64,000 bases of DNA from assembly GCF_007741535.1 (NCBI RefSeq), contig NZ_CP036525.1:4898001-4962000 (forward strand). Reading direction: 5' to 3'. This DNA comes from Rubripirellula lacrimiformis (lineage in GTDB: Bacteria > Planctomycetota > Planctomycetia > Pirellulales > Pirellulaceae). Position numbers and translations under genes: made by a program. Shown here in pieces: positions 1-64,000 of this stretch; the first letter of the stretch is position 1, and the number at the start of each line of letters is the position of its first letter. The notes below the pieces were generated by a model. It worked only from the letters and a program-made list of their open reading frames with translations, ran no database searches and was not told where the DNA came from.

Positions 1-492
1 ACGGTCCATTCGCAGTTGGCGGCGCCCATCCTGCAGGCACCCATTCTATCGGCCCCCCTGCGTGAAGCACTGCAAGCCGCCGATCGTTCGCAAGCCGCCG
101 CGAAGCCCAGCCCGATCCGACCAACAATCGGGACACCGGTTGCGCAGTACGCATCCACGATGCAGACGCCATCCACAGCGCAGGGCCGCATGATCGCGGT
201 CCCGGTCTCGGTGACGACCAGCCGCATGCCCACCCCCATCGCCCCGATTCACCCTGCGGCGACACCCGCAGCGACACCCACGACAGAGATAGCAATGGCA
301 CCTGCCGCGAGCCCTTCGCCGCGACCATCCCGATTGCCCGCGACGGGCCGCAACGCAGATTCCGCATCGCATGCATCACCGCCGCAGGCATCGATCGATG
401 CCCCGATGCAGCTGATGGCGCCCGCCGGATTCAGCCAGCCAGAAGATCCGTTCGGGCGATCGACCAAGAACCCGTTCTTTCAAGCAAACTAG
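1..492 (+). CDS. C-terminal part of a Pro/Ala-rich protein (partial)
   Basis: The reading frame is open from the first base of the window to the TAG at 490-492, so this is the end of a gene that starts upstream. The visible 163 residues are low-complexity, rich in Ala, Pro, Thr and Ser, with no recognisable domain. The tail is short and more ordered (PFGRSTKNPFF before the stop). The composition fits a linker or an extracytoplasmic disordered region of a larger protein, but the N-terminal part that would define it is missing. An internal TTG at 16 could be mistaken for a start; there is no ribosome binding site in view to support it. Function unknown. Confidence 0.55.
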   Translation, partial: TVHSQLAAPILQAPILSAPLREALQAADRSQAAAKPSPIRPTIGTPVAQYASTMQTPSTAQGRMIAVPVSVTTSRMPTPIAPIHPAATPAATPTTEIAMAPAASPSPRPSRLPATGRNADSASHASPPQASIDAPMQLMAPAGFSQPEDPFGRSTKNPFFQAN

Positions 493-721
493 CCGCGACC
501 ATCCCGGCAGCCGCGAATCATCCCCAGGGGCTGGAACCCAGCTGCCCCACGCAGCGTCCCCACCCAGCGGCCCAATTGTGTCTGCCGGTTCGCCGTTTCA
601 GTCGGCTTCGCGCCACGCGCGATCCACCCAATAATTCGGCTCGCAATCAACCGATCATTGCGGGTGACCATGCGGTTGCCTCTGTCCTTTGACGCCTACA
701 GATTCAAAAAACGAGAGAACG

Positions 722-1177
722 ATGCAACGTACCTTGGTGCTTCTAAAGCCGGACTGTGTTCAACGCGGATTGATGGGCCGCATCATCAGCCGATTCGAAG
801 AAAAGGGGCTGCAGATCGCCGCGATGAAGATGCTTCACGTATCGCCATCGATGTCGCGCGAGCACTATGCCGAACACGTGGAAAAGCCGTTCTACCCCAG
901 CTTGGAAGAGTTCATCACGTCGGCTCCCGTTGTCGCTTTGGCGATCGACGGACTGAACGTGATCGAAGTCGTCCGCGGAATGCTGGGTGCCACCAATGGG
1001 CTGAAAGCTGAATCGGGAACGATTCGTGGCGACTTCAGCAGCAGCCGACAAATGAATCTGGTTCACGCCAGCGATAGCCCGGAATCGGCCGAGCGAGAAC
1101 TGAAGATCTACTTTGCCGAAGGCGCCTGCGACTATGAATCTGTCGCGAAGAATTTCCTACGCGCGGCCGACGAATAG
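722..1177 (+). CDS. ndk: Nucleoside diphosphate kinase
   Basis: Transfers the gamma phosphate of ATP to nucleoside diphosphates through a phosphohistidine, balancing cytoplasmic NTP pools. The 151-residue length is normal for the family. The N-terminal RTLVLLKPDCVQRG strand, the GATNGLKAESGTIRGDF nucleotide-binding stretch and the active-site NLVHASDS (His115) are all present. The ATG at 722 is preferred to the in-frame start at 689 because the family begins at this point and a purine-rich GAGAGAA lies just upstream. The residue after GATN is Gly where most members have Pro. The stop codon sits inside a 14-bp tandem repeat. Confidence 0.97.
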   Translation: MQRTLVLLKPDCVQRGLMGRIISRFEEKGLQIAAMKMLHVSPSMSREHYAEHVEKPFYPSLEEFITSAPVVALAIDGLNVIEVVRGMLGATNGLKAESGTIRGDFSSSRQMNLVHASDSPESAERELKIYFAEGACDYESVAKNFLRAADE

Positions 1178-1221
1178 GGGCCGACGAATAGGGGCCGACG
1201 AATAGGGGCCGACGAAGAAGG
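1165..1221 (+). repeat. 14-bp tandem repeat over the ndk stop codon
   Basis: The unit ggccgacgaatagg occurs at 1165-1178, 1179-1192 and 1193-1206, with a decayed fourth copy at 1207-1221. The first copy encodes the last ndk residues and its TAG; the others repeat this sequence downstream. This looks like slippage duplication of the 3' end of the gene. Confidence 0.85.
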
Positions 1222-1508
1222 GGCGACCCATCGGGTCGGTTCTGGTTGCGTCGATGGCGATTGAGCGCATCGAGATCGCCGGTGGCCCAATCACCGGTGG
1301 CCCAGCGGACCGCACGATCGCATCCAAAGACGCCGTCCATCGACCGACCTTCGCGGGTCGGCATGCGGCGGCCCACTGCGACGCCAACGATGGCAATCAA
1401 CATCACCGCCCGCCGATTGCGGCGGTGGCCATCGTTTGCCTCCCGGGTTCTCCCGGGTTCACAGGGTTTGGTTCGCTAATGATCGATCCTGCAAAGGGAA
1501 CCGAATCT
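1178..1508. other. Convergent intergenic region ndk / lipoprotein
   Basis: This 331-bp gap lies between convergent genes. It holds the end of the 14-bp repeat, a pair of near-identical stretches around 1279-1305 (accggtggccca), a 6-bp-stem hairpin at 1410-1425 (ccgccg/cggcgg, loop attg) and a repeated tcccgggttc at about 1442-1461. No convincing gene was seen; the short reading frames have no family features. Confidence 0.5.
1410..1425. terminator. Possible hairpin terminator between convergent genes
   Basis: A perfect 6-bp GC stem (ccgccg/cggcgg) with a 4-nt loop lies between ndk and the convergent lipoprotein gene. There is no T-tract on either side, so an intrinsic terminator is only possible. 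Confidence 0.25.
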
Positions 1509-1748
1509 TTAGCGACGATTAGCCTTCTCTTCGGCAGCAGCGGCTTTCAATGCAGCGGCTTCCCGAGGCAGTTTGAACTCAGGCCCCGATGGGAAATACT
1601 GAACGTCGTCCTGCAAATAGTAAGGACTCGGCAGCGTTTGTCCGTTCATCGAAACTTGGCACCCGGTGGCACCGATCAGGCATACGGCTGCGGCCACTGC
1701 CGAGGCGATCGTGGCCGAGGTTCGTCGAAATTTGGCGTTGCGTGTCAT
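1509..1748 (-). CDS. Small predicted lipoprotein
   Basis: This 79-residue protein has a basic N-terminus, a hydrophobic segment (residues 12-28) and a lipobox ending IGATGC (Cys30), so it should be exported and lipid-anchored. The mature part contains a Tyr/Asp-rich stretch (SPYYLQDDVQYFPSGPEF) and ends in an Ala/Glu/Lys helix (EAAALKAAAAEEKA). The ATG at 1748 is chosen because it places a normal signal peptide at the N-terminus; the longer open frame to 1988 would put 80 unrelated residues in front. No family recognised. It converges on ndk and is followed upstream by a 600-bp gap without genes. Confidence 0.7.
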   Translation of the reverse strand: MTRNAKFRRTSATIASAVAAAVCLIGATGCQVSMNGQTLPSPYYLQDDVQYFPSGPEFKLPREAAALKAAAAEEKANRR

Positions 1749-2346
1749 CTTTGTAGCCTTCGCTGTCCAATCTAAATCCGGGTGGATCGAACGACGATGG
1801 TTCCGCGGGGAATCCACCGTAGCTCTCGATGCAGGTGTTATCGACCGGACAATCGGCATATCTTTACTCGGCCGCAGATTAATCCTCAGAAAATCTGCAA
1901 TCGTCATCGTCAGCGGCTTCGAACGGTGCGTTTGAATTGCCGCAGCGACGATGGTTTGCCGAATCCAGCGGTCATCCCCGGCGAACATCGCGTGAGAGAG
2001 CGGATCGGCCGGCCCGGCCAGCCAGCCGGCCAGCCAGTCAGCCAGTCGGTCGTGGGCTAAATCACCAGAAGATCGGCAGCCCCGCCGACCGCGATTCGGC
2101 CCTTACCTCTCCCCCCCGGTGAGGCATCCGTTCCGGTCATCGCACGGACGAAGCGGGACGAACATCGTTCAAACCCGACACCGATGTCACTGCCGATTGC
2201 CAGTTTCACACCATCGGTAACCAGCAGCAGACGAAACAGCAGACAACCAAAATCCACCCAAAAACGGGTCCCGTCGATCGATTCGCGACCACTGTTCGCG
2301 ACCACTGCTCGCGACCACTGTTCGGGATCACTGTTCGGGACCGACA
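1749..2346. other. Gene-free gap with short repeats
   Basis: About 600 bp lie between the lipoprotein start and the ispG stop. It contains an imperfect repeat of gccagccggccagccagtc type around 2015-2050 and a 13-bp tandem repeat at 2282-2333. No reading frame has a recognisable start or family signature. It should contain the lipoprotein promoter and the ispG 3' untranslated region. Confidence 0.5.
2282..2333. repeat. 13-bp tandem repeat downstream of ispG
   Basis: The unit ttcgcgaccactg is exact at 2282-2294 and 2295-2307. It has one change at 2308-2320 and more at 2321-2333, and decays toward 2345. It lies just past the ispG stop codon. Confidence 0.8.
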
Positions 2347-3492
2347 TCATTTGGCCAACGACTTGGTTTGGATGATGGCGTCGAGTTCCTGTTTCAGTCG
2401 CGGCAGGATTTCGTCGTATCCGAATGCGCCCAAAGCATCGGTACCGCGTTTCAAATTGACCTTGGCCGGTCCGCACCAAAGTCCCAGGTCGGCATCGTCA
2501 GTTTCGCCCGGCCCGTTGACTCGGCAACCCATCACGGCAATCGTGATTTCGTAGTCCTTGGCGTACTGAGTCATTTCCTTGACGCTCTGGGCCAAGTCGA
2601 TGAAGGCTTCGTTTTCGACTCGCGAACAGCTTGGGCAACTGATGATATTCAGCGCCTTGTCGTCGAACTTGACGACGCTACGAACACGACCGGAATAGAT
2701 ATCATCGACGATCTCTCTGCCCGCGGCGATTTCTTCTGGCTTTCGATCATTGGGAAGGGTCAGCGAGACGCGGACGGTATCGCCGATCCCTCGACCGATC
2801 AGCTGTTCGAACGCAACTCGCGTCTTGATGATTCCATCGGGTGGCATGCCCGCCTCGGTGACGCCCAAATGCAGTGGCACATCGGGACGCAGTTGGGCAA
2901 ACCGCTGGTTCACCTCGACCACCTTGGACGGATCACTGTCTTTGAGCGAAACGACATAGCGGGTGAAGCCCAGCGAATCGACGAACTCACAGTGCTCGAT
3001 CGCGCTCTCGATCATCGGTGTGATCGAATCCTCGGGATCGTACTTTGCCTTTTTGGCCGGGTCGACACTGCCACAGTTGACGCCAATCCGAATCGCACAA
3101 TCGTGATCAACGGCCTGCTGGATGATGAAACGCACCTTATCCTGCCACGGCTTTTCGCGTTGGTGGTGGTACAGGTGTCCCGGGTTGTATCGAATTTTGT
3201 CGACAAAGGGCGCGACCGCCTCGGCCAGTTTGAAATTTTCTTGCAGGTCAACGGCCAAGTTTGCTGTCGTTTGGCGGCGGATTTCGCCCAGCGCCTCGGC
3301 GTCCTTGTCACTGTCCACCGCAACACGAACCACGCCGGCCCCCGCCAACCGATAGGCTTCGGCCTGCTGAACCGTGGCGTCGATATTTTGCGTCTTGGTG
3401 GCCGTCATGCTTTGGACGGCAATCGGATTCCCGTCGCCAACGGTGATGTTCCCGATGCGGACGGCACGAGTCGAATTTCGCGTTATTTTCAT
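2347..3492 (-). CDS. ispG: 4-hydroxy-3-methylbut-2-en-1-yl diphosphate synthase (IspG/GcpE)
   Basis: This iron-sulfur enzyme of the MEP isoprenoid pathway reductively opens MEcPP to HMBPP. The 381 residues contain an N-terminal TIM-barrel ([17 protein letters not shown], LDxxENFKLAE-type core, IRIGVNCGS). The C-terminal cluster domain carries the three ligand cysteines in SCPSC (Cys286, Cys289) and GCRVNGPGE (Cys323, with Glu330). The start at 3492 is favoured over an ATG at 3498 because gaag lies 6 nt before it; the two differ by only two residues. The next gene on this strand, a secreted protein, ends 233 bp upstream. This is the short bacterial form. Confidence 0.96.
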
Positions 3493-3725
3493 GATCATCT
3501 TCGAGAGGAATCGGAGACAAAGCTTGCCATGTTTCGGCGTCAATCGCCAGCACCCAGCCAATCGGTGGGGGCGAAGCGTCAGGCCCCAACGGTGCCGCTA
3601 GCCAATCACACGTCGGCCGGCACCAGCGGATTGTGCCGGCAAACGCTCGGGGATCGCCCCCACGACAGCTGCACCGGCGTTCTGGCTTCCGAAATCGGCG
3701 GTTGCCGGCGCCGGCGTCTTTCTAT

Positions 3726-5408
3726 TTACCGTTGCTGCAGGGCCGCAGCCAACTGGGCCACCGACGGAGCCACCTCGGCCAAGGCACGCTGCAGCGTTTC
3801 GGCCCGGCGGTCGCTTAGCCCATGCCGATTCAATTCGGCGATGTTCCGGTCTAGCACCTGCCAAGCTTCCAGCAGATGCTCCGCTTCGCGTTGCAGTGAA
3901 TCCAGGTCGTCGCGGTGGCTGACCCGTTGGTGCAGTACCTTGGAATGCTGATACACCTCTTGGGCGGCGTCCATCGTGGACTGGCGATAGGTTGCCGGTT
4001 GCAAGTACCGCTCGTAGCGACGCATGTCCGCCAAGAAATACTCGCTTGCCCCCTCCACCGCCGCCGCAGCCTGCAACAGCGACGCAGGATCAAAAACGTC
4101 CCCTGGCAATGCCACCCCAAGCGCCCCACGCAGCACGCCCAATTCCAATTCGATCGCCGACAAAGTGGACGGGTTCAAACGGGGGATGTTGGCGAAGATC
4201 GATTTTAACGAAAACCAATCCTGGTCGATCGGCCCCAGCAGTTGTCCCAGCGAATCGCGGCGGTCACCACGCTGGGCCGCGGATTCCAATTCTTGTGCCG
4301 ATCGAAACATTCGGCGGCTGCGCTCCATCACAATCGCCTGCTGCTTGGGCGGCAGGTTGACCATCGACCGGATCGTCAGTTGGTCCAAGACTTGGCCCAA
4401 ACTCTGTTCCAACCGATGCGCCGACGCAGTCAAGGATTGAGTGTTCTGCGGTGGCGGCATCCACAGCAAAGCGTAGGTTTGATCACCGCATTCGCGGAAT
4501 CGATCCAAGCGTCGCGACAGGTGCGGATCGCCGAGCTCGTAAACCGCTTGGCTGACCGGCGACCAACCGCGAACGAATTCGGTAAAACGAGTAACAACTT
4601 CCTCGTAGGGTGCGGTCTCGATCCGGTCGGCTTCTCTTAACATCTGACCTCGCATCAATCGCACGTCGTGGCTGATTCGCTCGGTTCGTGAGTTTGCGGC
4701 GTTTGAAAGCGGCAGGTCGTCCAAAATCGTTTGCAGATGAGTCGATCCGACGATCATCAAATCGTGCAATTGGTGTCGGTCGAATTGAGGCTGCAATCCC
4801 AGCTGCCCACACATCTCGGTCGCCAAACGATCGCTATCGCGAATCGCAGCGGTCGAACGACTGGTCAGTGCGTCGGTCGAACGCAGTGTGAACGATAGTT
4901 GCCGCCATCGTGCATCCAGTTCGGAATAGGCTGGGACGATCCGATCCAAGGTATCCAAACCGTCGCATCGCCCGATCAATGAACGAGTGTCGGCTGCGAT
5001 TCGATAGGCATCCGGCATCACCCCACGCAGGACCGCGTTGCGAGCCGCGGCGGTTCGAAGGTCGGCAACCAATGCGTCCACGTTGCTGCTGAAACCCACC
5101 AACGTCTCGACAAACTTGGCGGCTTGGCGGCTGCGGACACTGATCGACGCGGACCCGCCGGGATCACGGGGGCGGGCGATGGTCCGCTGTTCGTTGGTGG
5201 GGCGACTGGGGTTCGGCCGGTTCCCATGGGGACCGGGCGTGCCGGGCGGGGGCGCATCGGGCAAAGCTGCGGGCGGTGCAGGTTTGCGCCCCGACGCCTG
5301 CTGGGCTTCGGCGATCGTCCGAAAAAGATCCTCGATCAGACTGCCACGCTGAGCCATTGCTGGACCGGTGGCGATGCAAACCAGCATCAACGGAAGGATT
5401 CGGCGCAT
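3726..5408 (-). CDS. Secreted helical protein of unknown function
   Basis: This 560-residue protein starts with a clear signal peptide (LPLMLVCIATGPAMAQ, cleavage after about residue 19), followed by a Pro-rich linker (about 45-85) and a long, mostly alpha-helical body rich in Arg, Leu, Asp and Gln. No catalytic motif, repeat or family was recognised. It probably resides in the periplasm or at the cell surface. It is transcribed in the same direction as ispG, but the 233-bp gap argues against tight coupling. The ATG at 5408 begins exactly at the signal peptide. It resembles the many lineage-specific exported helical proteins of planctomycetes. Confidence 0.7.
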   Translation of the reverse strand: MRRILPLMLVCIATGPAMAQRGSLIEDLFRTIAEAQQASGRKPAPPAALPDAPPPGTPGPHGNRPNPSRPTNEQRTIARPRDPGGSASISVRSRQAAKFVETLVGFSSNVDALVADLRTAAARNAVLRGVMPDAYRIAADTRSLIGRCDGLDTLDRIVPAYSELDARWRQLSFTLRSTDALTSRSTAAIRDSDRLATEMCGQLGLQPQFDRHQLHDLMIVGSTHLQTILDDLPLSNAANSRTERISHDVRLMRGQMLREADRIETAPYEEVVTRFTEFVRGWSPVSQAVYELGDPHLSRRLDRFRECGDQTYALLWMPPPQNTQSLTASAHRLEQSLGQVLDQLTIRSMVNLPPKQQAIVMERSRRMFRSAQELESAAQRGDRRDSLGQLLGPIDQDWFSLKSIFANIPRLNPSTLSAIELELGVLRGALGVALPGDVFDPASLLQAAAAVEGASEYFLADMRRYERYLQPATYRQSTMDAAQEVYQHSKVLHQRVSHRDDLDSLQREAEHLLEAWQVLDRNIAELNRHGLSDRRAETLQRALAEVAPSVAQLAAALQQR

Positions 5409-5563
5409 GTGGATCGTTCGGGGTTGGCTAGAAAAGAAACTTAGGAATCCGCGTTACCGGTAGCGCAGAATCCCCACCATCGGCAGCGGGCTGCCGCGGC
5501 CAGCAGAAAAGAAAACAGCACCGTCGTCAGTGATGTTCGTCTATCAACGATAGCGTAAAACGA

Positions 5564-6043
5564 TCACAGATTCCGTAGAACCCATTGAAACACTCGCTCG
5601 GTCGCTTCGACCTGCCTGTCTGCTCGACCTTTCGCGGTCAATTGTTGGCGGGATACGGAAACATCGAACGGACCGCTGGATTGCCGCCGCGCCGCAGCGA
5701 TGAGGACAACCCCATCGAACCCTGCGGGCGCCGCGGGGCCAAAGTGTCCGGTGATCGAAACCGCCAAGTCGGCTTCGGGCGTCTTCGTTAGAACGCCCTG
5801 TGCCATCTGCTTCGCTACGACTTCGCACACGGCGGTTTGCTGGGCGATCGTATCGGCATCGACATCCAACCATCGCGTCTTCGTATCGTTGCGGTAGGTC
5901 ACCGCCGACCCACAAAGCCACTGCGACACTCCCGGCACCTTCCCCAATTCGCATGCGACCATGCCACAGGTACAGCTTTCCGCAAACACGACTCGGCACT
6001 TCGATTGGGCCAACCGGTCGACCACTTGGGCGGCTAGATTCAT
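5564..6043 (-). CDS. pncC: Nicotinamide-nucleotide amidohydrolase, CinA C-terminal family
   Basis: This stand-alone CinA C-terminal domain of 159 residues is the length of E. coli PncC, which deamidates NMN to NaMN in pyridine-nucleotide recycling. Visible family motifs are FAESCTCGMVA near residue 20, VTYRNDTKTRWL and the SITGHFGP turn. The usual ESCTGG is ESCTCG here, and the usual GxAGPxG-type loop is TGHFGP, so activity is likely but not certain. Its ATG overlaps the TGA of the upstream membrane-protein gene (ATGA), which implies translational coupling. No N-terminal MoCF-like domain is present. Confidence 0.85.
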   Translation of the reverse strand: MNLAAQVVDRLAQSKCRVVFAESCTCGMVACELGKVPGVSQWLCGSAVTYRNDTKTRWLDVDADTIAQQTAVCEVVAKQMAQGVLTKTPEADLAVSITGHFGPAAPAGFDGVVLIAAARRQSSGPFDVSVSRQQLTAKGRADRQVEATERVFQWVLRNL

Positions 6044-7050
6044 CGCTGACTCTGTGACGGGGGAAATTCACGATCGTCGGGAACCGTATCGATCGAGGCA
6101 GTCTGATCGGATTCCAAATCAGCAATCTCGTCATCCGCAGCTTCGTTCATGATCCGCTGGGCTTCGGCCATCTGGTCACAGAATTCGATCACCTCTGCCT
6201 TCTGGTCGGACGAGATCGGCATGCTACGAAACAGGTCCGATTCCTTTTTGACCAGTTCGCCATCCTTGTTCAGTTTTAACTTCACGGCCACTGCCGACAA
6301 ATAATCGCTGGACGAACAGGATGGGCACGACGCCAATTGCAGTTCGACAAAGTCGGTCGACGATTCCGAGAACTTCAGCCGACGGAACGCCGCGACATCG
6401 CCCGTTCCAACCATCTGCCAAGCCGGGTCCGTGGAACTGACCGGCAGCGCCGCCATTTCGTTGGTTTCCACGGTCCACTGTTCACAGTCTTCGCAAAACG
6501 GTGCGTTCCCGTAACTCTTTCTGGCCCAGAATGCCGTGACGAAAACGATTGCGGCCTCGATGATCCACCCGGCCACGGCTTCCCAACCATCATGCGGTTT
6601 GCCATTTTTGAACCACAATCCGTTCTCGAAAATGTACTGTCCCCATCCGTAGATCGAACGCGGATCGAACCCAACGATCGCAGCGTTGACCACATCGTCG
6701 CTGAACCCATCCGCCGACGAAATGTACCAGGCACAGTGGACGGCCCAGGCAACATAGAAACTGACCATCGTGGTCAAGATCACCATCCCCGCGACGAAAA
6801 AATGGCTGCGGAACTTGGTCCATCGGCAAGTCCACCCCACCAATGTTCCCAGCAAACCGCCGTAGGCTAAGGTCAGCAAACATCGCAGTTTCAGAAACGG
6901 CAGATAGACCACGGCGCCGGAGTACAGGATCCCGATCACTACGGCCGCGGGCACTAGAACCGCGAACGCGATCACCAGGCCACTGACGGGAACTCGCCCG
7001 CTGTGCCGATAGCGAGACACTGCGGTGCGGGAGTATTCGACCTCGTTCAT
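6040..7050 (-). CDS. Membrane protein with Cys-pair motifs, coupled to pncC
   Basis: This 336-residue protein has about four membrane segments in the first 200 residues (for example VSGLVIAFAVLVPAAVVIGIL, LLTLAYGGLLGTLVG, FFVAGMVILTTMVSFYVAWAV, GWIIEAAIVFVTAFWA). A soluble C-terminal part follows, with CEDC and CPSC pairs that could form a zinc ribbon, and an acidic tail. The start at 7050 is chosen because the residues before it in the longer frame do not look coding. No family recognised. The 4-bp overlap with pncC links the two, but no functional link is known to me. Confidence 0.7.
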   Translation of the reverse strand: MNEVEYSRTAVSRYRHSGRVPVSGLVIAFAVLVPAAVVIGILYSGAVVYLPFLKLRCLLTLAYGGLLGTLVGWTCRWTKFRSHFFVAGMVILTTMVSFYVAWAVHCAWYISSADGFSDDVVNAAIVGFDPRSIYGWGQYIFENGLWFKNGKPHDGWEAVAGWIIEAAIVFVTAFWARKSYGNAPFCEDCEQWTVETNEMAALPVSSTDPAWQMVGTGDVAAFRRLKFSESSTDFVELQLASCPSCSSSDYLSAVAVKLKLNKDGELVKKESDLFRSMPISSDQKAEVIEFCDQMAEAQRIMNEAADDEIADLESDQTASIDTVPDDREFPPSQSQR

Positions 7051-7330
7051 GATGCTGATTCGCTCGCTGACTTCGCCATGATCGTTGCCAAGGATCGCTG
7101 GCAATGGTCGTTCCCAAGATAGGTTCCATCGGATCGATGGTACCGCCGGCGGTCATTCTAACGCCTAGGCCGGCCGACGCGGACGAACACGACCGCGAAA
7201 AAGAAGCACTGCCTGTCGCAGTGGCATCCGTGCCAGCGGCCAGCACAACGCAGATCCCCACCGTCACGCCAACCAATGGGCAAAGAGTTCGCGCGGTCAC
7301 CCACCACATCGGTGCCGGGTGGTCCCGTGG

Positions 7331-7642
7331 CTACCAACCGTATCCAACGCCACGACCGATTCCAATGGAAACACCCACGCCGCGTGACGCCGGGTACCGG
7401 TAGGATGGCCGATAGTATCGGGACACCGGACGTCCGATCTGGACCGAAACCGTTGGCCGCGAATAAGCGGGCGCCGCGTAAACCGGGGCTCGGTAATACG
7501 AACGTACGGGAGCGACATAGCGGGGCGCGTAGACCGGAACGACCACAGCCCGACGCAATCCACGCCGATGGGCTTGGGCCTCGTCTGCCGTACTAAACAT
7601 GGCGGTCGCAACAACAACGCCCGCAATCAGATACTTCAACAT
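7331..7642 (-). CDS. Small secreted Tyr/Arg/Pro-rich protein
   Basis: This 103-residue protein has a signal peptide (LIAGVVVATAMFSTADEAQA) followed by a low-complexity mature region. The mature region is built from Tyr, Arg, Pro, Val and Ala (RYVAPVRSYYRAPVYAAPAYS, with a Gly-rich end). The ATG at 7642 has an excellent AGGAG seven bases upstream, so it is preferred over an in-frame TTG at 7648. Short exported Tyr-rich proteins of this type are common in Pirellulaceae and may sit in the cell wall or envelope, but no function is established. It stands alone, with gaps on both sides. Confidence 0.75.
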   Translation of the reverse strand: MLKYLIAGVVVATAMFSTADEAQAHRRGLRRAVVVPVYAPRYVAPVRSYYRAPVYAAPAYSRPTVSVQIGRPVSRYYRPSYRYPASRGVGVSIGIGRGVGYGW

Positions 7643-7760
7643 CGTCAAACTCCTAGTGAGAAAGGAACTTCGACAATTGTCGGGCGCCTGTCAAATATCA
7701 ACAAGCGTACAGGGTCGCCGGGGGGATCGTTTCCAGGTCCGCGGCGGCAGGTCCCCGCGC

Positions 7761-8156
7761 CTAGCGACGGCTGGGTTTCGGCGTTGCCGTCGACGCGATC
7801 TGCTGGACCGTCGGCAGTGCCACGCCCCGCTTTGCCGCTTCGAAACGCAGTGCACGCTCGAAAAAAGGCATCGGGAACGACGAATTCCGCTTGATCGCGT
7901 ACCGTTCGATCGCGACTACCAGTTCCGCGTCCAGTTCGCCTTTCTTGACCTTTCCGACCACCAGCGCGATGTAATCCCGCTGTTCCTGGCGGGTGGCCCG
8001 AAGCCGATTGACCAATTGGTCGCTCAGCCGAGTGAATCGGTCAGACGTGGAATAAGACGTCTGGGGCGACACAATCTGTGCTTCGGCAATCGACGACAAC
8101 GTGATTGCAAGCAACAAGGTTGCGAACGAGACGATTCCGGTTTGCCAGCGTGTCAT
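7761..8156 (-). CDS. Small secreted protein of unknown function
   Basis: This 131-residue protein has a signal peptide (IVSFATLLLAITLSSIAEAQ) and a compact helical mature domain containing RLSDQLVNRLRATRQEQRDYIALVVGKVKKGELD. The mature part has no Cys and no recognisable catalytic residues. It ends in a short basic Pro/Ser tail. The ATG at 8156 sits exactly at the signal peptide. It lies on the same strand as the Tyr-rich protein downstream, 118 bp away, so they may be co-transcribed. Confidence 0.72.
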   Translation of the reverse strand: MTRWQTGIVSFATLLLAITLSSIAEAQIVSPQTSYSTSDRFTRLSDQLVNRLRATRQEQRDYIALVVGKVKKGELDAELVVAIERYAIKRNSSFPMPFFERALRFEAAKRGVALPTVQQIASTATPKPSRR

Positions 8157-8647
8157 TTCTTTTCATCTCTGTGGTTCCGAGTTCGATTGCCGGGCATCCA
8201 GCACCCGTGACCATCGCGTGGAAGCCCCGCACGATCTTTGGCAGGATCCGAAACGGCTGCCCCGCCAAACGTCAAAGTTGGACGAACCAGTAGCCTTTTC
8301 CCAATCAGCACGACTTCTGCGGCATGGGTACCAAGACTTTGGCGTTCATTGCAAGCCGTCCGTTGAACTATGGCAATCTGGGCGGTTTACAGAATTGATG
8401 CGGCTGGCTTCTGGTTCTGTCTGGCCTGGTCGGGGCGATTGTGTGCACGGCAACGAATGGGAAGCCGAAACAAAACAACGTGAGCAAGGTTGTGCCAGGG
8501 TGCCGCCGAACTCACGAAGTGGTCCCGTCCGGCCCGGCCGCGTTCCCAATAAGGGGAACACACCAGGCGTCTTTGATGGGCAGGGCCGAAGACGGAACAA
8601 ATCATCAACTGCCGCCCTGAGTGGCGAAAAATCGGAAGGAATCCGCA
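8157..8647. other. Divergent intergenic region, no gene seen
   Basis: About 490 bp separate two divergent small exported-protein genes. It must hold both promoters. I saw no convincing -35/-10 pair, RNA gene or repeat; the open frames across it show no family features and overlap known genes out of frame. Confidence 0.45.
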
Positions 8648-9184
8648 ATGTATCGTTGGCTATGGATGGGGTCTCTTGCGGCCCTGCTTGTCGGATCGAC
8701 CGGTTGCCTGCATCACAATGTTCGCGGCGGCAACTGCTCGACGGGTGCGTGCAGCACCGGAGCCTGTGGAAGTGCACAATCGTGCGGCGGCGGCCAATGT
8801 GGCGGCTGCAATGAGTGCGCCGACAGCGCCCCAGTGGGTGTACTGAGTCGGCTGAAACATCGCAGCAAAGCCAATGCTTGCAACGGCGACTGCGGTTGCG
8901 GCAAAAGCGGCGTGCTGGGACGCCTGGGCACCATGGCTGGTGTCGGAAACTGTGGTTGTGGCAGCCGCACTGGATGTCAAACCGGCCCATTGGGTTGGCA
9001 ACAAGGCGGCCTGGACTACAGTTCGCACTTGAATCCAGGTCTGCTCGGCCACAACGCCGGCAACGCGATCAATGGTCAGCAGTTCGCTCCTGGACCGCCT
9101 ACCGGACAAGTCGCGTACCCTTACTACAGCGTCCGAGGTCCTCGTGACTTCTTCGTCGACAATCCGCCGACAATTGGCCGTTAA
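8648..9184 (+). CDS. Cysteine-rich lipoprotein
   Basis: This 178-residue protein has a hydrophobic signal and a lipobox LVGSTGC (Cys20). The mature N-terminal half is very Cys/Gly-rich, with 13 further cysteines in short spacings (STGACSTGACGS, GGGQCGGCNEC, NGDCGCGKS, GNCGCGSRTGC). The C-terminal half is Cys-free and rich in Asn, Gly and Pro. GGAAGGA eight bases before the ATG fixes the start. Such spacing suggests metal binding or disulfide cross-linking at the cell surface; neither is shown. A strong hairpin follows the gene. Confidence 0.78.
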   Translation: MYRWLWMGSLAALLVGSTGCLHHNVRGGNCSTGACSTGACGSAQSCGGGQCGGCNECADSAPVGVLSRLKHRSKANACNGDCGCGKSGVLGRLGTMAGVGNCGCGSRTGCQTGPLGWQQGGLDYSSHLNPGLLGHNAGNAINGQQFAPGPPTGQVAYPYYSVRGPRDFFVDNPPTIGR

Positions 9185-9246
9185 GCAAACGGTAGGAACG
9201 CCCATTCCCAGGGAAAATTTTCGCTCTGGGAACAAGCAAAATAATC

Positions 9247-9284
9247 GACAACGGCCAGCCGATTCTTTCGGACTGGCCGTTGTC
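9247..9284 (+). terminator. Strong hairpin after the Cys-rich lipoprotein gene
   Basis: A perfect 12-bp stem (gacaacggccag / ctggccgttgtc) with a 14-nt loop that can extend the stem further, 60 bp past the stop codon. It is followed by tctatag rather than a pure T-run, so it is a likely but imperfect intrinsic terminator. Confidence 0.6.
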
Positions 9285-9441
9285 TATAGATCCAACCAAG
9301 TTCGGCGAACATCGGTCGACGCATCACCCGAGGCGTCCATCGGCGTCTGTTCGCTGAACCTTTGCGACCCGACAATGGGTCTAGCTTGTTAGACAACCAG
9401 ATATCGCACCTGAAGTTTCCATTCGCCGTGAGGGCAAACCT

Positions 9442-10416
9442 GTGGCATCCGACTTTCGGCTCAAAGAACAGCTTCCCAAACTGACCGAACAAATCGTCGC
9501 GACCTACACGCCGGAGGATTCGATCAACCATCTCGGCCACTGCGCCCTGCCCAGCTATTCGGGCATCGTCGAGATACTGATGAACATCAAAGACATTCTG
9601 TACCCAGGCTACCGCCGCAAAGTCGGTCTGCACTCTGGCAACATCGAGTATCACGTCGGCAGTTTGATCGACACGTTGCATGACCAGTTGACGACGGAGA
9701 TTGCGCGAGCCCTCCGACACGAAGACCGCGTCACGCAAAAGCATACCGATTGCGAAAGTGATATCGACTTCGAAGCCAAGGGCCAAGCGATGGCGATCGA
9801 GTTGCTGAAATGCATCCCCGGTCTTCGCCGCACGCTGGCCACCGATGTCCAAGCAGCCTATGACGGCGACCCCGCTTGCCTAACGACTGACGAAGTCGTG
9901 TTTTGCTACCCCGGTTTCGAAGCGGTCACGATCTATCGCATCGCTCATGAATTGGTCCGATTGGACGTGCCTTTCATCCCGCGCATGATGACCGAATGGG
10001 CGCACAAAGAAACCGGAATCGACATCCACCCCGGTGCAACCATCGGTGACTACTTCTTTATCGACCACGGCACCGGCGTGGTGATCGGCGAGACCTGCGA
10101 AATCGGGCAGCACGTCAAGCTGTACCAAGGTGTCACGCTGGGCGCTCTCAGTTTCAAAACGGACAGCGAAGGCGTCTTGATCCGAGGCCAAAAACGGCAT
10201 CCCACGATCGAAGATCGCGTCGTTGTCTACGCCAACGCAACCATTTTGGGCGGTCGCACCATCGTGGGACACGACTCGGTCATCGGTTCCAGCGTGTGGA
10301 TCACAAAGACCGTGTCGCCGAGCACCACCGTGCTGCTGGAAAAGCCGCAATTGAAGGTTCGCGGTGCATCGGCCGATCACGAAGTGCTGGAAGATCGATT
10401 GAACTTCCAGATCTAG
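9442..10416 (+). CDS. cysE: Serine O-acetyltransferase
   Basis: Acetylates L-serine with acetyl-CoA to make O-acetylserine, the substrate of the cysteine synthase also present in this window. The 324 residues comprise a helical N-terminal domain and a left-handed beta-helix made of hexapeptide repeats. The signature [22 protein letters not shown] contains the catalytic His (about His209), and DGDPA near 141 supplies the paired Asp. The likely start is GTG at 9442 with gaggg six bases upstream. At the C-terminus the chain ends soon after the helix, like other EpsC-type enzymes. It is a single gene, converging on the SulP transporter. Confidence 0.93.
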
Positions 10417-10425
10417 CAATCGTCA

Positions 10426-10450
10426 TACGCCGCGTAATAGATGCGGCGTA
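10426..10450. terminator. Hairpin between convergent cysE and sulP
   Basis: Perfect 8-bp stem tacgccgc/gcggcgta with a 9-nt loop, ten bases past the cysE stop. There is no T-run. It could terminate transcription from either side. Confidence 0.45.
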
Positions 10451-10579
10451 AGAGATGCGGTGGCCGAAAGTCCTGACGCCACTTGCCACGACCGTGCCCA
10501 AGCGCCGCCCGCCAAAAGTCAGCGCGACTTACGTCCGGTGCGGCGGCTTGTCTTTCATGCCGAACTTGGCAATCCGCGG

Positions 10580-12589
10580 TTAGACGGCCGATGCCTTGAC
10601 CAACGTTTTGCTGGGGTCCCCGTTTGCGACGAAGGCGTTCTCGCGGGCCACCTGCACGTTCTCGACCACGAACGTCAGCCTATGATGGGGTTGGACTTCG
10701 CGGCGTAGGAAGTCCAGCATCTCATTGCAGGCGGTTTGAATCATGATGACTTCGATCCGAACTTGCGGGATCGCTTGGACCGGCGTCTGTTCCAGCAAAT
10801 GCTTACCGACACCGCGGCACGGAGTTGTGGTGTAGCCAGTGGCGCCCAACTGAATGCATTGGTTGACCAACATCGATTCGTTTTCCGGAGCCGTCATGAT
10901 GGTGATCCGTCTTAGCGTGCACAATCCTTTCCGGCGGGCTGCGTGTTCGTGGTTCGTCAGCGGTTGGTGTTCGTCCAGACCGATCACGCGAAACACGAGT
11001 CCCTGCTGCGAAAAATCATCGGACACTTCATGCAGTTTGTCCATCACGCTGTGGTCGACGAACTTCGTTTCGGACAGATCGAAGTCAACGTTCTTGCGTT
11101 CCACCAAACCCAATTGCTCGATCTGGCGTCGGATAGGAATCCAGTTGCTGAACACGGCCGATTTGTAAGCCACGATCCGGATGGTTTGACCATCGTCATC
11201 GGCGACTTCGATCTCGGGTTTGAACAACGACCGCAGCGGCACCCCGTTGGCCAAGTGGATCACAACCTTGGTAGCGATCCCAATCGCGATCCCGATCAAC
11301 AAGTCGGTTGCCAGCACCGCAACCATCGTCACCGTAAAGATGGCCAATTGTTCGCGACCGATTCGCCAAACGTTCATGAATTCGCTGGGGTGGGCCAAGC
11401 GAAAACCTGTATAGATCAGCATCGCTGCCAACGCGGCCATCGGAATACGGTGCAAAACCATCGGAATCATCGCGACACAGCTAAGCAGGAACATGCCGTG
11501 CCAGAAATCGGCAAATCGGGTCCGTGCTCCGTTATCGATATTCGCCTTGCTCCGTACGATTTCCGAAATCATCGGCATTCCGCCGACCATGGCCGCGCAA
11601 AGGTTCCCGCAACCGACCGCAACGATATCGCGATCCATATTGGTTTTTCGGCGCCAAGGATCGATCAGGTCAATCGCTTTGGCACTGAGCAACGATTCCA
11701 AACTGCCGATGACGAAAAACATGAACACCCACGACCAAGCTTTGGGCTGCTGAAGCGCCGAAAAGTCGGGGGTGGTGATCTGGTCGAACATGCCAAAAAC
11801 GCGATCGGGCATCGCGACGAGGTAGTTTTCGCCCAACTGATATTGGTGGTTCTGCAGCACATAGGAATGCTCATGCATCAAGTCAAAGAACATGCCCATC
11901 GGAACAGCGACCAGCAACACGATCATGGGAGATGGAAAGACCTTGGCTAGCTTGAATTTTTTACCGATCATGGGCCACAGGAACATGATCAAAATGCTGG
12001 TACCACCAATCGTCGCGATTGCCGGGTTGGCGGATGCCAGGTAGTGCGGAATTTCTCTTAACATCGTCACAGGGTCCCCCGATGCAGTCACACCGAGGGC
12101 AACAGGAATTTGCTTGGCAATGATGATCACGCCGATGGCGGCCAACATTCCGTGCACTGCCGAGATCGGAAAGAATTCGCCCAAAATCCCGGCCCGAAAG
12201 AACCCGAAGGCAACCTGCAACACAGCCGCCGCGACCCCCACGGCCAACGCCGCACGGTAGGCATCGACATCGTTGGCCGACCAACCGCCCGCCATCCCAT
12301 CGCCGCCAAACGATTCGATACAGCCAATCGCGATCACGATCAAACCCGCCGCAGGCCCCTTGATCGTCAACTCTGAATTGCTAATCAGTGTGGCAACCAC
12401 CGACCCCACGATCGCTGTGAAAATGCCAGCGATCGGTGGATAGCCGCTGGCGATCGAAATGCCCAAGCACAGTGGCAAGGCGATCAGAAAGACGAGCAGG
12501 CCGGAGATGAAGTCTTGTTTGAAGTACTTCTTAAATCCAGCCAGGTTGCCGCGAGGCACTTCCGAGGTTTGGGGGGTCGTGGTGGTCAT
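10580..12589 (-). CDS. SulP-family anion (bicarbonate?) transporter with STAS and PII-like domains
   Basis: This 669-residue membrane protein has an N-terminal SulP transport domain (to about 430; [19 protein letters not shown] and [12 protein letters not shown] mark the first helices). A STAS domain follows at about 455-550 ([19 protein letters not shown]). After that comes an extra module of about 85 residues ([17 protein letters not shown] ... QVRIEVIM ... [12 protein letters not shown]) whose order of strands and loop matches PII-like signalling proteins. The family exchanges anions such as bicarbonate or sulfate. Directly upstream on the strand are the dab genes (122-bp gap), so bicarbonate is the best guess. 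The ATG at 12589 is preferred to the TTG at 12661. Confidence 0.85.
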
Positions 12590-12711
12590 TTGGCGATTGG
12601 TCCAGGTCCCCAACGGATGGGGTGAAGATGTAAGGTGGGACTTGATCAGGCGAACCAACAAAACGCTGCTGGCCCCTGCTCGAAAATGCGATCTACGGCC
12701 GCAGGGTGGGG

Positions 12712-14211
12712 CTAATCATCGTGATCACGACCGACAACATCATCGTCATCATCCGATTCGTCCGTGTCCGAATCATCCGAATCATGGTGGGCGTTGTCGT
12801 AGTTTTTGGTCGCGTGCGTGATCGGGTTCAAGGCACGTTTTTCGGTCAGTTCCTTCGCTGCGTGATACCGCGATGCCACGCCTGGTTGCGGCACCAAGCC
12901 ACCGCCAAGAATCAGAACCGTCAGCATCAGAACAGCGATTCGTTCCGAGCGGCGAGCATGCATCGGGATCAATGTGGCGTGTGATCGACCGGTAAAGATC
13001 CGAAAGTACGCCATCAATACCGCGATGCCACATAGCGCCGCTGCGATGACAACCGTCATTCCAACCAATGGGTAGACCTCGACAGCGCCTTCGATCAAAA
13101 GTTCCATGCCGACGAAGCCGACCGTGAAAGGAAACCCAATTGCGGCCAAACCGGTCAGCAAAAAGAAGCCCGCCAACGTGGGCATGTGACGACTGAGTCC
13201 GTGGTAGTCGGCCAGCGATATCCGAGAGATGCGTGCTTCGATACTTCGCAGCGTGATCCCAAATCCCGTCAATGACAGCCCGACCGACAACCATACGCAA
13301 AGCGCCCCGGTCAATCCGATCGGTGTGACCAGTTCTAAGCCGACCAACACCAACGAAGCTTGACTTAGGAACAGATAACAAAACATGCGGCGAGCTTCGC
13401 GTTGCACTAGCGACATCCCGCCGGCGTACACCGCCGTGACCAACGACAGAACGGCGATACTCTGCAGCGCCCAATCCGGTGCGATCGGCAACACAAACCG
13501 CATCACCGCGTAGGCCCCGGTCAAAGGGGTCACAAACAAGATGGCGGTTCCAAACGTCGCCTTTTCAAACAGGTCGGTCATCCACAGGTGCAGCGGCGCG
13601 ATCCCACTGCGAAGCAGTGCCGCAGCAGTCAACAACGCGCCGGGAATCAACACCGACTGCGATACCTCGCCCGTCCACTGCAGTGCGGCATAACCGACCA
13701 CCAACAGGACCACAAACACGGACATGTGCAGTACGAAGATTCGCGTGCAACGACCGCGTCGTTTCAGTTCTAGGTACACCGGCAGTGTCGCCAAACACAT
13801 CAATGCGACCAGTGTCCACGAAGCGCGGCAACTGAACGTCGCCAACAAAATCGCTTCGGATACAAGCGTTGACGTCAACGAGAACCTTGGCGCCTTCGTA
13901 CGCAGGGTCGACAAGACCGTCACAAAGTGGATCAACGCGCCCAACGGCAACAGGAACGCACTGAGTTCATCGACCACAAAGACTTCTTGATGGAACAGCC
14001 AATCGATGACCGCCCAATGGTCATGCGCGGCAAACGTTCCCAGCATGATGAAGTCAATCAGTTCGCCCACCGTCAGCGCGAGCGTCAAACCGCTGATCGC
14101 GACGGCTTGCCGGAACGAATGATCCGGATTGGCAAAAAACCGAATCCAGATAGCGCCGACCAAGGGAACCAAAATGGATGCTTCCATCCACGGAAAATGC
14201 AATTCACCCAT
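12712..14211 (-). CDS. NuoM/MrpD-like antiporter-type membrane subunit of the DAB cluster
   Basis: This 499-residue integral membrane protein of the proton-translocating NADH-quinone-oxidoreductase/antiporter superfamily has about 13 hydrophobic segments. Typical features include [19 protein letters not shown] with the conserved Lys, and the later [14 protein letters not shown]. It ends in an unusual hydrophilic tail rich in Asp, Ser and His. Its ATG overlaps the TGA of the upstream dabB-like gene by one base (TGATG), so the two are translationally coupled. In described DAB systems one such subunit pairs with DabA; here it seems to be an additional, second one. It could form a heterodimer with the NuoL-like partner. 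Confidence 0.8.
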
Positions 14212-15605
14212 CAGGCAGCCCTCTCGGAATCTTCGGGATGCAATTCGATCGCGTCCGATTCACGCGAAGGTTCGCGAGAAATCTTGTCGGTCGTCCAACG
14301 TTCCCAGACATCAAATTGCTGGAACAGCACCATGAACGGAGCCACGATCCATCGGTCCAGCGCGATGTCCATGAACCCACGGTCAAATCCATACCGGTAA
14401 CACCAGCGTTGGACCCCGACGGGCACCCAAGTTCCAAAACGAGACTGCGAGGCGGGCAACCGACTGCCTAACGCGTTTTCCATCGTTTGATAGTCACGAA
14501 GCAGCGTGGGTGCCCTTAGTAGTTGCATCGTTCGCATGCAGGCGTGGCCGATGATGTGAATCAAGGCCAAGTATTTCAGTCCAAAACCGATCTCAACCAC
14601 AATGATTCCTACCTGAGTAAGCGAAGCGTAGGCCAGCGAGACCTTGACGTCATGTTGGACACGCGACATCAACGCGCCGCTAAGCGCCGACACCACCCCC
14701 AAGCCGATGACGAGACACTGCAGCACCAGCGACACCTCCAACAAAGGGCTGACTCGCAATAACAAGTACACGCCAAGGTGGACCGACAACGCGCCATAGA
14801 AGATCGCACTCGACGGTGTCGGACCTTCCATCGCCCGCGGCAGCCATCCCGAAAATGGAAACAAGGCTGACTTGCCCGCGGCAGCAATCAACAGCAACGT
14901 TCCGACAAACAGGGCTTGCTGCGGCGTGACCGCTGCAGTCCCCTCGGGCCAGATACCGCTGCTCATCAAGCCCCCAAAATCGCCTTCGCCGGTCATGTGG
15001 TGAATCGAAATTGCCGCAATCAAAAACGCAGCATCCGAAAGGCGATAGATCGACCAAACCCTTTGACCACTACGGACCGGATTTTCGTGCTGATCAAAGT
15101 AGGCAACCAACAACGCCGACGACAAACCCACCATTTCCCAACCGACGAACAAGGTTTCGATCGTGCCGGCCAAGGATGACGTGACCATGCCGGTAAAGAA
15201 AACGGCGTAGTACAGAAAGAACCGACTGTACCCTTCTTCGCGGTGCAAATAGCGCCGAGTGAACGAACCTACGACACCGCACAACACGCACGAAAGGATG
15301 ACGAAGGGAATGCTGAGTCGGTCAAAAACAAACTTCAGGTGAAAGTGAAACTCTTGCTCGGGGATGGTCACCCAGTCGCCCCATTCGATAGGAACATAAC
15401 GGGTCCCCAGCGCTAGCATCATCACCAAGATCGCAACGGCGGGAGTCAGCGAGAACAACACCGCAGCCTGTGTCAGCCGCGCCACCGATGATTCGCTGAG
15501 CGGGCGTCCGACCAGCGAAGTGAGTCCTAAGACGGCAATCAGAATCGCCGGGCTGACGACAACAGCCGTGCCTAAAACTTGGAATGTCCATTCAACAGCG
15601 GTCAT
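14211..15605 (-). CDS. dabB: DabB-like proton-translocating subunit (NuoL-like)
   Basis: This 464-residue membrane protein is related to NuoL/NdhF and contains the PF00361-type core. Visible features are [16 protein letters not shown], the glutamate-bearing [17 protein letters not shown], and [27 protein letters not shown] with the conserved Lys. In DAB complexes this subunit is thought to couple cation flow to DabA. Its ATG at 15605 overlaps the dabA TGA (ATGA), matching the known dabB-dabA linkage though with dabA first here. The C-terminus is short and hydrophilic, lacking the long lateral helix of NuoL. Confidence 0.88.
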
Positions 15606-18600
15606 TGGACACCTCCCAAGCGATCCAAGCCGACCGAGGCGAATCCCAAATGGTCGCGTCTTCCACGGTACCAATCCGTCGACGTCGCAGCGGAGGGTAA
15701 ATCATGAGTCGTTGGTGCATAGGGCTGAAAGCGTCCCTGGTGATAGCGTTTGATTTGACAAGTCTCGGCATCGAAAACGCTCAATTGAACCCAACCGTTG
15801 CGGACCAATCGGTTGATGGTCTCGCTGCGGTTCATGATCGCTTGCATCTTTTCGGGTGTCGTTTCGATGACGAACAGAATTCGCATCGGTTCGTGAATTT
15901 CGATCATCTGTTGCGATAGCCCCGGGCGCAGATCGCTGGACGCCCCCGTCATCACGCCCAACATCGATGCGATGTTGTGCGGCAACTTCGAACCGCAACC
16001 GTAGCCTTCGACGTCGACGGTCGAAAAGTAATATTCCAGATTGATGCCGGCACAGACGGGAATCGCTGCGGCCAGGATCCGCGCCAAAATCGACGCGTCG
16101 TCATCATCGATGGTGGGATCGTAAGACGTGACAAAGCAACGTCGATCCAGATACATTCCCCGACTCCATTCACGGCGACCAACAAACGCCAACGCGTTGG
16201 TCGCGTGGTTGTATTCCGGTCGCGCTTGGGACAAGTCTTCGGCGCGTTGTTCGACATGCTCCAACGCAGCACTGAAACTCATATCGATCGGCGCGGATTC
16301 GAAGCGTCGAGAACGTTCATGTGCGTTCCTGGCACGCGCCTCGTCGACACTGGCTTCGATCCGCCGAAACAGCGTTCGGTGAGTCCGTGGCAGCGAATCC
16401 AGATCGTAGTACTCCACCCGGTCGTTGCAAGTATTGTGATAGGCACCGACAAACCGAACATCATCGGGAAGTTCAATGCCCTGCTGGGCCACCAGTGCAC
16501 GGACTCGCGAATCGTTCGCCATCATCGCAAAGGCCCGCGCGTTGGGGCCACCACGACCGCCGCTGCATGCACCGCAGTTGTAAGCCGATTCGTGCGGATT
16601 GTTCAGACTGCTGGATCCATGGCCAAAGAAGACAGTGATGGGCGGCAGATCCTTGACCGAACCGATGTCCTGCAAAATACGAACGACGATCGAAGCCATC
16701 TCCGACAGGCTATAGCCCAGTGCATCGAATGCTTGCCCCGGTTGATCGACGATGCGTTCCAGGTGCAACTCGGTCGCGGGCGGACGCGTCAAGGTTCCGA
16801 TCGCTTCGCGAATTTGTGACGTCAACCGCGGTGCCAAAATTCGGGCGACCATCGGGAACGTTGCCAACGCACCAAAGACGCCGGTGATCCAACCGCCCAG
16901 CATCGTGCGGGACCCCGAGTGGACTTGGTGGGTGACGGTGCCGATCCGATGTCGTCGTTTCGCGCGTTTGGCGTTGTCTTCGACGGACGAAAACAACGGC
17001 TCTTCGACCACATAGTGATCCGGCTTAATCAGGTTCGGGCATAGAGGCCGAAAATGGGCATGGTCGGCACCCTGGTAGTACATCGCAACCGCATAGAAGC
17101 CCGCCGCGGAAGCCGTTTGGCATTCGGGATCGACTTCCTCTAAGTGACGACGCATGGATTCTTCGCGATCATCGATACAGAAGATCGCTTGATAGGCGGG
17201 GATGCGTTTCGGCGCGGCCGACTGTTTCCGGTCATTGATCCGCTTTGCATGAATCGCGACGGCGTCGAGTGCTTGGTGCCGATACTGCTGTTCGTACGCC
17301 AGATGAAAAATTCGGCGGCGTTCCAAAGATGTGAAGGATTCGATCTCGCTGATCAATCGCTGCCACTGCGGTTTGGACATCGAAACCAATTGGTCAGGCG
17401 TCCATCCGCCGGTCTGCGCCAACTGAAAAACCGTGAACGCACGCTGTTGAACCGAAGGCATTCTGGCTTTCGACGAAGCTCGGGTTGCCAACGAACGAAT
17501 TTCACGCAGATCGTCGGTACCGAACAGTCGGCGTCCCGCGTCCACCAACGCGTGCTGTTCCAGCAGCAACTGAATCGCTAGGTACTGGGCCAGAGAACCC
17601 GCCGGGGCTGGATGAGGAAAGAACGGCGCCGAGGTTTCCATCTGCCAAATCATGCCGGCCCAACCTCGCAACGCGAGCAACGATTGGCCGATGTATTCGT
17701 CTTGTTCGGATTCGTCGATTCCAAGCGTTTCCAGCGAGTTTCCGATCGACTCGTAAGCGTCGAAGTCGCCCGCTAGGATCTCGTCCAACTGTGCCTGCAT
17801 CGGCCGCATCCACGATGGCAGCAACGACATTCCCTGGGCGTACAACGTTGCGAACGAATGCGCGAACCCGGCTTCGCGATCCGGCAGCGATAGTCCCGCG
17901 AACCCCTGATCCAAGAACACTCCGCAAAACCGAATCAAGATCTCCTGAACCGGATTGTCGGTGTCCGTTCCCGTTGCCTCTAACAACATGTCCCGCAGCC
18001 GCAGCGGATGCGGGGTGATGGGAGCCGCTAGCCCGGCCTTTTCGACCCCGCGTTTGCAGACTTCCCACATCAACGTCAACACAAACGATTCCCACTTCTT
18101 GGTGGACCAGGAATCGATCTTTTGGTCGCGGAATTTGGTCAGCAAGCTATTTAGCAAGGTTTGGTCAGCCGGCCCCAATGCCGCACCGACCACATCGCCA
18201 CTGGTTCGCGTCTGCCCGTCGCCGCTGTTGCGGTGTCGCAACACCCAATTGCGGGTGTGAGCCATCATCTGTTCACGCTCGACGTTGGACACCGAATCAT
18301 TGAACGTACGTAGCAGTTCCGATTCGGCCAATAGCCATTCCAGTTCCGCGTCCGGCGCCGCGTGAGGCGGCATCTGCAACATCGCCAACCGCAGCGTATA
18401 TCGAGTACCGAAACTAGCGATCAGCGCGTCGGCACCGTCCGCCAGATCTTCCAGCAATACATCTTGCAGATCCTGCAGTCGAATTCGCCCCGAATGCAAC
18501 GCTTCCCGGAACCGCTCCTCGATCAAATATGGCTGGCAGTCGTACATCGAACCACCCACCACGACCGCTTCTTCGAAAGGCAGATCCTCGAACGAATGCA

Positions 18601-18769
18601 GTGTGTTGTGGTGAACGAATACCGAGATGGGCCCCTGCGCAGGCAAGTAGTGCGTTGCGTGCTCTAGGGCAGTTTCCAAACGCGAGCGCCACTCGCACGG
18701 TGCAACTGTAGGGGAGGTGTCGTTGGCGGGTTCATCCGACGCGGTCACGGAAGCGGGGCCGTCGGGCAT
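15602..18769 (-). CDS. dabA: DabA, beta-carbonic-anhydrase-like subunit of an inorganic carbon transporter (DUF2309)
   Basis: This 1055-residue protein is of the UPF0753/DUF2309 family. DabA-DabB complexes energise CO2 hydration to accumulate bicarbonate. The N-terminal family stretch [22 protein letters not shown] is present near 48-70. The zinc ligands can be read as Cys531 and Asp533 in [16 protein letters not shown], His717 in FFGHGSS and Cys732 in YNCGACSG. The His-Cys spacing of 15 is the same as in the characterised Halothiobacillus enzyme (my recollection: C351, D353, H524, C539). It is the first gene of a four-gene run with dabB, a second antiporter subunit and sulP. Confidence 0.93.
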
Positions 18770-19049
18770 GCTGCAAAAATCCTAGCGAGGAGTGGCGTCG
18801 CGGACAGGCAATGCCATCCACACAACTTTGCACATTCGCATATCTCGTGCCGCGTTGCCTGATGATGCTGGGCGTCGTCGCGAATTCCCCGTCATTTACG
18901 GCCCGAAAAACTTTCTTTTGCTAAAGAGTCATCGATTCCGCACGATCAACATGCAAGTGCCTGCACGGGGGCGTGCAACATATTGCACAGCCAGCATCAA
19001 GAGGTTGATGCGAAGAGAGATTGGGACGGGATTGTGACGCGAGGATCGA

Positions 19050-19113
19050 GACGACAAAAGGTTGTGGCGTTAACGAATCGTGACGCAAAAAGGCTGTGGC
19101 GCAAACGAATCGT
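19050..19113. repeat. 32-bp tandem repeat upstream of dabA
   Basis: Two adjacent copies (19050-19081 and 19082-19113) share gacg-caaaaggttgtggcg and end in aacgaatcgt, with about five differences. Confidence 0.7.
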
Positions 19114-19120
19114 AGCGAGA

Positions 19121-19169
19121 CTCGCCAAGAGTTTCGGCCTAGACGTCGCACACCGAAAGTCTTGGCGAC
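19121..19169. repeat. Imperfect inverted repeat upstream of dabA
   Basis: Arm ctcgccaagagtttcgg (19121-19137) faces ccgaaagtcttggcgac (19153-19169); 15 of 17 positions pair. The right arm is repeated again about 50 bp further on. Confidence 0.6.
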
Positions 19170-19242
19170 TTGCGCTACCGGGGTGGGCCTAAACGTCGTA
19201 CACCGAAAGTCTTGGCGACTTGCGCTACGGGGTGGGGGTGGG
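19143..19242. repeat. 50-bp direct repeat, two copies
   Basis: A unit beginning acgtcgcacaccgaaagtc at 19143 recurs at 19193 with a few differences and continues into a ggggtggg run. The core cttggcgacttgcgctac is identical in both. Confidence 0.75.
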
Positions 19243-19336
19243 GGTACGCGGTACGCGGTTGCGGCCGACTCGATCTTTTAGTCGCCTGCCGTTTGGCTTG
19301 GCGACTTGCTTTGCACACCTTGTTGGTGCTGGGGCT

Positions 19337-20278
19337 CTACAGGCCTAGGTCACCGAACAGGGGAGTGCTTAGGTAACGTTCGCCGAGGCTGCACATGATC
19401 GTGACGATTCGCTTGCCCTTCATTTCAGGACGGGCGGCGACTTGAGCGGCAGCCCACATATTGGCTCCGCTGCTGATGCCGGCCACGATGCCTTCCATCT
19501 TGGCCAGCTTTCGGCCCCATTCGAATGCATCTTCGTCTTCGACCAAGACCACGTCATCGATGATGGAAGTATCCAAGTTCTTGGGAACGAACCCGGCACC
19601 GATGCCTTGGATGCGGTGTTTGCCTGGACTTCCGCCGCTGATCACGGACGAATGAGTCGGTTCGACCGCGAACGCTTTGAAGTTCGGGTTTTGCTTTTTC
19701 AGATACCGTGCGATCCCGGTCAACGTACCGCCGGTGCCCACGCCGGCGACGACCGCATCGATGTCATGCCCGCTGTCTTCCCAAATTTCGGGACCAGTGG
19801 TGGCCTCGTGAACCGCGGGGTTGGCGGGGTTTTCGAACTGCTGAGGCATGAACGCGTTTTCGGTGGTTGCCACCAACTCGGATGCGCGGCTGATCGCCCC
19901 GTTCATTCCGTCACCGGCAGGTGTCAGCACCAAGTTGGCGCCCATCGCCCGCAGCAAAGCCCGTCGTTCGACCGACATCGATTCGGGCATTGTCAGCGTC
20001 AACTTGTATCCTTTGGCGGCGCAAACGAACGCCAACGCGATGCCAGTATTGCCGCTGGTTGGTTCGACGATGTGCGTCCCTTGGACGATCTTCCCGTCTC
20101 GTTCACCGGCTTCGATCATGGCCGCACCAATTCGATCTTTGACGCTGTTCAGCGGCTGAAAGAACTCGCACTTTGCAAAAATCGTCGCTCCGCCTTCGGG
20201 AGCCAGTCGGTTGATTTGGATCATCGGGGTATCGCCGACGGCCAAAGTCACATCGGCGTACGTTCGTCCTCTTGGCAT
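19337..20278 (-). CDS. cysK: Cysteine synthase A (O-acetylserine sulfhydrylase)
   Basis: This PLP enzyme of 313 residues makes cysteine from O-acetylserine and sulfide. The PLP lysine is Lys47 in PLNSVKDR, the phosphate/substrate loop is TSGNTG at 74-79, and the glycine-rich GVGTGGTLTG loop and the C-terminal ISSGAN motif are intact. Of the two adjacent ATGs, that at 20278 is taken because GGAGAG lies a better distance upstream. It pairs metabolically with cysE at 9.4-10.4 kb but is not in the same operon; the dab cluster lies between them. Confidence 0.95.
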   Translation of the reverse strand: MPRGRTYADVTLAVGDTPMIQINRLAPEGGATIFAKCEFFQPLNSVKDRIGAAMIEAGERDGKIVQGTHIVEPTSGNTGIALAFVCAAKGYKLTLTMPESMSVERRALLRAMGANLVLTPAGDGMNGAISRASELVATTENAFMPQQFENPANPAVHEATTGPEIWEDSGHDIDAVVAGVGTGGTLTGIARYLKKQNPNFKAFAVEPTHSSVISGGSPGKHRIQGIGAGFVPKNLDTSIIDDVVLVEDEDAFEWGRKLAKMEGIVAGISSGANMWAAAQVAARPEMKGKRIVTIMCSLGERYLSTPLFGDLGL

Positions 20279-20453
20279 CATTTCTCTCCGAAAAAACGCG
20301 TTATGTTGAACAGGTGCCCGCGGATCCGACCGCGGCATCGAACGTCCCAAAATCGAACCAGGACGCAGATCAATTCAGCCACTTGGGTGGCATCTCGGAA
20401 TGCGATGTCGCAAAACCGAGACAAAATCCCCCAAGGGCAAATGTACATTTCGG

Positions 20454-20474
20454 GCTAGCGAAAGCTTCGCCAGC
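20454..20474 (-). terminator. Possible hairpin downstream of korB
   Basis: Nine-base arms gctagcgaa/ttcgccagc with one mismatch and a 3-nt loop, 24 bp past the korB stop. There is no T-run, so terminator function is uncertain. Confidence 0.35.
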
Positions 20475-20497
20475 GCTGTCTCCATCGGGGCATCCGA

Positions 20498-21508
20498 CTA
20501 TTGGACGGTCCAGGTGTCACCCGAGGCGAACAGAGCTTCCAAATCGCCTTCGCCCTTTGTGCTGCGAGCCAGATCGACTTGAGCGTTGATTTGGTCGTCG
20601 TAGGTTTCGACGTTCTCTACCGCTCGAAACACACCGATCGGTTCGGGCATTTCGGGATAGCTCATGCGAGCCAGCATCATGTGAATCGATGGGTTGGGCG
20701 ACTTTTCGTCGTGAATCAACAAATCGTCAGCTGGCACATCCGCGGTGTTGACGATTTCCAAGTGGTTGCCAACCAAACGAATTCCCTTGGTGCCCTTGGC
20801 AAAGATCAATGGCTTGCCGTGTTCAAGTTCGACGACGTTGTCATCGCGTTGTTTCTTCTCTTGGGCGTAGGCCATCGCACCGTCGTTGAACACGTTGCAG
20901 TTCTGATAGACCTCGACCAGCGAAGTTCCCTTGTGGGCGGCGGCGCGAGCCAGGGTCTGTCCCAGGTGTTTGACGTGGGCGTCGATGCTGCGGGCGACGA
21001 AGGTGGCTTCCGCGGCAAGCGCTAGCGACAGCGGGCTTAGCGGGTGATCGATCGATCCCATCGGTGTGCTTTTGGTGATCTGACCTTCGCGTGACGTTGG
21101 GCTGTATTGGCCCTTGGTCAAACCGTAGATCCGGTTATTGAACAGCACAACGTTCACATCGATGTTGCGTCGCAGCATGTGGATGAAGTGGTTTCCACCG
21201 ATCGAAAGAGCGTCGCCGTCGCCGGTGATCACCCACACCATCAGGTCGGGGCGAGTCGACTTCAGTCCGGTCGCAAACGCGGGTGCACGACCGTGAATCG
21301 AGTGCATGCCGTACGTGTTCATGTAGTACGGGAATCGGCTACTGCAACCGATACCGCTGATGAAGACGATCTTTTCACGTGGCACGCCCAATTCGGGCAA
21401 CACCTTTTTCATTTGCGCCAGGATCGAATAGTCCCCACAACCGGGGCACCAACGAACGTCTTGATCCGAAGCAAAATCGGCAGCTTTAAGAACAGGCAAA
21501 GAGGACAT
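20498..21508 (-). CDS. korB: 2-oxoacid:ferredoxin oxidoreductase, beta subunit (KorB type)
   Basis: This TPP-binding subunit has 336 residues. CPGCG (21-25) begins the family core, ISGIGCSSRFPYYM follows, and VITGDGDALSIGGNHFIH with FNNRIYGLTKGQYSPTS is the TPP/Mg site of the 2-oxoglutarate type. With KorA it converts 2-oxoglutarate and CoA to succinyl-CoA, CO2 and reduced ferredoxin, a step of the TCA cycle that can also run in reverse. It lies 60 bp downstream of korA and is probably in the same operon. No ferredoxin-like delta gene is adjacent. Confidence 0.93.
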   Translation of the reverse strand: MSSLPVLKAADFASDQDVRWCPGCGDYSILAQMKKVLPELGVPREKIVFISGIGCSSRFPYYMNTYGMHSIHGRAPAFATGLKSTRPDLMVWVITGDGDALSIGGNHFIHMLRRNIDVNVVLFNNRIYGLTKGQYSPTSREGQITKSTPMGSIDHPLSPLSLALAAEATFVARSIDAHVKHLGQTLARAAAHKGTSLVEVYQNCNVFNDGAMAYAQEKKQRDDNVVELEHGKPLIFAKGTKGIRLVGNHLEIVNTADVPADDLLIHDEKSPNPSIHMMLARMSYPEMPEPIGVFRAVENVETYDDQINAQVDLARSTKGEGDLEALFASGDTWTVQ

Positions 21509-21568
21509 GGGAAAGGTTCTAATGGTTGGATGGAGTGTTGGATGGGGCGGGGACGAAGGCGGGCGGCA

Positions 21569-23476
21569 CTAGGACGCCGACCGCGCTACTCCGCCGGCCG
21601 ATGGCGTTTGGTTCTTGGCGGACTCTGCAATCTCGGTGATCTGTTCCACCAATTCGGTAACGGTGAACGGTTTGCCTTGGACTTTGTTGATGCCCAAACA
21701 GTCCACCAGATGTTCCGCTCGCAACAACATCCGCAACTGGCCCTTGTTCAACTCTGGGACCACCACCTTCTTGAACGAACCCAACAGTTCGCCAATGTTT
21801 GATGGCATTGGATTCAGATAACGAAGGTGAGCGTGACTGACCTTGTGCCCAGCCTTTTGGATCCGGTCGACGGCGGTGTGGCAGGACCCATAGGTGCCGC
21901 CCCACGAAACCACCAGCACATCGCCACTGGTTTCACCAAACACGTCCTGGGGCGGAATCCGGTTGGCGATCTGTGCAACCTTCGCCTCTCGCGTGTCCGT
22001 CATGTGTTGGTGGTTGGCTGGGTCATAGCTAACGTTACCGGTGATGTCCTCTTTTTCCAAACCACCGACGCGGTGCATCAAACCAGGCGTGCCTGGGCGA
22101 GCCCAAGGTCGAGCCAAGTTTTCGTCACGCATGTAAGGCTTGTATGCCTCGGATCCATCACTGCCCTCGGGGTGCGATACACGGATCTTTGGCAGTTCGC
22201 TAAGAGCAGGAATACGCCACGGTTCGCTACCGTTGGCGATGTAACCGTCCGACAAAATGATCACCGGGCACATGCACTCGGTCGCAATCCGCCAAGCTTC
22301 GATCGCGATATCGAAACAGTCGCCAGGCGACCGTGGTGCCAGCACCGGCAGCGGCGATTCACCGTTACGGCCGAACATGGCCTGCATCAAATCGCTTTGC
22401 TCTGTCTTGGTTGGTAACCCCGTGCTGGGGCCACCGCGTTGGACATCGATGATGATCATCGGCAGTTCCAAGATCATCCCCAACCCCATCGCTTCGCCTT
22501 TCAGCGCGATGCCCGGGCCACTGCTGGCGGTCACTCCCATCGTGCCGCCAAAGGCCGCTCCGATGGTCGAGCAAATCGCCGCGATCTCGTCTTCGGCCTG
22601 GAAAGTACGAACGCCAAAGTTCTTGAACTTGGTCAGTTCGTGCAGAATGTCGCTGGCCGGCGTGATGGGATACGTTCCGTAGAACATTTCCTTTCCGCTC
22701 AGTTTCGAAGCAGCGACCAAACCCATTGCAATCGCTTGGTTGCCCATGATGTTGCGATAGGTGCCGGGAACCAATTCGGCTGCGTTGACCTGGTAGCTTT
22801 CACCAAATGCTTCGGTGGTTTCTCCGTAAGCCCAACCTGCACGCAGGGCCGCAACGTTGGCGGCGGCGACGTCCGGCTTTTTGCCAAACTTGGCTTCGAT
22901 GAACCGCAGGGTTGGATCCAGCGAGCGACCGAACAACCAGTACACCAAACCCATGGCGAAGAAGTTTTTGCAGCGATCGGCAAGCTTGGTGCCCAGCCCG
23001 AACTCGGATACCGCATCGCGAGTCAGTTTGGTCATCGCGACCTTGACCACGCGGTAGGTTTCTTCGATCACGCTGGCGTCTAGCGGATTCGATTCGACCT
23101 TCGCCAGTTTGAACTCTTTCTCGTTGAACCCATCTTCGTTGGCGATCAGGATGCCGCCTTTTCGCAGATCACTCAAATTGGTGACCATTGCGGCTGGGTT
23201 CATCACGACCAACGCATCGAGCACGTCGCCCGGCGTGAAGATTTCTTCGCTGGCAAACTGCACCTGGAAACCCGACACGCCGGCTCGCGTGCCACGCGGG
23301 GCACGGATTTCAGCGGGGAAATCCGGGAACGTCGCAACGTCATTCCCAGCCAGCGCGCTGGTATTGGTCAACTGGGTGCCCAGCAATTGCATGCCGTCGC
23401 CCGAGTCACCGGCTAGACGCACGGTGATGCCAGAAACAGATTGAACGTTCTTGTTGGTCGTGGGGGAAGCCGTCAT
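21569..23476 (-). CDS. korA: 2-oxoacid:ferredoxin oxidoreductase, fused gamma-alpha subunit (KorA type)
   Basis: This 635-residue fusion has an N-terminal gamma domain (VRLAGDSGDGMQLLGTQLTN ... FPDFPAEIRAPRGT) at about 15-190. The alpha (pyrimidine-binding) domain follows (GNQAIAMGLVAASKL, YPITPASDILHEL, FQAEDEIAAICSTIGAAFGG, TASSGPGIALKGEAMGL). A C-terminal transketolase-like segment ends the chain (VVSWGGTYGSCHTAVDRIQKAG, LNPMP). This arrangement is the usual two-gene KorAB. ATG 23476 begins the family-like MTASPTT region; a longer frame to 23512 has no support. Expression with korB is expected. Confidence 0.94.
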   Translation of the reverse strand: MTASPTTNKNVQSVSGITVRLAGDSGDGMQLLGTQLTNTSALAGNDVATFPDFPAEIRAPRGTRAGVSGFQVQFASEEIFTPGDVLDALVVMNPAAMVTNLSDLRKGGILIANEDGFNEKEFKLAKVESNPLDASVIEETYRVVKVAMTKLTRDAVSEFGLGTKLADRCKNFFAMGLVYWLFGRSLDPTLRFIEAKFGKKPDVAAANVAALRAGWAYGETTEAFGESYQVNAAELVPGTYRNIMGNQAIAMGLVAASKLSGKEMFYGTYPITPASDILHELTKFKNFGVRTFQAEDEIAAICSTIGAAFGGTMGVTASSGPGIALKGEAMGLGMILELPMIIIDVQRGGPSTGLPTKTEQSDLMQAMFGRNGESPLPVLAPRSPGDCFDIAIEAWRIATECMCPVIILSDGYIANGSEPWRIPALSELPKIRVSHPEGSDGSEAYKPYMRDENLARPWARPGTPGLMHRVGGLEKEDITGNVSYDPANHQHMTDTREAKVAQIANRIPPQDVFGETSGDVLVVSWGGTYGSCHTAVDRIQKAGHKVSHAHLRYLNPMPSNIGELLGSFKKVVVPELNKGQLRMLLRAEHLVDCLGINKVQGKPFTVTELVEQITEIAESAKNQTPSAGGVARSAS

Positions 23477-23928
23477 GGAGTGCTCGTCATGCCACCGCTG
23501 CCGCGCCGTCAATGAGGTCGGTATCGATGGCCGGTTAAGGCGTAAGTGAGAGGGACTTTAGGGGTTGTATCGATCGTTCCGGATCAGAAACTTACCGAAA
23601 TTCTATAATTCGCGGGCGTTTTGGTAACGCCCTTGCCCGAGATTCTTGGATCAGAACGCTCGTTTTCAGCAAAAAACATGCTCTTCCGCTTCCTCGGCGA
23701 CTCGAAATTGGCCGCCACAGCGTCTTTCCCGGCATCAAAAACGGGTGCCGGCTACTTTGTCGCACAATCGGTGATTTCAATCGCAAGCGTTTGACTGCGA
23801 CACAGATCTAAACGCATCAAAACCCGGATATTGCCGCGGTCACAGCTGACCGGACGCCCTCCTTGCCGGGGATTCCAAAACGGATGGCACCGAATGCCCC
23901 CCTCTGTTGGTCACCCAGGATCTGCAGA
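23477..23928. other. Region upstream of korA
   Basis: This 452-bp gap is presumably the korAB promoter region. It contains a 7-bp-stem hairpin at 23614-23632 followed on the minus strand by an AT-rich gaattatagaattt. No gene was recognised; the only sizeable open frame is of low-quality sequence. Confidence 0.45.
23614..23632 (-). promoter_or_regulatory. Hairpin with AT-rich flank upstream of korA
   Basis: Perfect arms gggcgtt/aacgccc with a 5-nt loop lie 138 bp before the korA start. The minus-strand sequence just after it contains tatagaat, which could be a -10 element. No matching -35 at a normal distance was seen. Confidence 0.3.
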
Positions 23929-24594
23929 CTAGACCAGCACGGCTTCGCCCCACAGGCTGGGATCCTCCAGCACGGGGTACTCTGGCCCTAGGGAAAGGGT
24001 CTGCCAACCGAGTTCACGATCGACGACGGCATAATACAGGCTGATCCGCGGCTGATCGGCTGGATCAAATCCCGTCAACGCATCCGCCGGGATGAACCCC
24101 GACATCTCGTATCCATCATGACGCGGCATGCCAACAATCTTCAGTTGATTGGGGCCAATGCTCTTGGGATGCATCCGCGCACGGTTGATGGGGATCATCG
24201 CAGCCGTCGGACGCTCTCGTTTGGGTCCGCCACCGGCCGGCATGAACAGAAACCGGTGACAGTACTGGGTCGCACGGTGAATCAGCGGGCTACATCGTGT
24301 GTCGATCCACAGATGAAATCCGTCGCTGTCTTCCAACCTCGAATCGCGACACCACGGCAATTGGCGTTTTCCATTGACGTTGATGTGCAAACCGATGCCT
24401 TCTTTGCACCACGCCATCCGGACATCCGCGAAAACGGGCCGGTCCCCCAACGCACCTAGAGACGGCAATTTGCACTTCTCGGGTAGCTTCAGCCCCTTGG
24501 TGGACCATTTGCAAGGGTCTTTGCAAAGCGTCACTTCGAACCGAAACAGAAAGGTCGGGTCGATCAGCGATTCGGGTTTCGGATCGTCCTGCAA
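23929..24594 (-). CDS. CBM9/DOMON-like domain protein
   Basis: This 221-residue beta-rich protein lacks a signal peptide. Stretches such as VFADVRMAWCKEGIGLHINVNGK, DGFHLWIDTR, MSGFIPADALTGFDP and ISLYYAVVDRELG follow the strand pattern of family 9 carbohydrate-binding/DOMON-like modules. The start is read as TTG at 24594 because GGAGGG lies four bases upstream and no ATG fits. Five cysteines are present. Its role is unknown; it might bind a glycan or a cofactor, but a cytoplasmic location would be odd for a CBM. It is divergent from the protease gene. Confidence 0.55.
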   Translation of the reverse strand: MQDDPKPESLIDPTFLFRFEVTLCKDPCKWSTKGLKLPEKCKLPSLGALGDRPVFADVRMAWCKEGIGLHINVNGKRQLPWCRDSRLEDSDGFHLWIDTRCSPLIHRATQYCHRFLFMPAGGGPKRERPTAAMIPINRARMHPKSIGPNQLKIVGMPRHDGYEMSGFIPADALTGFDPADQPRISLYYAVVDRELGWQTLSLGPEYPVLEDPSLWGEAVLV

Positions 24595-25045
24595 AGTGCC
24601 CTCCGTGAGCGTGGGGTTTGATCAGCCAGTGGGTTCAGCGGCGTCGACTTCAGACTATCGCAAAATCCCCAAAACGAACACCCATCCGCCCAAGCGGACG
24701 CACGCCGGATGGACATTCGACCCCAAGGCCATTCGCGCCCAAGGCCACTCGATCGCAAACCCATTCGAATCACGGGTGCAGGATCTTTCGTGAACAATAC
24801 GCTCGCAGGTGGCACCTGCAAAATGGCGAACCGATGCGAGTTCCGATTGACCGCATTTGTGCGTTTTCTGCTTGCCGACCTTTCCGCCCAACCCGTTCAA
24901 CGCCCCCCAAGGGGAACTTTCGGACGGTCTGCGGGCGTCCTAATCACGAGAATCCAGCTTCCGTGGCCACGTTGGCTGTTAAGTTGGTTGGACACGAACC
25001 GGATGCGTGCCCCCCACCCTTTGCCCTCTGCGACCGAACTTTTCC
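24595..25045. other. Divergent intergenic region
   Basis: The 451-bp gap between the CBM9-like and protease genes contains a short duplicated stretch cccaaggccattcg / cccaaggccactcg at about 24722-24751. No gene or clear promoter was seen. Confidence 0.45.
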
Positions 25046-26182
25046 ATGATCGACCTTTCATCCCCATCACTGCGAAACGGCTTGCTTTTGGCTTGGATGA
25101 CCAGTTTGGCGTTGTCTTTGGCGGCCCCGGAAACCCAAGTTTCAGCGACCGCGCAAGACGCCGCTGCCCCGAGCAAACCGGCATCGAAGTATCCCGATTC
25201 GGTCGTCGAGAAGGCCGACACGATCCTGGACTCGGTCGATTTGCGGCGGGCCGGGCGAGTGATCCAGTCGACCGCGACGGCAGACTTGTCACGGGCCATC
25301 AGCGGTCTATCGCGAAGTCGCCGTGAACTGCGGTTGGTGTATCAGGACTGGAAAGCGACCGACGACCATATCACAGCGATCACAGACGAACTGAAACGCC
25401 TGAACGGTCAGTACGGCGAACTGAACCTGCAACTCGCTCGCGTCGCCGGACGCGATCGAAGCTCCGAAAACAAATTGATTGGTTTGATCAACGCTGGCGT
25501 GGCCCGTTCGTCTCAATTGGACGACGAAAAGACCGCTCAAAAAAATCTGCTCGCTGAAAAACGTGCCGCCCTGAACCGGGCCGAAGCCGAATACGCCGAA
25601 ACCGTCCTAGCAATCCGATCGGACTACAAAAAGCTGAAATCGGAGCTGGACGAAAAACTGCTTCAGCGACCGGTCCAGATCGCGTTGCAAGTGATGAACG
25701 CTAATTTCGAAACCCCCGAAGGGCTGACCGCGGACAAGATCCTGTCGTCGCTGGACAAGCGACTGCAACGCATCGAACAAGAAGTGTTCAGCGAAACGAT
25801 CGCCTTGGACGTTGTTCAAAATTCGATGTTTGTGGACGTTGTCGTGGGCCGCAAAGCGACCCGCATGGTGGTGGACAGCGGCGCGTCGATCATCAGTTTG
25901 CCGGCAAAAACCGCGGCTGATTTGGGAATCGTGGTGCCCAGCGACGCTCGCAAGATGCGAATGATCTTGGCGGACGGTCGCGAAATCGCTGCCCGCGGTG
26001 TGATTCTCGATCGCGTCCGTGTGGGCGAATTCGAAGCCGAAAATGTCGAGGCGGCCGTCCTGGATGCCTCCGCCACCGACGCCGAACCGTTGCTAGGGAT
26101 GAGCTATCTGGGCAAATTTAAATTCGAAATCGACATGGCCGAAAAGAGCCTGAAAATGCTGCGGGTCAAAGCCGAGGACTGA
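25046..26182 (+). CDS. Exported coiled-coil retropepsin-like aspartic protease
   Basis: This 378-residue protein begins with a hydrophobic export signal (LLLAWMTSLALSLAA). It continues with a long charged coiled coil at about 80-250 and ends in a single-domain aspartyl protease of the retropepsin-like clan (MVVDSGASIISLP, catalytic Asp277; ILADGREIAARGVILDRVRVG; LLGMSYLGKFKFEID). Such proteins act as dimers, and the coiled coil may drive dimer formation. The substrate is unknown. The ATG at 25046 gives the signal peptide. The stop codon abuts the stop of the convergent activator gene with no spacer. Confidence 0.85.
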   Translation: MIDLSSPSLRNGLLLAWMTSLALSLAAPETQVSATAQDAAAPSKPASKYPDSVVEKADTILDSVDLRRAGRVIQSTATADLSRAISGLSRSRRELRLVYQDWKATDDHITAITDELKRLNGQYGELNLQLARVAGRDRSSENKLIGLINAGVARSSQLDDEKTAQKNLLAEKRAALNRAEAEYAETVLAIRSDYKKLKSELDEKLLQRPVQIALQVMNANFETPEGLTADKILSSLDKRLQRIEQEVFSETIALDVVQNSMFVDVVVGRKATRMVVDSGASIISLPAKTAADLGIVVPSDARKMRMILADGREIAARGVILDRVRVGEFEAENVEAAVLDASATDAEPLLGMSYLGKFKFEIDMAEKSLKMLRVKAED

Positions 26183-28240
26183 TCATCCATTCTCGCGAAC
26201 GTATTTTTTCAGCTTGCGATCCAACGTACTTCGTTCGATGCCCAAAATCTGAGCCGCGCGACTTTTATTGCCATCGGTGTGCCGAAGAATCCGTTCGATG
26301 TGGCCCCGTTCCAGTTCCGCAAGCGTAGACAAGGGCGCGGTGGATTCGTCTTGGGGTACCGATTGGTCCGTCGCCGGCGACAGCGCCAGATCCGATTCAT
26401 CGATGATGGTTTTACGATTGAGCACAACGGCTCGCTCGATCACGTTTTTCAGTTCGCGAATATTGCCTGGCCACGAATAAGCGGCCAGCCGTTTCTTGGC
26501 ACCGCTACTGATGCTTTCGATCTTGCGGCCCATTTCCAGGTTCAACCGATGCAAAAAGTGTTCGGCCAACAAAAGAACGTCGCTGCCACGATCACGCAGC
26601 GGTGGCACAATGATCTCGACGACGTTCAAACGGTAATACAGGTCCTGTCGGAACAGCCCCTTCGACACCATCGACTGCAGATCGCGGTTGGTCGCCGCCA
26701 CGACCCGCACATCGACGCGAATCGATTGATGACCACCGACCCGTTCGAACGGGTGGCCTTCAAGAACTCGCAAGAACTTGGCTTGGACCTCGGGGCTCAT
26801 CTCCCCAATCTCGTCAAGCATCAAGGTACCACCGTCGGCGACTTCGAACTTTCCTCGTTTTTGGTCCGTGGCCCCGGTAAAGGCCCCCTTTTCGTGGCCA
26901 AACAGCTCACTTTCCAGTAGTGACGGTGACAGCGCGGCACAGTTCAGGCACACCAGCGGTCCGTCGCGGCGGTTGCTGGCGTGATGCAACGCAGATGCCA
27001 CCAATTCCTTGCCTACGCCCGACTCACCGCGGACCAACACCGTGGTGCCGGTGGGGGCGGCCAACCCGATCTGTTCAATGACCGCGGCGATCGGTTCGCT
27101 ACGTCCGACGATCTGGACCTTGCTGCCCAATTGAGACTGCAACTGCTGGACCTTCCGCCTGCTCCGGTGCAAGGCCCTGTCCATTTCCAATCGTTCCACT
27201 TGACTGGCCAACGCTTCGGCCAAAATTTCGCTCGCCGCGACAGTGAACTCCAAGTCAGACGACGACAACGGTCTGCCGCCGGCGGCCGTTGTCAGGTGCA
27301 GCATGCCATGCAGCGACCCGTCGTGACGTCGGATCGGAGCCAGAATCAAACTCTCGATATCGATCTCGCCGCGACTATTTTCGGTGGCAAGTTGGCCGTC
27401 GCCCAAGACGTTGCGAGCCAGGGTAGCCTGTCCGTCGACGGACGCCACCGATTGCATCAACTGTTCAGGCGGACGGCGATAGCTACGCGGGCCGGTTTGC
27501 CGGGTCGCCACCAACGGCAGTTCGCCACCAGACGACGGCGGCTTAGTCGCTAAATAGACACCGGCGGTGTCGATTTCGACGTTGGCCGCGATCGTATCCA
27601 AGACTTGCTCGATCGTCGCGTCGGTTTCGTTTTCTCGCGCCAGCGTGAACGCCAACTGCAGCAGCGGCAGGCTGCGGCTGGACTGCGGCCCCGGTTCGGA
27701 AAACGGATTTTCGGCGGGATCAGCGTGCAAGTACGCGCTCTCGCGGCGGCGATCGGTGATCGAAGCGGGATCCAATTCCGTGGTCAGCTGGTCGTCCGTG
27801 GCGTGTGCGGGTCCGGAAACCGGTGCCAGTCCGCCACCGGCACCATCAATCCGATCGGTGAACGTGATCGCGAAGCCAGCCACCGAAATCTCGTCATTCC
27901 GTGCCAAGCGAACGGCACCTTCGATCCGTTTTCCATTGACAAAGGTCCCATTTCGGCTGCCCATGTCTTCCACATACCACCCGCCGACAGAAGTTTCGCC
28001 GGATTCTGATCCCCAACGAATACGGGCGTGTTGGCGGCTGGCCTGGTCGCTTTTCAGCACGATTTGGTTCTTGGACGACCGTCCGATGATCGCCTCGGCA
28101 GGCGTAGAAAGTCGAAAAACGTCGCTCCAGCGGCCTGCACTGCGCAGCACCAGGTAGGCCCCCCCACGGTCCGGTTGGACCGATCGACCGGGTTTCGATG
28201 GCTGGTTGGGTTTCAACGGTTGGGGTGTAGGTGTGTTCAC
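26183..28240 (-). CDS. FHA-GAF sigma54-dependent transcription activator
   Basis: This 685-residue regulator has four parts. The N-terminal FHA domain ([24 protein letters not shown]; about 30-130) binds phosphothreonine. The GAF-like domain spans about 200-360. The AAA+ domain carries Walker A GESGVGKE near 400, the sigma54-contacting GAFTGA loop and DEIGEMS. The C-terminal Fis-type HTH is [17 protein letters not shown]. It probably links a Ser/Thr kinase signal to sigma54 promoters. There is no response-regulator receiver domain. The stop is adjacent to that of the convergent protease (TGATCA). Confidence 0.93.
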
Positions 28241-28431
28241 GATCGCCGATCGAACCGGAAAAGCTTCTGTTGCTGGAAGTTTCTACGCCAACTATCCTAG
28301 CGACTGACTGGAATTTGCTCGAAATCTGCGAGCCGATCAGTCAGACTAAAAGCATACCTCGTCGACTCTAGTACGCGGGACGTCCTTCCGGACGCCATCC
28401 CGAAGTGCGATTCACCCGGAGATCCACTGCG

Positions 28432-29817
28432 ATGGATTTGGTCCCCCGAACTTCACGTTCATTCCTAAAGTCTCTTTTCTTGGTTCCGACTTGTTCGGCG
28501 CTCGTCCTGTGCGTGGCCGCAACAGTGCACGGTGGCCTGTCCGGCATCGGCAGCCAGCGTTCGGTTGGCGGCGTGATGATCGACGCCGCTGGTGTCGTCC
28601 GCACCGCAACGGCAGTCGAAAAGCAGGACCTCGCCAACACACTGCGCGAGAGTCTGTCGCCTGCCCAAGGCGAACTGGACAACGCTGCCGAACTGCGAAT
28701 GATCTCGCTAGCCGGACTGCAGAAGGCAATCACGCAAAGCGAACAAGACGGGAAGCCGATTCCCGAAGACATCGAATTTTTGGCCGGCCTACAGCGAGTC
28801 GACTACGTATTCGTCGACACCGACAAGCATGACATCGTCATCGCTGGTCCTGCCGAGCCTTGGAAACTACTGGACGACGGATCGGTTGTCGGAACGATCT
28901 CTGGCGGATCGACCATGCGATTGGCCGACCTTGTGGTGGCAATGCGAAGTGTCGAAGTGGCCCGCAACGGCGGCATCAGCTGCTCGATCGAGCCCACTCC
29001 CGAAGGTCGCCGCCGTCTGCAACAGATGCTCAGCCGCGTCAAACTTCGTCCTGGCCAAAACCCGGCCATCTACGAAGCCACGATGAAGGAAGCCTACGGA
29101 CCGCAAATGATTCACTTGGCTGGCATCCCTGCCGACAGCCGGTACGCTCGTACCCTGGTCGCGTCGGACTTCGAAATGAAGCGAGTCGCGATGGGATTGG
29201 CTCCGTCGCCAGTCGCTGGATTGCCAAGCTATCTGGAAATGGCCAAGAACAGCCGCCAAGGTGCTGGCCAAAACCCACGTTGGTGGATGGCCTGCGATTA
29301 CGACGCACTGGCTCGCAGCGATGACGGTCTGGCCTGGAAGATCTCTGGACGCCGCGTCAAAACGATGACCGAACAAGATTTGGTTGCTGCCGATGGCACC
29401 GTCAAGGGCGGCGGCCGTGTCGACAAGACCGCGCAAGCTTGGGCCGACAAAATGACCGACTCCTTCGGCGAACTGGCCAAGGAAATTCCTGTCTTTGCGG
29501 ATCTTGAAAACGTGATGGACCTGACCGTCGTTGCCACCTTGATCGTGCAAGAACGTTTGGCGGAAACCGCTGGCGTCGACTTGGCGACTCTTTCGAAGAG
29601 CAACGGCGTCGAACTGGCTTCCTACGCCGTACCACGCAGCATCGACCCGCAGTGCAGCTTCATTCGCGGCCGCGCCGGATGGGTCGTAACCGCCTCCGGT
29701 GGCGTCGATATCAATGCCTTCTCGATCATTGAAAATCAGAAGACGGAATCGGCCGTAGGCGAGACTCGCGGGGCCATGTTGGCATCCGCGACGGATCGTT
29801 GGTGGTGGAACAAGTAG
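28432..29817 (+). CDS. DUF1598 family exported protein
   Basis: This 461-residue protein has a signal peptide (LFLVPTCSALVLCVAATVHGG) and the Planctomycete-specific DUF1598 architecture. Its N-terminal half (GGVMIDAAGVVRTATAVE) is followed by a long mixed alpha/beta body containing VDYVFVDTDKHDIVIAGPAE and RWWMACDYD. The function of the family is unknown. GGAGA nine bases upstream supports ATG 28432. The downstream DUF4259 gene starts six bases after its stop, so the two form a likely operon. Confidence 0.85.
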   Translation: MDLVPRTSRSFLKSLFLVPTCSALVLCVAATVHGGLSGIGSQRSVGGVMIDAAGVVRTATAVEKQDLANTLRESLSPAQGELDNAAELRMISLAGLQKAITQSEQDGKPIPEDIEFLAGLQRVDYVFVDTDKHDIVIAGPAEPWKLLDDGSVVGTISGGSTMRLADLVVAMRSVEVARNGGISCSIEPTPEGRRRLQQMLSRVKLRPGQNPAIYEATMKEAYGPQMIHLAGIPADSRYARTLVASDFEMKRVAMGLAPSPVAGLPSYLEMAKNSRQGAGQNPRWWMACDYDALARSDDGLAWKISGRRVKTMTEQDLVAADGTVKGGGRVDKTAQAWADKMTDSFGELAKEIPVFADLENVMDLTVVATLIVQERLAETAGVDLATLSKSNGVELASYAVPRSIDPQCSFIRGRAGWVVTASGGVDINAFSIIENQKTESAVGETRGAMLASATDRWWWNK

Positions 29818-29823
29818 TCTGAA

Positions 29824-30237
29824 ATGGGTTCGTGGGGACCACGATCTTTCGAAGATGACATCGCGTGCGATTGGTTAGAGGATCTGTTGGATTCAGATCC
29901 AATCGCATTCTTTGACCATTGCCTTGATCTGAGCGGACTCGATTCGCTGGAGATGTTGGCGTGCATCGGCGTCGTCTGTACCGCCGAAATGATCCGCGGC
30001 TTGCTATGCGGGCCGCGTGATGGGTTGCCCGAATCGGCCCACCGCTGGCTGCAACAGAACGATTCGCTCGACGTGCTGGTCCAAAGCTTGGTGCCCAGCA
30101 CCGTCGACGGACTGCGGCGTGTGCTTTCGCCGGATTCGGAGATGTACCAACAGTGGGATGACGCCGGTCCCGAATTCGACGCCTGGCACAACAACGTCGA
30201 ATCGCTGCTGCACGAACTGCGTCTGACGGTAATTTAG
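29824..30237 (+). CDS. DUF4259 domain protein
   Basis: This cytoplasmic 137-residue protein starts MGSWGPRSFEDDIACDWLEDLL, matching the DUF4259 N-terminal signature (WGxxxFEDDxAxDWxxdL). It has a largely helical, acidic body. The family occurs scattered in many bacteria, often without known role. It begins six bases after the DUF1598 stop and has no own gap for a promoter, so it is likely translated from the same message. Confidence 0.85.
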   Translation: MGSWGPRSFEDDIACDWLEDLLDSDPIAFFDHCLDLSGLDSLEMLACIGVVCTAEMIRGLLCGPRDGLPESAHRWLQQNDSLDVLVQSLVPSTVDGLRRVLSPDSEMYQQWDDAGPEFDAWHNNVESLLHELRLTVI

Positions 30238-30330
30238 CCCCGACCGGTGATTTCGCCCCGGCCGGCGCCCCCGTTCATCGCGTACCGCTGTTCATCGCGC
30301 ACCGCTGTCGAATGCCCCGCAACGACAGGG

Positions 30331-31881
30331 TCAGTTCTGGTTGCGAATCTTTTCGAGCGCCAACGTCATTCGCTGGACGATTTGGGGATGGGCATCAGCG
30401 ATGTTGTTGGTTTCGCCCGGGTCAGCCTCCAGATCAAACAGCATGTAGGGGGTCTCGAAAGGTTTCCCCTTGGGCTTTTCGCGTCCGCCGCTTCCGTTGC
30501 CAGCGACCATCTTCCATTTTCCGGCTCGCAGCGCGAACATTCCGGCAACGCTATGGCAAACCAAAGGCGAGCGACGGTAGTCAGCGTTGGGATCGGCAAG
30601 CAGTTTGGCAAAGCTGACGGAATCCGGCCCCGCGTCATCGGTGGTCGAAAGGTTTAAGTGATCGGCCAATGTCGCCATCACATCGACCAGTCCAACCACT
30701 TGGTTGACCTTCTGCCCTGCGTTCATCTTTTCGGGCATGCGGACAAAGAACGGCACTCGATGGCCACCCTCCCAAACGTCCGCCTTGGTGCCTCGCCAAT
30801 TTGCGTTCGACCGATGCGACGCGGCATGGAAACCCTGGACGGATTCGTCATCCAGATGATCCGGTTGCCCTTCGTCGATTCGATACATGAACGATCCGTT
30901 GTCACTGGTGACGATCACGATCGTTTGATCCAACACCCCTTCGCTTTCCAGTGCATCCACGACGCGACCGATCGTTGCATCGACCTGGCGAACAAAGTCA
31001 CCGTAGTCTCCTCGATTAGACGTTCCGACGAACCGCTTGGCCGGTAGCACCGGTTTGTGCGGCGCGGTCAGCGGGAAATACAACATCGTCGGTCGATCCG
31101 ATTCTTTCATTCCGCTGATCACGGTGACCGCTTCGTCGGTCAACCGATCCAGACAACCGCGGAGTTCAAAATCCACTGCACGCGGCCCCTGGCGTGTGTA
31201 AGCCGGGAATCCAACGGCGGATTGGTCAACCGTTTCGGACGTGGTGGCTTTGCCGTCACGGAAATACGCATAGGGTGGGAAATCCAGCGACGCTGGGATC
31301 ACGAACGAGCTTTCGAAACCATTCATTCCGGGGAATTCGGTCAACGGTTTGGCCAGGTCCAGATTGGCCTTACCGCCAACCAGCCCCAACCCCAGGTGCC
31401 ATTTGCCAACGATCGCGGTCCGGTACCCATTGTCGGAAAACACGGACCCCAGCGTGGCCCGATCCGCGTCAATCAGTGGGCTGCCGTAGCCATCTAAAAC
31501 GCCTCGCTTCAAACGCGTCCGCCAACAGTACTGACCGGTGACCAGTCCGTATCGGGTCGGTGTGCAAACTGCCGACGGTGTGTGTGCGTCGGTAAACGTG
31601 ATCCCTTCGGCCGCAAGCCGGTTGAAGGCGGGCGTTTGAATCGTCGAATCGGGGTTCAGCGGCTGAACATCGCCGTAGCCAAGGTCGTCGGCAAGAATCA
31701 AAACCACATGCGGCCGCTGATTCGACTGGGCCTGCACCGCCCCGCCGCACAATGGCCCCAGCCAGACGGCACAGAACGCTAGTGCCATCGGCCCCATCCG
31801 CAGTTGCGCAACGCGGCGGAGACCGTCTTTTGATCGTAAGCAAGGTTGGGAATACGCCGACTTGGCCATAAACGATGTCAT
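30331..31881 (-). CDS. Secreted sulfatase (arylsulfatase family S1)
   Basis: This 516-residue sulfatase of the formylglycine type has metal-binding DD in LILADDLGYGD (65-66). The Cys to be oxidised is Cys106 in AVCTPTRYGLVTG, and there are later GKWHLG and TSDNGSF motifs. An N-terminal hydrophobic stretch (MALAFCAVWLGPLCGGAVQA) is the signal peptide, preceded by about 30 basic residues, so a start at 31869 or further in is possible. It should cleave sulfate esters from glycans in the periplasm or outside. It is separated from the other sulfatases by the TAXI and cupin genes. Confidence 0.92.
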   Translation of the reverse strand: MTSFMAKSAYSQPCLRSKDGLRRVAQLRMGPMALAFCAVWLGPLCGGAVQAQSNQRPHVVLILADDLGYGDVQPLNPDSTIQTPAFNRLAAEGITFTDAHTPSAVCTPTRYGLVTGQYCWRTRLKRGVLDGYGSPLIDADRATLGSVFSDNGYRTAIVGKWHLGLGLVGGKANLDLAKPLTEFPGMNGFESSFVIPASLDFPPYAYFRDGKATTSETVDQSAVGFPAYTRQGPRAVDFELRGCLDRLTDEAVTVISGMKESDRPTMLYFPLTAPHKPVLPAKRFVGTSNRGDYGDFVRQVDATIGRVVDALESEGVLDQTIVIVTSDNGSFMYRIDEGQPDHLDDESVQGFHAASHRSNANWRGTKADVWEGGHRVPFFVRMPEKMNAGQKVNQVVGLVDVMATLADHLNLSTTDDAGPDSVSFAKLLADPNADYRRSPLVCHSVAGMFALRAGKWKMVAGNGSGGREKPKGKPFETPYMLFDLEADPGETNNIADAHPQIVQRMTLALEKIRNQN

Positions 31882-32162
31882 TCGGAAGCCTATTGTTTCT
31901 TGGGGAGAATGCGGACAGAAACGTCCAGCAAGTCATCGAATCCTTCGCTGGCGATGATCCCAACATCCGATCAGGAGATCCGATCAGGAGACTGGGGTGC
32001 TGTGACGAATGGCAGCGATTGTACGTCAACCGCGATTTTGATGCGAAACCGGGACTCCCCATCCGGCATGGGGTATCTCGTGTAGCATCAAGCGCGATGG
32101 AACCTGTAACTTCATCCTTTGTGCGGTTGATCAGTCGGACCGGTTTGCGGAGCGGCTGAGAC

Positions 32163-33548
32163 GTGTCGGCGACGTGTCGGCCCTATTCGCAATGCCGTGC
32201 CTCTCTTTTCGGGATCAGTATTTTGTCGAGTTCAACAGTTCGGCTTTCGATGGCGGTTGGCCTGCTACTGATGTTGGGCATCGGCGGATGGTTGTATTCC
32301 AATCCTTCGACGACCACGGTGGTCATCTCGACGGGATCCGAAGGCGGCGTCTACCACAAAGTGGGGACGCTGATCGGCGATGCACTCCACCAACGCATCC
32401 CAGAAGTTCATTGCACGATCGACCCGAGCGTGGGCAGTACGGAAAACATCGCTCGGCTGGAAGCAGGCACGACAGACGTCGCAATCGTTCAAAACGATGC
32501 TGTCGCTAGTCAACGAGTTCGCAGCCTAGCGATGCTGTACACCGAATCGTTGCATCTGGTCTGCCGCCGGGAAGCCCAGATCACGTGTCTGAACGACTTG
32601 GTGTCTCACCAGACAAACCTGGGATCGACATCCGGTGGCACATCCCAATTGGTCAACGAACTTTTGTCGTTCGCACAGATCCAACTGCCCGAATCGATGC
32701 AAACTCGCGTGGGGTTCACCGAGGCCGAGACGATGTTGGTTTCAGGTCAACTGGATGCCGCCTTCTTTTTGGTCGGCGTGGGGTCAGACATCATCCAGCG
32801 TTTGCTTGCCGACCCACGATTCGAACTCGTCCCCATCCAGCTGCGTGCCAGCGGAGCATCCGATTCGTTCTTCGCCGACAAAGCATTTATTGACGGATTC
32901 CAAACTCGCTATCCTTACGCAACCTATCGGGAAATTCCGCTGATGGCGTACCAGGGCAAGCCCACCCGCCCAGTCGCTTCGATCGGAATCGGGGCGGTGC
33001 TGGTTTGCCGCGACGACTGGGACCAAGAACTTGCTCGAGTCCTGGTGCAAGCGGTGTTTGCGCACAAGGCCGTGCTTGGACGGAAGATTTCGCTTCTGAC
33101 CAACATCGACGAAACCACCAGCCAGTCGTCGCTGCAGTTCCCGCTGCATCTCGGCGCGGACGCCTATTACCGCCGGAACGAACCCGGCTATCTAGCAGAG
33201 AATGCCGAATCGATCGGACTGTTGATCACGCTGGCGCTGCTAACCGCAAGCGGATTGCATGGTGCCAAAAAGTGGATCGACCAGAACCGAAAAAACCGCG
33301 TCGATGTCTACTACGCACGAGTGCAAGAAACCGACACGCTGACTCGGCAAGCCACCACCCCAGATGACCTTGCGAAGTGCGAAGAACGACTACGCCTGAT
33401 CGAAGCGCAAGCCTGCGATGAACTGATCGCCGAACGCTTGGATGCAGACCATTCGTATGTGATCCTGCAAAACATGTTGATCCGTTGCCACACCGACCTG
33501 GATCGCAAACGCCCGCCGCCCTGGCAGCAAACGGAACCCAAGGCCTAA
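32163..33548 (+). CDS. TAXI-type substrate-binding protein with two membrane anchors
   Basis: This 461-residue protein has an N-terminal hydrophobic anchor (MAVGLLLMLGIGGWLY) and a TAXI-family binding fold (STGSEGGVYHKVGTLIGDAL, TDVAIVQNDAVA, SGGTSQLVNELL). A second hydrophobic segment lies near 348-365 (IGLLITLALLTASGL), followed by a hydrophilic helical tail. TAXI proteins normally feed TRAP transporters, but no DctQ/M gene is next to it. The GTG at 32163 is only one option for the start; ATG at 32250 would begin just before the anchor. Confidence 0.8.
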   Translation: MSATCRPYSQCRASLFGISILSSSTVRLSMAVGLLLMLGIGGWLYSNPSTTTVVISTGSEGGVYHKVGTLIGDALHQRIPEVHCTIDPSVGSTENIARLEAGTTDVAIVQNDAVASQRVRSLAMLYTESLHLVCRREAQITCLNDLVSHQTNLGSTSGGTSQLVNELLSFAQIQLPESMQTRVGFTEAETMLVSGQLDAAFFLVGVGSDIIQRLLADPRFELVPIQLRASGASDSFFADKAFIDGFQTRYPYATYREIPLMAYQGKPTRPVASIGIGAVLVCRDDWDQELARVLVQAVFAHKAVLGRKISLLTNIDETTSQSSLQFPLHLGADAYYRRNEPGYLAENAESIGLLITLALLTASGLHGAKKWIDQNRKNRVDVYYARVQETDTLTRQATTPDDLAKCEERLRLIEAQACDELIAERLDADHSYVILQNMLIRCHTDLDRKRPPPWQQTEPKA

Positions 33549-33924
33549 CGCCCAAATTCGGCCGACCGCTGTGTCCCAAATGCTGTGTCCTAAATGCTGA
33601 ATTCGCAACCAGCCGCGTGACTCGCGTCGGTGAACGGGTGGTCGCACGATGGGTGGCCGAATCGGATTCAGTGTGGACGGGAAGGTTCCAACCTGCCGCG
33701 ACATCCCCACCGTCCGACTGCGGCGATACCGGTACATTGAAACCCACCTTGGCTATCCATTTGACATTGGGGCTGAAGTTTCGGCTCCAACCGACCCGTG
33801 TTGGCCCAGCAAGTGCACTCCGTAATCCCTAACGGCCGTCATCGGCCGGGATTCCACTGGCAATCCACTTGGATCGTCAACGAATCACGATGCGGATCAA
33901 GCCACTTGATAAAGGGAAATAGCG
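33549..33924. other. Gap between TAXI and cupin genes
   Basis: This 376-bp region contains a short duplication (tgctgtgtcccaaa / tgctgtgtcctaaa at about 33566-33596) and no convincing gene. The cupin gene has its own ribosome binding site (aaaggga). Confidence 0.4.
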
Positions 33925-34260
33925 ATGGACATTCCACAGGTCACTTCAAACGCGGACGCACAATCCGGCCAGATGGGCCAGCGGTATCTTGCCAGCGGAA
34001 AGTCGGTCGCGCTGCGACGCTGGGAAATGGACGCGTGTGAGTTCAATCATTCGGTTTGCCGTGAATACGAAACCGTCGGCTTGGTGATCAGCGGCGAATT
34101 GGCATTGGATCTAGACGGCGAGATTGTCCATCTGCATCCAGGCGACTCGTGGCTTGTCCCCGAAGGCGCACCGCACCGATACCGCGTTGTCGAACCGGTG
34201 GTTGTCATCGAAGCCACCAGCCCGCCAGCACGATTCAATGACCGCGACGAACCGGCCTAA
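33925..34260 (+). CDS. Cupin-fold protein
   Basis: This small beta-barrel protein of 111 residues has the cupin conserved order: ...YETVGLVISGELALDLDGE (motif 1), LHPGDSWLVPEGAPHRYRV (motif 2). Only one His (in APHRY) and few acidic residues sit where metal ligands are expected, so metal binding may be weak. There is no signal peptide. AAAGGGAA twelve bases upstream supports ATG 33925. The substrate is unknown; it may be a small sugar or regulator ligand, given the sulfatase surroundings. Confidence 0.85.
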   Translation: MDIPQVTSNADAQSGQMGQRYLASGKSVALRRWEMDACEFNHSVCREYETVGLVISGELALDLDGEIVHLHPGDSWLVPEGAPHRYRVVEPVVVIEATSPPARFNDRDEPA

Positions 34261-34442
34261 GAATCATCGGCGTTCGATTGCAGATTCACTGCAGACGAGG
34301 TAACCAACGGATGTCGACAATGTGGCATCTGCTGGCGACTTACGCTTGGGACGCACACCGATCGACAGGGCTTCGAATTGACTTGCCGCGATTCGGGAAC
34401 GACACTTTGGCGAACACTTCCCGTTCGATCCAAACGTGAATC

Positions 34443-36332
34443 ATGATGCGGCATAGCCAAAGTTTGTTCTCCACCGCTTTTAGATCTCTGCTGGCAAGTT
34501 ATCGTGCCAAGGCAGGACGACATCCATTGTCGACCGGCAACATCGCCGCTTGTTGGACGATGCTGTCGCTGACGATGCTTTCGTCCGCAGCGGCGCAATC
34601 CGGCGATGCCTCATCCGGCAACGCTTCGGATGCTTCCAGGCCCAACGTTATCTTGATCGTCACCGATGACCAGGGCTATGGCGACATGTCGTGTCACGGC
34701 AACCCGTGGTTGAAGACACCCCATTTGGACCAATTGGCTAGCGAAAGCGTGCGGCTGGAAGACTATCACGTCGATCCGGTCTGCACGCCCACGCGAGCCG
34801 CATTGATGACGGGTCGGTATTGCACTCGCGTCGGTGCCTGGGCGGTGGTTCAGGGGCGACAGTTGCTGCAACGGGATGAATCAACCATCGCAAACGTGTT
34901 CGCCGATGCCGGGTACCGGACGGGAATGTTTGGCAAATGGCACCTCGGCGATGCACACCCGTATGCGCCTCGCTTTCGGGGGTTCCAGGATGTGGTGTGT
35001 CACTTAGCGGGCGGAGCCGACGAGATTGGCAACCCTGTCGAAAACGACTTCTTCGATGACACCTACTATCGAAACGGAGTCCCCGAAAAGTTCGACGGAT
35101 ACTGCACCGATGTATTCTTCAGCGAACTGCAACGTTTCGTCACACAAGAATCCGACGCTCCGTTCTTTGCTTACCTACCGCTGAACGCGATGCATGGCCC
35201 CCATCACGTCGCGAAGAAGTATTCGGATCCTTTCCTGGAACAAGGGCATAACGAAGCACGTTCTAAGTTTTTTGGAATGATCGCAAACTTCGATGAAAAT
35301 CTAGGTCGATTCAGCGCGACGCTGAAACGGAAGGGAATGGACCAGAACACCATCGTCATCTTCATGGGCGACAACGGGACCGCGCAGGGCAGTGACGGGA
35401 ACCCAGCGAATGACGACGGGTTCAATGCCGGGATGCGAGGCAAGAAAGGATCAACCTACGAAGGCGGGCACCGCGTCGCCTGTTTCGTACGCTGGCCGAA
35501 CAAACTGGAACCGGGACGTCGAATTCATCAACTGACCACGCACCGCGATTGGTTGCCAACGTTGATCGACCTCTGCAAATTGGAACCATCCAAGTCTGCC
35601 CCCCATCAACCGTTCGACGGACGATCCATCGCACCGCTGTTGCTGGGCGAAGAAGTCGATTGGCCACAGCGAACCGTGTTTGTCCAGCGGCAAGCCGATC
35701 AACCATCGCTCGAGATGAATCCAGGACGCCGTTCCGCCTATCCCAAGTACGCGGTTCTGACGGAGCAATGGCGAATGGTCAACGGCGAACTGTATCACCA
35801 TGGTGACGATCCAGGCCAGACACAGGATCTGTCCCAACAGCACCCCGAAGTGGTCGAGCAGTTGTTCGCGCAGTACGAAAAACACTATGCCGACGTCTTT
35901 GCCGAAGGCGAACCCTATGCACGGTTTGAAATTGGAACAATGGAAAACCCCACTCGCTTGACTGTCCGCGACTGGCATCCGGACACCATCCCGGGAGTCA
36001 AAGGCAGGGTGATCTGGAAGCAGGAACAGCTTGGCGACGACAAACTGTTCATCAATGGTTTTTGGGCCGTCCACTTCGCTCGAACGGGAAGGTACCAAAT
36101 CCGCTTGTCACGCTTTCCGGGTGACGCGATCGCTGCCATGAAAGCCGATTCGGCGACACTTCAAATCGGCGACCAGACGTTTTCACAAACGATCCGGGCA
36201 GATGAATCGTCGGCGACATTCGAAGTGGAACTGGCCGAAGGCGATGCCTTGCTTCAGTCGTGGTTGGTGGACGCAGAAACCGGAAACCAACGTGGTGCCT
36301 ATTTCGTCGACGCCAAGTTGATTGGCAATTGA
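34443..36332 (+). CDS. Secreted sulfatase (arylsulfatase family S1)
   Basis: This 629-residue enzyme has a signal-like N-terminus and the motif set of type I sulfatases: IVTDDQGYGDM (Asp75/76), formylglycine Cys114 in DPVCTPTRAALMTGRY, GMFGKWHLGD and FMGDNGTAQG. The C-terminal ~130 residues (after about 500) form an extra beta-rich domain without catalytic motifs, perhaps a carbohydrate-binding add-on. The ATG at 34443 and one at 34446 are equally likely. The genes after it to 46 kb suggest a role in the breakdown of sulfated polysaccharide. Confidence 0.92.
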   Translation: MMRHSQSLFSTAFRSLLASYRAKAGRHPLSTGNIAACWTMLSLTMLSSAAAQSGDASSGNASDASRPNVILIVTDDQGYGDMSCHGNPWLKTPHLDQLASESVRLEDYHVDPVCTPTRAALMTGRYCTRVGAWAVVQGRQLLQRDESTIANVFADAGYRTGMFGKWHLGDAHPYAPRFRGFQDVVCHLAGGADEIGNPVENDFFDDTYYRNGVPEKFDGYCTDVFFSELQRFVTQESDAPFFAYLPLNAMHGPHHVAKKYSDPFLEQGHNEARSKFFGMIANFDENLGRFSATLKRKGMDQNTIVIFMGDNGTAQGSDGNPANDDGFNAGMRGKKGSTYEGGHRVACFVRWPNKLEPGRRIHQLTTHRDWLPTLIDLCKLEPSKSAPHQPFDGRSIAPLLLGEEVDWPQRTVFVQRQADQPSLEMNPGRRSAYPKYAVLTEQWRMVNGELYHHGDDPGQTQDLSQQHPEVVEQLFAQYEKHYADVFAEGEPYARFEIGTMENPTRLTVRDWHPDTIPGVKGRVIWKQEQLGDDKLFINGFWAVHFARTGRYQIRLSRFPGDAIAAMKADSATLQIGDQTFSQTIRADESSATFEVELAEGDALLQSWLVDAETGNQRGAYFVDAKLIGN

Positions 36333-36778
36333 GAGTGATCCCCGCCCCCCCAGCTTGATCCTGCCCAGCTTGATCAGGCTCAGTACGGTCATTGCCCAGC
36401 CTGACCACAGTCGGGCCGGGCGGGCGGGCTCCCGATCCAATCGGATCGATCCGGACGAATTGGCCCTCGCCAGACTTCCCCGCAGGCGAAATCGCTCTCG
36501 CCAGCGATAAAACCTGCTTCGGGCAACCTTTTTCGGGCTATTTTGTTGACACTCCGCTGATAGACGTCATTGGCCTCATGTAGGCAACGAGCGATCAATC
36601 AGTGTCGTTTCTTTCTTCCCCCTCTTTTTTACTCTCTCCTCCGCAAACCGCTGCGCGGCGGGGCCGAGATGACTTGAATCGCGACACTGATTGATCGCTC
36701 GTTGCTAGGTCAGTCAGTGGACATTCGACACGTCTGTGATCGCGATCGGACTTCGGTCAGGGCGAAACAGCACAAGGT
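36333..36778. other. Gap with long inverted repeat before the sigma factor gene
   Basis: This 446-bp gap contains a duplicated cccagcttgatc around 36349-36376, the 122-bp inverted-repeat element at 36584-36705, and the putative promoter of the ECF sigma factor gene. No gene was recognised. Confidence 0.5.
36584..36705. repeat. 24-bp perfect inverted repeat around a pyrimidine-rich spacer
   Basis: The left arm (36584-36607) and right arm (36682-36705) are exact reverse complements over 24 bp, beginning gcaacgagcg and ending cgctcgttgc. The 74-bp spacer starts with a long pyrimidine-rich run (36608-36650), then a short GC-rich palindrome. It could be a small non-autonomous mobile element (MITE-like) or a large transcription-blocking hairpin upstream of the ECF gene. 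Confidence 0.85.
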
Positions 36779-37327
36779 TTGGAAACAACATTGAAGCCCG
36801 GCAATAACGAACAAAAAGGCGTCGACGCCGAGGTGGTGGCACTGATTGCACAGCACCAGTCGCGGCTTCGTGGACTGTTGCGGTGCATGATCGCTGGGCA
36901 CGCCGACGTGGACGATCTACTGCAAGAGGTCAACGTCGTCATTTGCCAAAAAGCCGACACCTTCGAAATCGGCACTGATTTCTGGGCATGGGCCAGCCAG
37001 ATTGCTCGCTACAAGGTGATGGAACGCGGCCGCACCTTTGCACGCAGCCGATTGGTTTTTGACGATTCGTTTCTTGATGAACTTGCAGAGGTCGCCACCC
37101 AGCGGGCATCCGGATTTGACGAACAACGCGACGCACTTCGCCGGTGTCTGCAGAACCTGCCTCCGGCGCAGCGGGCGCTCATCGAAATGCGGTACGCCAG
37201 CGAGCGAACGATTGGCAGTATCGCGAGCGAAATGGATCGGCCAGCGGGTTCGATTCGGCAGACACTTTATCGGATCCGCGGATTGCTGATTCAATGCATC
37301 CAGAATCGCTTGGGGGATCTAGCGTGA
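36779..37327 (+). CDS. ECF-type RNA polymerase sigma factor
   Basis: This 182-residue protein has region 2 (LLRCMIAGHADVDDLLQEVNVVI ... FWAWASQIARYKVMERGRTF) and region 4 (LPPAQRALIEMRYASERTIGSIASEMDRPAGSIRQTLYRIRG). Both are typical of planctomycete ECF factors. The start is uncertain; TTG at 36779 follows acaagg. Its TGA overlaps the GTG of the next gene by four bases (GTGA), so the sigma factor and the FecR-LamG protein are made together, as in cell-surface signalling pairs. Confidence 0.9.
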   Translation: METTLKPGNNEQKGVDAEVVALIAQHQSRLRGLLRCMIAGHADVDDLLQEVNVVICQKADTFEIGTDFWAWASQIARYKVMERGRTFARSRLVFDDSFLDELAEVATQRASGFDEQRDALRRCLQNLPPAQRALIEMRYASERTIGSIASEMDRPAGSIRQTLYRIRGLLIQCIQNRLGDLA

Positions 37328-38967
37328 AGTCCGAATCAGATCGCGAGTTCGCGAAACTTCTGGACCTAGCGGTCAACGGTCAGATTGATCACGTGGGGCT
37401 GGCACGCGCCGAACAGTTGATGCAGGAAGACCGCCAACGAATGGAATGCTGGGTCGATCACTTTCGTTTGGATTCGATGCTAAGCGACGAGATGGATCGC
37501 CGATCCATCGTGGATCTGGTGGATCTGGTGGCCGCCAGCAACGAAGCCGATTCGCCGGAAACCGGCACGCTTGCAGCTTGGCTTGCCAGCCATCTTTCTG
37601 GCCGCACAATGCCATGGATCGCTGCAACCGCACTGGCCGCAGTCCTGTTGCTGATGTTGGCTCCGCGTTTTTGGACACCATCAAACAGCGTCGTCAGCCA
37701 ACTTCCCCACCGGACCGATTCCAGCGGCGCGATCGCCATGCTGGTCCAATCCACTGCCGACCGCTGGAAGGGCCGGACACAGTCTCCGGCGATGCTAAGC
37801 CCTGGTCGATTGCAGTTAGAATCCGGACTCGCAGAGATCGAAATCTACAACGGTGTCACCATGTATTTGGAAGGCCCTGTTGATTTGGACCTGATCTCGC
37901 TCGATCGAGTCCATCTTCATCACGGAAAGATTCGCGCAGTCGTTCCCGAACAGGCATTAGGGTTCACCGTCACGACCGAATCGGTGCAGTTGGTCGACCG
38001 CGGAACCGAGTTTGCCATTTCGGCCGAATACCAAGGGCTATCGAAAGTACACGTGTTTGACGGGCTGGTCGACCTGTACCCCATCGATCAACCAGACGTC
38101 GACGATGACAAGCCGGGGCATCCGGTCCACCAGGGACAAAGCGTCGAAGTCGGGCCCGCTTTCGCCACCCGCGAAACCGAACTCGATCCCGACGAATTCC
38201 CTTCGGCATCTGCGATCGATCGTTCGGTGGAACAACGCCGCCAGCGGTGGGTTCAATGGAGCCAGCAGTTCGCGAAACGTTCCGATTTAGTGCTCTACTT
38301 CACTTTCGAAAACCCTCGCGACCACAAACCGCACCGACAGCGTGTCGACAACCTAGCCAGTCCGCCACAAGAACCGAGCCAAGGAACCATCGTTGGCGGC
38401 GAATCGATGGCAGGACGCTGGCCCGGAAAGAACGCGATCGGTTTCTACCATTCGGCGGACCGAGTGCGGGTACGAGTGCCAGGGGATTTTCCCCAATTAA
38501 CGCTCGCCTGCTGGGCACGCGTGGACGAACTGCGGGGCGCCAATCAAGCCTTGTTGCTGACTGACACGTTTGAACCCTGGCAACCCCACTGGCAGATAGC
38601 ACGCGAAGGAGTGCTGAAGCTTGGGATTGGTCAACCAACGCCCCAAGAAGCACGAGCGATGCGTAGCCCGTCACAGCCGCTGAATTCGGTCACCCCGATC
38701 GGACGCTGGATGCATCTGGCAACGGTCTACGATAGCGAAACCAAATCCGTCCAGCACTACATCAACGGGGACCATGCTGGATCCAACCAACTGCCTTCGG
38801 CCAAACCGCTTCGCATCGGAACCGCAGAGATCGGCAATTGGTTGAAGCCCCGTACCGAAGGTGGCGAACCCGTTCGCAATTTGGACGGACGAATCGACGA
38901 ATTCATGCTGCTACGGTCCGCCTTGGATGCGAAAGCCATTCGCGAAATGTACGAAGCGGGCCGCTGA
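37324..38967 (+). CDS. FecR-domain / LamG-like transmembrane regulator
   Basis: This 547-residue protein has a cytoplasmic helical part (about 1-90), one membrane span (about 96-113), a FecR domain (about 140-290; GLAEIEIYNGVTMYLEGP, LVDRGTEFAIS, KVHVFDGLVDL) and a C-terminal concanavalin/LamG-like domain (from about 345; WMHLATVYDSETKSVQHYINGDHAG). The GTG at 37324 is chosen because it gives a GTGA overlap with the sigma gene and ggggga lies upstream. It probably inhibits or activates the sigma factor in response to a polysaccharide bound by the LamG domain. Confidence 0.88.
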   Translation: MKSESDREFAKLLDLAVNGQIDHVGLARAEQLMQEDRQRMECWVDHFRLDSMLSDEMDRRSIVDLVDLVAASNEADSPETGTLAAWLASHLSGRTMPWIAATALAAVLLLMLAPRFWTPSNSVVSQLPHRTDSSGAIAMLVQSTADRWKGRTQSPAMLSPGRLQLESGLAEIEIYNGVTMYLEGPVDLDLISLDRVHLHHGKIRAVVPEQALGFTVTTESVQLVDRGTEFAISAEYQGLSKVHVFDGLVDLYPIDQPDVDDDKPGHPVHQGQSVEVGPAFATRETELDPDEFPSASAIDRSVEQRRQRWVQWSQQFAKRSDLVLYFTFENPRDHKPHRQRVDNLASPPQEPSQGTIVGGESMAGRWPGKNAIGFYHSADRVRVRVPGDFPQLTLACWARVDELRGANQALLLTDTFEPWQPHWQIAREGVLKLGIGQPTPQEARAMRSPSQPLNSVTPIGRWMHLATVYDSETKSVQHYINGDHAGSNQLPSAKPLRIGTAEIGNWLKPRTEGGEPVRNLDGRIDEFMLLRSALDAKAIREMYEAGR

Positions 38968-39096
38968 AACGAATCCAAACCAAATGCATCGATCCATCAC
39001 TGGACGAACACCACCGAACAAGCCGACCCTGCATTCCAAGCACACCGCATCAAGTCTCTGTGGTGCAGTCCCCACCGACCTAGGAAATCCCACAAG

Positions 39097-39813
39097 ATGA
39101 AAACGATCTTCTCCGTCCTGTCGCTCATGGCGATCCTTTGCACCGCTGCCGTTTCGGCCGACGAACCGTCCAATCGCACCGTCGTCCTGCAAGACAACTT
39201 TGACGGTCGTACATCGGTGGGCGATGCCTATTCCACTGCTCGCGGAATGGAGGACGCATGGTCGGTGGTGGATGGAGTTCTGATCGGCAAACAAACCAAT
39301 GACGATCACGGCGCTGTGATCCGTACCGAGTTGGCATTTGACGACATCGAAATCGAGTTTGACTTTCGGTTCAGCGGCGGCAGCCGATTCAATTTCGTGA
39401 TCGATGACAAGAACGAAAGATCGGTTCACTCCGGTCACATCTGTCGCGTTTCGATCTCGCCCAAACAATTGAATGTCAGTGACGATAAAGTTGGCAGCAT
39501 GAATCTAGAAGTTCGCAAAATCCGCCAGAATCCCGCTGCCACGGACGCTGACAAACAAACTCTTCAGCAGGTGCTAGCCAAAACTCAATCCGCGGTCAAA
39601 GTCGACCTCAAACGAGGCCAGTGGCATCATCTGCGAGTCCGCATTCAAGGCGACCAGATGCAGGCATTTCTGGATGGCAAGCTTGCCACCAGCCTGAAAT
39701 CACCTGGGTTCGCACACGCCACGAAATCAAAATTCGGATTCACGGTCAACGGTTCGACCATCGATTTTGACAACCTGATGGCCTATCGAATCGATCCAAG
39801 CACCACCCGGTAA
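39097..39813 (+). CDS. Secreted LamG/DUF1080-like protein
   Basis: This 238-residue protein has a signal peptide (IFSVLSLMAILCTAAVSA) and a jelly-roll body (VVLQDNFDGRTS, WSVVDGVLIGKQ, IEIEFDFRFSGGSRFNFVIDDK, WHHLRVRIQGDQMQAFLDGK). This is related to DUF1080 (3-keto-disaccharide hydrolase-like) and concanavalin-like domains. Whether it binds or cleaves glycans cannot be told. aggaaatc nine to fifteen bases upstream supports the ATG. It sits between the FecR-LamG gene and a sulfatase on the same strand. Confidence 0.85.
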   Translation: MKTIFSVLSLMAILCTAAVSADEPSNRTVVLQDNFDGRTSVGDAYSTARGMEDAWSVVDGVLIGKQTNDDHGAVIRTELAFDDIEIEFDFRFSGGSRFNFVIDDKNERSVHSGHICRVSISPKQLNVSDDKVGSMNLEVRKIRQNPAATDADKQTLQQVLAKTQSAVKVDLKRGQWHHLRVRIQGDQMQAFLDGKLATSLKSPGFAHATKSKFGFTVNGSTIDFDNLMAYRIDPSTTR

Positions 39814-39917
39814 CCGGGTTGGTCACCAATGGTGCTGGTGGAATGGATTCCAAACCGAATTTCGAATTCGGGCAAGCGCACTGTCTTTCCCCTGCCGTGA
39901 AGTCCACGACCGAGTTG

Positions 39918-41579
39918 ATGATGTTTCGACGAAGTGTTTTTCGCCCATTCTGTTTGCTCCTTTCTCTGCTCCCGTTTGGCTGCGATGTGCAGTCCGCGGA
40001 ACCGGCATCGGGGCGTCCCAATCTGATTTTCATTCTGACCGACGACCAGCGATATGACACGCTTGGTTGCACGGGGAATCAGTTCGTGCAAACACCGCAC
40101 TTGGATCAGTTGGCCGCCGATGGCACCCTGTTCGCCAACGCATCGGTGACCAGCGCGATCTGCACGCCCAGTCGCGCATGCTATTTCCTTGGCCAGTACG
40201 AACGCAAACATGGCGTCAATTTCAACTCTGGCACCGCGATGACCCAGCAGGCATGGTCCAAGGGCTATCCGATGGTGCTGCGCGACGCCGGATACTTCAC
40301 GGGGTACGTTGGCAAGAATCATGTTCCCATCGGCCCCCAAGGCTATGACTCGGACGTCATCGATCATAGCTTTGACTTTTGGTACGCCGGCCACGGGCAT
40401 CTATCGTTCTATCCCAAACGTCGACACAAAATTTTCGAACATGCGATCGCCGACACACAGACCGAAGTCGTGGGCGAAGGCGCCGTCAGTTTTCTTTCCA
40501 ACAGTGCGGGATTCATCGAAGGTGCGGACGCATTTTTGCAGCAACGTCCCGCCAACCAACCCTTTTGCCTATCGATCGCCTGCAATTTGCCGCACGGATC
40601 AGGCACCCGATCGATGGAAATGCTGCCCACCGATCCCGAACTGTATCGGACCATGTTCCGAGACCGAATGGATCAAATTGGCATCCCCCAAACCTACGTT
40701 GCCGCGGACCAGATCAGAAAGCCAAAACTGCCCGCGGATGTGCTGTTCAGCGATTTCCGACAAACCAACTATGACTTTGTCGACAGCCCTGAACTGCTGA
40801 AAGAACAACTGGTCCGCAAAGCACAGACGATCACAGGAATCGATCGGATGGTGGGCCGGATTCGAACGACGCTTGCCGAACAAGGGCTCGCCGACAACAC
40901 CGTCATCATTTTCACTTCGGACCACGGGCTGATGAACGGCGAATTCGGACTCGGCGGAAAGGCACTCAACTACGAAGCCTGTTTGCGTGTACCGATGATT
41001 GTGATGGATCCGCGAATCGATACGGACCAGCGTGGCCGCCGGTCCTTGGCATTGGTTCAATCGATCGACATCGCACCCACCCTGATTGAGTACGCCGGCG
41101 CTGACCTTCCGGATGAAATGCAGGGGCACAGTCTTCGCCCCCTGGTCGACGGAACCACCGACAGCATCCGCGATGTCAGTTTCGCAGAAAACCTATGGTC
41201 GACCTACTTTGGCAACCCGCGAATCGAATCTGTACGAACGCGTGATTGGAAGTACATCCGGTATTTCGAAAACGATCGCGATCAGTTCGCCAGTGTCACA
41301 AAGAAAACGCTGTACCAAGTCAGCCAAAGTCAAATCGAAAGCTATTCACGTTGGCTGACCAGTTCGATCGAAGGCGAAGCTCCGGTGTACGAGGAACTGT
41401 TCCACTTGGCCTCGGATCCCAGTGAATCGGTCAACCTTGTGGCACGTCCGATCTATGCCGAACGTCTTCAACAAATGCGTCAACAATGCCAAGCATCCGT
41501 GACGCTGGCCAAAGGCGACGTAGACCAACCGTCCGCGACCATTGTCGTCCCTGAAATTCGCGAAGGCAAAACGAAGTAG
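39918..41579 (+). CDS. Secreted sulfatase (family S1)
   Basis: This 553-residue enzyme has a Met-Met start before a signal peptide (FCLLLSLLPFGCDVQSA, possibly a lipobox-like FGC). Active-site motifs are ILTDDQRYDTLG, Cys82 in AICTPSRACYFLGQY and FTSDHGLMNGEFG. The upstream open frame to 39819 is not family-like, so the internal ATG is used. It lies about 100 bp after the LamG-like gene and should act outside on sulfate esters. The downstream gene is a Tat-exported oxidoreductase. Confidence 0.92.
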   Translation: MMFRRSVFRPFCLLLSLLPFGCDVQSAEPASGRPNLIFILTDDQRYDTLGCTGNQFVQTPHLDQLAADGTLFANASVTSAICTPSRACYFLGQYERKHGVNFNSGTAMTQQAWSKGYPMVLRDAGYFTGYVGKNHVPIGPQGYDSDVIDHSFDFWYAGHGHLSFYPKRRHKIFEHAIADTQTEVVGEGAVSFLSNSAGFIEGADAFLQQRPANQPFCLSIACNLPHGSGTRSMEMLPTDPELYRTMFRDRMDQIGIPQTYVAADQIRKPKLPADVLFSDFRQTNYDFVDSPELLKEQLVRKAQTITGIDRMVGRIRTTLAEQGLADNTVIIFTSDHGLMNGEFGLGGKALNYEACLRVPMIVMDPRIDTDQRGRRSLALVQSIDIAPTLIEYAGADLPDEMQGHSLRPLVDGTTDSIRDVSFAENLWSTYFGNPRIESVRTRDWKYIRYFENDRDQFASVTKKTLYQVSQSQIESYSRWLTSSIEGEAPVYEELFHLASDPSESVNLVARPIYAERLQQMRQQCQASVTLAKGDVDQPSATIVVPEIREGKTK

Positions 41580-41754
41580 CATCGCAGGCCAAGCGGACAC
41601 GGCTCCGCAGCCCGCGGATTCCCCCTTTGCCCCCTTTGCCCGCTGCCGCGGCTGACCGAGCATCCGCTTCTTCGGCCGTCCAAGCATCCTTGTCCATTCA
41701 ACCCCACCCGATCCAACACGTGTTGGACGCAACATCCATCCCCCAAGGTTGACC

Positions 41755-43146
41755 ATGTCCTACCCATCGAAAATTACGACGCCGAATCATTCATCCAGAC
41801 GCCAATTCCTAAAAACGTCGACCGCTACGGCCGCCGGCGTGTTGGTCCCGTACCACCTGACCACGTCACCAGCGCGGGCTCAGTCCAAAGCCAGCCGATT
41901 GCAGTTTGCATTGATCGGCGTTGGCGGCAATGGAACGCGAACAGCGCCGGTCGGGAAAGAGTTTGCCGACTTGGTTGCACTGTGCGATGTCGATTCGCAA
42001 CATCTCGACGCGGGCAACCACCTGTTGTGCGATGGCAAGGCCGATACCTATTCGGACTATCGCGAAATCCTGGCTCGTGACGACATCGACGTGGTACAGA
42101 TTTCGACACCGGATCACTGGCATGCAAAGATCTTGATCGAAGCGATGTTAGCAGGGAAAGACGCGTACTGCGAAAAGCCTCTGACCTTGACCATTGACGA
42201 GGGCAAACTGGTCCGCAAAATCCAAAAACAGACGGGGCGAGTCGTCCAAGTCGGCACGCAGCAACGCAGCAGTTTCGACAAATTCAATCATGCCTTGGCA
42301 ATCATTGCCGAAGGTCGAATCGGAAAGCTGAAACGATTGGTCGTCGGAATTGACGGGGGTGGATGGAGTCCAGAGATCCCCGCAACGGAAGTCCCCGCCG
42401 AACTGGATTGGGACCGCTGGCTGGGCCCGACGCCCTCGATTCCGTATCGCTATTTGGTCAACCCCAAGCGAGATCCTAAGAACGGATTCACCAACGGGCA
42501 CACTCAGTTTCGTTGGTGGTATGAACATTCCGGCGGAAAGCTGACCGATTGGGGCGCCCACCACTTCGACATCGCGATGCTTGGAATCGCTGCCGCTGGG
42601 CAAAACAACGATCCAGTATCGGTCGGCGGAACGGCGAAGCACGCGGTGGAGTTCAAAGACGGTATCCCGGTTCAAACCGATCGCTACAACACAGCCCAGA
42701 GCTTTGATCTGCACGTATCGTTTGCCGATAGCGATATCGACATGAATATCCGCAACGATGTCGACAACGGAATTCTTTTCGAAGGCGACGAAGGGCGCAT
42801 TTTCGTCAACCGCGGCAAACTGGTTGGAAAACCAGTCGAAGACTTGACGTCCAATCCGCTGCCGGATGATGCGATCTCCAAAATCTATCGTGGCATGCCC
42901 ATGAAACAGAACGACCGGCACGCACATTGGGAAAATCTAATTTACGCCATCGACAATCGTGTGCTCCCTATCTCGGACGTCCATTCGCACATGAAGATGT
43001 TGAACGTCGCCCACTTGGCGGGCATCTGTTGCCGGTTGGGAAGGACGGTGAATTGGGACCAAAAGACTGAAACCGTGATCGGTGACGACTTAGCCGCTAG
43101 CATGATGGAGCGGCCCTACCGCGACGGCTACCAAATTGAGATGTAG
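41755..43146 (+). CDS. Tat-exported Gfo/Idh/MocA-family oxidoreductase
   Basis: This 463-residue protein has a twin-arginine signal (SSRRQFLKTS, Arg16-17) and a Rossmann domain (FALIGVGGNGTRTAPVGK). The usual YCEKPLTLT motif carries the Lys of the active site, and STPDHWHAKILIEAM precedes it. The C-terminal domain contains WYEHSGGKLTDWGAHHFD. Members oxidise or isomerise sugars with bound NAD(P). AAGG six bases upstream of ATG 41755 supports the start. Similar Tat-exported members are frequent in planctomycetes, and the neighbouring sulfatases suggest a sugar substrate. Confidence 0.92.
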   Translation: MSYPSKITTPNHSSRRQFLKTSTATAAGVLVPYHLTTSPARAQSKASRLQFALIGVGGNGTRTAPVGKEFADLVALCDVDSQHLDAGNHLLCDGKADTYSDYREILARDDIDVVQISTPDHWHAKILIEAMLAGKDAYCEKPLTLTIDEGKLVRKIQKQTGRVVQVGTQQRSSFDKFNHALAIIAEGRIGKLKRLVVGIDGGGWSPEIPATEVPAELDWDRWLGPTPSIPYRYLVNPKRDPKNGFTNGHTQFRWWYEHSGGKLTDWGAHHFDIAMLGIAAAGQNNDPVSVGGTAKHAVEFKDGIPVQTDRYNTAQSFDLHVSFADSDIDMNIRNDVDNGILFEGDEGRIFVNRGKLVGKPVEDLTSNPLPDDAISKIYRGMPMKQNDRHAHWENLIYAIDNRVLPISDVHSHMKMLNVAHLAGICCRLGRTVNWDQKTETVIGDDLAASMMERPYRDGYQIEM

Positions 43147-43247
43147 GCGAACGCGTCGACCAGCCAACCCCATTGTTGTCGCTAGACCGATCGATCAACG
43201 CGGCGGCATGAACACTTCATACCGAAATCAAAGGAAACCTTCCTGCC

Positions 43248-44792
43248 ATGCATCTTTTTAAAGTCACGCTTCCCTTTCTGTTCGTCGCGGTGCTTTCAGG
43301 CGTCGCATTTGCCCAGACCGATGCGAAGCGTCCGAATGTCCTGTGGATCACGATCGAAGACTGGAGCCCCGATCTGTCGTGCTACGGCACCAAAGGAATC
43401 GAAACGCCGCATGTCGACAAACTGGCATCCGAAGGCATTCGATTCGAGCGGGCCTTCACGACATCGCCGGTTTGTTCGACTTCGCGATCGGCGATGATGA
43501 CCGGTTTCCACCAGAACTACATCGGTGCACACCAGCATCGCACCGACGACAAGAAACCGTTGCCGTACGGGATCCGCCCGATTCCGCACCTGTTTGCCGA
43601 CGCCGGCTATTTCACGTGCCTGATGAGTTGGAAGACCGACTGCAATTTCTTGCCAGATTCCAAAGAGGAACTGTTCATGGGCGGCGACTGGAATCAGCGT
43701 GACCCAGACCAGCCGTTCTTTGCACGTATCACCTTCGGTGGAACTCACCGCGCCTGGAATCGCGATCCGGTTCGGCCGATCGACGGGGACGACGTCGAAC
43801 TGCCGCCGTATTACCCCGACACCCCATTCATCCGCCGCGACTGGGCCAACGGATTGGAACAGATGCAGTTGGTGGATCGCGAGGTCGGCGAATTGCTGAA
43901 ACGATTGGACGACGAAGGACTTTCAGAGAACACCATCGTATTTTTCATTGGCGATCATGGTCGCTGCCACATTCGCGGCAAACAATTCCTGTACGACGAA
44001 GGAACTCGCATTCCGATGATCCTGCGTTGGCCCGGAAAGGTCCAGCCGAAACAAGTCAATCACGACCTGGTGATGTCGATCGACATCTGTGCCACCATTT
44101 TGGACGCCGCGGGGATTCAACCGCCGGTTCCACTGCACGGCAAGAATCTGTTCAGCGACGATGTCGGGCAACGCAAATATGTGTTCGCCGCTCGCGACAA
44201 AATGGACGACACGCACGACGCGATGCGTTCGATTCGCAGCCAGGAATACAAGTTGATCCAGAACCTGATGCCCGAGCGAGCTTATTGTCAGTTCAGTTTC
44301 TATAAAGAGGCGTCCTATCCGCCGCTGGCCGAGCTGAATGTGCTGAACCTGGAAGGCAAACTGACACCCGCCCAAGCGGCGTTCATGTCGGCGACCAAGC
44401 CAGAGATCGAGATGTTCGATCTGCGCACCGACCCCCACGAGATCCATAACGTGGCGGATGATCCTAAGTACGCCGATGCCAAAGCCGAATTGATCGCAGA
44501 ACTAGATCGTTGGCGCAATGATGTGATCAATGACCAAGGTGTTTCGGACGAATTTCGCGGAATCGGTATCTTCCCGGATTCCTGCCCCACACCGACCGTT
44601 GGCCAGTGGGTTCAGCAAAATACCGACAAGTATGACTTTGCCAAGTACGGGGCACCGGGTTGGTACCCAACCCGCACCTTGGAACAGTGGAAACAGATCC
44701 GCGAACAGTGGGAACCCTATGTTTTCCGCGGACCAAATGAAAAGGTGGCACGCCCGGTGATCCCGTTCACGAAAAAGCCAAAGCGAAAATAG
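43248..44792 (+). CDS. Secreted sulfatase (family S1, variant CSTSR)
   Basis: This 514-residue enzyme has a signal peptide (LPFLFVAVLSGVAFA) and the sequence ITIEDWSPDLSCYGTKG at the metal site, where Glu-Asp replaces the usual Asp-Asp. The modifiable cysteine is Cys76 in PVCSTSRSAMMTG: the core is CSTSR, not CxPxR. Other motifs (FFIGDHGRCHIRGKQFLYDEG) are normal. The length fits. It is the fourth sulfatase of the region and is followed 96 bp later by a DUF1080 protein. Whether the motif is still modified is open. Confidence 0.9.
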   Translation: MHLFKVTLPFLFVAVLSGVAFAQTDAKRPNVLWITIEDWSPDLSCYGTKGIETPHVDKLASEGIRFERAFTTSPVCSTSRSAMMTGFHQNYIGAHQHRTDDKKPLPYGIRPIPHLFADAGYFTCLMSWKTDCNFLPDSKEELFMGGDWNQRDPDQPFFARITFGGTHRAWNRDPVRPIDGDDVELPPYYPDTPFIRRDWANGLEQMQLVDREVGELLKRLDDEGLSENTIVFFIGDHGRCHIRGKQFLYDEGTRIPMILRWPGKVQPKQVNHDLVMSIDICATILDAAGIQPPVPLHGKNLFSDDVGQRKYVFAARDKMDDTHDAMRSIRSQEYKLIQNLMPERAYCQFSFYKEASYPPLAELNVLNLEGKLTPAQAAFMSATKPEIEMFDLRTDPHEIHNVADDPKYADAKAELIAELDRWRNDVINDQGVSDEFRGIGIFPDSCPTPTVGQWVQQNTDKYDFAKYGAPGWYPTRTLEQWKQIREQWEPYVFRGPNEKVARPVIPFTKKPKRK

Positions 44793-44888
44793 TCGGCTCG
44801 CCGGATCGGCTTTGCCGTCCATGCTGAACTTCCCAAACTTCCTTTCACTTTCCTGCGGTTGGAAATGATCGCGCTGCCCTGGAACACC

Positions 44889-45998
44889 ATGAACCGACCG
44901 AATGCTTGCTTGATTGCCACGCTGATACCTTGGGTCTGCGCATGCTGCGTTTTCCCGGCGAAGGCTGACCAGCCGGGGAAGACCACCCCGGATGGAACGA
45001 CAGTCCGGGCGGCCGTTGCAACCGACGCTGGCGGACCGGCTGCCAACGTTTCCGGGAACAACGTTTCCGGGAACAAGGTCCCCGGAAGCAAGGTGCCCGG
45101 AAACAAGGTGGCCGGAAACAAGGTGGCGGAAACTCCCACTTGGACGGACCCGATGGTTGCGGCCCGAGAATCGGCTGCGTTCGGATTCTTGGGGGAATAC
45201 ATCAAGGATCGTCAGGCCATTCAGGTGGTTCCCTGCGAAGGTCGGTACTATCTGTCCATCTATCAGGGCGGACTACCTGGGGCAGGATGGGATCGTGGCC
45301 GGATCCAGCATGAATGGGTTCAGGCAGATTCAATCGCAGATCGGTTAGCAGGTTTGACGAAGGTGGACCGATCGGGATCGCTGACGTTCCCCACGCCACC
45401 GGAAAACGCAGTCGTCTTATTCGATGGCAAGAACATGGATCACTGGGCCCATGGGAAGATCCTGAACGGGTTGCTGCAAGCCGGTGCCAAAACCAAAGAT
45501 CAGTTCCAGGATTTCCAACTGCACTTCGAAACGATGGTTCCCTTCAAACCGGAACTTCCGTTGGCTCACCCCGGGCGAGGGAACAGCGGCGTCTTTGCCG
45601 TCGGTGCCTACGAAGTCCAGGTCTGCGACACCTTTGGAATTGATTTCGCCCCGGATCGTTGGAAGATCGACAATGTCCAGAAGCACCCGGACACGTGGTG
45701 CGGATCGATCTATGGGATTCGTGCGGCAGACGTCAACATGTGCTTGCCGCCGTTGGCCTGGCAGACGTTCGATGTCGACTTCACGGCCGCTCGATTCCAA
45801 GATGGCGAAAAGATCTCGGACGCCCGCATGACCGTGCACCAGAATGGAATTCTGATCCACGATGACATTCCATTGCCTGAGGGAACCGGCGGCGGCCCCT
45901 CGGGTCCACGCGACGAAGTGCCTCGCGGAGCCATCTACGTTCAAAACCACCACAATCCAACCCAATATCGCAATATCTGGATCGTACCGCGGGACTAG
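44889..45998 (+). CDS. Secreted DUF1080 (3-keto-disaccharide hydrolase-like) protein
   Basis: This 369-residue protein has a signal-like start (LIATLIPWVCACCVFPAKA). A minisatellite-derived linker follows (residues about 53-80, a VSGNN/VPGNK pattern). The DUF1080 domain makes up the C-terminal half (VVLFDGKNMDHWAHG, GRGNSGVFAVGAYEVQVCDTFG, AIYVQNHHNPTQYRNIWI). ATG 44889 is chosen because it starts the signal peptide; ATG 44865 is possible. The family is linked to sugar breakdown. It is downstream of a sulfatase on the same strand. Confidence 0.88.
   Translation: MNRPNACLIATLIPWVCACCVFPAKADQPGKTTPDGTTVRAAVATDAGGPAANVSGNNVSGNKVPGSKVPGNKVAGNKVAETPTWTDPMVAARESAAFGFLGEYIKDRQAIQVVPCEGRYYLSIYQGGLPGAGWDRGRIQHEWVQADSIADRLAGLTKVDRSGSLTFPTPPENAVVLFDGKNMDHWAHGKILNGLLQAGAKTKDQFQDFQLHFETMVPFKPELPLAHPGRGNSGVFAVGAYEVQVCDTFGIDFAPDRWKIDNVQKHPDTWCGSIYGIRAADVNMCLPPLAWQTFDVDFTAARFQDGEKISDARMTVHQNGILIHDDIPLPEGTGGGPSGPRDEVPRGAIYVQNHHNPTQYRNIWIVPRD
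45045..45131 (+). repeat. 15-bp coding minisatellite
   Basis: Five full 15-bp units from 45045 (aacgtttccgggaac x2, then aaggtccccggaagc, aaggtgcccggaaac, aaggtggccggaaac) plus a partial sixth. Each adds five residues of the pattern N-V-S/P/A-G-N/K. Confidence 0.85.
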
Positions 45999-46123
45999 TT
46001 GTGTAGCGGTCGCTTCGCCCCCCCTTGGGTATTCAGAAGGCGAAACCCGAATTCTACGATTCAAAACGATTTCGATTAGGCTACGGTTCGCAAACTGCGA
46101 CGTTCCCTATCTAGCTGCCCAGC

Positions 46124-48370
46124 ATGAATCCACTGAACCGGTTTAGCCGATCCCGCAACTCCCATGTGCAGCCCGATGCCCACATGACGTGGGCTTCGCG
46201 AAGCATTTCCATGACGGTTACCCGAACCGGACTGTACCTGAAAAAGCAGCTCTGGATCTGGCCGATCGTTGCGGTCGTGATGTTGTCGACCATCGGCTAT
46301 TTCATGGGCAGTGCGATCGAATCGACGATCAAAGGTAACGTCAGCTCGGGAATGCAGACGCTGGTCGATCTGGAAGCCGAAATGTTGACCAAGTGGTTCA
46401 GCGTTCAGGAATCCGCCGCCGAAGCTCTGGCCAACGACGCGTCGGTGCGCCGAACGGTGTACCAACTGTTCCAGCAGGACGACAGTCTTTCGACATCGCC
46501 ATCGACGACCGACCCCCACCTGGAATTAGCGGCCGAGCTGGGCCCTGCGATGTCGGCCCACGAATTCGACAGCTATCTTTTGGTGGACAAAACCAAACGA
46601 GTCGTTTCGGCAACCCACACCGCGTTGATCGGTGAACAGGGGATCGCCGAATACGAATCCTTTATCGATCGGGCGCTCGCCGGCGAAGCATTCGTCTCAC
46701 CCCCGTTTCCCAGTGTCGTGATGATGAAGGGCATCGACGGACGATCTCGTATGGGCGTCCCCACCATGTATGTGTGCGCCCCCGTTCGTGACCCGTCGTT
46801 CCAAGTGGTCGGCGTGCTTGCGCTGCAGATCCGTCCCGAACGAGAATTCATCCCGATCCTTCAACTTGGTCGAATCGGTGCGTCGGGCGAAACCTATGCC
46901 TTCAACGAAGACGGCATCATGATCAGCAACAGTCGCTTTGACGAAGACCTCATCTTGCTGGGACTATTGCCGGACCAACCCCATTCGCATTCGATCCTGC
47001 AGATGTCGGTACGCGACCCGGGCGACGACATGACGCGCGGATTTCGCCCCAACCGCCGCCGGTCTCAATTGCCGCTGACGACCATGGCTGCCGATGCGAT
47101 CGCAGGGAATTCGAACCTGAACGTGGACGGCTATCGGGACTACCGCGGCGTGACCGTGATCGGCGCCTGGCGGTGGCTGCCAAAGTACAAGATTGGCGTC
47201 GCAATTGAAGTCGTTGCGGATCAGGCGTTTCGTCCGATTGTGATCTTGCAACGAACGTTCCTAACGATCTTCATTCTGTTGTTGTTATGTGCCATCGTGA
47301 TCTTTGTGTTCACGCTGATCGTCGCCCGACTGCAACGCCAATCTCGCGAAGCGGTGATCGAAGCCCAACAGTTGGGACAATACACGCTGGATCAAAAGCT
47401 AGGCGAAGGTGCGATGGGGGTCGTGTACAAAGGCCATCATTCGATGCTGCGACGTCCCACTGCGATTAAACTGTTGCATGCCGACAAGGTGAACGACACT
47501 TCCATCGCTCGTTTCGAACGCGAGGTGCAGATTACCTGTCAATTGAACCACGCCAATACGATCGCGATCTACGATTACGGTCGCACGCCGGAGGGAGTGT
47601 TCTACTATGCCATGGAATACTTGGATGGCATCGACCTGCAGGACCTGGTCGACAAGTACGGAACTCAGTCCGAGGCTAGAGTGATCCATATTCTGTTGCA
47701 GATGTGTGGATCCCTGTTCGAAGCTCATTCACAAGGACTTGTGCATCGCGACATCAAACCAGCCAATGTGATGCTCAATCGCCGCGGATGTGAACCGGAC
47801 GTCGTGAAGGTGCTGGACTTTGGGTTGGTCAAAGCGGTCGATCGCACCGAAGGATCGCCCGCGTCCGATGGAAACTCGATGTCGGGCACGCCCCTGTACA
47901 TGTCGCCTGAATCCATCCAGGCCCCCATGACCGTTGACGCTCGCAGCGACATCTATGCGGTTGGCGCGGTCGGCTATTTCCTGCTGACGGGCAAACCCGT
48001 CTTCGAGGCGTCCAACTTGGTCGACCTGTGCCAAAAACACATCGAGGAATCGCCCGTCCCGCCGACCAAACGAACCAATGTCCACGTGTCTAGCCAGCTA
48101 GAAGACGCAATCATGGGATGTCTGGAAAAGTCACGTGCCAAGCGGCCGCAAACAGCACGCGATCTCGGAATCCTGATCTCGAAATGTGCGGCGGCTAGCC
48201 AATGGACGATCGAGGATGCGGACCGATGGTGGGGGCGACACGAACGTGGATCACAGACCAAGGTTTCGACCGCGCCAACATCCACCCCGTCGTCAACAGC
48301 ATCGGCTGCGATGGATGCCACGATGGACCAGTCCATCCAGGATCCCGATGCTGAAGATACCGGTCGATAA
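46124..48370 (+). CDS. Membrane Ser/Thr protein kinase with extracytoplasmic sensor domain
   Basis: This kinase of 748 residues has a membrane span at about 45-65, an extracytoplasmic Cache-like sensor (about 70-375), a second span (about 385-410) and a kinase domain from about 418. The kinase domain contains LGEGAMGVVYKG, AIKLLHAD, LVHRDIKPANV, VLDFGLVKA and GTPLYMSPE. All catalytic residues are present. It should phosphorylate Ser/Thr of cytoplasmic targets in response to an external signal. The start could also be at 46211, which begins closer to the first span. The phospho-porin gene converges 44 bp downstream. Confidence 0.9.
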   Translation: MNPLNRFSRSRNSHVQPDAHMTWASRSISMTVTRTGLYLKKQLWIWPIVAVVMLSTIGYFMGSAIESTIKGNVSSGMQTLVDLEAEMLTKWFSVQESAAEALANDASVRRTVYQLFQQDDSLSTSPSTTDPHLELAAELGPAMSAHEFDSYLLVDKTKRVVSATHTALIGEQGIAEYESFIDRALAGEAFVSPPFPSVVMMKGIDGRSRMGVPTMYVCAPVRDPSFQVVGVLALQIRPEREFIPILQLGRIGASGETYAFNEDGIMISNSRFDEDLILLGLLPDQPHSHSILQMSVRDPGDDMTRGFRPNRRRSQLPLTTMAADAIAGNSNLNVDGYRDYRGVTVIGAWRWLPKYKIGVAIEVVADQAFRPIVILQRTFLTIFILLLLCAIVIFVFTLIVARLQRQSREAVIEAQQLGQYTLDQKLGEGAMGVVYKGHHSMLRRPTAIKLLHADKVNDTSIARFEREVQITCQLNHANTIAIYDYGRTPEGVFYYAMEYLDGIDLQDLVDKYGTQSEARVIHILLQMCGSLFEAHSQGLVHRDIKPANVMLNRRGCEPDVVKVLDFGLVKAVDRTEGSPASDGNSMSGTPLYMSPESIQAPMTVDARSDIYAVGAVGYFLLTGKPVFEASNLVDLCQKHIEESPVPPTKRTNVHVSSQLEDAIMGCLEKSRAKRPQTARDLGILISKCAAASQWTIEDADRWWGRHERGSQTKVSTAPTSTPSSTASAAMDATMDQSIQDPDAEDTGR

Positions 48371-48414
48371 TCCGGCAACCAGCGATCGGCTGCGGTGATG
48401 GCCGATGATCCGAC

Positions 48415-50016
48415 TTAGAAACTGATCTGCAGTTGAGTTCGGACAAGCCAACCCTTGTCGCCTGGGTTGATGTCCAACACGGCCGAGTTGACCGTCGCTC
48501 CGTTCAGATACGTCGCGTCCATCGTTACCTTGGCGTGATCTTGGTCAAAGTACCAAGCCCAACCTCCTGCAAATTCGTCGGAACTCTGATCGGTCACGCC
48601 CAGTGTTCCCGAGTTTCCGTTGACGCGGGACCAGCGAGCCATCAGTTCCATCTTGTGGGGAACCACGAACATGCCGGATTGCAGCCAGAACCCGTGGTCG
48701 AACAGATTGGGAACGTAATCGCCCTGGAACCCAGTGATGTTGCGGAAGTAGTATTCGCCCGTCGCCGAGAAACCTCGATACTTCATCGATGTGTCCAACG
48801 AAAAAATCGATACGTCGTAGCTTTTCACGGCGAACGGCAGCAAATTGGAAAGTTGGTGCCCCGAGTCGACTGTTCGGATCGAACTGAATTCGGTGGTGCC
48901 ACTGCGGTCAATCGTGGTGGTCGCAAAGCCTGCCCCGACACGCGTCGCAAGTTGCCGGTGCCCGGTTAAGTCCGCAAGCTGTCCCGGCCCCCACTGGCCC
49001 GTCGGGTGGAAATGCAGACGTCCCGAAAATGCGTTGTTGTTGTCCAGTTGACCGCTGCTGCCGGTTTCTGCACCACCGGTCACCAAGCCGTTGAACAATG
49101 CCAGTTCCCAATGAATCGGAAGCGGCAAACTATTGGTCGCGCCATAGAAGCCCAACGCCAGACTGCGATTGACGTCAAAGTAGGTGCTGGACATGGATCG
49201 GTCTGAAAACTGAAGATGCTTGCCGCTAAGCTGCCTAGCAAGCGAGAAAGGCATCTTGTACAGCCCAGTGCGAATGCCAAGCGTTCCGCGGTCGCAATCC
49301 CAAAGACGATGAGCAAGGTCGAACTGAAAGTAGTAGTCTAAGATTCGGATCGAATCGCTGGCGTTGCTTCGCCCATCCAGTTGAACGTAGTAGGACAGGT
49401 CCGAGCTGATCGCATTGCCTGACAGAATGATTCGAGCACGTTTAAGCTGAATCTGGTTCAAATCGTCTTGCGAGTCGTTGCCCGCGAACACCGTTTGCCG
49501 TAGCTGTCCCCAACCGTTCAGCTTCAAACGATAAGGATAGTGCTCGGTTCCCAGATCCAGATCATCTTGGCTAGCGATGACAAAACCCCCATCGTAGCCA
49601 ACGCGAATCGGAACCACTTGGGACGACGAAAGTGAAGGATTGGATTGCAGGTCGTTCGCCGAACTTGCACCGAAAGTCGCATCGTTCAGAGTTTCGGTTG
49701 CCAGCAGATCCAGTGAATCGGAATCATAAGAGGCAAGTTGAACGGGAGCGGTCCGGGGCGTCTCGCCAATGGACGATCCGGAGTCCAGCCAGTTTAAGCC
49801 GAGCGATTCCGGCAGGCCAGATTCCAGCGCGGTCAAATCGGACCATTGCCTCGGAAATTCGGTCCCGCGTGTCGCGGGTTCGTTGGTCCTGGATTCCGTT
49901 GCCCACGGCTGGGACGGATCCATCCCGGGCTGGTCAGCGTGGGCAGCAACGGCAGAGAGCAGGGACATCAGTGATGCCAATGCGATCCTCCATCGTCGAC
50001 CCAGCTGCTTGTTCAT
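48415..50016 (-). CDS. Outer-membrane porin of the OprP/OprO (phosphate-selective) type
   Basis: This 533-residue beta-barrel has a signal peptide (IALASLMSLLSAVAAHA) and strands typical of phosphate-selective porins (RVGYDGGFVIASQDD, YPYRLKLNGWGQLRQTVFAGN, GFSATGEYYFRN, GGWAWYFDQDHAKVTM). It ends in a C-terminal LVRTQLQISF that closes on Phe as expected for insertion. About 130 residues precede the barrel. Specificity for phosphate or polyphosphate is not shown by sequence alone, but a VTC-type protein is encoded 5 kb away. It converges with the kinase gene. Confidence 0.85.
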   Translation of the reverse strand: MNKQLGRRWRIALASLMSLLSAVAAHADQPGMDPSQPWATESRTNEPATRGTEFPRQWSDLTALESGLPESLGLNWLDSGSSIGETPRTAPVQLASYDSDSLDLLATETLNDATFGASSANDLQSNPSLSSSQVVPIRVGYDGGFVIASQDDLDLGTEHYPYRLKLNGWGQLRQTVFAGNDSQDDLNQIQLKRARIILSGNAISSDLSYYVQLDGRSNASDSIRILDYYFQFDLAHRLWDCDRGTLGIRTGLYKMPFSLARQLSGKHLQFSDRSMSSTYFDVNRSLALGFYGATNSLPLPIHWELALFNGLVTGGAETGSSGQLDNNNAFSGRLHFHPTGQWGPGQLADLTGHRQLATRVGAGFATTTIDRSGTTEFSSIRTVDSGHQLSNLLPFAVKSYDVSIFSLDTSMKYRGFSATGEYYFRNITGFQGDYVPNLFDHGFWLQSGMFVVPHKMELMARWSRVNGNSGTLGVTDQSSDEFAGGWAWYFDQDHAKVTMDATYLNGATVNSAVLDINPGDKGWLVRTQLQISF

Positions 50017-50332
50017 GACGTTTCAGACACCGCATGAAAGGAAAGCACGGGGGGAAATGGGCGGACCGAAAACGGCCGTTTCATTCCTTTCATTCGGCAT
50101 GACTGGCATTCCCTATCAACCGAATGCCAACTTTTTTCGCAGAATCGCTCATCGACCAGCATGGCTGATCGCCCCCGGATCGCATCGGCTTGGGGCCAAT
50201 GCGCTGACGATTGATCCTCCGCGGCGGAGTCGAATTTCGCGTCTGAACGGCGCTGACTTGATTCATCCCGCCCAAGCACATCACGCGACGGAAGTTGATT
50301 GGACCGCGTCCGTTCATCCGCCTAGCGTCTGC
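50017..50332. other. Gap between EF-hand and porin genes
   Basis: This 316-bp region between two minus-strand genes should hold the porin promoter and the EF-hand 3' end. No gene, repeat or clear promoter was recognised. Confidence 0.4.
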
Positions 50333-51025
50333 CTAACGTTCGATCTGCGGTCGCCCTTGGCCGCGTCGACCGCCCTGCTGGCGGCCACCGCGTTGGCCGC
50401 CGCCCCGTTGGTCCGCTCCACCTTGGTCGGCTCCACCTTGGTCGGCTCCCGGGCCTTGCTGCAGCATTTTCTGTTGTTGGGCGGTCAGAATGTTGGCGAG
50501 TTGGGCGTCGACTTCCATCTGCAACTTCGCGATGGCCTGACGCTGTTCGTCCGATAGTTCGAGATGATCTTGGACATGGGACGGCATGATCTGACCCACT
50601 GGCGGAGGCCCGAATTGGCCCTGCCCACCTTGCATGCCGCCACCGCGCATCTCACCGGCAGGGGGTCCACCGGCGCCGAAATCGCCACCCGCACCACCGC
50701 CTGCTCGACGACCGCCGCGTCCTCCCTGCGCCTCCATCATTGCGGTCAATTCCTGTCGCGTCACCGCACCATCTTGGTTGGCATCGGCTCGGTTCAGCAT
50801 CGTTTTCAAACGATCATCGCTGACCTCGTTGACCGTTAGCATGCCGTCACCATTCGTATCCATGGTCATCAATCGTTCCACCGGCGATGGTCCACCCTGG
50901 CCGCCTGGTCCACCCGGTCCTCCCGGACCACCCGGGCCTCTGCCACCTCCGGGTGGTTGGGCCATGATCGTGCTGGTGCAAAACAGTGTGATCGCGACAC
51001 AGGACAGAGATGAAAATTTGCGCAT
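50333..51025 (-). CDS. Exported EF-hand protein with LTxxQ-like helix
   Basis: This 230-residue protein has a signal peptide (CVAITLFCTSTIMA) and a Gly-Pro-rich linker (GGPGGPGGPGG). Two EF-hand loops follow, DTNGDGMLTVNE (56-67) and DANQDGAVTRQE (81-92). A helical part then contains LELSDEQRQAIAKLQ and ILTAQQQKML, reminiscent of Spy/LTxxQ sensors. The C-terminus is a Gly-Gln-Arg-rich tail. It likely binds Ca2+. aggaaaatcc before ATG 51025 supports the start. Same family style as the CotH protein at 52.8 kb. Confidence 0.85.
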   Translation of the reverse strand: MRKFSSLSCVAITLFCTSTIMAQPPGGGRGPGGPGGPGGPGGQGGPSPVERLMTMDTNGDGMLTVNEVSDDRLKTMLNRADANQDGAVTRQELTAMMEAQGGRGGRRAGGGAGGDFGAGGPPAGEMRGGGMQGGQGQFGPPPVGQIMPSHVQDHLELSDEQRQAIAKLQMEVDAQLANILTAQQQKMLQQGPGADQGGADQGGADQRGGGQRGGRQQGGRRGQGRPQIER

Positions 51026-51160
51026 TGGATTTTCCTGACAAGTTAGAGAGAAGCGACTCAGTCGACGCGGCAACCCCAAACTGGGGCCGCAGACTGCTGA
51101 TATAACGTTGGTTGCAGCCACGCCCGAAATCCGCCAATGATTTTCGAAAAGGTTCTTGCG

Positions 51161-52609
51161 ATGCTTTTCAGACGATTCACTGCAGCGTTTTCAGTCGCCC
51201 TCTGGTTCGCCGCCACACTATCGACACCGGCCCAGACACCCAAGCCCGCACCGGCGATTCAATCCAGTCTTCCAGTGATGACCACCACGGAAGACCATCG
51301 CGACATGATGCGTCAGTTGGCAATCACCGCACTGCGTCCGGGACCAAGTGGCAACCCGGATGCGGACAACGCGGCCAACTACGACGAAGCGCTCGCCAAT
51401 CCCTTTCCGGATTGGCCAGCGATTTTGGTAGCCAACGATGGGACGGACGTTGCCACCGAAGAAGATTGGCGACAACGACGTCGCCCGGAGATCGTCGAGG
51501 CGTTTCAGCAGCATGTCTATGGCCGCGTCCCCGAACGAGTTCCCGTAGTGACCTGGGATGTTCGCGAAACACGGGAAAGCACGTCGGGCGATGTTCCGGT
51601 TGTCGAGCAACACATTGTGGGTACGGTCGACAATCGAACGTGCCCGGATATTTCTGTCGAAATCAGCATGTCGCTCACTCTGCCCAAGGACATTTCGGGC
51701 AAGGTGCCGGTGCTGATGATGTTTGGACGGACAGCTTTTGATCCGGTGCCCGAGTGGATGAAACGCTTCCAACGCAGAGGATCGGATGACGGTAACGGAA
51801 ACCAGACCGACCGCCCGGCTTCCCCAACCGATGAATTGATCGCTGCCGGATGGGGTGTTGTCCGCATCCATCCCGCGTCGATCCAGGAAGACAACGGTGC
51901 CGGATTGACGCGTGGTATCATCGGACTGGTCAATCAGGGCCAAGTGCGGAAGCCCGACGATTGGGGATCCCTTCGCGCCTGGGGTTGGGGAGCCTCGCGA
52001 GGCTTGGACTACCTAACGACAAGAGACGAGATCGATGCGGATCGGGTTGGCATCGAAGGAGTTTCGCGATACGGAAAGGCGGCGTTAGTGGCGATGGCGA
52101 TGGACCAACGATTTGCGATGGGGTTGATCGGATCGTCCGGCGCCGGTGGCACAACTCCGTTCCGTCGCAACTTTGGCGAGGCTCCCGAAAGTCTTGCGAG
52201 CTCCGGCGAATACCACTGGATGGCGGGCAACTTCCTACAGTACTCGGCCCAAGAATCCAGCCGAGGTGCGATGGACGCCAACGACCTGCCCGTGGACTCG
52301 CACCAACTGATCGCGTTGTGTGCCCCACGGCTGACGTTCATCAGCTATGGCATCCCGGAAAAGGGCGACGCCAAGTGGCTGGATCAACAGGGCAGCTACA
52401 TGGCGGCGGTCGCCGCGAGTCCGGTATTCGATCTGTTGTCAGCCCGTGGTCTGGGCGTCGACCAAGACTACCAATCCGCCACAATGCCGCCCGTCAATCA
52501 AGGGATCCTGACGGGCCATCTTGCGTGGCGACAACACGATGGCGGGCATACCGATGCCCCCAACGTCCGGCATTTCATTGCTTGGTGCGAAGAACACTTC
52601 GGCCGCTAG
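51161..52609 (+). CDS. Secreted alpha/beta-hydrolase, CE15-like (glucuronoyl esterase type)
   Basis: This 482-residue exported enzyme has a signal peptide (FRRFTAAFSVALWFAATLSTPAQ) and an alpha/beta-hydrolase fold. The nucleophile is Ser302 in GVSRYGKAALVA, close to the GCSRxGK motif of glucuronoyl esterases. The partner SSGAGG loop and His in GGHTDAPN near the C-terminus complete the triad region. The ATG at 51161 is supported by aaaagg eight bases upstream. It probably cleaves ester links of plant or algal polysaccharides. It is divergent from the EF-hand gene. Confidence 0.8.
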   Translation: MLFRRFTAAFSVALWFAATLSTPAQTPKPAPAIQSSLPVMTTTEDHRDMMRQLAITALRPGPSGNPDADNAANYDEALANPFPDWPAILVANDGTDVATEEDWRQRRRPEIVEAFQQHVYGRVPERVPVVTWDVRETRESTSGDVPVVEQHIVGTVDNRTCPDISVEISMSLTLPKDISGKVPVLMMFGRTAFDPVPEWMKRFQRRGSDDGNGNQTDRPASPTDELIAAGWGVVRIHPASIQEDNGAGLTRGIIGLVNQGQVRKPDDWGSLRAWGWGASRGLDYLTTRDEIDADRVGIEGVSRYGKAALVAMAMDQRFAMGLIGSSGAGGTTPFRRNFGEAPESLASSGEYHWMAGNFLQYSAQESSRGAMDANDLPVDSHQLIALCAPRLTFISYGIPEKGDAKWLDQQGSYMAAVAASPVFDLLSARGLGVDQDYQSATMPPVNQGILTGHLAWRQHDGGHTDAPNVRHFIAWCEEHFGR

Positions 52610-52812
52610 ACAAGCCGGACGTGATGCGTCGGACGCGATATTGCAGTGCCCGCACTCGAAATTGGTCAGCGAAACGCTGCCAGATCCTTTGCAAACTTCT
52701 TTCGCCAATTTTCGAAAATTTCAGCGGCGGTTCTCCGGGCACTCAGCAACTAGTGGTTTAGCGGCACAACGATGTCCCGCTGCCCCATGATCCATTCGAT
52801 AAGGTTCTGCCC
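52610..52812. other. Region upstream of the CotH operon
   Basis: This 203-bp gap contains a 14-bp palindrome aattttcgaaaatt (52707-52720), which is the only structure seen. No promoter match. Confidence 0.35.
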
Positions 52813-54855
52813 ATGCTCCGCTGGTCTGTACTGCGACCGCTAAACTTCCTGGGAAGCTTAGCAGCGATCGCTCTTCTTTCGGCAAGTGTTCCCGCCGTCC
52901 AAGCACAGCCGCCGGGCTTTGGTCCAGGAGCAGCCGATCGCGAGCTGCTGGATCAGTTCGATGCCGACAAAAGCGGCTGGTTGAACGAATCCGAACGCGG
53001 ACAGGCCCGACAATTCTTAGCGGACAACCCCGCCCCACAGCGAGGATTTGGTGGCCGCGGTTTCGGGGGGCCCGATGGACGTGGTACGGATGGACGTGGC
53101 CCAGAAGGACGCCGCACAGAATCACATGACAGAGATTTCGATCGTCGCGGTACCGGCGGACCGGATGCCGGGCAACGCAGGCCGGAAGACGCTGGTTTTG
53201 GACCACGCCCCGGCTTTGGTCCACCCGATGGCTTCGGACCTCCCCGTGATCGCGATGGCGATCGCCCCGAACGCGGTGGCCGACCGGGCCCCGGCGACGG
53301 GCCTCCCGACGGCTTTCGCGGACGCGGTGGACCTCCCGGTGGTGGGCCTCCCGGAATGGGACGCAGCCGACCTGCCCCCGAACCCGGCCGAGCGGTTCGC
53401 AAAGATTCTGTCGAACCGCTCGATGCCGATCTATACGACACCAGCGTGCTGCGAACCATCTTTGTTGACTTCGCCAATGACGACTGGGAAGCCGAACTAG
53501 AACAGTTCCATGGAACCGATGTCGACGTGGCCGCGACCTTGACCGTCGACGGCAAGATCTACCCGAACTGCGGAATCAGTTTTCGCGGGGCGTCCTCGTA
53601 CGGCATGGTCCCGACGGGATACAAGCGATCGTTGAACGTCTCGGTCGATATGGCTGACAACAAACAACGGATCGGCGACTACAAGACGCTGAACCTGCTG
53701 AACGGTGCAAGCGACGATTCGATGATGAGCACCGTGCTGTACTCGCACATCGCCAATCGTTCCATCCCGGCACCGCGATCCAACTTTGTTCGCGTTGTGA
53801 TCAACGGCGAAAACTGGGGCGTATACACCAACGTCGAACAATTCAACAAGGACTTTGTCAAACGCAACTTTGGCAGTGGCAAAGGCGCTCGTTGGAAAGT
53901 CAGCGGATCGCCACGCGGTGGCGGTGGGCTGGATTATCGCGGCGAAGACCTGGCCGACTATCAACATCCCTACGAACAAAAATCAGGCGACGAAAAAGAC
54001 CTTCGCAAACTGGTCGAACTGTGCCGAGTGATTGATCAAACGCCCGCCAATGAACTTCCCGCCGCACTCGAAAAGATCGCGGACGTGGATGGATTGCTTT
54101 GGTTCCTGGCTCTGGATAACGCGCTGATGAATTCCGATGGCTACTGGATTCGCGCCAGCGATTACAGCATCGTGCTGGACAAGGACGACATCTTTCACTT
54201 CGTGCCCCACGACATGAACGAAGCATTCCGCGGTGCCGGCGGACCAGGCGGCCCCGGCGGCCGAGGTGGTCCTGGTGGTCCTGGTGGGCGGGGAGGCCCG
54301 GGTGGCAGAGGCGGACGCGGGGGCCCTGATGGTCCCGGCGAACGTGGATTTGGTGGGCCAGGCTTTGGTGGGCCAGGTTCTAGTGGGCCAGGTTCCAGAG
54401 GGGCAGGCGGATTCGGTGGTCCTGACTTCGGTCCACCTCCTCGGGACCTCGCCGATGCGGGCAAGCCAGTCTCCGATGGACCCGCTGCATCGCCGCTAGA
54501 ACTGGATCCATTGATCGGGTTGGACGATCCAAGCAAACCGCTTCGAAGCAAAGTGCTTGCTGTTCCCGAGTACCGCGATTCCTACCTAGCGAAGGTGCGT
54601 GAGATTGCAGAGAGGTCACTCGACTGGGATCAAATGCGTCCATTGATCGAATCGTCCGTCGCGTTGATCGATGACACGATGCGAATCGACACCCGAAAAC
54701 TGGGAACTTACGAAGCCTTCAAAGATGCGGTGGCATCGCACGACAGCGACGCACCGGCCGACCACGATTCTCAGGTTCGCGGTGGCCATGGAAGCATGAA
54801 CCTGAAGCAGTTTGCCGATGGACGACGCAAGTTCTTGTTGGAGTACACGAAATGA
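52813..54855 (+). CDS. CotH-family protein with EF-hand and Gly-Pro-Arg-rich linkers
   Basis: This 680-residue protein has a signal peptide (SLAAIALLSASVPAVQA), one EF-hand-like loop DADKSGWLNESE (50-61) and a long Gly-Pro-Arg-rich linker. The CotH domain spans about 205-460 (FRGASSYGMVPTGYKRSLNVSVD, RVVINGENWGVYTNVEQFNKDFV, SDYSIVLDKDDIFHFVPHDMNEAFRG), followed by a second GPG-rich stretch and a helical end. CotH proteins are protein kinases that phosphorylate partners. The stop overlaps the VTC start by four bases (ATGA). Confidence 0.85.
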   Translation: MLRWSVLRPLNFLGSLAAIALLSASVPAVQAQPPGFGPGAADRELLDQFDADKSGWLNESERGQARQFLADNPAPQRGFGGRGFGGPDGRGTDGRGPEGRRTESHDRDFDRRGTGGPDAGQRRPEDAGFGPRPGFGPPDGFGPPRDRDGDRPERGGRPGPGDGPPDGFRGRGGPPGGGPPGMGRSRPAPEPGRAVRKDSVEPLDADLYDTSVLRTIFVDFANDDWEAELEQFHGTDVDVAATLTVDGKIYPNCGISFRGASSYGMVPTGYKRSLNVSVDMADNKQRIGDYKTLNLLNGASDDSMMSTVLYSHIANRSIPAPRSNFVRVVINGENWGVYTNVEQFNKDFVKRNFGSGKGARWKVSGSPRGGGGLDYRGEDLADYQHPYEQKSGDEKDLRKLVELCRVIDQTPANELPAALEKIADVDGLLWFLALDNALMNSDGYWIRASDYSIVLDKDDIFHFVPHDMNEAFRGAGGPGGPGGRGGPGGPGGRGGPGGRGGRGGPDGPGERGFGGPGFGGPGSSGPGSRGAGGFGGPDFGPPPRDLADAGKPVSDGPAASPLELDPLIGLDDPSKPLRSKVLAVPEYRDSYLAKVREIAERSLDWDQMRPLIESSVALIDDTMRIDTRKLGTYEAFKDAVASHDSDAPADHDSQVRGGHGSMNLKQFADGRRKFLLEYTK

Positions 54856-55625
54856 CTGACGCACAAATTCACGACAAACGGATCGAGCTGAAATACATGC
54901 TCGATGCATCGCTGTCGCTGCAGGTCCAACAATGGGCTCGCGAACATCTGGGCATCGATCGTCATTGCAACGAAACGCTCGGCGATAGCTATGACGTCAA
55001 CACGCTGTACCTCGACACGCCCGACTATGACTTGTTCCATCGCACCGGAAAAGCTGGTCGCGCCAAGCACCGCATCCGCCGTTACGGTGACGAGAAGTCG
55101 TTGTGGATTGAAACGAAACGCAAAAAGCAGAACGTTGTCCGCAAAAATCGGACAGCAGCAGATGCGGATGAAGTCCTATCCCAACTGTCCGCCCCGGATG
55201 ACACGTCGCCCTGGTGCGGTGCATGGTTTCGCGATCGCGTCGTCGATCGCAACCTGCAGCCCGCCGCACAGGTTCACTATCGACGCTTCGCTCGCACGGC
55301 AACTTTTGATGGCGAAAGCCTACGGTTGACCATCGACAGCAACCTACAAGCCAGCCCGGCTCAGGGCTGGCTGGTGGCCGCTGCGTCGGATCCACACCCA
55401 CCGTCCCAGCGACTACAAGCCACCGATTCGCAAATCCTGGAACTCAAGTTCTACAACCACATGCCGCATTTGTTCAAAGAACTGCTGCGCACCTTCGCGA
55501 TCCCCGCAACAGGATTTTCGAAGTATCGCACCGCAGTCCAGGCATGGCAGCTAGACACGCCGGTGCCAATCTCAGTGGCACCGATGGATCAAACGTCGGA
55601 AAAGGATTGCTTGGCCAATGCCTGA
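54852..55625 (+). CDS. VTC-domain protein (polyphosphate-polymerase-like)
   Basis: This 257-residue CYTH-superfamily protein begins with KRIELKYMLD, which matches the N-terminal E-x-K strand of VTC domains. Conserved beta-strand motifs (NTLYLDTPDYDLFH, AKHRIRRYGDEKSLWIETKRKK, LRLTIDSN, ILELKFYNHMPHLFKELL) outline the triphosphate tunnel with its many Arg and Lys. In eukaryotes VTC makes polyphosphate; the bacterial role is not settled. It overlaps CotH (ATGA) and the next gene (8 bp), so the three are co-translated. Confidence 0.88.
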   Translation: MTDAQIHDKRIELKYMLDASLSLQVQQWAREHLGIDRHCNETLGDSYDVNTLYLDTPDYDLFHRTGKAGRAKHRIRRYGDEKSLWIETKRKKQNVVRKNRTAADADEVLSQLSAPDDTSPWCGAWFRDRVVDRNLQPAAQVHYRRFARTATFDGESLRLTIDSNLQASPAQGWLVAAASDPHPPSQRLQATDSQILELKFYNHMPHLFKELLRTFAIPATGFSKYRTAVQAWQLDTPVPISVAPMDQTSEKDCLANA

Positions 55626-56292
55626 ATGGATTACCAGTGTATCGACCGAGGTAGACGCTGACCTTCCGACGCTCGCGACACGCCTGACCTTGGCGTGGCT
55701 CTGCGGTTGGATCGTTTCCTTCATCGCTCGATACAAAAAGCCGCATGACAACAGTGACAACTTCACGCTGACATTGGTGTTGATGAGCATTCTGATCGCT
55801 ATGGCGACGCAGATCATCGGCGACAACATCGCGCGCGCGTTCAGCCTGGTCGGGGCATTGTCGATCGTTCGATTCCGCGCCGCGGTGTCCTCCACTCGTG
55901 ACGTCGCGTTCGTCTTGGCCGCGGTGGTCGTCGGAATGGCGATCGGAGCGGGCCAGTACTGGGTAGCAGTGATTGGAATCGCGGCAGTGGCCTGGGCCAC
56001 CGGATTCAATGGGTCGATGCCCACGCCGACGAATGACAAGCAGAATCCGTCCAACGCCAAACCATGGCAGCTGACGTTGAAAGTAGGCCTCCACACCGTC
56101 GGCGGTTGGGAATCCGAACTGCAGCGGATGACCGCCAACTACCACCTCGTTTCTGCCGAAACCGCACGACGCGGCGGCGCCTTGCAACTGGTCTACCAAT
56201 TCCAGCCCCATCAAGACCACGACGCCAGCCAACTCGTCGCTGCACTCAACGGTCTCCCCACCGTCGAATCCGCCACCGCCCAATCTGGATAA
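55618..56292 (+). CDS. DUF4956 membrane protein
   Basis: This 224-residue protein has four membrane segments (TRLTLAWLCGWIVSFIA, FTLTLVLMSILIAMATQII, DVAFVLAAVVVGMAIGAG, WVAVIGIAAVAWATGF) and the family signature ARAFSLVGALSIVRFRAAVSSTRD. A soluble ACT-like domain ends the chain. Such proteins regularly follow VTC-domain genes, so a joint function in membrane polyphosphate or wall polymer export is plausible but unproven. The start overlaps the VTC gene by eight bases. Confidence 0.9.
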   Translation: MPEWITSVSTEVDADLPTLATRLTLAWLCGWIVSFIARYKKPHDNSDNFTLTLVLMSILIAMATQIIGDNIARAFSLVGALSIVRFRAAVSSTRDVAFVLAAVVVGMAIGAGQYWVAVIGIAAVAWATGFNGSMPTPTNDKQNPSNAKPWQLTLKVGLHTVGGWESELQRMTANYHLVSAETARRGGALQLVYQFQPHQDHDASQLVAALNGLPTVESATAQSG

Positions 56293-56303
56293 GCCAACTC
56301 GAA

Positions 56304-57398
56304 TGGCAGAGGGCTATCGCCACTGCGTGGCTGTAAGGACAACTAGTGCCAAAGGGAACACCGACGATCAGGTTTCCCAAAAGTCCCGCAGGAACGGCAG
56401 CCAATTCGGTTCCCCAAAGTCCCGCAGGGACGACAGCAATTTGCCGGTGGTCTTGACCACCGGTACCGACCGCAAAACCAACAACTCGCTTTCTCCCCTC
56501 GCTCGATCGCCGCTGAAGGCGGCGATCGGGCGAGGGGAGAAGGCAGCACATTCTGCTGACACCGATGGCCAAGGCCATCGGCAGAGGGCTGTCGCCACTG
56601 CGTGGCTGACAAGACAACTAGTGCCAAAGGGAACACCGACAATCTGGTTTCCCCAAAGTCCCGCAGGAACGGCAGGCAATTCGGTTCCCCAAAGTCCCGC
56701 CGGGACGACAGCAAAATTGCCGGTGGTCTTGACCACCGGTACCAACCGCAAAACCAACAACTCGCTTTCTCCCCTCGCTCGATCGCCGCTGAAGGCGGCG
56801 ATCGGGCGAGGGGGGAAGGCAGCACATTCTGCTGACACCGATGGCCAAGGCCATCGGCAGAGGGCTGTCGCCACTGCGTGGCTGAAAGGACAACTAGTGC
56901 CAAAGGGAACACCGACAATCTGGTTTCCCAAAATTCCCGCAGGAACGGTAGGCAATTCGGTCCCCCAAAGTCCCGCCGGGACGACAGGCAATTCAGTTCC
57001 CCAAAGTCCCGCAGGGACGACAGCAATTCAGTTCCCCAAAGTCCCGCAGGGACGACAGCAAAATTGCCGGTGGTCTTGACCACCGGTACCAACCGCAAAA
57101 CCAACAACTCGCTTTCCCCCCTCGCTCGATCGCCGCTGAAGGCGGCGATCGGGCGAGGGGAGAAGGCAGCACATTCTGCTGACACCGATGGCCAAGGCCA
57201 TCGGCAGAGGGCTGTCGCCACTGCGTGGCTGAAAAGACAACCAGTCCCAAAGGGAACACCGACAATCTTGTTTCCCAAAAGTCCCGCAGGGACGACAGGC
57301 AATTCAGTTCCCCAAAGTCCCGCAGGGACGACAGCAATTTGCCGGTGGTCTCGACCACCGGTACCAACCGCAAAACCAACAACTCTCTTTCTCCCCTC
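56304..57398. repeat. Array of nested hairpin repeats between convergent genes
   Basis: A unit of about 276 bp recurs (anchors at 56444, 56720, 57067, 57342; spacings 276, 347, 275; the 347-bp interval holds extra short subunits). Each complete unit carries several palindromes. One is ccggtggtc-tt-gaccaccgg. One is a stem of about 22 bp (56491-56541, loop ctgaagg). One is ccgatggcc-aa-ggccatcgg (56562, 56838, 57185). Short gtccc-gca-gggac elements are also present. The last copy is cut off in the left arm of the large hairpin. Long frames on both strands are repeat-derived, not genes. Confidence 0.9.
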
Positions 57399-57407
57399 GT
57401 CCGCTGC

Positions 57408-59693
57408 CTATTGGGGAAGTCCCATCGGATCCCCGACCAATTCGTTCCACTTGTCCCGCTGTTCGGGCGTCAGAATTTCCAGGATGTGATCGACGGTGTT
57501 TTGTATTCCCGCCCATCGCTGTGGATCGTTTGGCGGTCTGCCACCGAAATCGCGTGGCCGGCCTCCTCCACGTCCACCGGGCGGACCATCGCCAAATCCA
57601 CCTCGCGGTCCGAAGTCGAATCCATCGTTGGGAGGACGGTGATCCAGGGAAACAAAATCGGAAAATGCGCCTGGACCGCGATTGGATCCGGGCCCGCCTG
57701 GGCCACCACCTGGCCCACGACGATTGCGGTCATCCGAATTCCGTCCGGGCCTCGTTTCTTCCATGATCCGGTTGATGTCCACACGTTGCTGGCGAGTCAA
57801 TTCCAGCGCGGCCACCACTTCCGACGTCTTGAAGGTGAATGGTAGTCGCCGTTGCCTGGCAATTTGACGCAGCCGATGCAATTGATCATCCGAAAGTTGC
57901 TCGGACACAAACTGATCAAATTCTTGCAGCAACAGGCTCAGTTCTTCGTTCTCGCTATTGAGCCCACCTGGGTTCTGATGCGCCATCGAACGACGCTGTA
58001 GTTCGAACTGCTCGATTGCCTGATCGATACTGATGGCCTTCGTTTCGTCGATCGCTAGTTCTGTTTGCACATCCGGATCATTCAATTGCATCAGCGGCAT
58101 CACGTTGTCGAGGACGCTGAGTTCTTCGACCATCTTCTGCACGCGAGAAGACGTCGCCGCCAGATCGCTCTTCAGTGCCGGATCGTCGGAGCGCAGGGCT
58201 AGAAAATCGCGGTAGAATTCGAGCGAGGTTTCCAGAAAACTGCGACGCAAATCCTGCAAATCACCGCGGTACGCAAGCTCGCTCTCGCTGAGACTGCTGA
58301 ACGTGTCAACGGCTAGCCGAGCCTGCTGGAAACTCTGTTCGGCAAGTTCACGCTGTTGAGTTTCTCGTTCCAGTGCTTTCCGCGTCGCATGCTGCTGGCG
58401 CCATACGGTCAACGTCGTCACCAGCAAGGCTAGCGTTGAAACGAACAGTACAGCAAACGCAGCCGCCACCAATCCACTGTTTCGGCGTCGCCACTTGGCC
58501 AAGCGTTGCAACCCGGTTGGCGGCTTCGCCTTGATCGGTTTGTCATCCAGCCAACATTGCAGGTCATCTGCAAGTTCCTGCATCGTCGAATACCGGTCGA
58601 CGGGCAGCTTCGCGATCGCTTTGCGAACGATCGTGTCCAGTTCCGGTGGCAGATCGGGAACAATCGATTTGGGCGATGCAGGTTCGACTTCGACGACTTG
58701 GTTCAACAGTTCGCGGAACCCCTCGCCCTGGATCGCTGGTCGCAGAGTCAATAACTCGTACAGCGTGACTCCCAACGAATAGACATCGGTTCGATGGTCC
58801 AAGACAGTCCGCTTTCCCGATGCCTGTTCGGGCGACGCATAGCGAAGTGTCCCCATCGGGTCGCCCGTACGCGTCAGATTGCCAGGATCGGATTCAATCT
58901 GAGCCAACCCGAAATCGGTGACCCAGATTTTTCCGGCACCATCGATCAACAGGTTGCTTGGTTTGATGTCTCGGTGGATGACGCCATACTGATGCGCGTG
59001 CTGAATCGCGACCGCCGCCTCGTGCGCCATTCGCACGGCGGACTGATAGTGTCGGCGACGACCGGCCATCGTGTTCATCGAAGTCGTTTCGCCCGTGACC
59101 GTGGCCGCAGATGGGCGATCGGCGGCGTCCAGCGTGGTGTCCTGCGTCCGCTGCTCTTCGGATCGACTGGCGATCACGTCCGCCAACGTGCGTCCCTCGA
59201 TCATCTGCATGGCGTAATAGTGCACTCCACGATCGCTGCCGACCGCGTAAACCGGCACGATGTTGGTGTGGTGCAAGGCAGCGGCGGCGTGAGCCTCATT
59301 GCGGAACCGCTGCAAACGGATCTCGTCCAGACCGCTGGCGAAGGGCAACACCTTCAACGCAACTCGTCTGCCCAGCGACAACTGAATCGCTTCGTAAACC
59401 ACGCCCATGCCCCCGCGGCCGAGTTCACCGACGATCTGGAAATCGCCGATCGGTTTGGCGGTAAACTCGGCATCCGGTGCGACGAAACCCGATGATTTGG
59501 CGGGCGCCGGGCCCGCACGATGCACCATCGCCAAACCTTCTAGCGATGGACGCAGCTCGTCCGCGATTTGAGGGTGGTCGGCCAAAAACGCTGCTACCGT
59601 CGGGGCGTTGCCCGCGTCCAGCATGCTCATGTAAGCCTTCACCGCCGAAACCACTCGGCCATCATCGGTTTCATCAATCGCGGGCAATGTCAT
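57408..59693 (-). CDS. Membrane Ser/Thr protein kinase with helical LTxxQ-like outer domain
   Basis: This 761-residue protein has a cytoplasmic kinase domain (about 83-385; LGRGGMGVVYE, Lys114, Asp242 in VIHRDIKPSN, Asp260 in TDFGLAQ), one membrane span (407-430) and a coiled coil. The outer domain is helical, with LSDDQLHRLRQIARQRRLPF, LELTRQQRVDINRIMEE and ILTPEQRDKWNELVG, resembling LTxxQ/Spy proteins. A Gly-Pro-Arg-rich stretch (about 690-740) lies before the end. The ATG at 59693 overlaps the sigma-factor TGA (ATGA). Confidence 0.92.
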   Translation of the reverse strand: MTLPAIDETDDGRVVSAVKAYMSMLDAGNAPTVAAFLADHPQIADELRPSLEGLAMVHRAGPAPAKSSGFVAPDAEFTAKPIGDFQIVGELGRGGMGVVYEAIQLSLGRRVALKVLPFASGLDEIRLQRFRNEAHAAAALHHTNIVPVYAVGSDRGVHYYAMQMIEGRTLADVIASRSEEQRTQDTTLDAADRPSAATVTGETTSMNTMAGRRRHYQSAVRMAHEAAVAIQHAHQYGVIHRDIKPSNLLIDGAGKIWVTDFGLAQIESDPGNLTRTGDPMGTLRYASPEQASGKRTVLDHRTDVYSLGVTLYELLTLRPAIQGEGFRELLNQVVEVEPASPKSIVPDLPPELDTIVRKAIAKLPVDRYSTMQELADDLQCWLDDKPIKAKPPTGLQRLAKWRRRNSGLVAAAFAVLFVSTLALLVTTLTVWRQQHATRKALERETQQRELAEQSFQQARLAVDTFSSLSESELAYRGDLQDLRRSFLETSLEFYRDFLALRSDDPALKSDLAATSSRVQKMVEELSVLDNVMPLMQLNDPDVQTELAIDETKAISIDQAIEQFELQRRSMAHQNPGGLNSENEELSLLLQEFDQFVSEQLSDDQLHRLRQIARQRRLPFTFKTSEVVAALELTRQQRVDINRIMEETRPGRNSDDRNRRGPGGGPGGPGSNRGPGAFSDFVSLDHRPPNDGFDFGPRGGFGDGPPGGRGGGRPRDFGGRPPNDPQRWAGIQNTVDHILEILTPEQRDKWNELVGDPMGLPQ

Positions 59694-60325
59694 CCCTCTC
59701 CCATCGTCGTTTTCAATTTCGCTAAACCACGCACCCACAACTTTTCGACACTATCGACGCTTCGTCCCATCGCCTTGGCGACATCGGCAAACAGCATCCC
59801 GTCAACGTGTCGCAGCACGATCACCTGCCGGTAGTCCTCCGGCAACGATTCCAACGCACCGGCCAACTGCAGAAAGGCCTCGTTTCGTGCAAACTGTTGA
59901 CTCGGCGACGTAACATCACCAGCGATCCGCGAATGCAAGAATCCCGATGCACTGGCCAAACTTGCATTCAAACTCTGTTCCAATCGCGGGTCGCGTTTCT
60001 GCGTGCCCAGAAACTTGCGAACGTGCATCGCCAAGATGTTCGACAAAATCCCCCGCAACCAACCAGCAAATTCTTCGGCCGATTCGCCGCGGAACTCCGC
60101 GATGTTGCCGTGCGCAGCCAGACAAACCTCCTGGGCCAGATCAGACGGATCTGCCTTCCCCCGCATATGGTTGTGCAGACCCGCGCGAGCCAAAAACACG
60201 ACGTACTTTCGATAGCCGTCCAACAAATCGCCTAACGCCTCCGAATCTCCCGCCCGCGCAGCACAAATCAACGCAGACGTTCGGTCTGCTGTCCCGTCTT
60301 GTCCGGAAAGTGAATCGTCAGTCAA
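59690..60325 (-). CDS. ECF sigma factor coupled to the Ser/Thr kinase
   Basis: This sigma-70-family factor with regions 2 (ALICAARAGDSEALGDLLDGYRKYVVFLARAGL ... PSDLAQEVCLAAHGNIAEFRG) and 4 (LESLPEDYRQVIVLRHVDGMLFADVAKAMGRSVDSVEKLWVRGLAKLK) is of the type often found upstream of planctomycete Ser/Thr kinases. Its stop overlaps the kinase start. The start is uncertain: TTG at 60325 gives 211 residues and begins just before region 2; the frame is open further to 60532 but the extra part is not sigma-like. Confidence 0.9.
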   Translation of the reverse strand: MTDDSLSGQDGTADRTSALICAARAGDSEALGDLLDGYRKYVVFLARAGLHNHMRGKADPSDLAQEVCLAAHGNIAEFRGESAEEFAGWLRGILSNILAMHVRKFLGTQKRDPRLEQSLNASLASASGFLHSRIAGDVTSPSQQFARNEAFLQLAGALESLPEDYRQVIVLRHVDGMLFADVAKAMGRSVDSVEKLWVRGLAKLKTTMGEG

Positions 60326-60701
60326 AGGGTTCTCAATCGTTTGCCAAGGCTGTCCTAGAAGTACGGTTGCGGTCGCTGTGTCCAATCCGCCGCACCAAAA
60401 TGGAATTCTACCAAATGCATCCCTGCGCCTGACCCGCGCCACCGTTCCCACGGACGATGCCAGCCGACTCGCCCCTTCGCCGGCCGATCGAGCAAACGGA
60501 TCGGCCATCACACGCTCGGCCATCACAATCACAATCGCGGCCGCCCCGGCAAGACGCCCCCCGGGCTGCGTTCGTGAAAGGTTGACATCGAGCCCCCTTT
60601 CTATACACTAAGGTGCACGTCTTGGCAGGCTGGTTCAGCACTGCCGATGACAAGTTGTTTCCAGCGGTTCCCGTGCATTCAAATTTCCGTGAATTTCAAT
60701 C
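60326..60701. other. Divergent promoter region
   Basis: This 376-bp gap between the ECF sigma gene and the CxxCH protein gene holds the plus-strand promoter annotated below and a repeated tcggccatcaca (60506, 60521). The minus-strand side is rich in CG and may contain the true sigma-factor start. Confidence 0.4.
60582..60609 (+). promoter_or_regulatory. Sigma-70-like promoter for the CxxCH-protein gene
   Basis: A consensus -35 TTGACA (60582-60587) is followed after 16 bp by TACACT (60604-60609), four of six matches to TATAAT. The start codon lies 92 bp downstream, and the spacing is normal. This is the best promoter match found in the window. Confidence 0.5.
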
Positions 60702-61994
60702 ATGACGCCAACGATGAAGCTGTTTTTGATCGGATGCGTCACAGCAACGTTCGCATTAGCGGCTGGCTCGCCGGCTCGCGGCCAGTTCACGGTCAACATC
60801 GACATTGATCAAGCACCGTTCCAGTACACCGAAACCCCGGGCAACAATCGAGTCAGCCGGTTGATGCATCAACTGGAGAACAAGGAAGTCGAACTCGATT
60901 ACACGAGCCAACGCGGCTACCTCGATTCGCTGTTGGAAGCACTGCAAATTCCACCGTCATCGCAAACGCTGGTATTTTCCAAGACCAGCATGCAGGTGCG
61001 TTACATCACTCGACGCAATCCACGCGCGATCTACTTCAACGACGACACCTATGTCGGATGGATCAACGGCAGTTCGCTGGTGGAAATTTCAACCGCAGAC
61101 CCGAAACTCGGTGCGGCGTTCTACACGATCGACATGTCACCGTTTCGCCCCAAACTGAAACGGATGAACTACGATTGCTTGGCCTGTCACGCTACCTCGC
61201 TAACTCAGGGCATTCCCGGCCATACGGTCCGCAGCGTGGTTCCGTCCTATGATGGCAGCGTCAACTCGCAGACCCAGTCTTTCATCACGAACGACACCAG
61301 CCCATTTTCGCAGCGTTGGGGCGGTTGGTACGTGACGGGATTTCACGGCGACATGAAACACATGGGCAATGCCTATGTCAAAGGCGGCAGCTTAGACACA
61401 TCACGAAACGCCAACCTGTTGAACCTGCGTGACGAATTTGACTCTGCCAACTACCTTGCTCCGCAAAGCGACATCGTGGCGTTGATGGTGCTGGAACACC
61501 AGACGCAAATGCACAACTCGATGGTTCGGGCCGATTTTTTCGTTCGCCAATTGGACCACGAAGCCAGTGAACTCGACGACGACAAGGTGGACGCAGCGGA
61601 ATCCGCTGCCCAATTGCAGCTGATCGCTGGTGAAGTGGTCGATCGACTGCTCTTCAAAGACGAGACGAAGCTTACCGACGAAGTCCGAGGATCCGTTGTA
61701 TTCGCGGCCGATTTCCAAACGCTCGGGCCGAAGGATTCGCAGGGTCGATCACTGCGAGACTTCGACCTCAAGTCGCGCATGTTTCAGTATCCGTGCAGCT
61801 ATCTGATCTACTCCGACGCATTCAAATCACTTCAACCAAAACTGCGATCAGAAATCGTGCGGCAAATTCACGATGTTCTTGCCGGCACCGCCGGCGGTGA
61901 CCGCTACGAACACCTTTCGGCGGCTGACCGCGGATCAATTCTGGGGATCCTATCGGACACTCACCCAGACTTCTCCATCTCTTCCAACGACTGA
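60702..61994 (+). CDS. Exported CxxCH (c-type-cytochrome-like) protein of unknown family
   Basis: This 430-residue protein has a signal peptide (LFLIGCVTATFALAAGSPARG) and a heme-binding CLACH (Cys159-His163). It continues with a mostly helical body containing VRSVVPSYDGSVN, WGGWYVTGFHGDMKHMGNA and MVLEHQTQMHNSMVRADFF. It resembles exported planctomycete proteins with one covalent heme; the axial partner ligand may be one of the His/Met residues. It is the product of a single gene with its own promoter. Confidence 0.75.
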   Translation: MTPTMKLFLIGCVTATFALAAGSPARGQFTVNIDIDQAPFQYTETPGNNRVSRLMHQLENKEVELDYTSQRGYLDSLLEALQIPPSSQTLVFSKTSMQVRYITRRNPRAIYFNDDTYVGWINGSSLVEISTADPKLGAAFYTIDMSPFRPKLKRMNYDCLACHATSLTQGIPGHTVRSVVPSYDGSVNSQTQSFITNDTSPFSQRWGGWYVTGFHGDMKHMGNAYVKGGSLDTSRNANLLNLRDEFDSANYLAPQSDIVALMVLEHQTQMHNSMVRADFFVRQLDHEASELDDDKVDAAESAAQLQLIAGEVVDRLLFKDETKLTDEVRGSVVFAADFQTLGPKDSQGRSLRDFDLKSRMFQYPCSYLIYSDAFKSLQPKLRSEIVRQIHDVLAGTAGGDRYEHLSAADRGSILGILSDTHPDFSISSND

Positions 61995-62102
61995 TCCGGC
62001 GGCATTGGCGACCTGCCGGCCCCGGCCGCCAATCACTGAGCCACAGGGCGTGACGCCGTCCCGAAGGCTAGGCAATGTCTTTATTCGCCGTCGCCATACC
62101 GG

Positions 62103-63506
62103 CTAGATGTCCTGGATGATTCCAGTGCTGTCTGCGAAGGAATCGGTGGGGACGCCTAGGCGCTGTAGCATCGTTGCGTACAGGTTCGAAAGCGGCAGGT
62201 CTTCGCCCTTTGCTTCGTCTTGCCACGGTTCGCCTTTCCCCATCCACGGACCGCCTTGGAAATTGAGGCCCGCGTGATTGAAGTATTGCCCCAGCTTGAA
62301 TCCCATCTGTTTCCCACCCGCCAAAATGATCGGGTAGTTCCGCGATAGGTGAAACGCACTGGATGCGGAACCGAACAGCAGCAACGTATTGTCCAGCATG
62401 TTTCCGGTTCCCCCGGGTTCCGGTGTTGCCTTCAACTTGGCGACGAAACGCCCGTATTCTTCGTTCAAAAATCGGCAATAGGTACCGAAATTCTTCCAAC
62501 CATCGGGGTTCTTGGTTTCGTGGGAAAGTTGGTGGGCCAGGTTAAACCCGACCGCTCGCGCCAAGTGATCGCTTCGACCGACCCCGTTTTCGCGGCCGAT
62601 CTGGTAGGTCGCTACCCGCGTTGAATCGGTCTTGAACGCTAGATAGATCAGATCGAACATCGTTTGCAGATATTCACGTGGCTCGTCGGTCGTCAGTTCC
62701 AAATTCAACGGATCACCATCGACGCTTGGCAACGGTGCCCCCAACCAACGTTTTGCTTTCTCGACCTTGATCTCGGCTTGGCGAACGGAGTCCAAATATT
62801 CGTCCAGACTACGTTGGTCGGCAGTCGAAAGTGATTTTCGCAGACGCTGTGCATCATCCTGCATTTCGTCCAATGCGCTGCGACTGAGTGCCAGACGGCG
62901 CGCCGAGTCGACGTCGCTGTTGACGAACAGCTGGTCAAAGATCTGTTTGGGACGATGTTCGGCCGGTATCGGTCGTCCGTGATGATCAAACGAAATCGTG
63001 TGCGTCCCGCGTGCAGTCCCCGTTCCACCATCGGTCGACATCACCAGCGATGAAAAACGCGTCTGGTCGCCGACATGCTTGGCGTAAACTTGATCCAACG
63101 AAATCGTGTTCTCGTACTCTTTGTCTCCGCCACCGGTGAGAGCTGCGGTCAAGAACTGGTCGGCATTGTTGTGCCCGTGAACACTTCGCGACTTGGGATG
63201 CGAAAGTCCCGACAGCACGATCAGATCGTCTTTCACCGGATCCAACGGTTCCATGCACTTGGTCAGCGCAAACTCGCTGCCGTCGCCATGCGGAAACCAC
63301 GCCCAGTCCTTGTACGCAGGATCTTCGGGCAACGGCATCGGCACACCATCGGGAAAGTAGAAGCAGCCGAGCCGTTTTGGGTTGGCCTTTGGTTCGGTAC
63401 CCGCAACCACTCGGGCCGCCAGCGACCCAAACATCGGCAACGCAAGCGCAGTCCCACTGCCTCGCAGGAATCGGCGACGATCGATCGTGTTCATTTTTTG
63501 CGGCAT
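62103..63506 (-). CDS. DUF1552 family Tat-exported protein
   Basis: This 467-residue protein has a twin-arginine signal (DRRRFLRGSGTALALPMFGSL, Arg10-12). The DUF1552 pattern is present: YFPDGVPMPLP, VLSGLSHPKSRSVHGHNNADQFLTA, TQIGRENGVGRSDHLARA-like core, LDNTLLLFGSASSAFHLSRNYPIILAGG. DUF1552 proteins are usually encoded with DUF1592/1588 cytochromes; here the next gene upstream is such a protein. AGGA eight bases before ATG 63506 supports the start. The substrate is unknown. Confidence 0.92.
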   Translation of the reverse strand: MPQKMNTIDRRRFLRGSGTALALPMFGSLAARVVAGTEPKANPKRLGCFYFPDGVPMPLPEDPAYKDWAWFPHGDGSEFALTKCMEPLDPVKDDLIVLSGLSHPKSRSVHGHNNADQFLTAALTGGGDKEYENTISLDQVYAKHVGDQTRFSSLVMSTDGGTGTARGTHTISFDHHGRPIPAEHRPKQIFDQLFVNSDVDSARRLALSRSALDEMQDDAQRLRKSLSTADQRSLDEYLDSVRQAEIKVEKAKRWLGAPLPSVDGDPLNLELTTDEPREYLQTMFDLIYLAFKTDSTRVATYQIGRENGVGRSDHLARAVGFNLAHQLSHETKNPDGWKNFGTYCRFLNEEYGRFVAKLKATPEPGGTGNMLDNTLLLFGSASSAFHLSRNYPIILAGGKQMGFKLGQYFNHAGLNFQGGPWMGKGEPWQDEAKGEDLPLSNLYATMLQRLGVPTDSFADSTGIIQDI

Positions 63507-63563
63507 GGCGTGGTTCCTAACAAGATTCGTTTGTGCGTCTTGATCGTGCGGTCGCTGATGTCG

Positions 63564-64000
63564 TTACATCGATTGGAACAGGTTGCTGTTGATGATCGCA
63601 TTGACCATCGTCTTCAAGCCATCACCGTCTCGTCGAACCTGAGCGGTGATCGCATCGATCTCGGCTCGGTCCGAAAATGCCAGGGGGCGGCCCAGCGCAT
63701 AGGTGGCCAACTTGGACACGGTGGCCCGCACGAACTGATCTTGGCGATTTTCCAACAGGAACCGTTTCAGGCCGTCCATGCCATCGATGGTTTCGTGATT
63801 GAACAGTTCACTTGACGCGTCGATCGGCTTGCCTTGGATCTCGTCACGCCATTTCCCCAGTGCGTCATAGTTTTCGAAGGCCACACCCCAGGGGTCAATT
63901 TTGACGTGGCAAGACATGCAGGCAGCGTGATTGCGGTGATCTTCGATTCGTTCCTTCAAAGTCATCTTCGCAATCTCTGGATCCGCTAGATCAATCTGCG
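63564..64000 (-). CDS. C-terminal part of a DUF1592/1588/1585-type cytochrome protein (partial)
   Basis: The frame is open at the right edge of the window, so this is the end of a gene starting beyond 64000. It shows CMSCHVKIDPWGVAFENYDALGKWRD, the CxxCH heme-binding site of the DUF1588-type region, followed by LATYALGRPLAFSDRAEIDAI and TMVNAIINSNLFQSM, which match the DUF1585-type end. The downstream DUF1552 gene begins 57 bp after it. It probably forms a periplasmic multidomain cytochrome with that protein. Confidence 0.92.
   Translation of the reverse strand, partial: QIDLADPEIAKMTLKERIEDHRNHAACMSCHVKIDPWGVAFENYDALGKWRDEIQGKPIDASSELFNHETIDGMDGLKRFLLENRQDQFVRATVSKLATYALGRPLAFSDRAEIDAITAQVRRDGDGLKTMVNAIINSNLFQSM

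Follow-up and report, generated by a model that had tools for sequence, protein, structure and literature searches.

A sister class of the DAB inorganic carbon complex, encoded beside a SulP-PII fusion protein in Rubripirellula lacrimiformis

A four-gene cluster and its genomic setting

The window, a 64,000-nucleotide stretch of the Rubripirellula lacrimiformis chromosome, contains a run of four genes on the minus strand. The first is dabA (15602 to 18769), which encodes a class II, beta-carbonic-anhydrase-like catalytic subunit of 1055 amino acids. It is followed by dabB (14211 to 15605), encoding a truncated NuoL-like subunit of 464 amino acids, and by a gene for a NuoM-like subunit of 499 amino acids (12712 to 14211), for which we coined the name dabM. 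The run ends with sulP-PII (10580 to 12589), whose product is a SulP anion transporter with a C-terminal PII-like domain, 669 amino acids long when counted from the ATG at 12589. As the first-pass annotation had described, two of the junctions overlap: the dabA stop and dabB start share four nucleotides (ATGA, 15602 to 15605), while the dabB stop and dabM start share one (TGATG, 14211). In the list of open reading frames, dabB and sulP-PII begin at TTG codons (15674 and 12661) that lie upstream of the ATG codons at 15605 and 12589. Given the latter ATG, 122 nucleotides separate the dabM stop from the SulP start, and the terminator scan found no site on the minus strand of this gap (12589 to 12712). 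Overall, the scans returned 2 promoter sites against 4.5 expected and 21 terminator sites against 12.6 expected.

The same gene order had been proposed as something to look for in other genomes. Our search recovered dabA-dabB-dabM at 100 of 125 loci of the class to which this DabA belongs, where the class of a locus was set by its best BLAST match and corrected for L206-L213; this recurrence indicates that the cluster is more than a chance arrangement. A SulP gene adjoins 55 of these 125 loci. Thus, the suggestion that two energized routes for dissolved inorganic carbon (DIC) in one operon are unusual does not hold. Moreover, a ybcC-nuoL-nuoM-sulfate permease order has been in print since 2017 (PMC5700660), where, by its description, COGNAT "clade C" matches the window in having ybcC upstream of nuoL together with COG1008 (NuoM) and COG0659 (sulfate permease). 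That account is older than the assignment of DAB function, and the portion of it available to us includes neither a comparison with DAB2 residues nor mention of a SulP-PII fusion.

Elsewhere, the genome encodes a second DAC, which is of the DAB2 type, and two proteins with beta-carbonic anhydrase domains. A fusion of SulP with carbonic anhydrase also lies outside the cluster. The second DAC and this fusion, like the PII domain of the SulP in the window, had escaped the first-pass annotation. There was no match to RuBisCO (PF00016) in the genome, which fits the heterotrophic lifestyle that had been presumed.

DabA belongs to a sister class

Judged by its sequence, DabA is a true DAC/DUF2309 protein. 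It matches PF10070 with 754 bits over residues 36-994 (cut-off, 25), and its partner DabB matches PF00361 and PF00662, in agreement with the families originally assigned. Among the closest known systems is DAB2 of Halothiobacillus neapolitanus (DabA2/DabB2; PMC13144422; PDB 9rd0), which shares the PF10070 beta-carbonic-anhydrase-like subunit, its Cys-Asp-Arg/His/Cys site, and a NuoL-like partner. The zinc site is intact in the window, including the four residues named at the outset, exactly at the positions given. Cys531, Asp533, and Arg535 (codons within 17165 to 17179) align with C351, D353, and R355 of DAB2, as do His717 and Cys732 (16574 to 16621) with H524 and C539, completing a Cys2His site with an Asp-Arg dyad. 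The predicted structure, a check that had also been suggested, resembles beta-carbonic anhydrases in a second structure comparison (VIA). With Foldseek, no PDB entry (library to 2026-04-08) matched the model at E 0.001; the rows listed did not include 9rd0.

Despite these likenesses, the sequence places the window DabA in a sister class (class II) rather than among the DAB2-type pumps. A single fully supported branch divides the two classes, with 85 rows on one side and 39 on the other (L038 and L119, identical in sequence, are counted separately). The residues that distinguish them were counted after leaving out frames shorter than 700 amino acids, as well as 12 short loci already represented by longer sequences. 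At the position of DAB2 Glu444, in the "finger," glutamate occurs in all 31 class I (DAB2-type) rows and in none of the 121 class II rows, which have no Asp or Glu anywhere in the ten columns 440-449. The corresponding helical hairpin of the window DabA (residues 593-645, 16835 to 16993) is modeled as helices 593-620 and 623-645, with confidence that is partly low. Length does not mark the classes: the planctomycete DabA frames at L206-L211, which are 1051 to 1099 amino acids long, are class I by their residues, and two frames of 836 and 882 amino acids (L212) are class II.

A second difference lies at DAB2 Leu658, which is strictly conserved across 150 homologues (PMC13144422). Class II has His in 107 rows, Asn in 13, and Phe in 1, and the window has His855 (16205 to 16207). 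Because DAB2 tolerates Gln, Gly, Ala, or Asn at this position with activity in vivo not impaired (PMC13144422), by analogy the histidine may mean little. Along with L658, the S356, W656, and P704 positions are altered in class II. Such changes could signify that class II has lost its DIC activity and that the DabA zinc site has been repurposed, as might the five loci where a class II DabA has DNA on both sides and no antiporter match nearby (L092, L098, L109, L182, and L191). We regard this as very improbable, given that the zinc ligands and the Asp are retained in all 121 rows, the Arg in 120, and the gene order at most loci.

The classes also differ in gene order. In class II, dabA is followed by dabB at 108 of 125 loci, whereas dabB precedes dabA at 36 of 38 class I loci; the window lacks the dabB directly before dabA that typifies DAB2. 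A dabB match is missing at 17 class II loci, 11 of which meet a contig end right after dabA and 6 of which do not, and at L140 dabM is present and dabB absent. Class II occurs in planctomycetes, in verrucomicrobia, and probably in Pseudomonadota. One class II cluster occurs in an alpha-carboxysome genome (a CsoS2 search matched 1 of 398 genomes). Among 123 plasmid records, none covered 80% of DabA. The class II DAC is a widespread, uncharacterized sister version of the DAB complex.

A truncated DabB and a NuoM-like partner

The differences extend to the membrane subunits. In all 100 class II DabB rows (weak and short rows left out, as were L181-L200 proteins of <130 bits or >=700 amino acids), including the window, there is no counterpart to DabB2 residues 375-490, a stretch that probably corresponds to the TM12-15 region. 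All 100 rows have a NuoL-like Glu in place of DabB2 Ile151, Tyr in place of His260, and Arg in place of Lys347, while Ser316 is replaced in 89, by Ala in the window. The NuoL-like ion pairs of class II DabB are intact. Helix numbers other than those given in the DAB2 structure paper follow the usual numbering of NuoL and NuoM.

These substitutions bear on whether the cluster is an ordinary DAB/MpsAB pump, in which DabA and DabB suffice, the proton path tolerates changes, and DabM is accessory or stabilizing. For this reading, the zinc site and DabB S256, K310, H339, and H343 of the DAB2 proton path are retained in the window, and dabM or dabB is missing nearby at some class II dabA loci. However, alanine changes at eight proton-path positions impaired DAB2 (PMC13144422), and four of them differ in the window, namely, DabA Glu444 and DabB His260, Ser316, and Lys347. 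Given that these positions are replaced in all or most class II proteins and that DabB is invariably truncated, an ordinary pump seems unlikely to us. The first-pass annotation, while right about the families and the zinc site, was less successful in treating the cluster as a standard DAB pump, as it was in regarding the pairing with SulP as unusual.

Unlike DAB2, the window adds a NuoM-like subunit. DabM matches PF00361 (positions 75-292), NDH_I_M (residues 12-456), and, by profile, NuoM/NdhD chains in the PDB. When aligned with NuoM/NdhD, it has Arg at two antiporter lysine positions (R201 and R274, each in 80 of 81 sequences), lacks the TM5 Glu, and has Glu370 displaced by one residue. Given these changes, DabM may not conduct ions. 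Class I DabBs at L206-L209 carry a DabM-like C-terminal extension and also keep Glu444, so the extension and the loss of the glutamate are not strictly exchangeable. The 665-amino-acid DabB of L212 has a weak DabM-like C terminus (i-E 0.11), and a phmmer search with it gave no match at E 1e-30. A three-component DAC is also described for DAB1 of H. neapolitanus (Hneap_0907-0909), according to the part of PMC13144422 available to us, and, according to the accessible part of PMC4633670, a PII/SbtB gene lies near the gene for its 1046-amino-acid DUF2309 protein. DAB1 differs in that the NuoL gene precedes the one for the DUF2309 protein, with a small membrane protein (Hneap_0908) as its third component. 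Given this gene order, DabA1 would be expected to fall in class I.

The SulP-PII carrier and a proposed mechanism

The fourth gene encodes a SulP/SLC26 family protein (PF00916, 199 bits) with a predicted SLC26 fold. Its C terminus matches the P-II domain (PF00543, E 2e-9, 38 bits against a cut-off of 25; 10640 to 10912) and PDB 2cz4 (E 5.8e-9), and it is modeled in the beta-alpha-beta-beta-alpha-beta order of the PII fold, with pLDDT of 84-90 in most ten-residue blocks. When 35 SulPs were scanned, the Pfam P-II model recognized 10; the tail is absent from some of the 35 and eroded in several relatives. No description of a SulP-PII fusion appeared in the titles and abstracts of the open-licence literature searched. 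The relation to BicA is distant, with 108.3 bits against an NCBIfam equivalog cut-off of 880, and, unlike in the SbtA-SbtB/BicA systems, carrier and PII-like domain form one polypeptide.

We infer that this SulP carries bicarbonate. Yet, an argument can be made that it is a sulfate permease serving neighboring cysteine genes and that its position beside the DAC is incidental. The Pfam name of the family would suit a sulfate carrier, as would the flanks of the cluster, a cysE-like gene (9442-10416) and cysK (19337-20350). Among 30 other loci, however, cysE and cysK matches occurred only at L050 and L051, of the same genus, and there were none at 80 named loci of a further survey. Furthermore, the linkage of SulP with DabA extends to other families and orders, divergent SulPs included (SulP rows below ~447 bits and DabA fragments left out). 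A sulfate permease is thus a fairly unlikely explanation.

We propose that the cluster encodes an ion-driven, CO2-hydrating class II complex with a split antiporter, together with a partner anion transporter, a proposal for which we see about even chances. Ions passing through the complex-I-like split pair of DabB and DabM would power the conversion of CO2 to bicarbonate by DabA at the cytoplasmic face. In DAB2, the outer proton half-channel is proposed to consist of finger Glu444 and DabB TM12-13 (PMC13144422). With the glutamate and the putative TM12-15 stretch both missing, DabM would supply the second half-channel beside the truncated DabB. SulP-PII would probably import or exchange bicarbonate, and its tail, by analogy with SbtB acting on SbtA in trans, would probably serve as a built-in nucleotide-sensing valve. 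In a host with no RuBisCO match, the bicarbonate would likely be used by carboxylases or for pH balance. The hydrating direction, the ion used, the role of DabM, and the ligand of the PII-like tail are likewise our reading of these comparisons.

Alternatively, the complex could run as an ion exporter, with an exergonic DabA reaction (e.g., bicarbonate dehydration or another cleavage) driving H+ or Na+ out through the antiporters. This was proposed in 2017 for the same gene order, in the part of PMC5700660 available to us, and is consistent with the intact ion pairs and with the up to four antiporter-like genes per locus in the phylum of G060 (which we take, partly on gene content, to be Pseudomonadota). 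Nevertheless, we consider it quite improbable, as family members assayed elsewhere accumulate DIC (accessible part of PMC13144422) and a class II cluster is present in an alpha-carboxysome genome.

The proposed CO2-hydrating complex has implications for how DACs are coupled to ions. The DAB2 structure paper (2026, PMC13144422) assigns part of the proton coupling to a glutamate, a residue missing from the whole sister class, and setting class I against class II directly tests how the flow of ions powers the hydration of CO2. The SulP-PII fusion offers an independent hint of control by PII-type sensors over SulP-type carriers, at a time when the way in which SbtB acts on BicA is still described as unclear (accessible part of PMC13249358). 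More speculatively, and in our view improbably, class II DACs could be geared vectorial carbonic anhydrases in which a complex-I-like row of antiporter subunits has taken over the proton path from the DabA finger. Such a row would consist of a DabM part fused to DabB, of one DabM on its own, or of as many as three antiporter-like genes in addition to DabB. If so, the ion cost of each CO2, and hence the bicarbonate gradient reached, would vary with subunit number, and the PII-gated SulP carrier would represent metabolic control in cis.

Gene run and two classes of DabA

The cluster reported by the first-pass annotation is real. On the minus strand of the window, dabA (15602-18769), dabB (14211-15605), the NuoM-like dabM (12712-14211), and a SulP gene with a PII-like tail (10580-12589) form a single run of four genes with two overlapping junctions, as had been described. 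The overlaps measure 4 nt and 1 nt, and the sequence has a gap of 122 nt before the SulP gene. The window spans bases 4,898,001-4,962,000 of a genome that is a single contig of 8.54 Mb, and planctomycetes such as Aporhodopirellula and Rhodopirellula were the nearest named relatives of the window DabA in our scan. The intergenic DNA upstream of dabA (window 19045-19309) carries direct repeats, with a 29-nt unit occurring three times and a 32-nt unit twice, along with imperfect inverted repeats.

When 152 DabA rows were aligned with DabA2 of H. neapolitanus, they fell into two classes: class I (31 rows, plus 7 in a separate set, 38 altogether) and class II, which contains the window DabA (121 rows, plus 4 in a separate set). 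The zinc-site Cys, Asp, His, and Cys, previously noted in the window protein, are present in 152/152 rows, and the Arg of this site in all but one. Specifically, class I retains Ser356, Glu444, Trp656, and Leu658 in 38/38 rows and Pro704 in 37/38. Among the 121 class II rows of the alignment, position 356 is Glu in 120, position 704 is Val or Ala in 118, and position 658 is His (107), Asn (13), or Phe (1). None has Glu at position 444, and none has Asp or Glu anywhere in columns 440-449. Replacement of Glu444 by Ala or Gln abolished activity of DAB2; Leu658 occupies the position held by Gln or His in ordinary beta-carbonic anhydrases, and Leu658 mutants were unharmed in vivo (PMC13144422). Furthermore, one branch parted the classes in a tree of 124 DabA rows built by a quick method (SH-aLRT 100; 85 versus 39 rows). 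In two relatives (L051:6930-10105 and L102), the class II dabA appears as two separate frames.

DabB, DabM, and the antiporter-like part

Our class II DabB set (n = 100) comprised 84 proteins from planctomycete and verrucomicrobial loci and 16 from the phylum of genome G060, probably Pseudomonadota. Glu stands at the DAB2 Ile151 position in 100/100 class II proteins versus 0/31 in class I; Tyr replaces His260 and Arg replaces Lys347, each in 100/100. Arg182, Asp185, Lys235, Ser256, Lys310, and His343 are kept in 100/100 and His339 in 99/100, while at position 316 (Ser in DAB2) 86 proteins have Ala, 11 have Ser, and 3 have Gly. Across columns 375 to 490 of DabB2, a stretch that we infer from hydropathy to be its last helices (TM12-15), class II rows hold at most one residue each versus 104 to 147 in 31/31 class I rows. 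Together, the DabA and DabB changes mean that four of the eight proton-path positions tested in DAB2 are different in the window cluster. Coupling in the window complex should differ from that of DAB2 in at least the outer proton half-channel.

DabM follows DabB in 100/125 class II loci. In the alignment, its position 370 is acidic in 78/81 rows, Arg replaces two aligned lysines (80/81 each), and the TM5 Glu is lacking, a label that we take from NuoL/NuoM helix numbering. About 27 residues at the C-terminus of the window DabM form a tail rich in aspartate (12715-12800). The best evidence that DabB and DabM constitute one antiporter is a fusion at locus L212, where a 653-aa class II DabB is extended by the C-terminal portion of a DabM (i-E 1.3e-15 over profile positions 321-419); the neighboring 665-aa DabB matched this part weakly. 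These proteins belong to two class II dabA-dabB pairs arranged divergently (L212:3514-13600). Yet the class I DabBs of loci L206-L209 have a similar extension with Glu444 kept, which counts against a simple swap of the DabM part for the Glu.

In 17/125 class II loci, dabB is missing after dabA, and 11 of these end at a contig end. With DNA on both sides, antiporter-like genes were not found at the locus near class II dabA in L182 (5455-8475), L191 (2900-5953), or L092, L098, and L109 (near 7923-11090); L140 has dabM and lacks dabB at the locus. By eye, the genes adjoining DabA in L182 and L191 resemble CheV and peptidylprolyl isomerase.

SulP partner and distribution

A same-strand SulP gene adjoins 55/125 class II loci, downstream or upstream. 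The SulP-PII form occurs as 37 copies in 36/393 planctomycete-phylum genomes, of which 23 have a DabA no more than 10 kb away and 14 have none nearby. PF10070 was found in 107 of the 393 genomes and long-frame DabA, a length-set proxy for class, in 68; by this same proxy, 30/36 SulP-PII genomes also have a long DabA (hypergeometric P about 2e-20, kinship ignored). In Verrucomicrobiota-labelled loci, dabA is adjoined by divergent SulPs (28-30% identical), and SulP-PII adjoins a class I complex at L206. Because different SulPs are repeatedly paired with these complexes, bicarbonate is favored over sulfate as the putative substrate. The window SulP fell below the BicA cut-off in profile matching. 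Flanking cysE and cysK were seen only within the genus (L050, L051) among 30 other loci and 80 named loci.

In the phylum of G060, 56/299 genomes match, and class II clusters have up to four antiporter-like genes. At L181-L200, one class II dabA lies amid up to four such genes, with SulP upstream in some. In one genome of this phylum, a CsoS2 gene lies roughly 30 kb away from the class II cluster, which links class II at least once to an organism that fixes carbon.

Relation to known systems and likely use

In the parts of the literature covered, the window-type neighborhood is clade C of 2017, guessed to be a new energy-converting complex (PMC5700660), and PII beside such genes is already known (PMC5700660, PMC4633670). 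The portions of open-licence literature searched yielded no description of the SulP-PII fusion, nor any account, set against the 2026 structure, of a whole class having lost the finger Glu and the DabB C-terminal helices. The window cluster encodes a DabA/DabB-family complex with a PII-tailed SulP partner and, relative to DAB2, probably a different coupling in at least its outer proton half-channel.

RuBisCO had no match in the genome. Further genes related to inorganic carbon are a class I complex, dabB then dabA (L003:5330-9896; genome 7,702,329-7,706,895), a beta-carbonic anhydrase, and a 755-aa protein joining SulP to a beta-carbonic anhydrase domain (L179:2696-4963). An open frame upstream of the class I genes (L003:2944-4272) resembles a transposase by eye, and SulP frames of 750-800 aa, judged by length alone, are common among those listed for the phylum. 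For this bacterium, the window cluster likely serves to provide bicarbonate for carboxylases, or to control pH.
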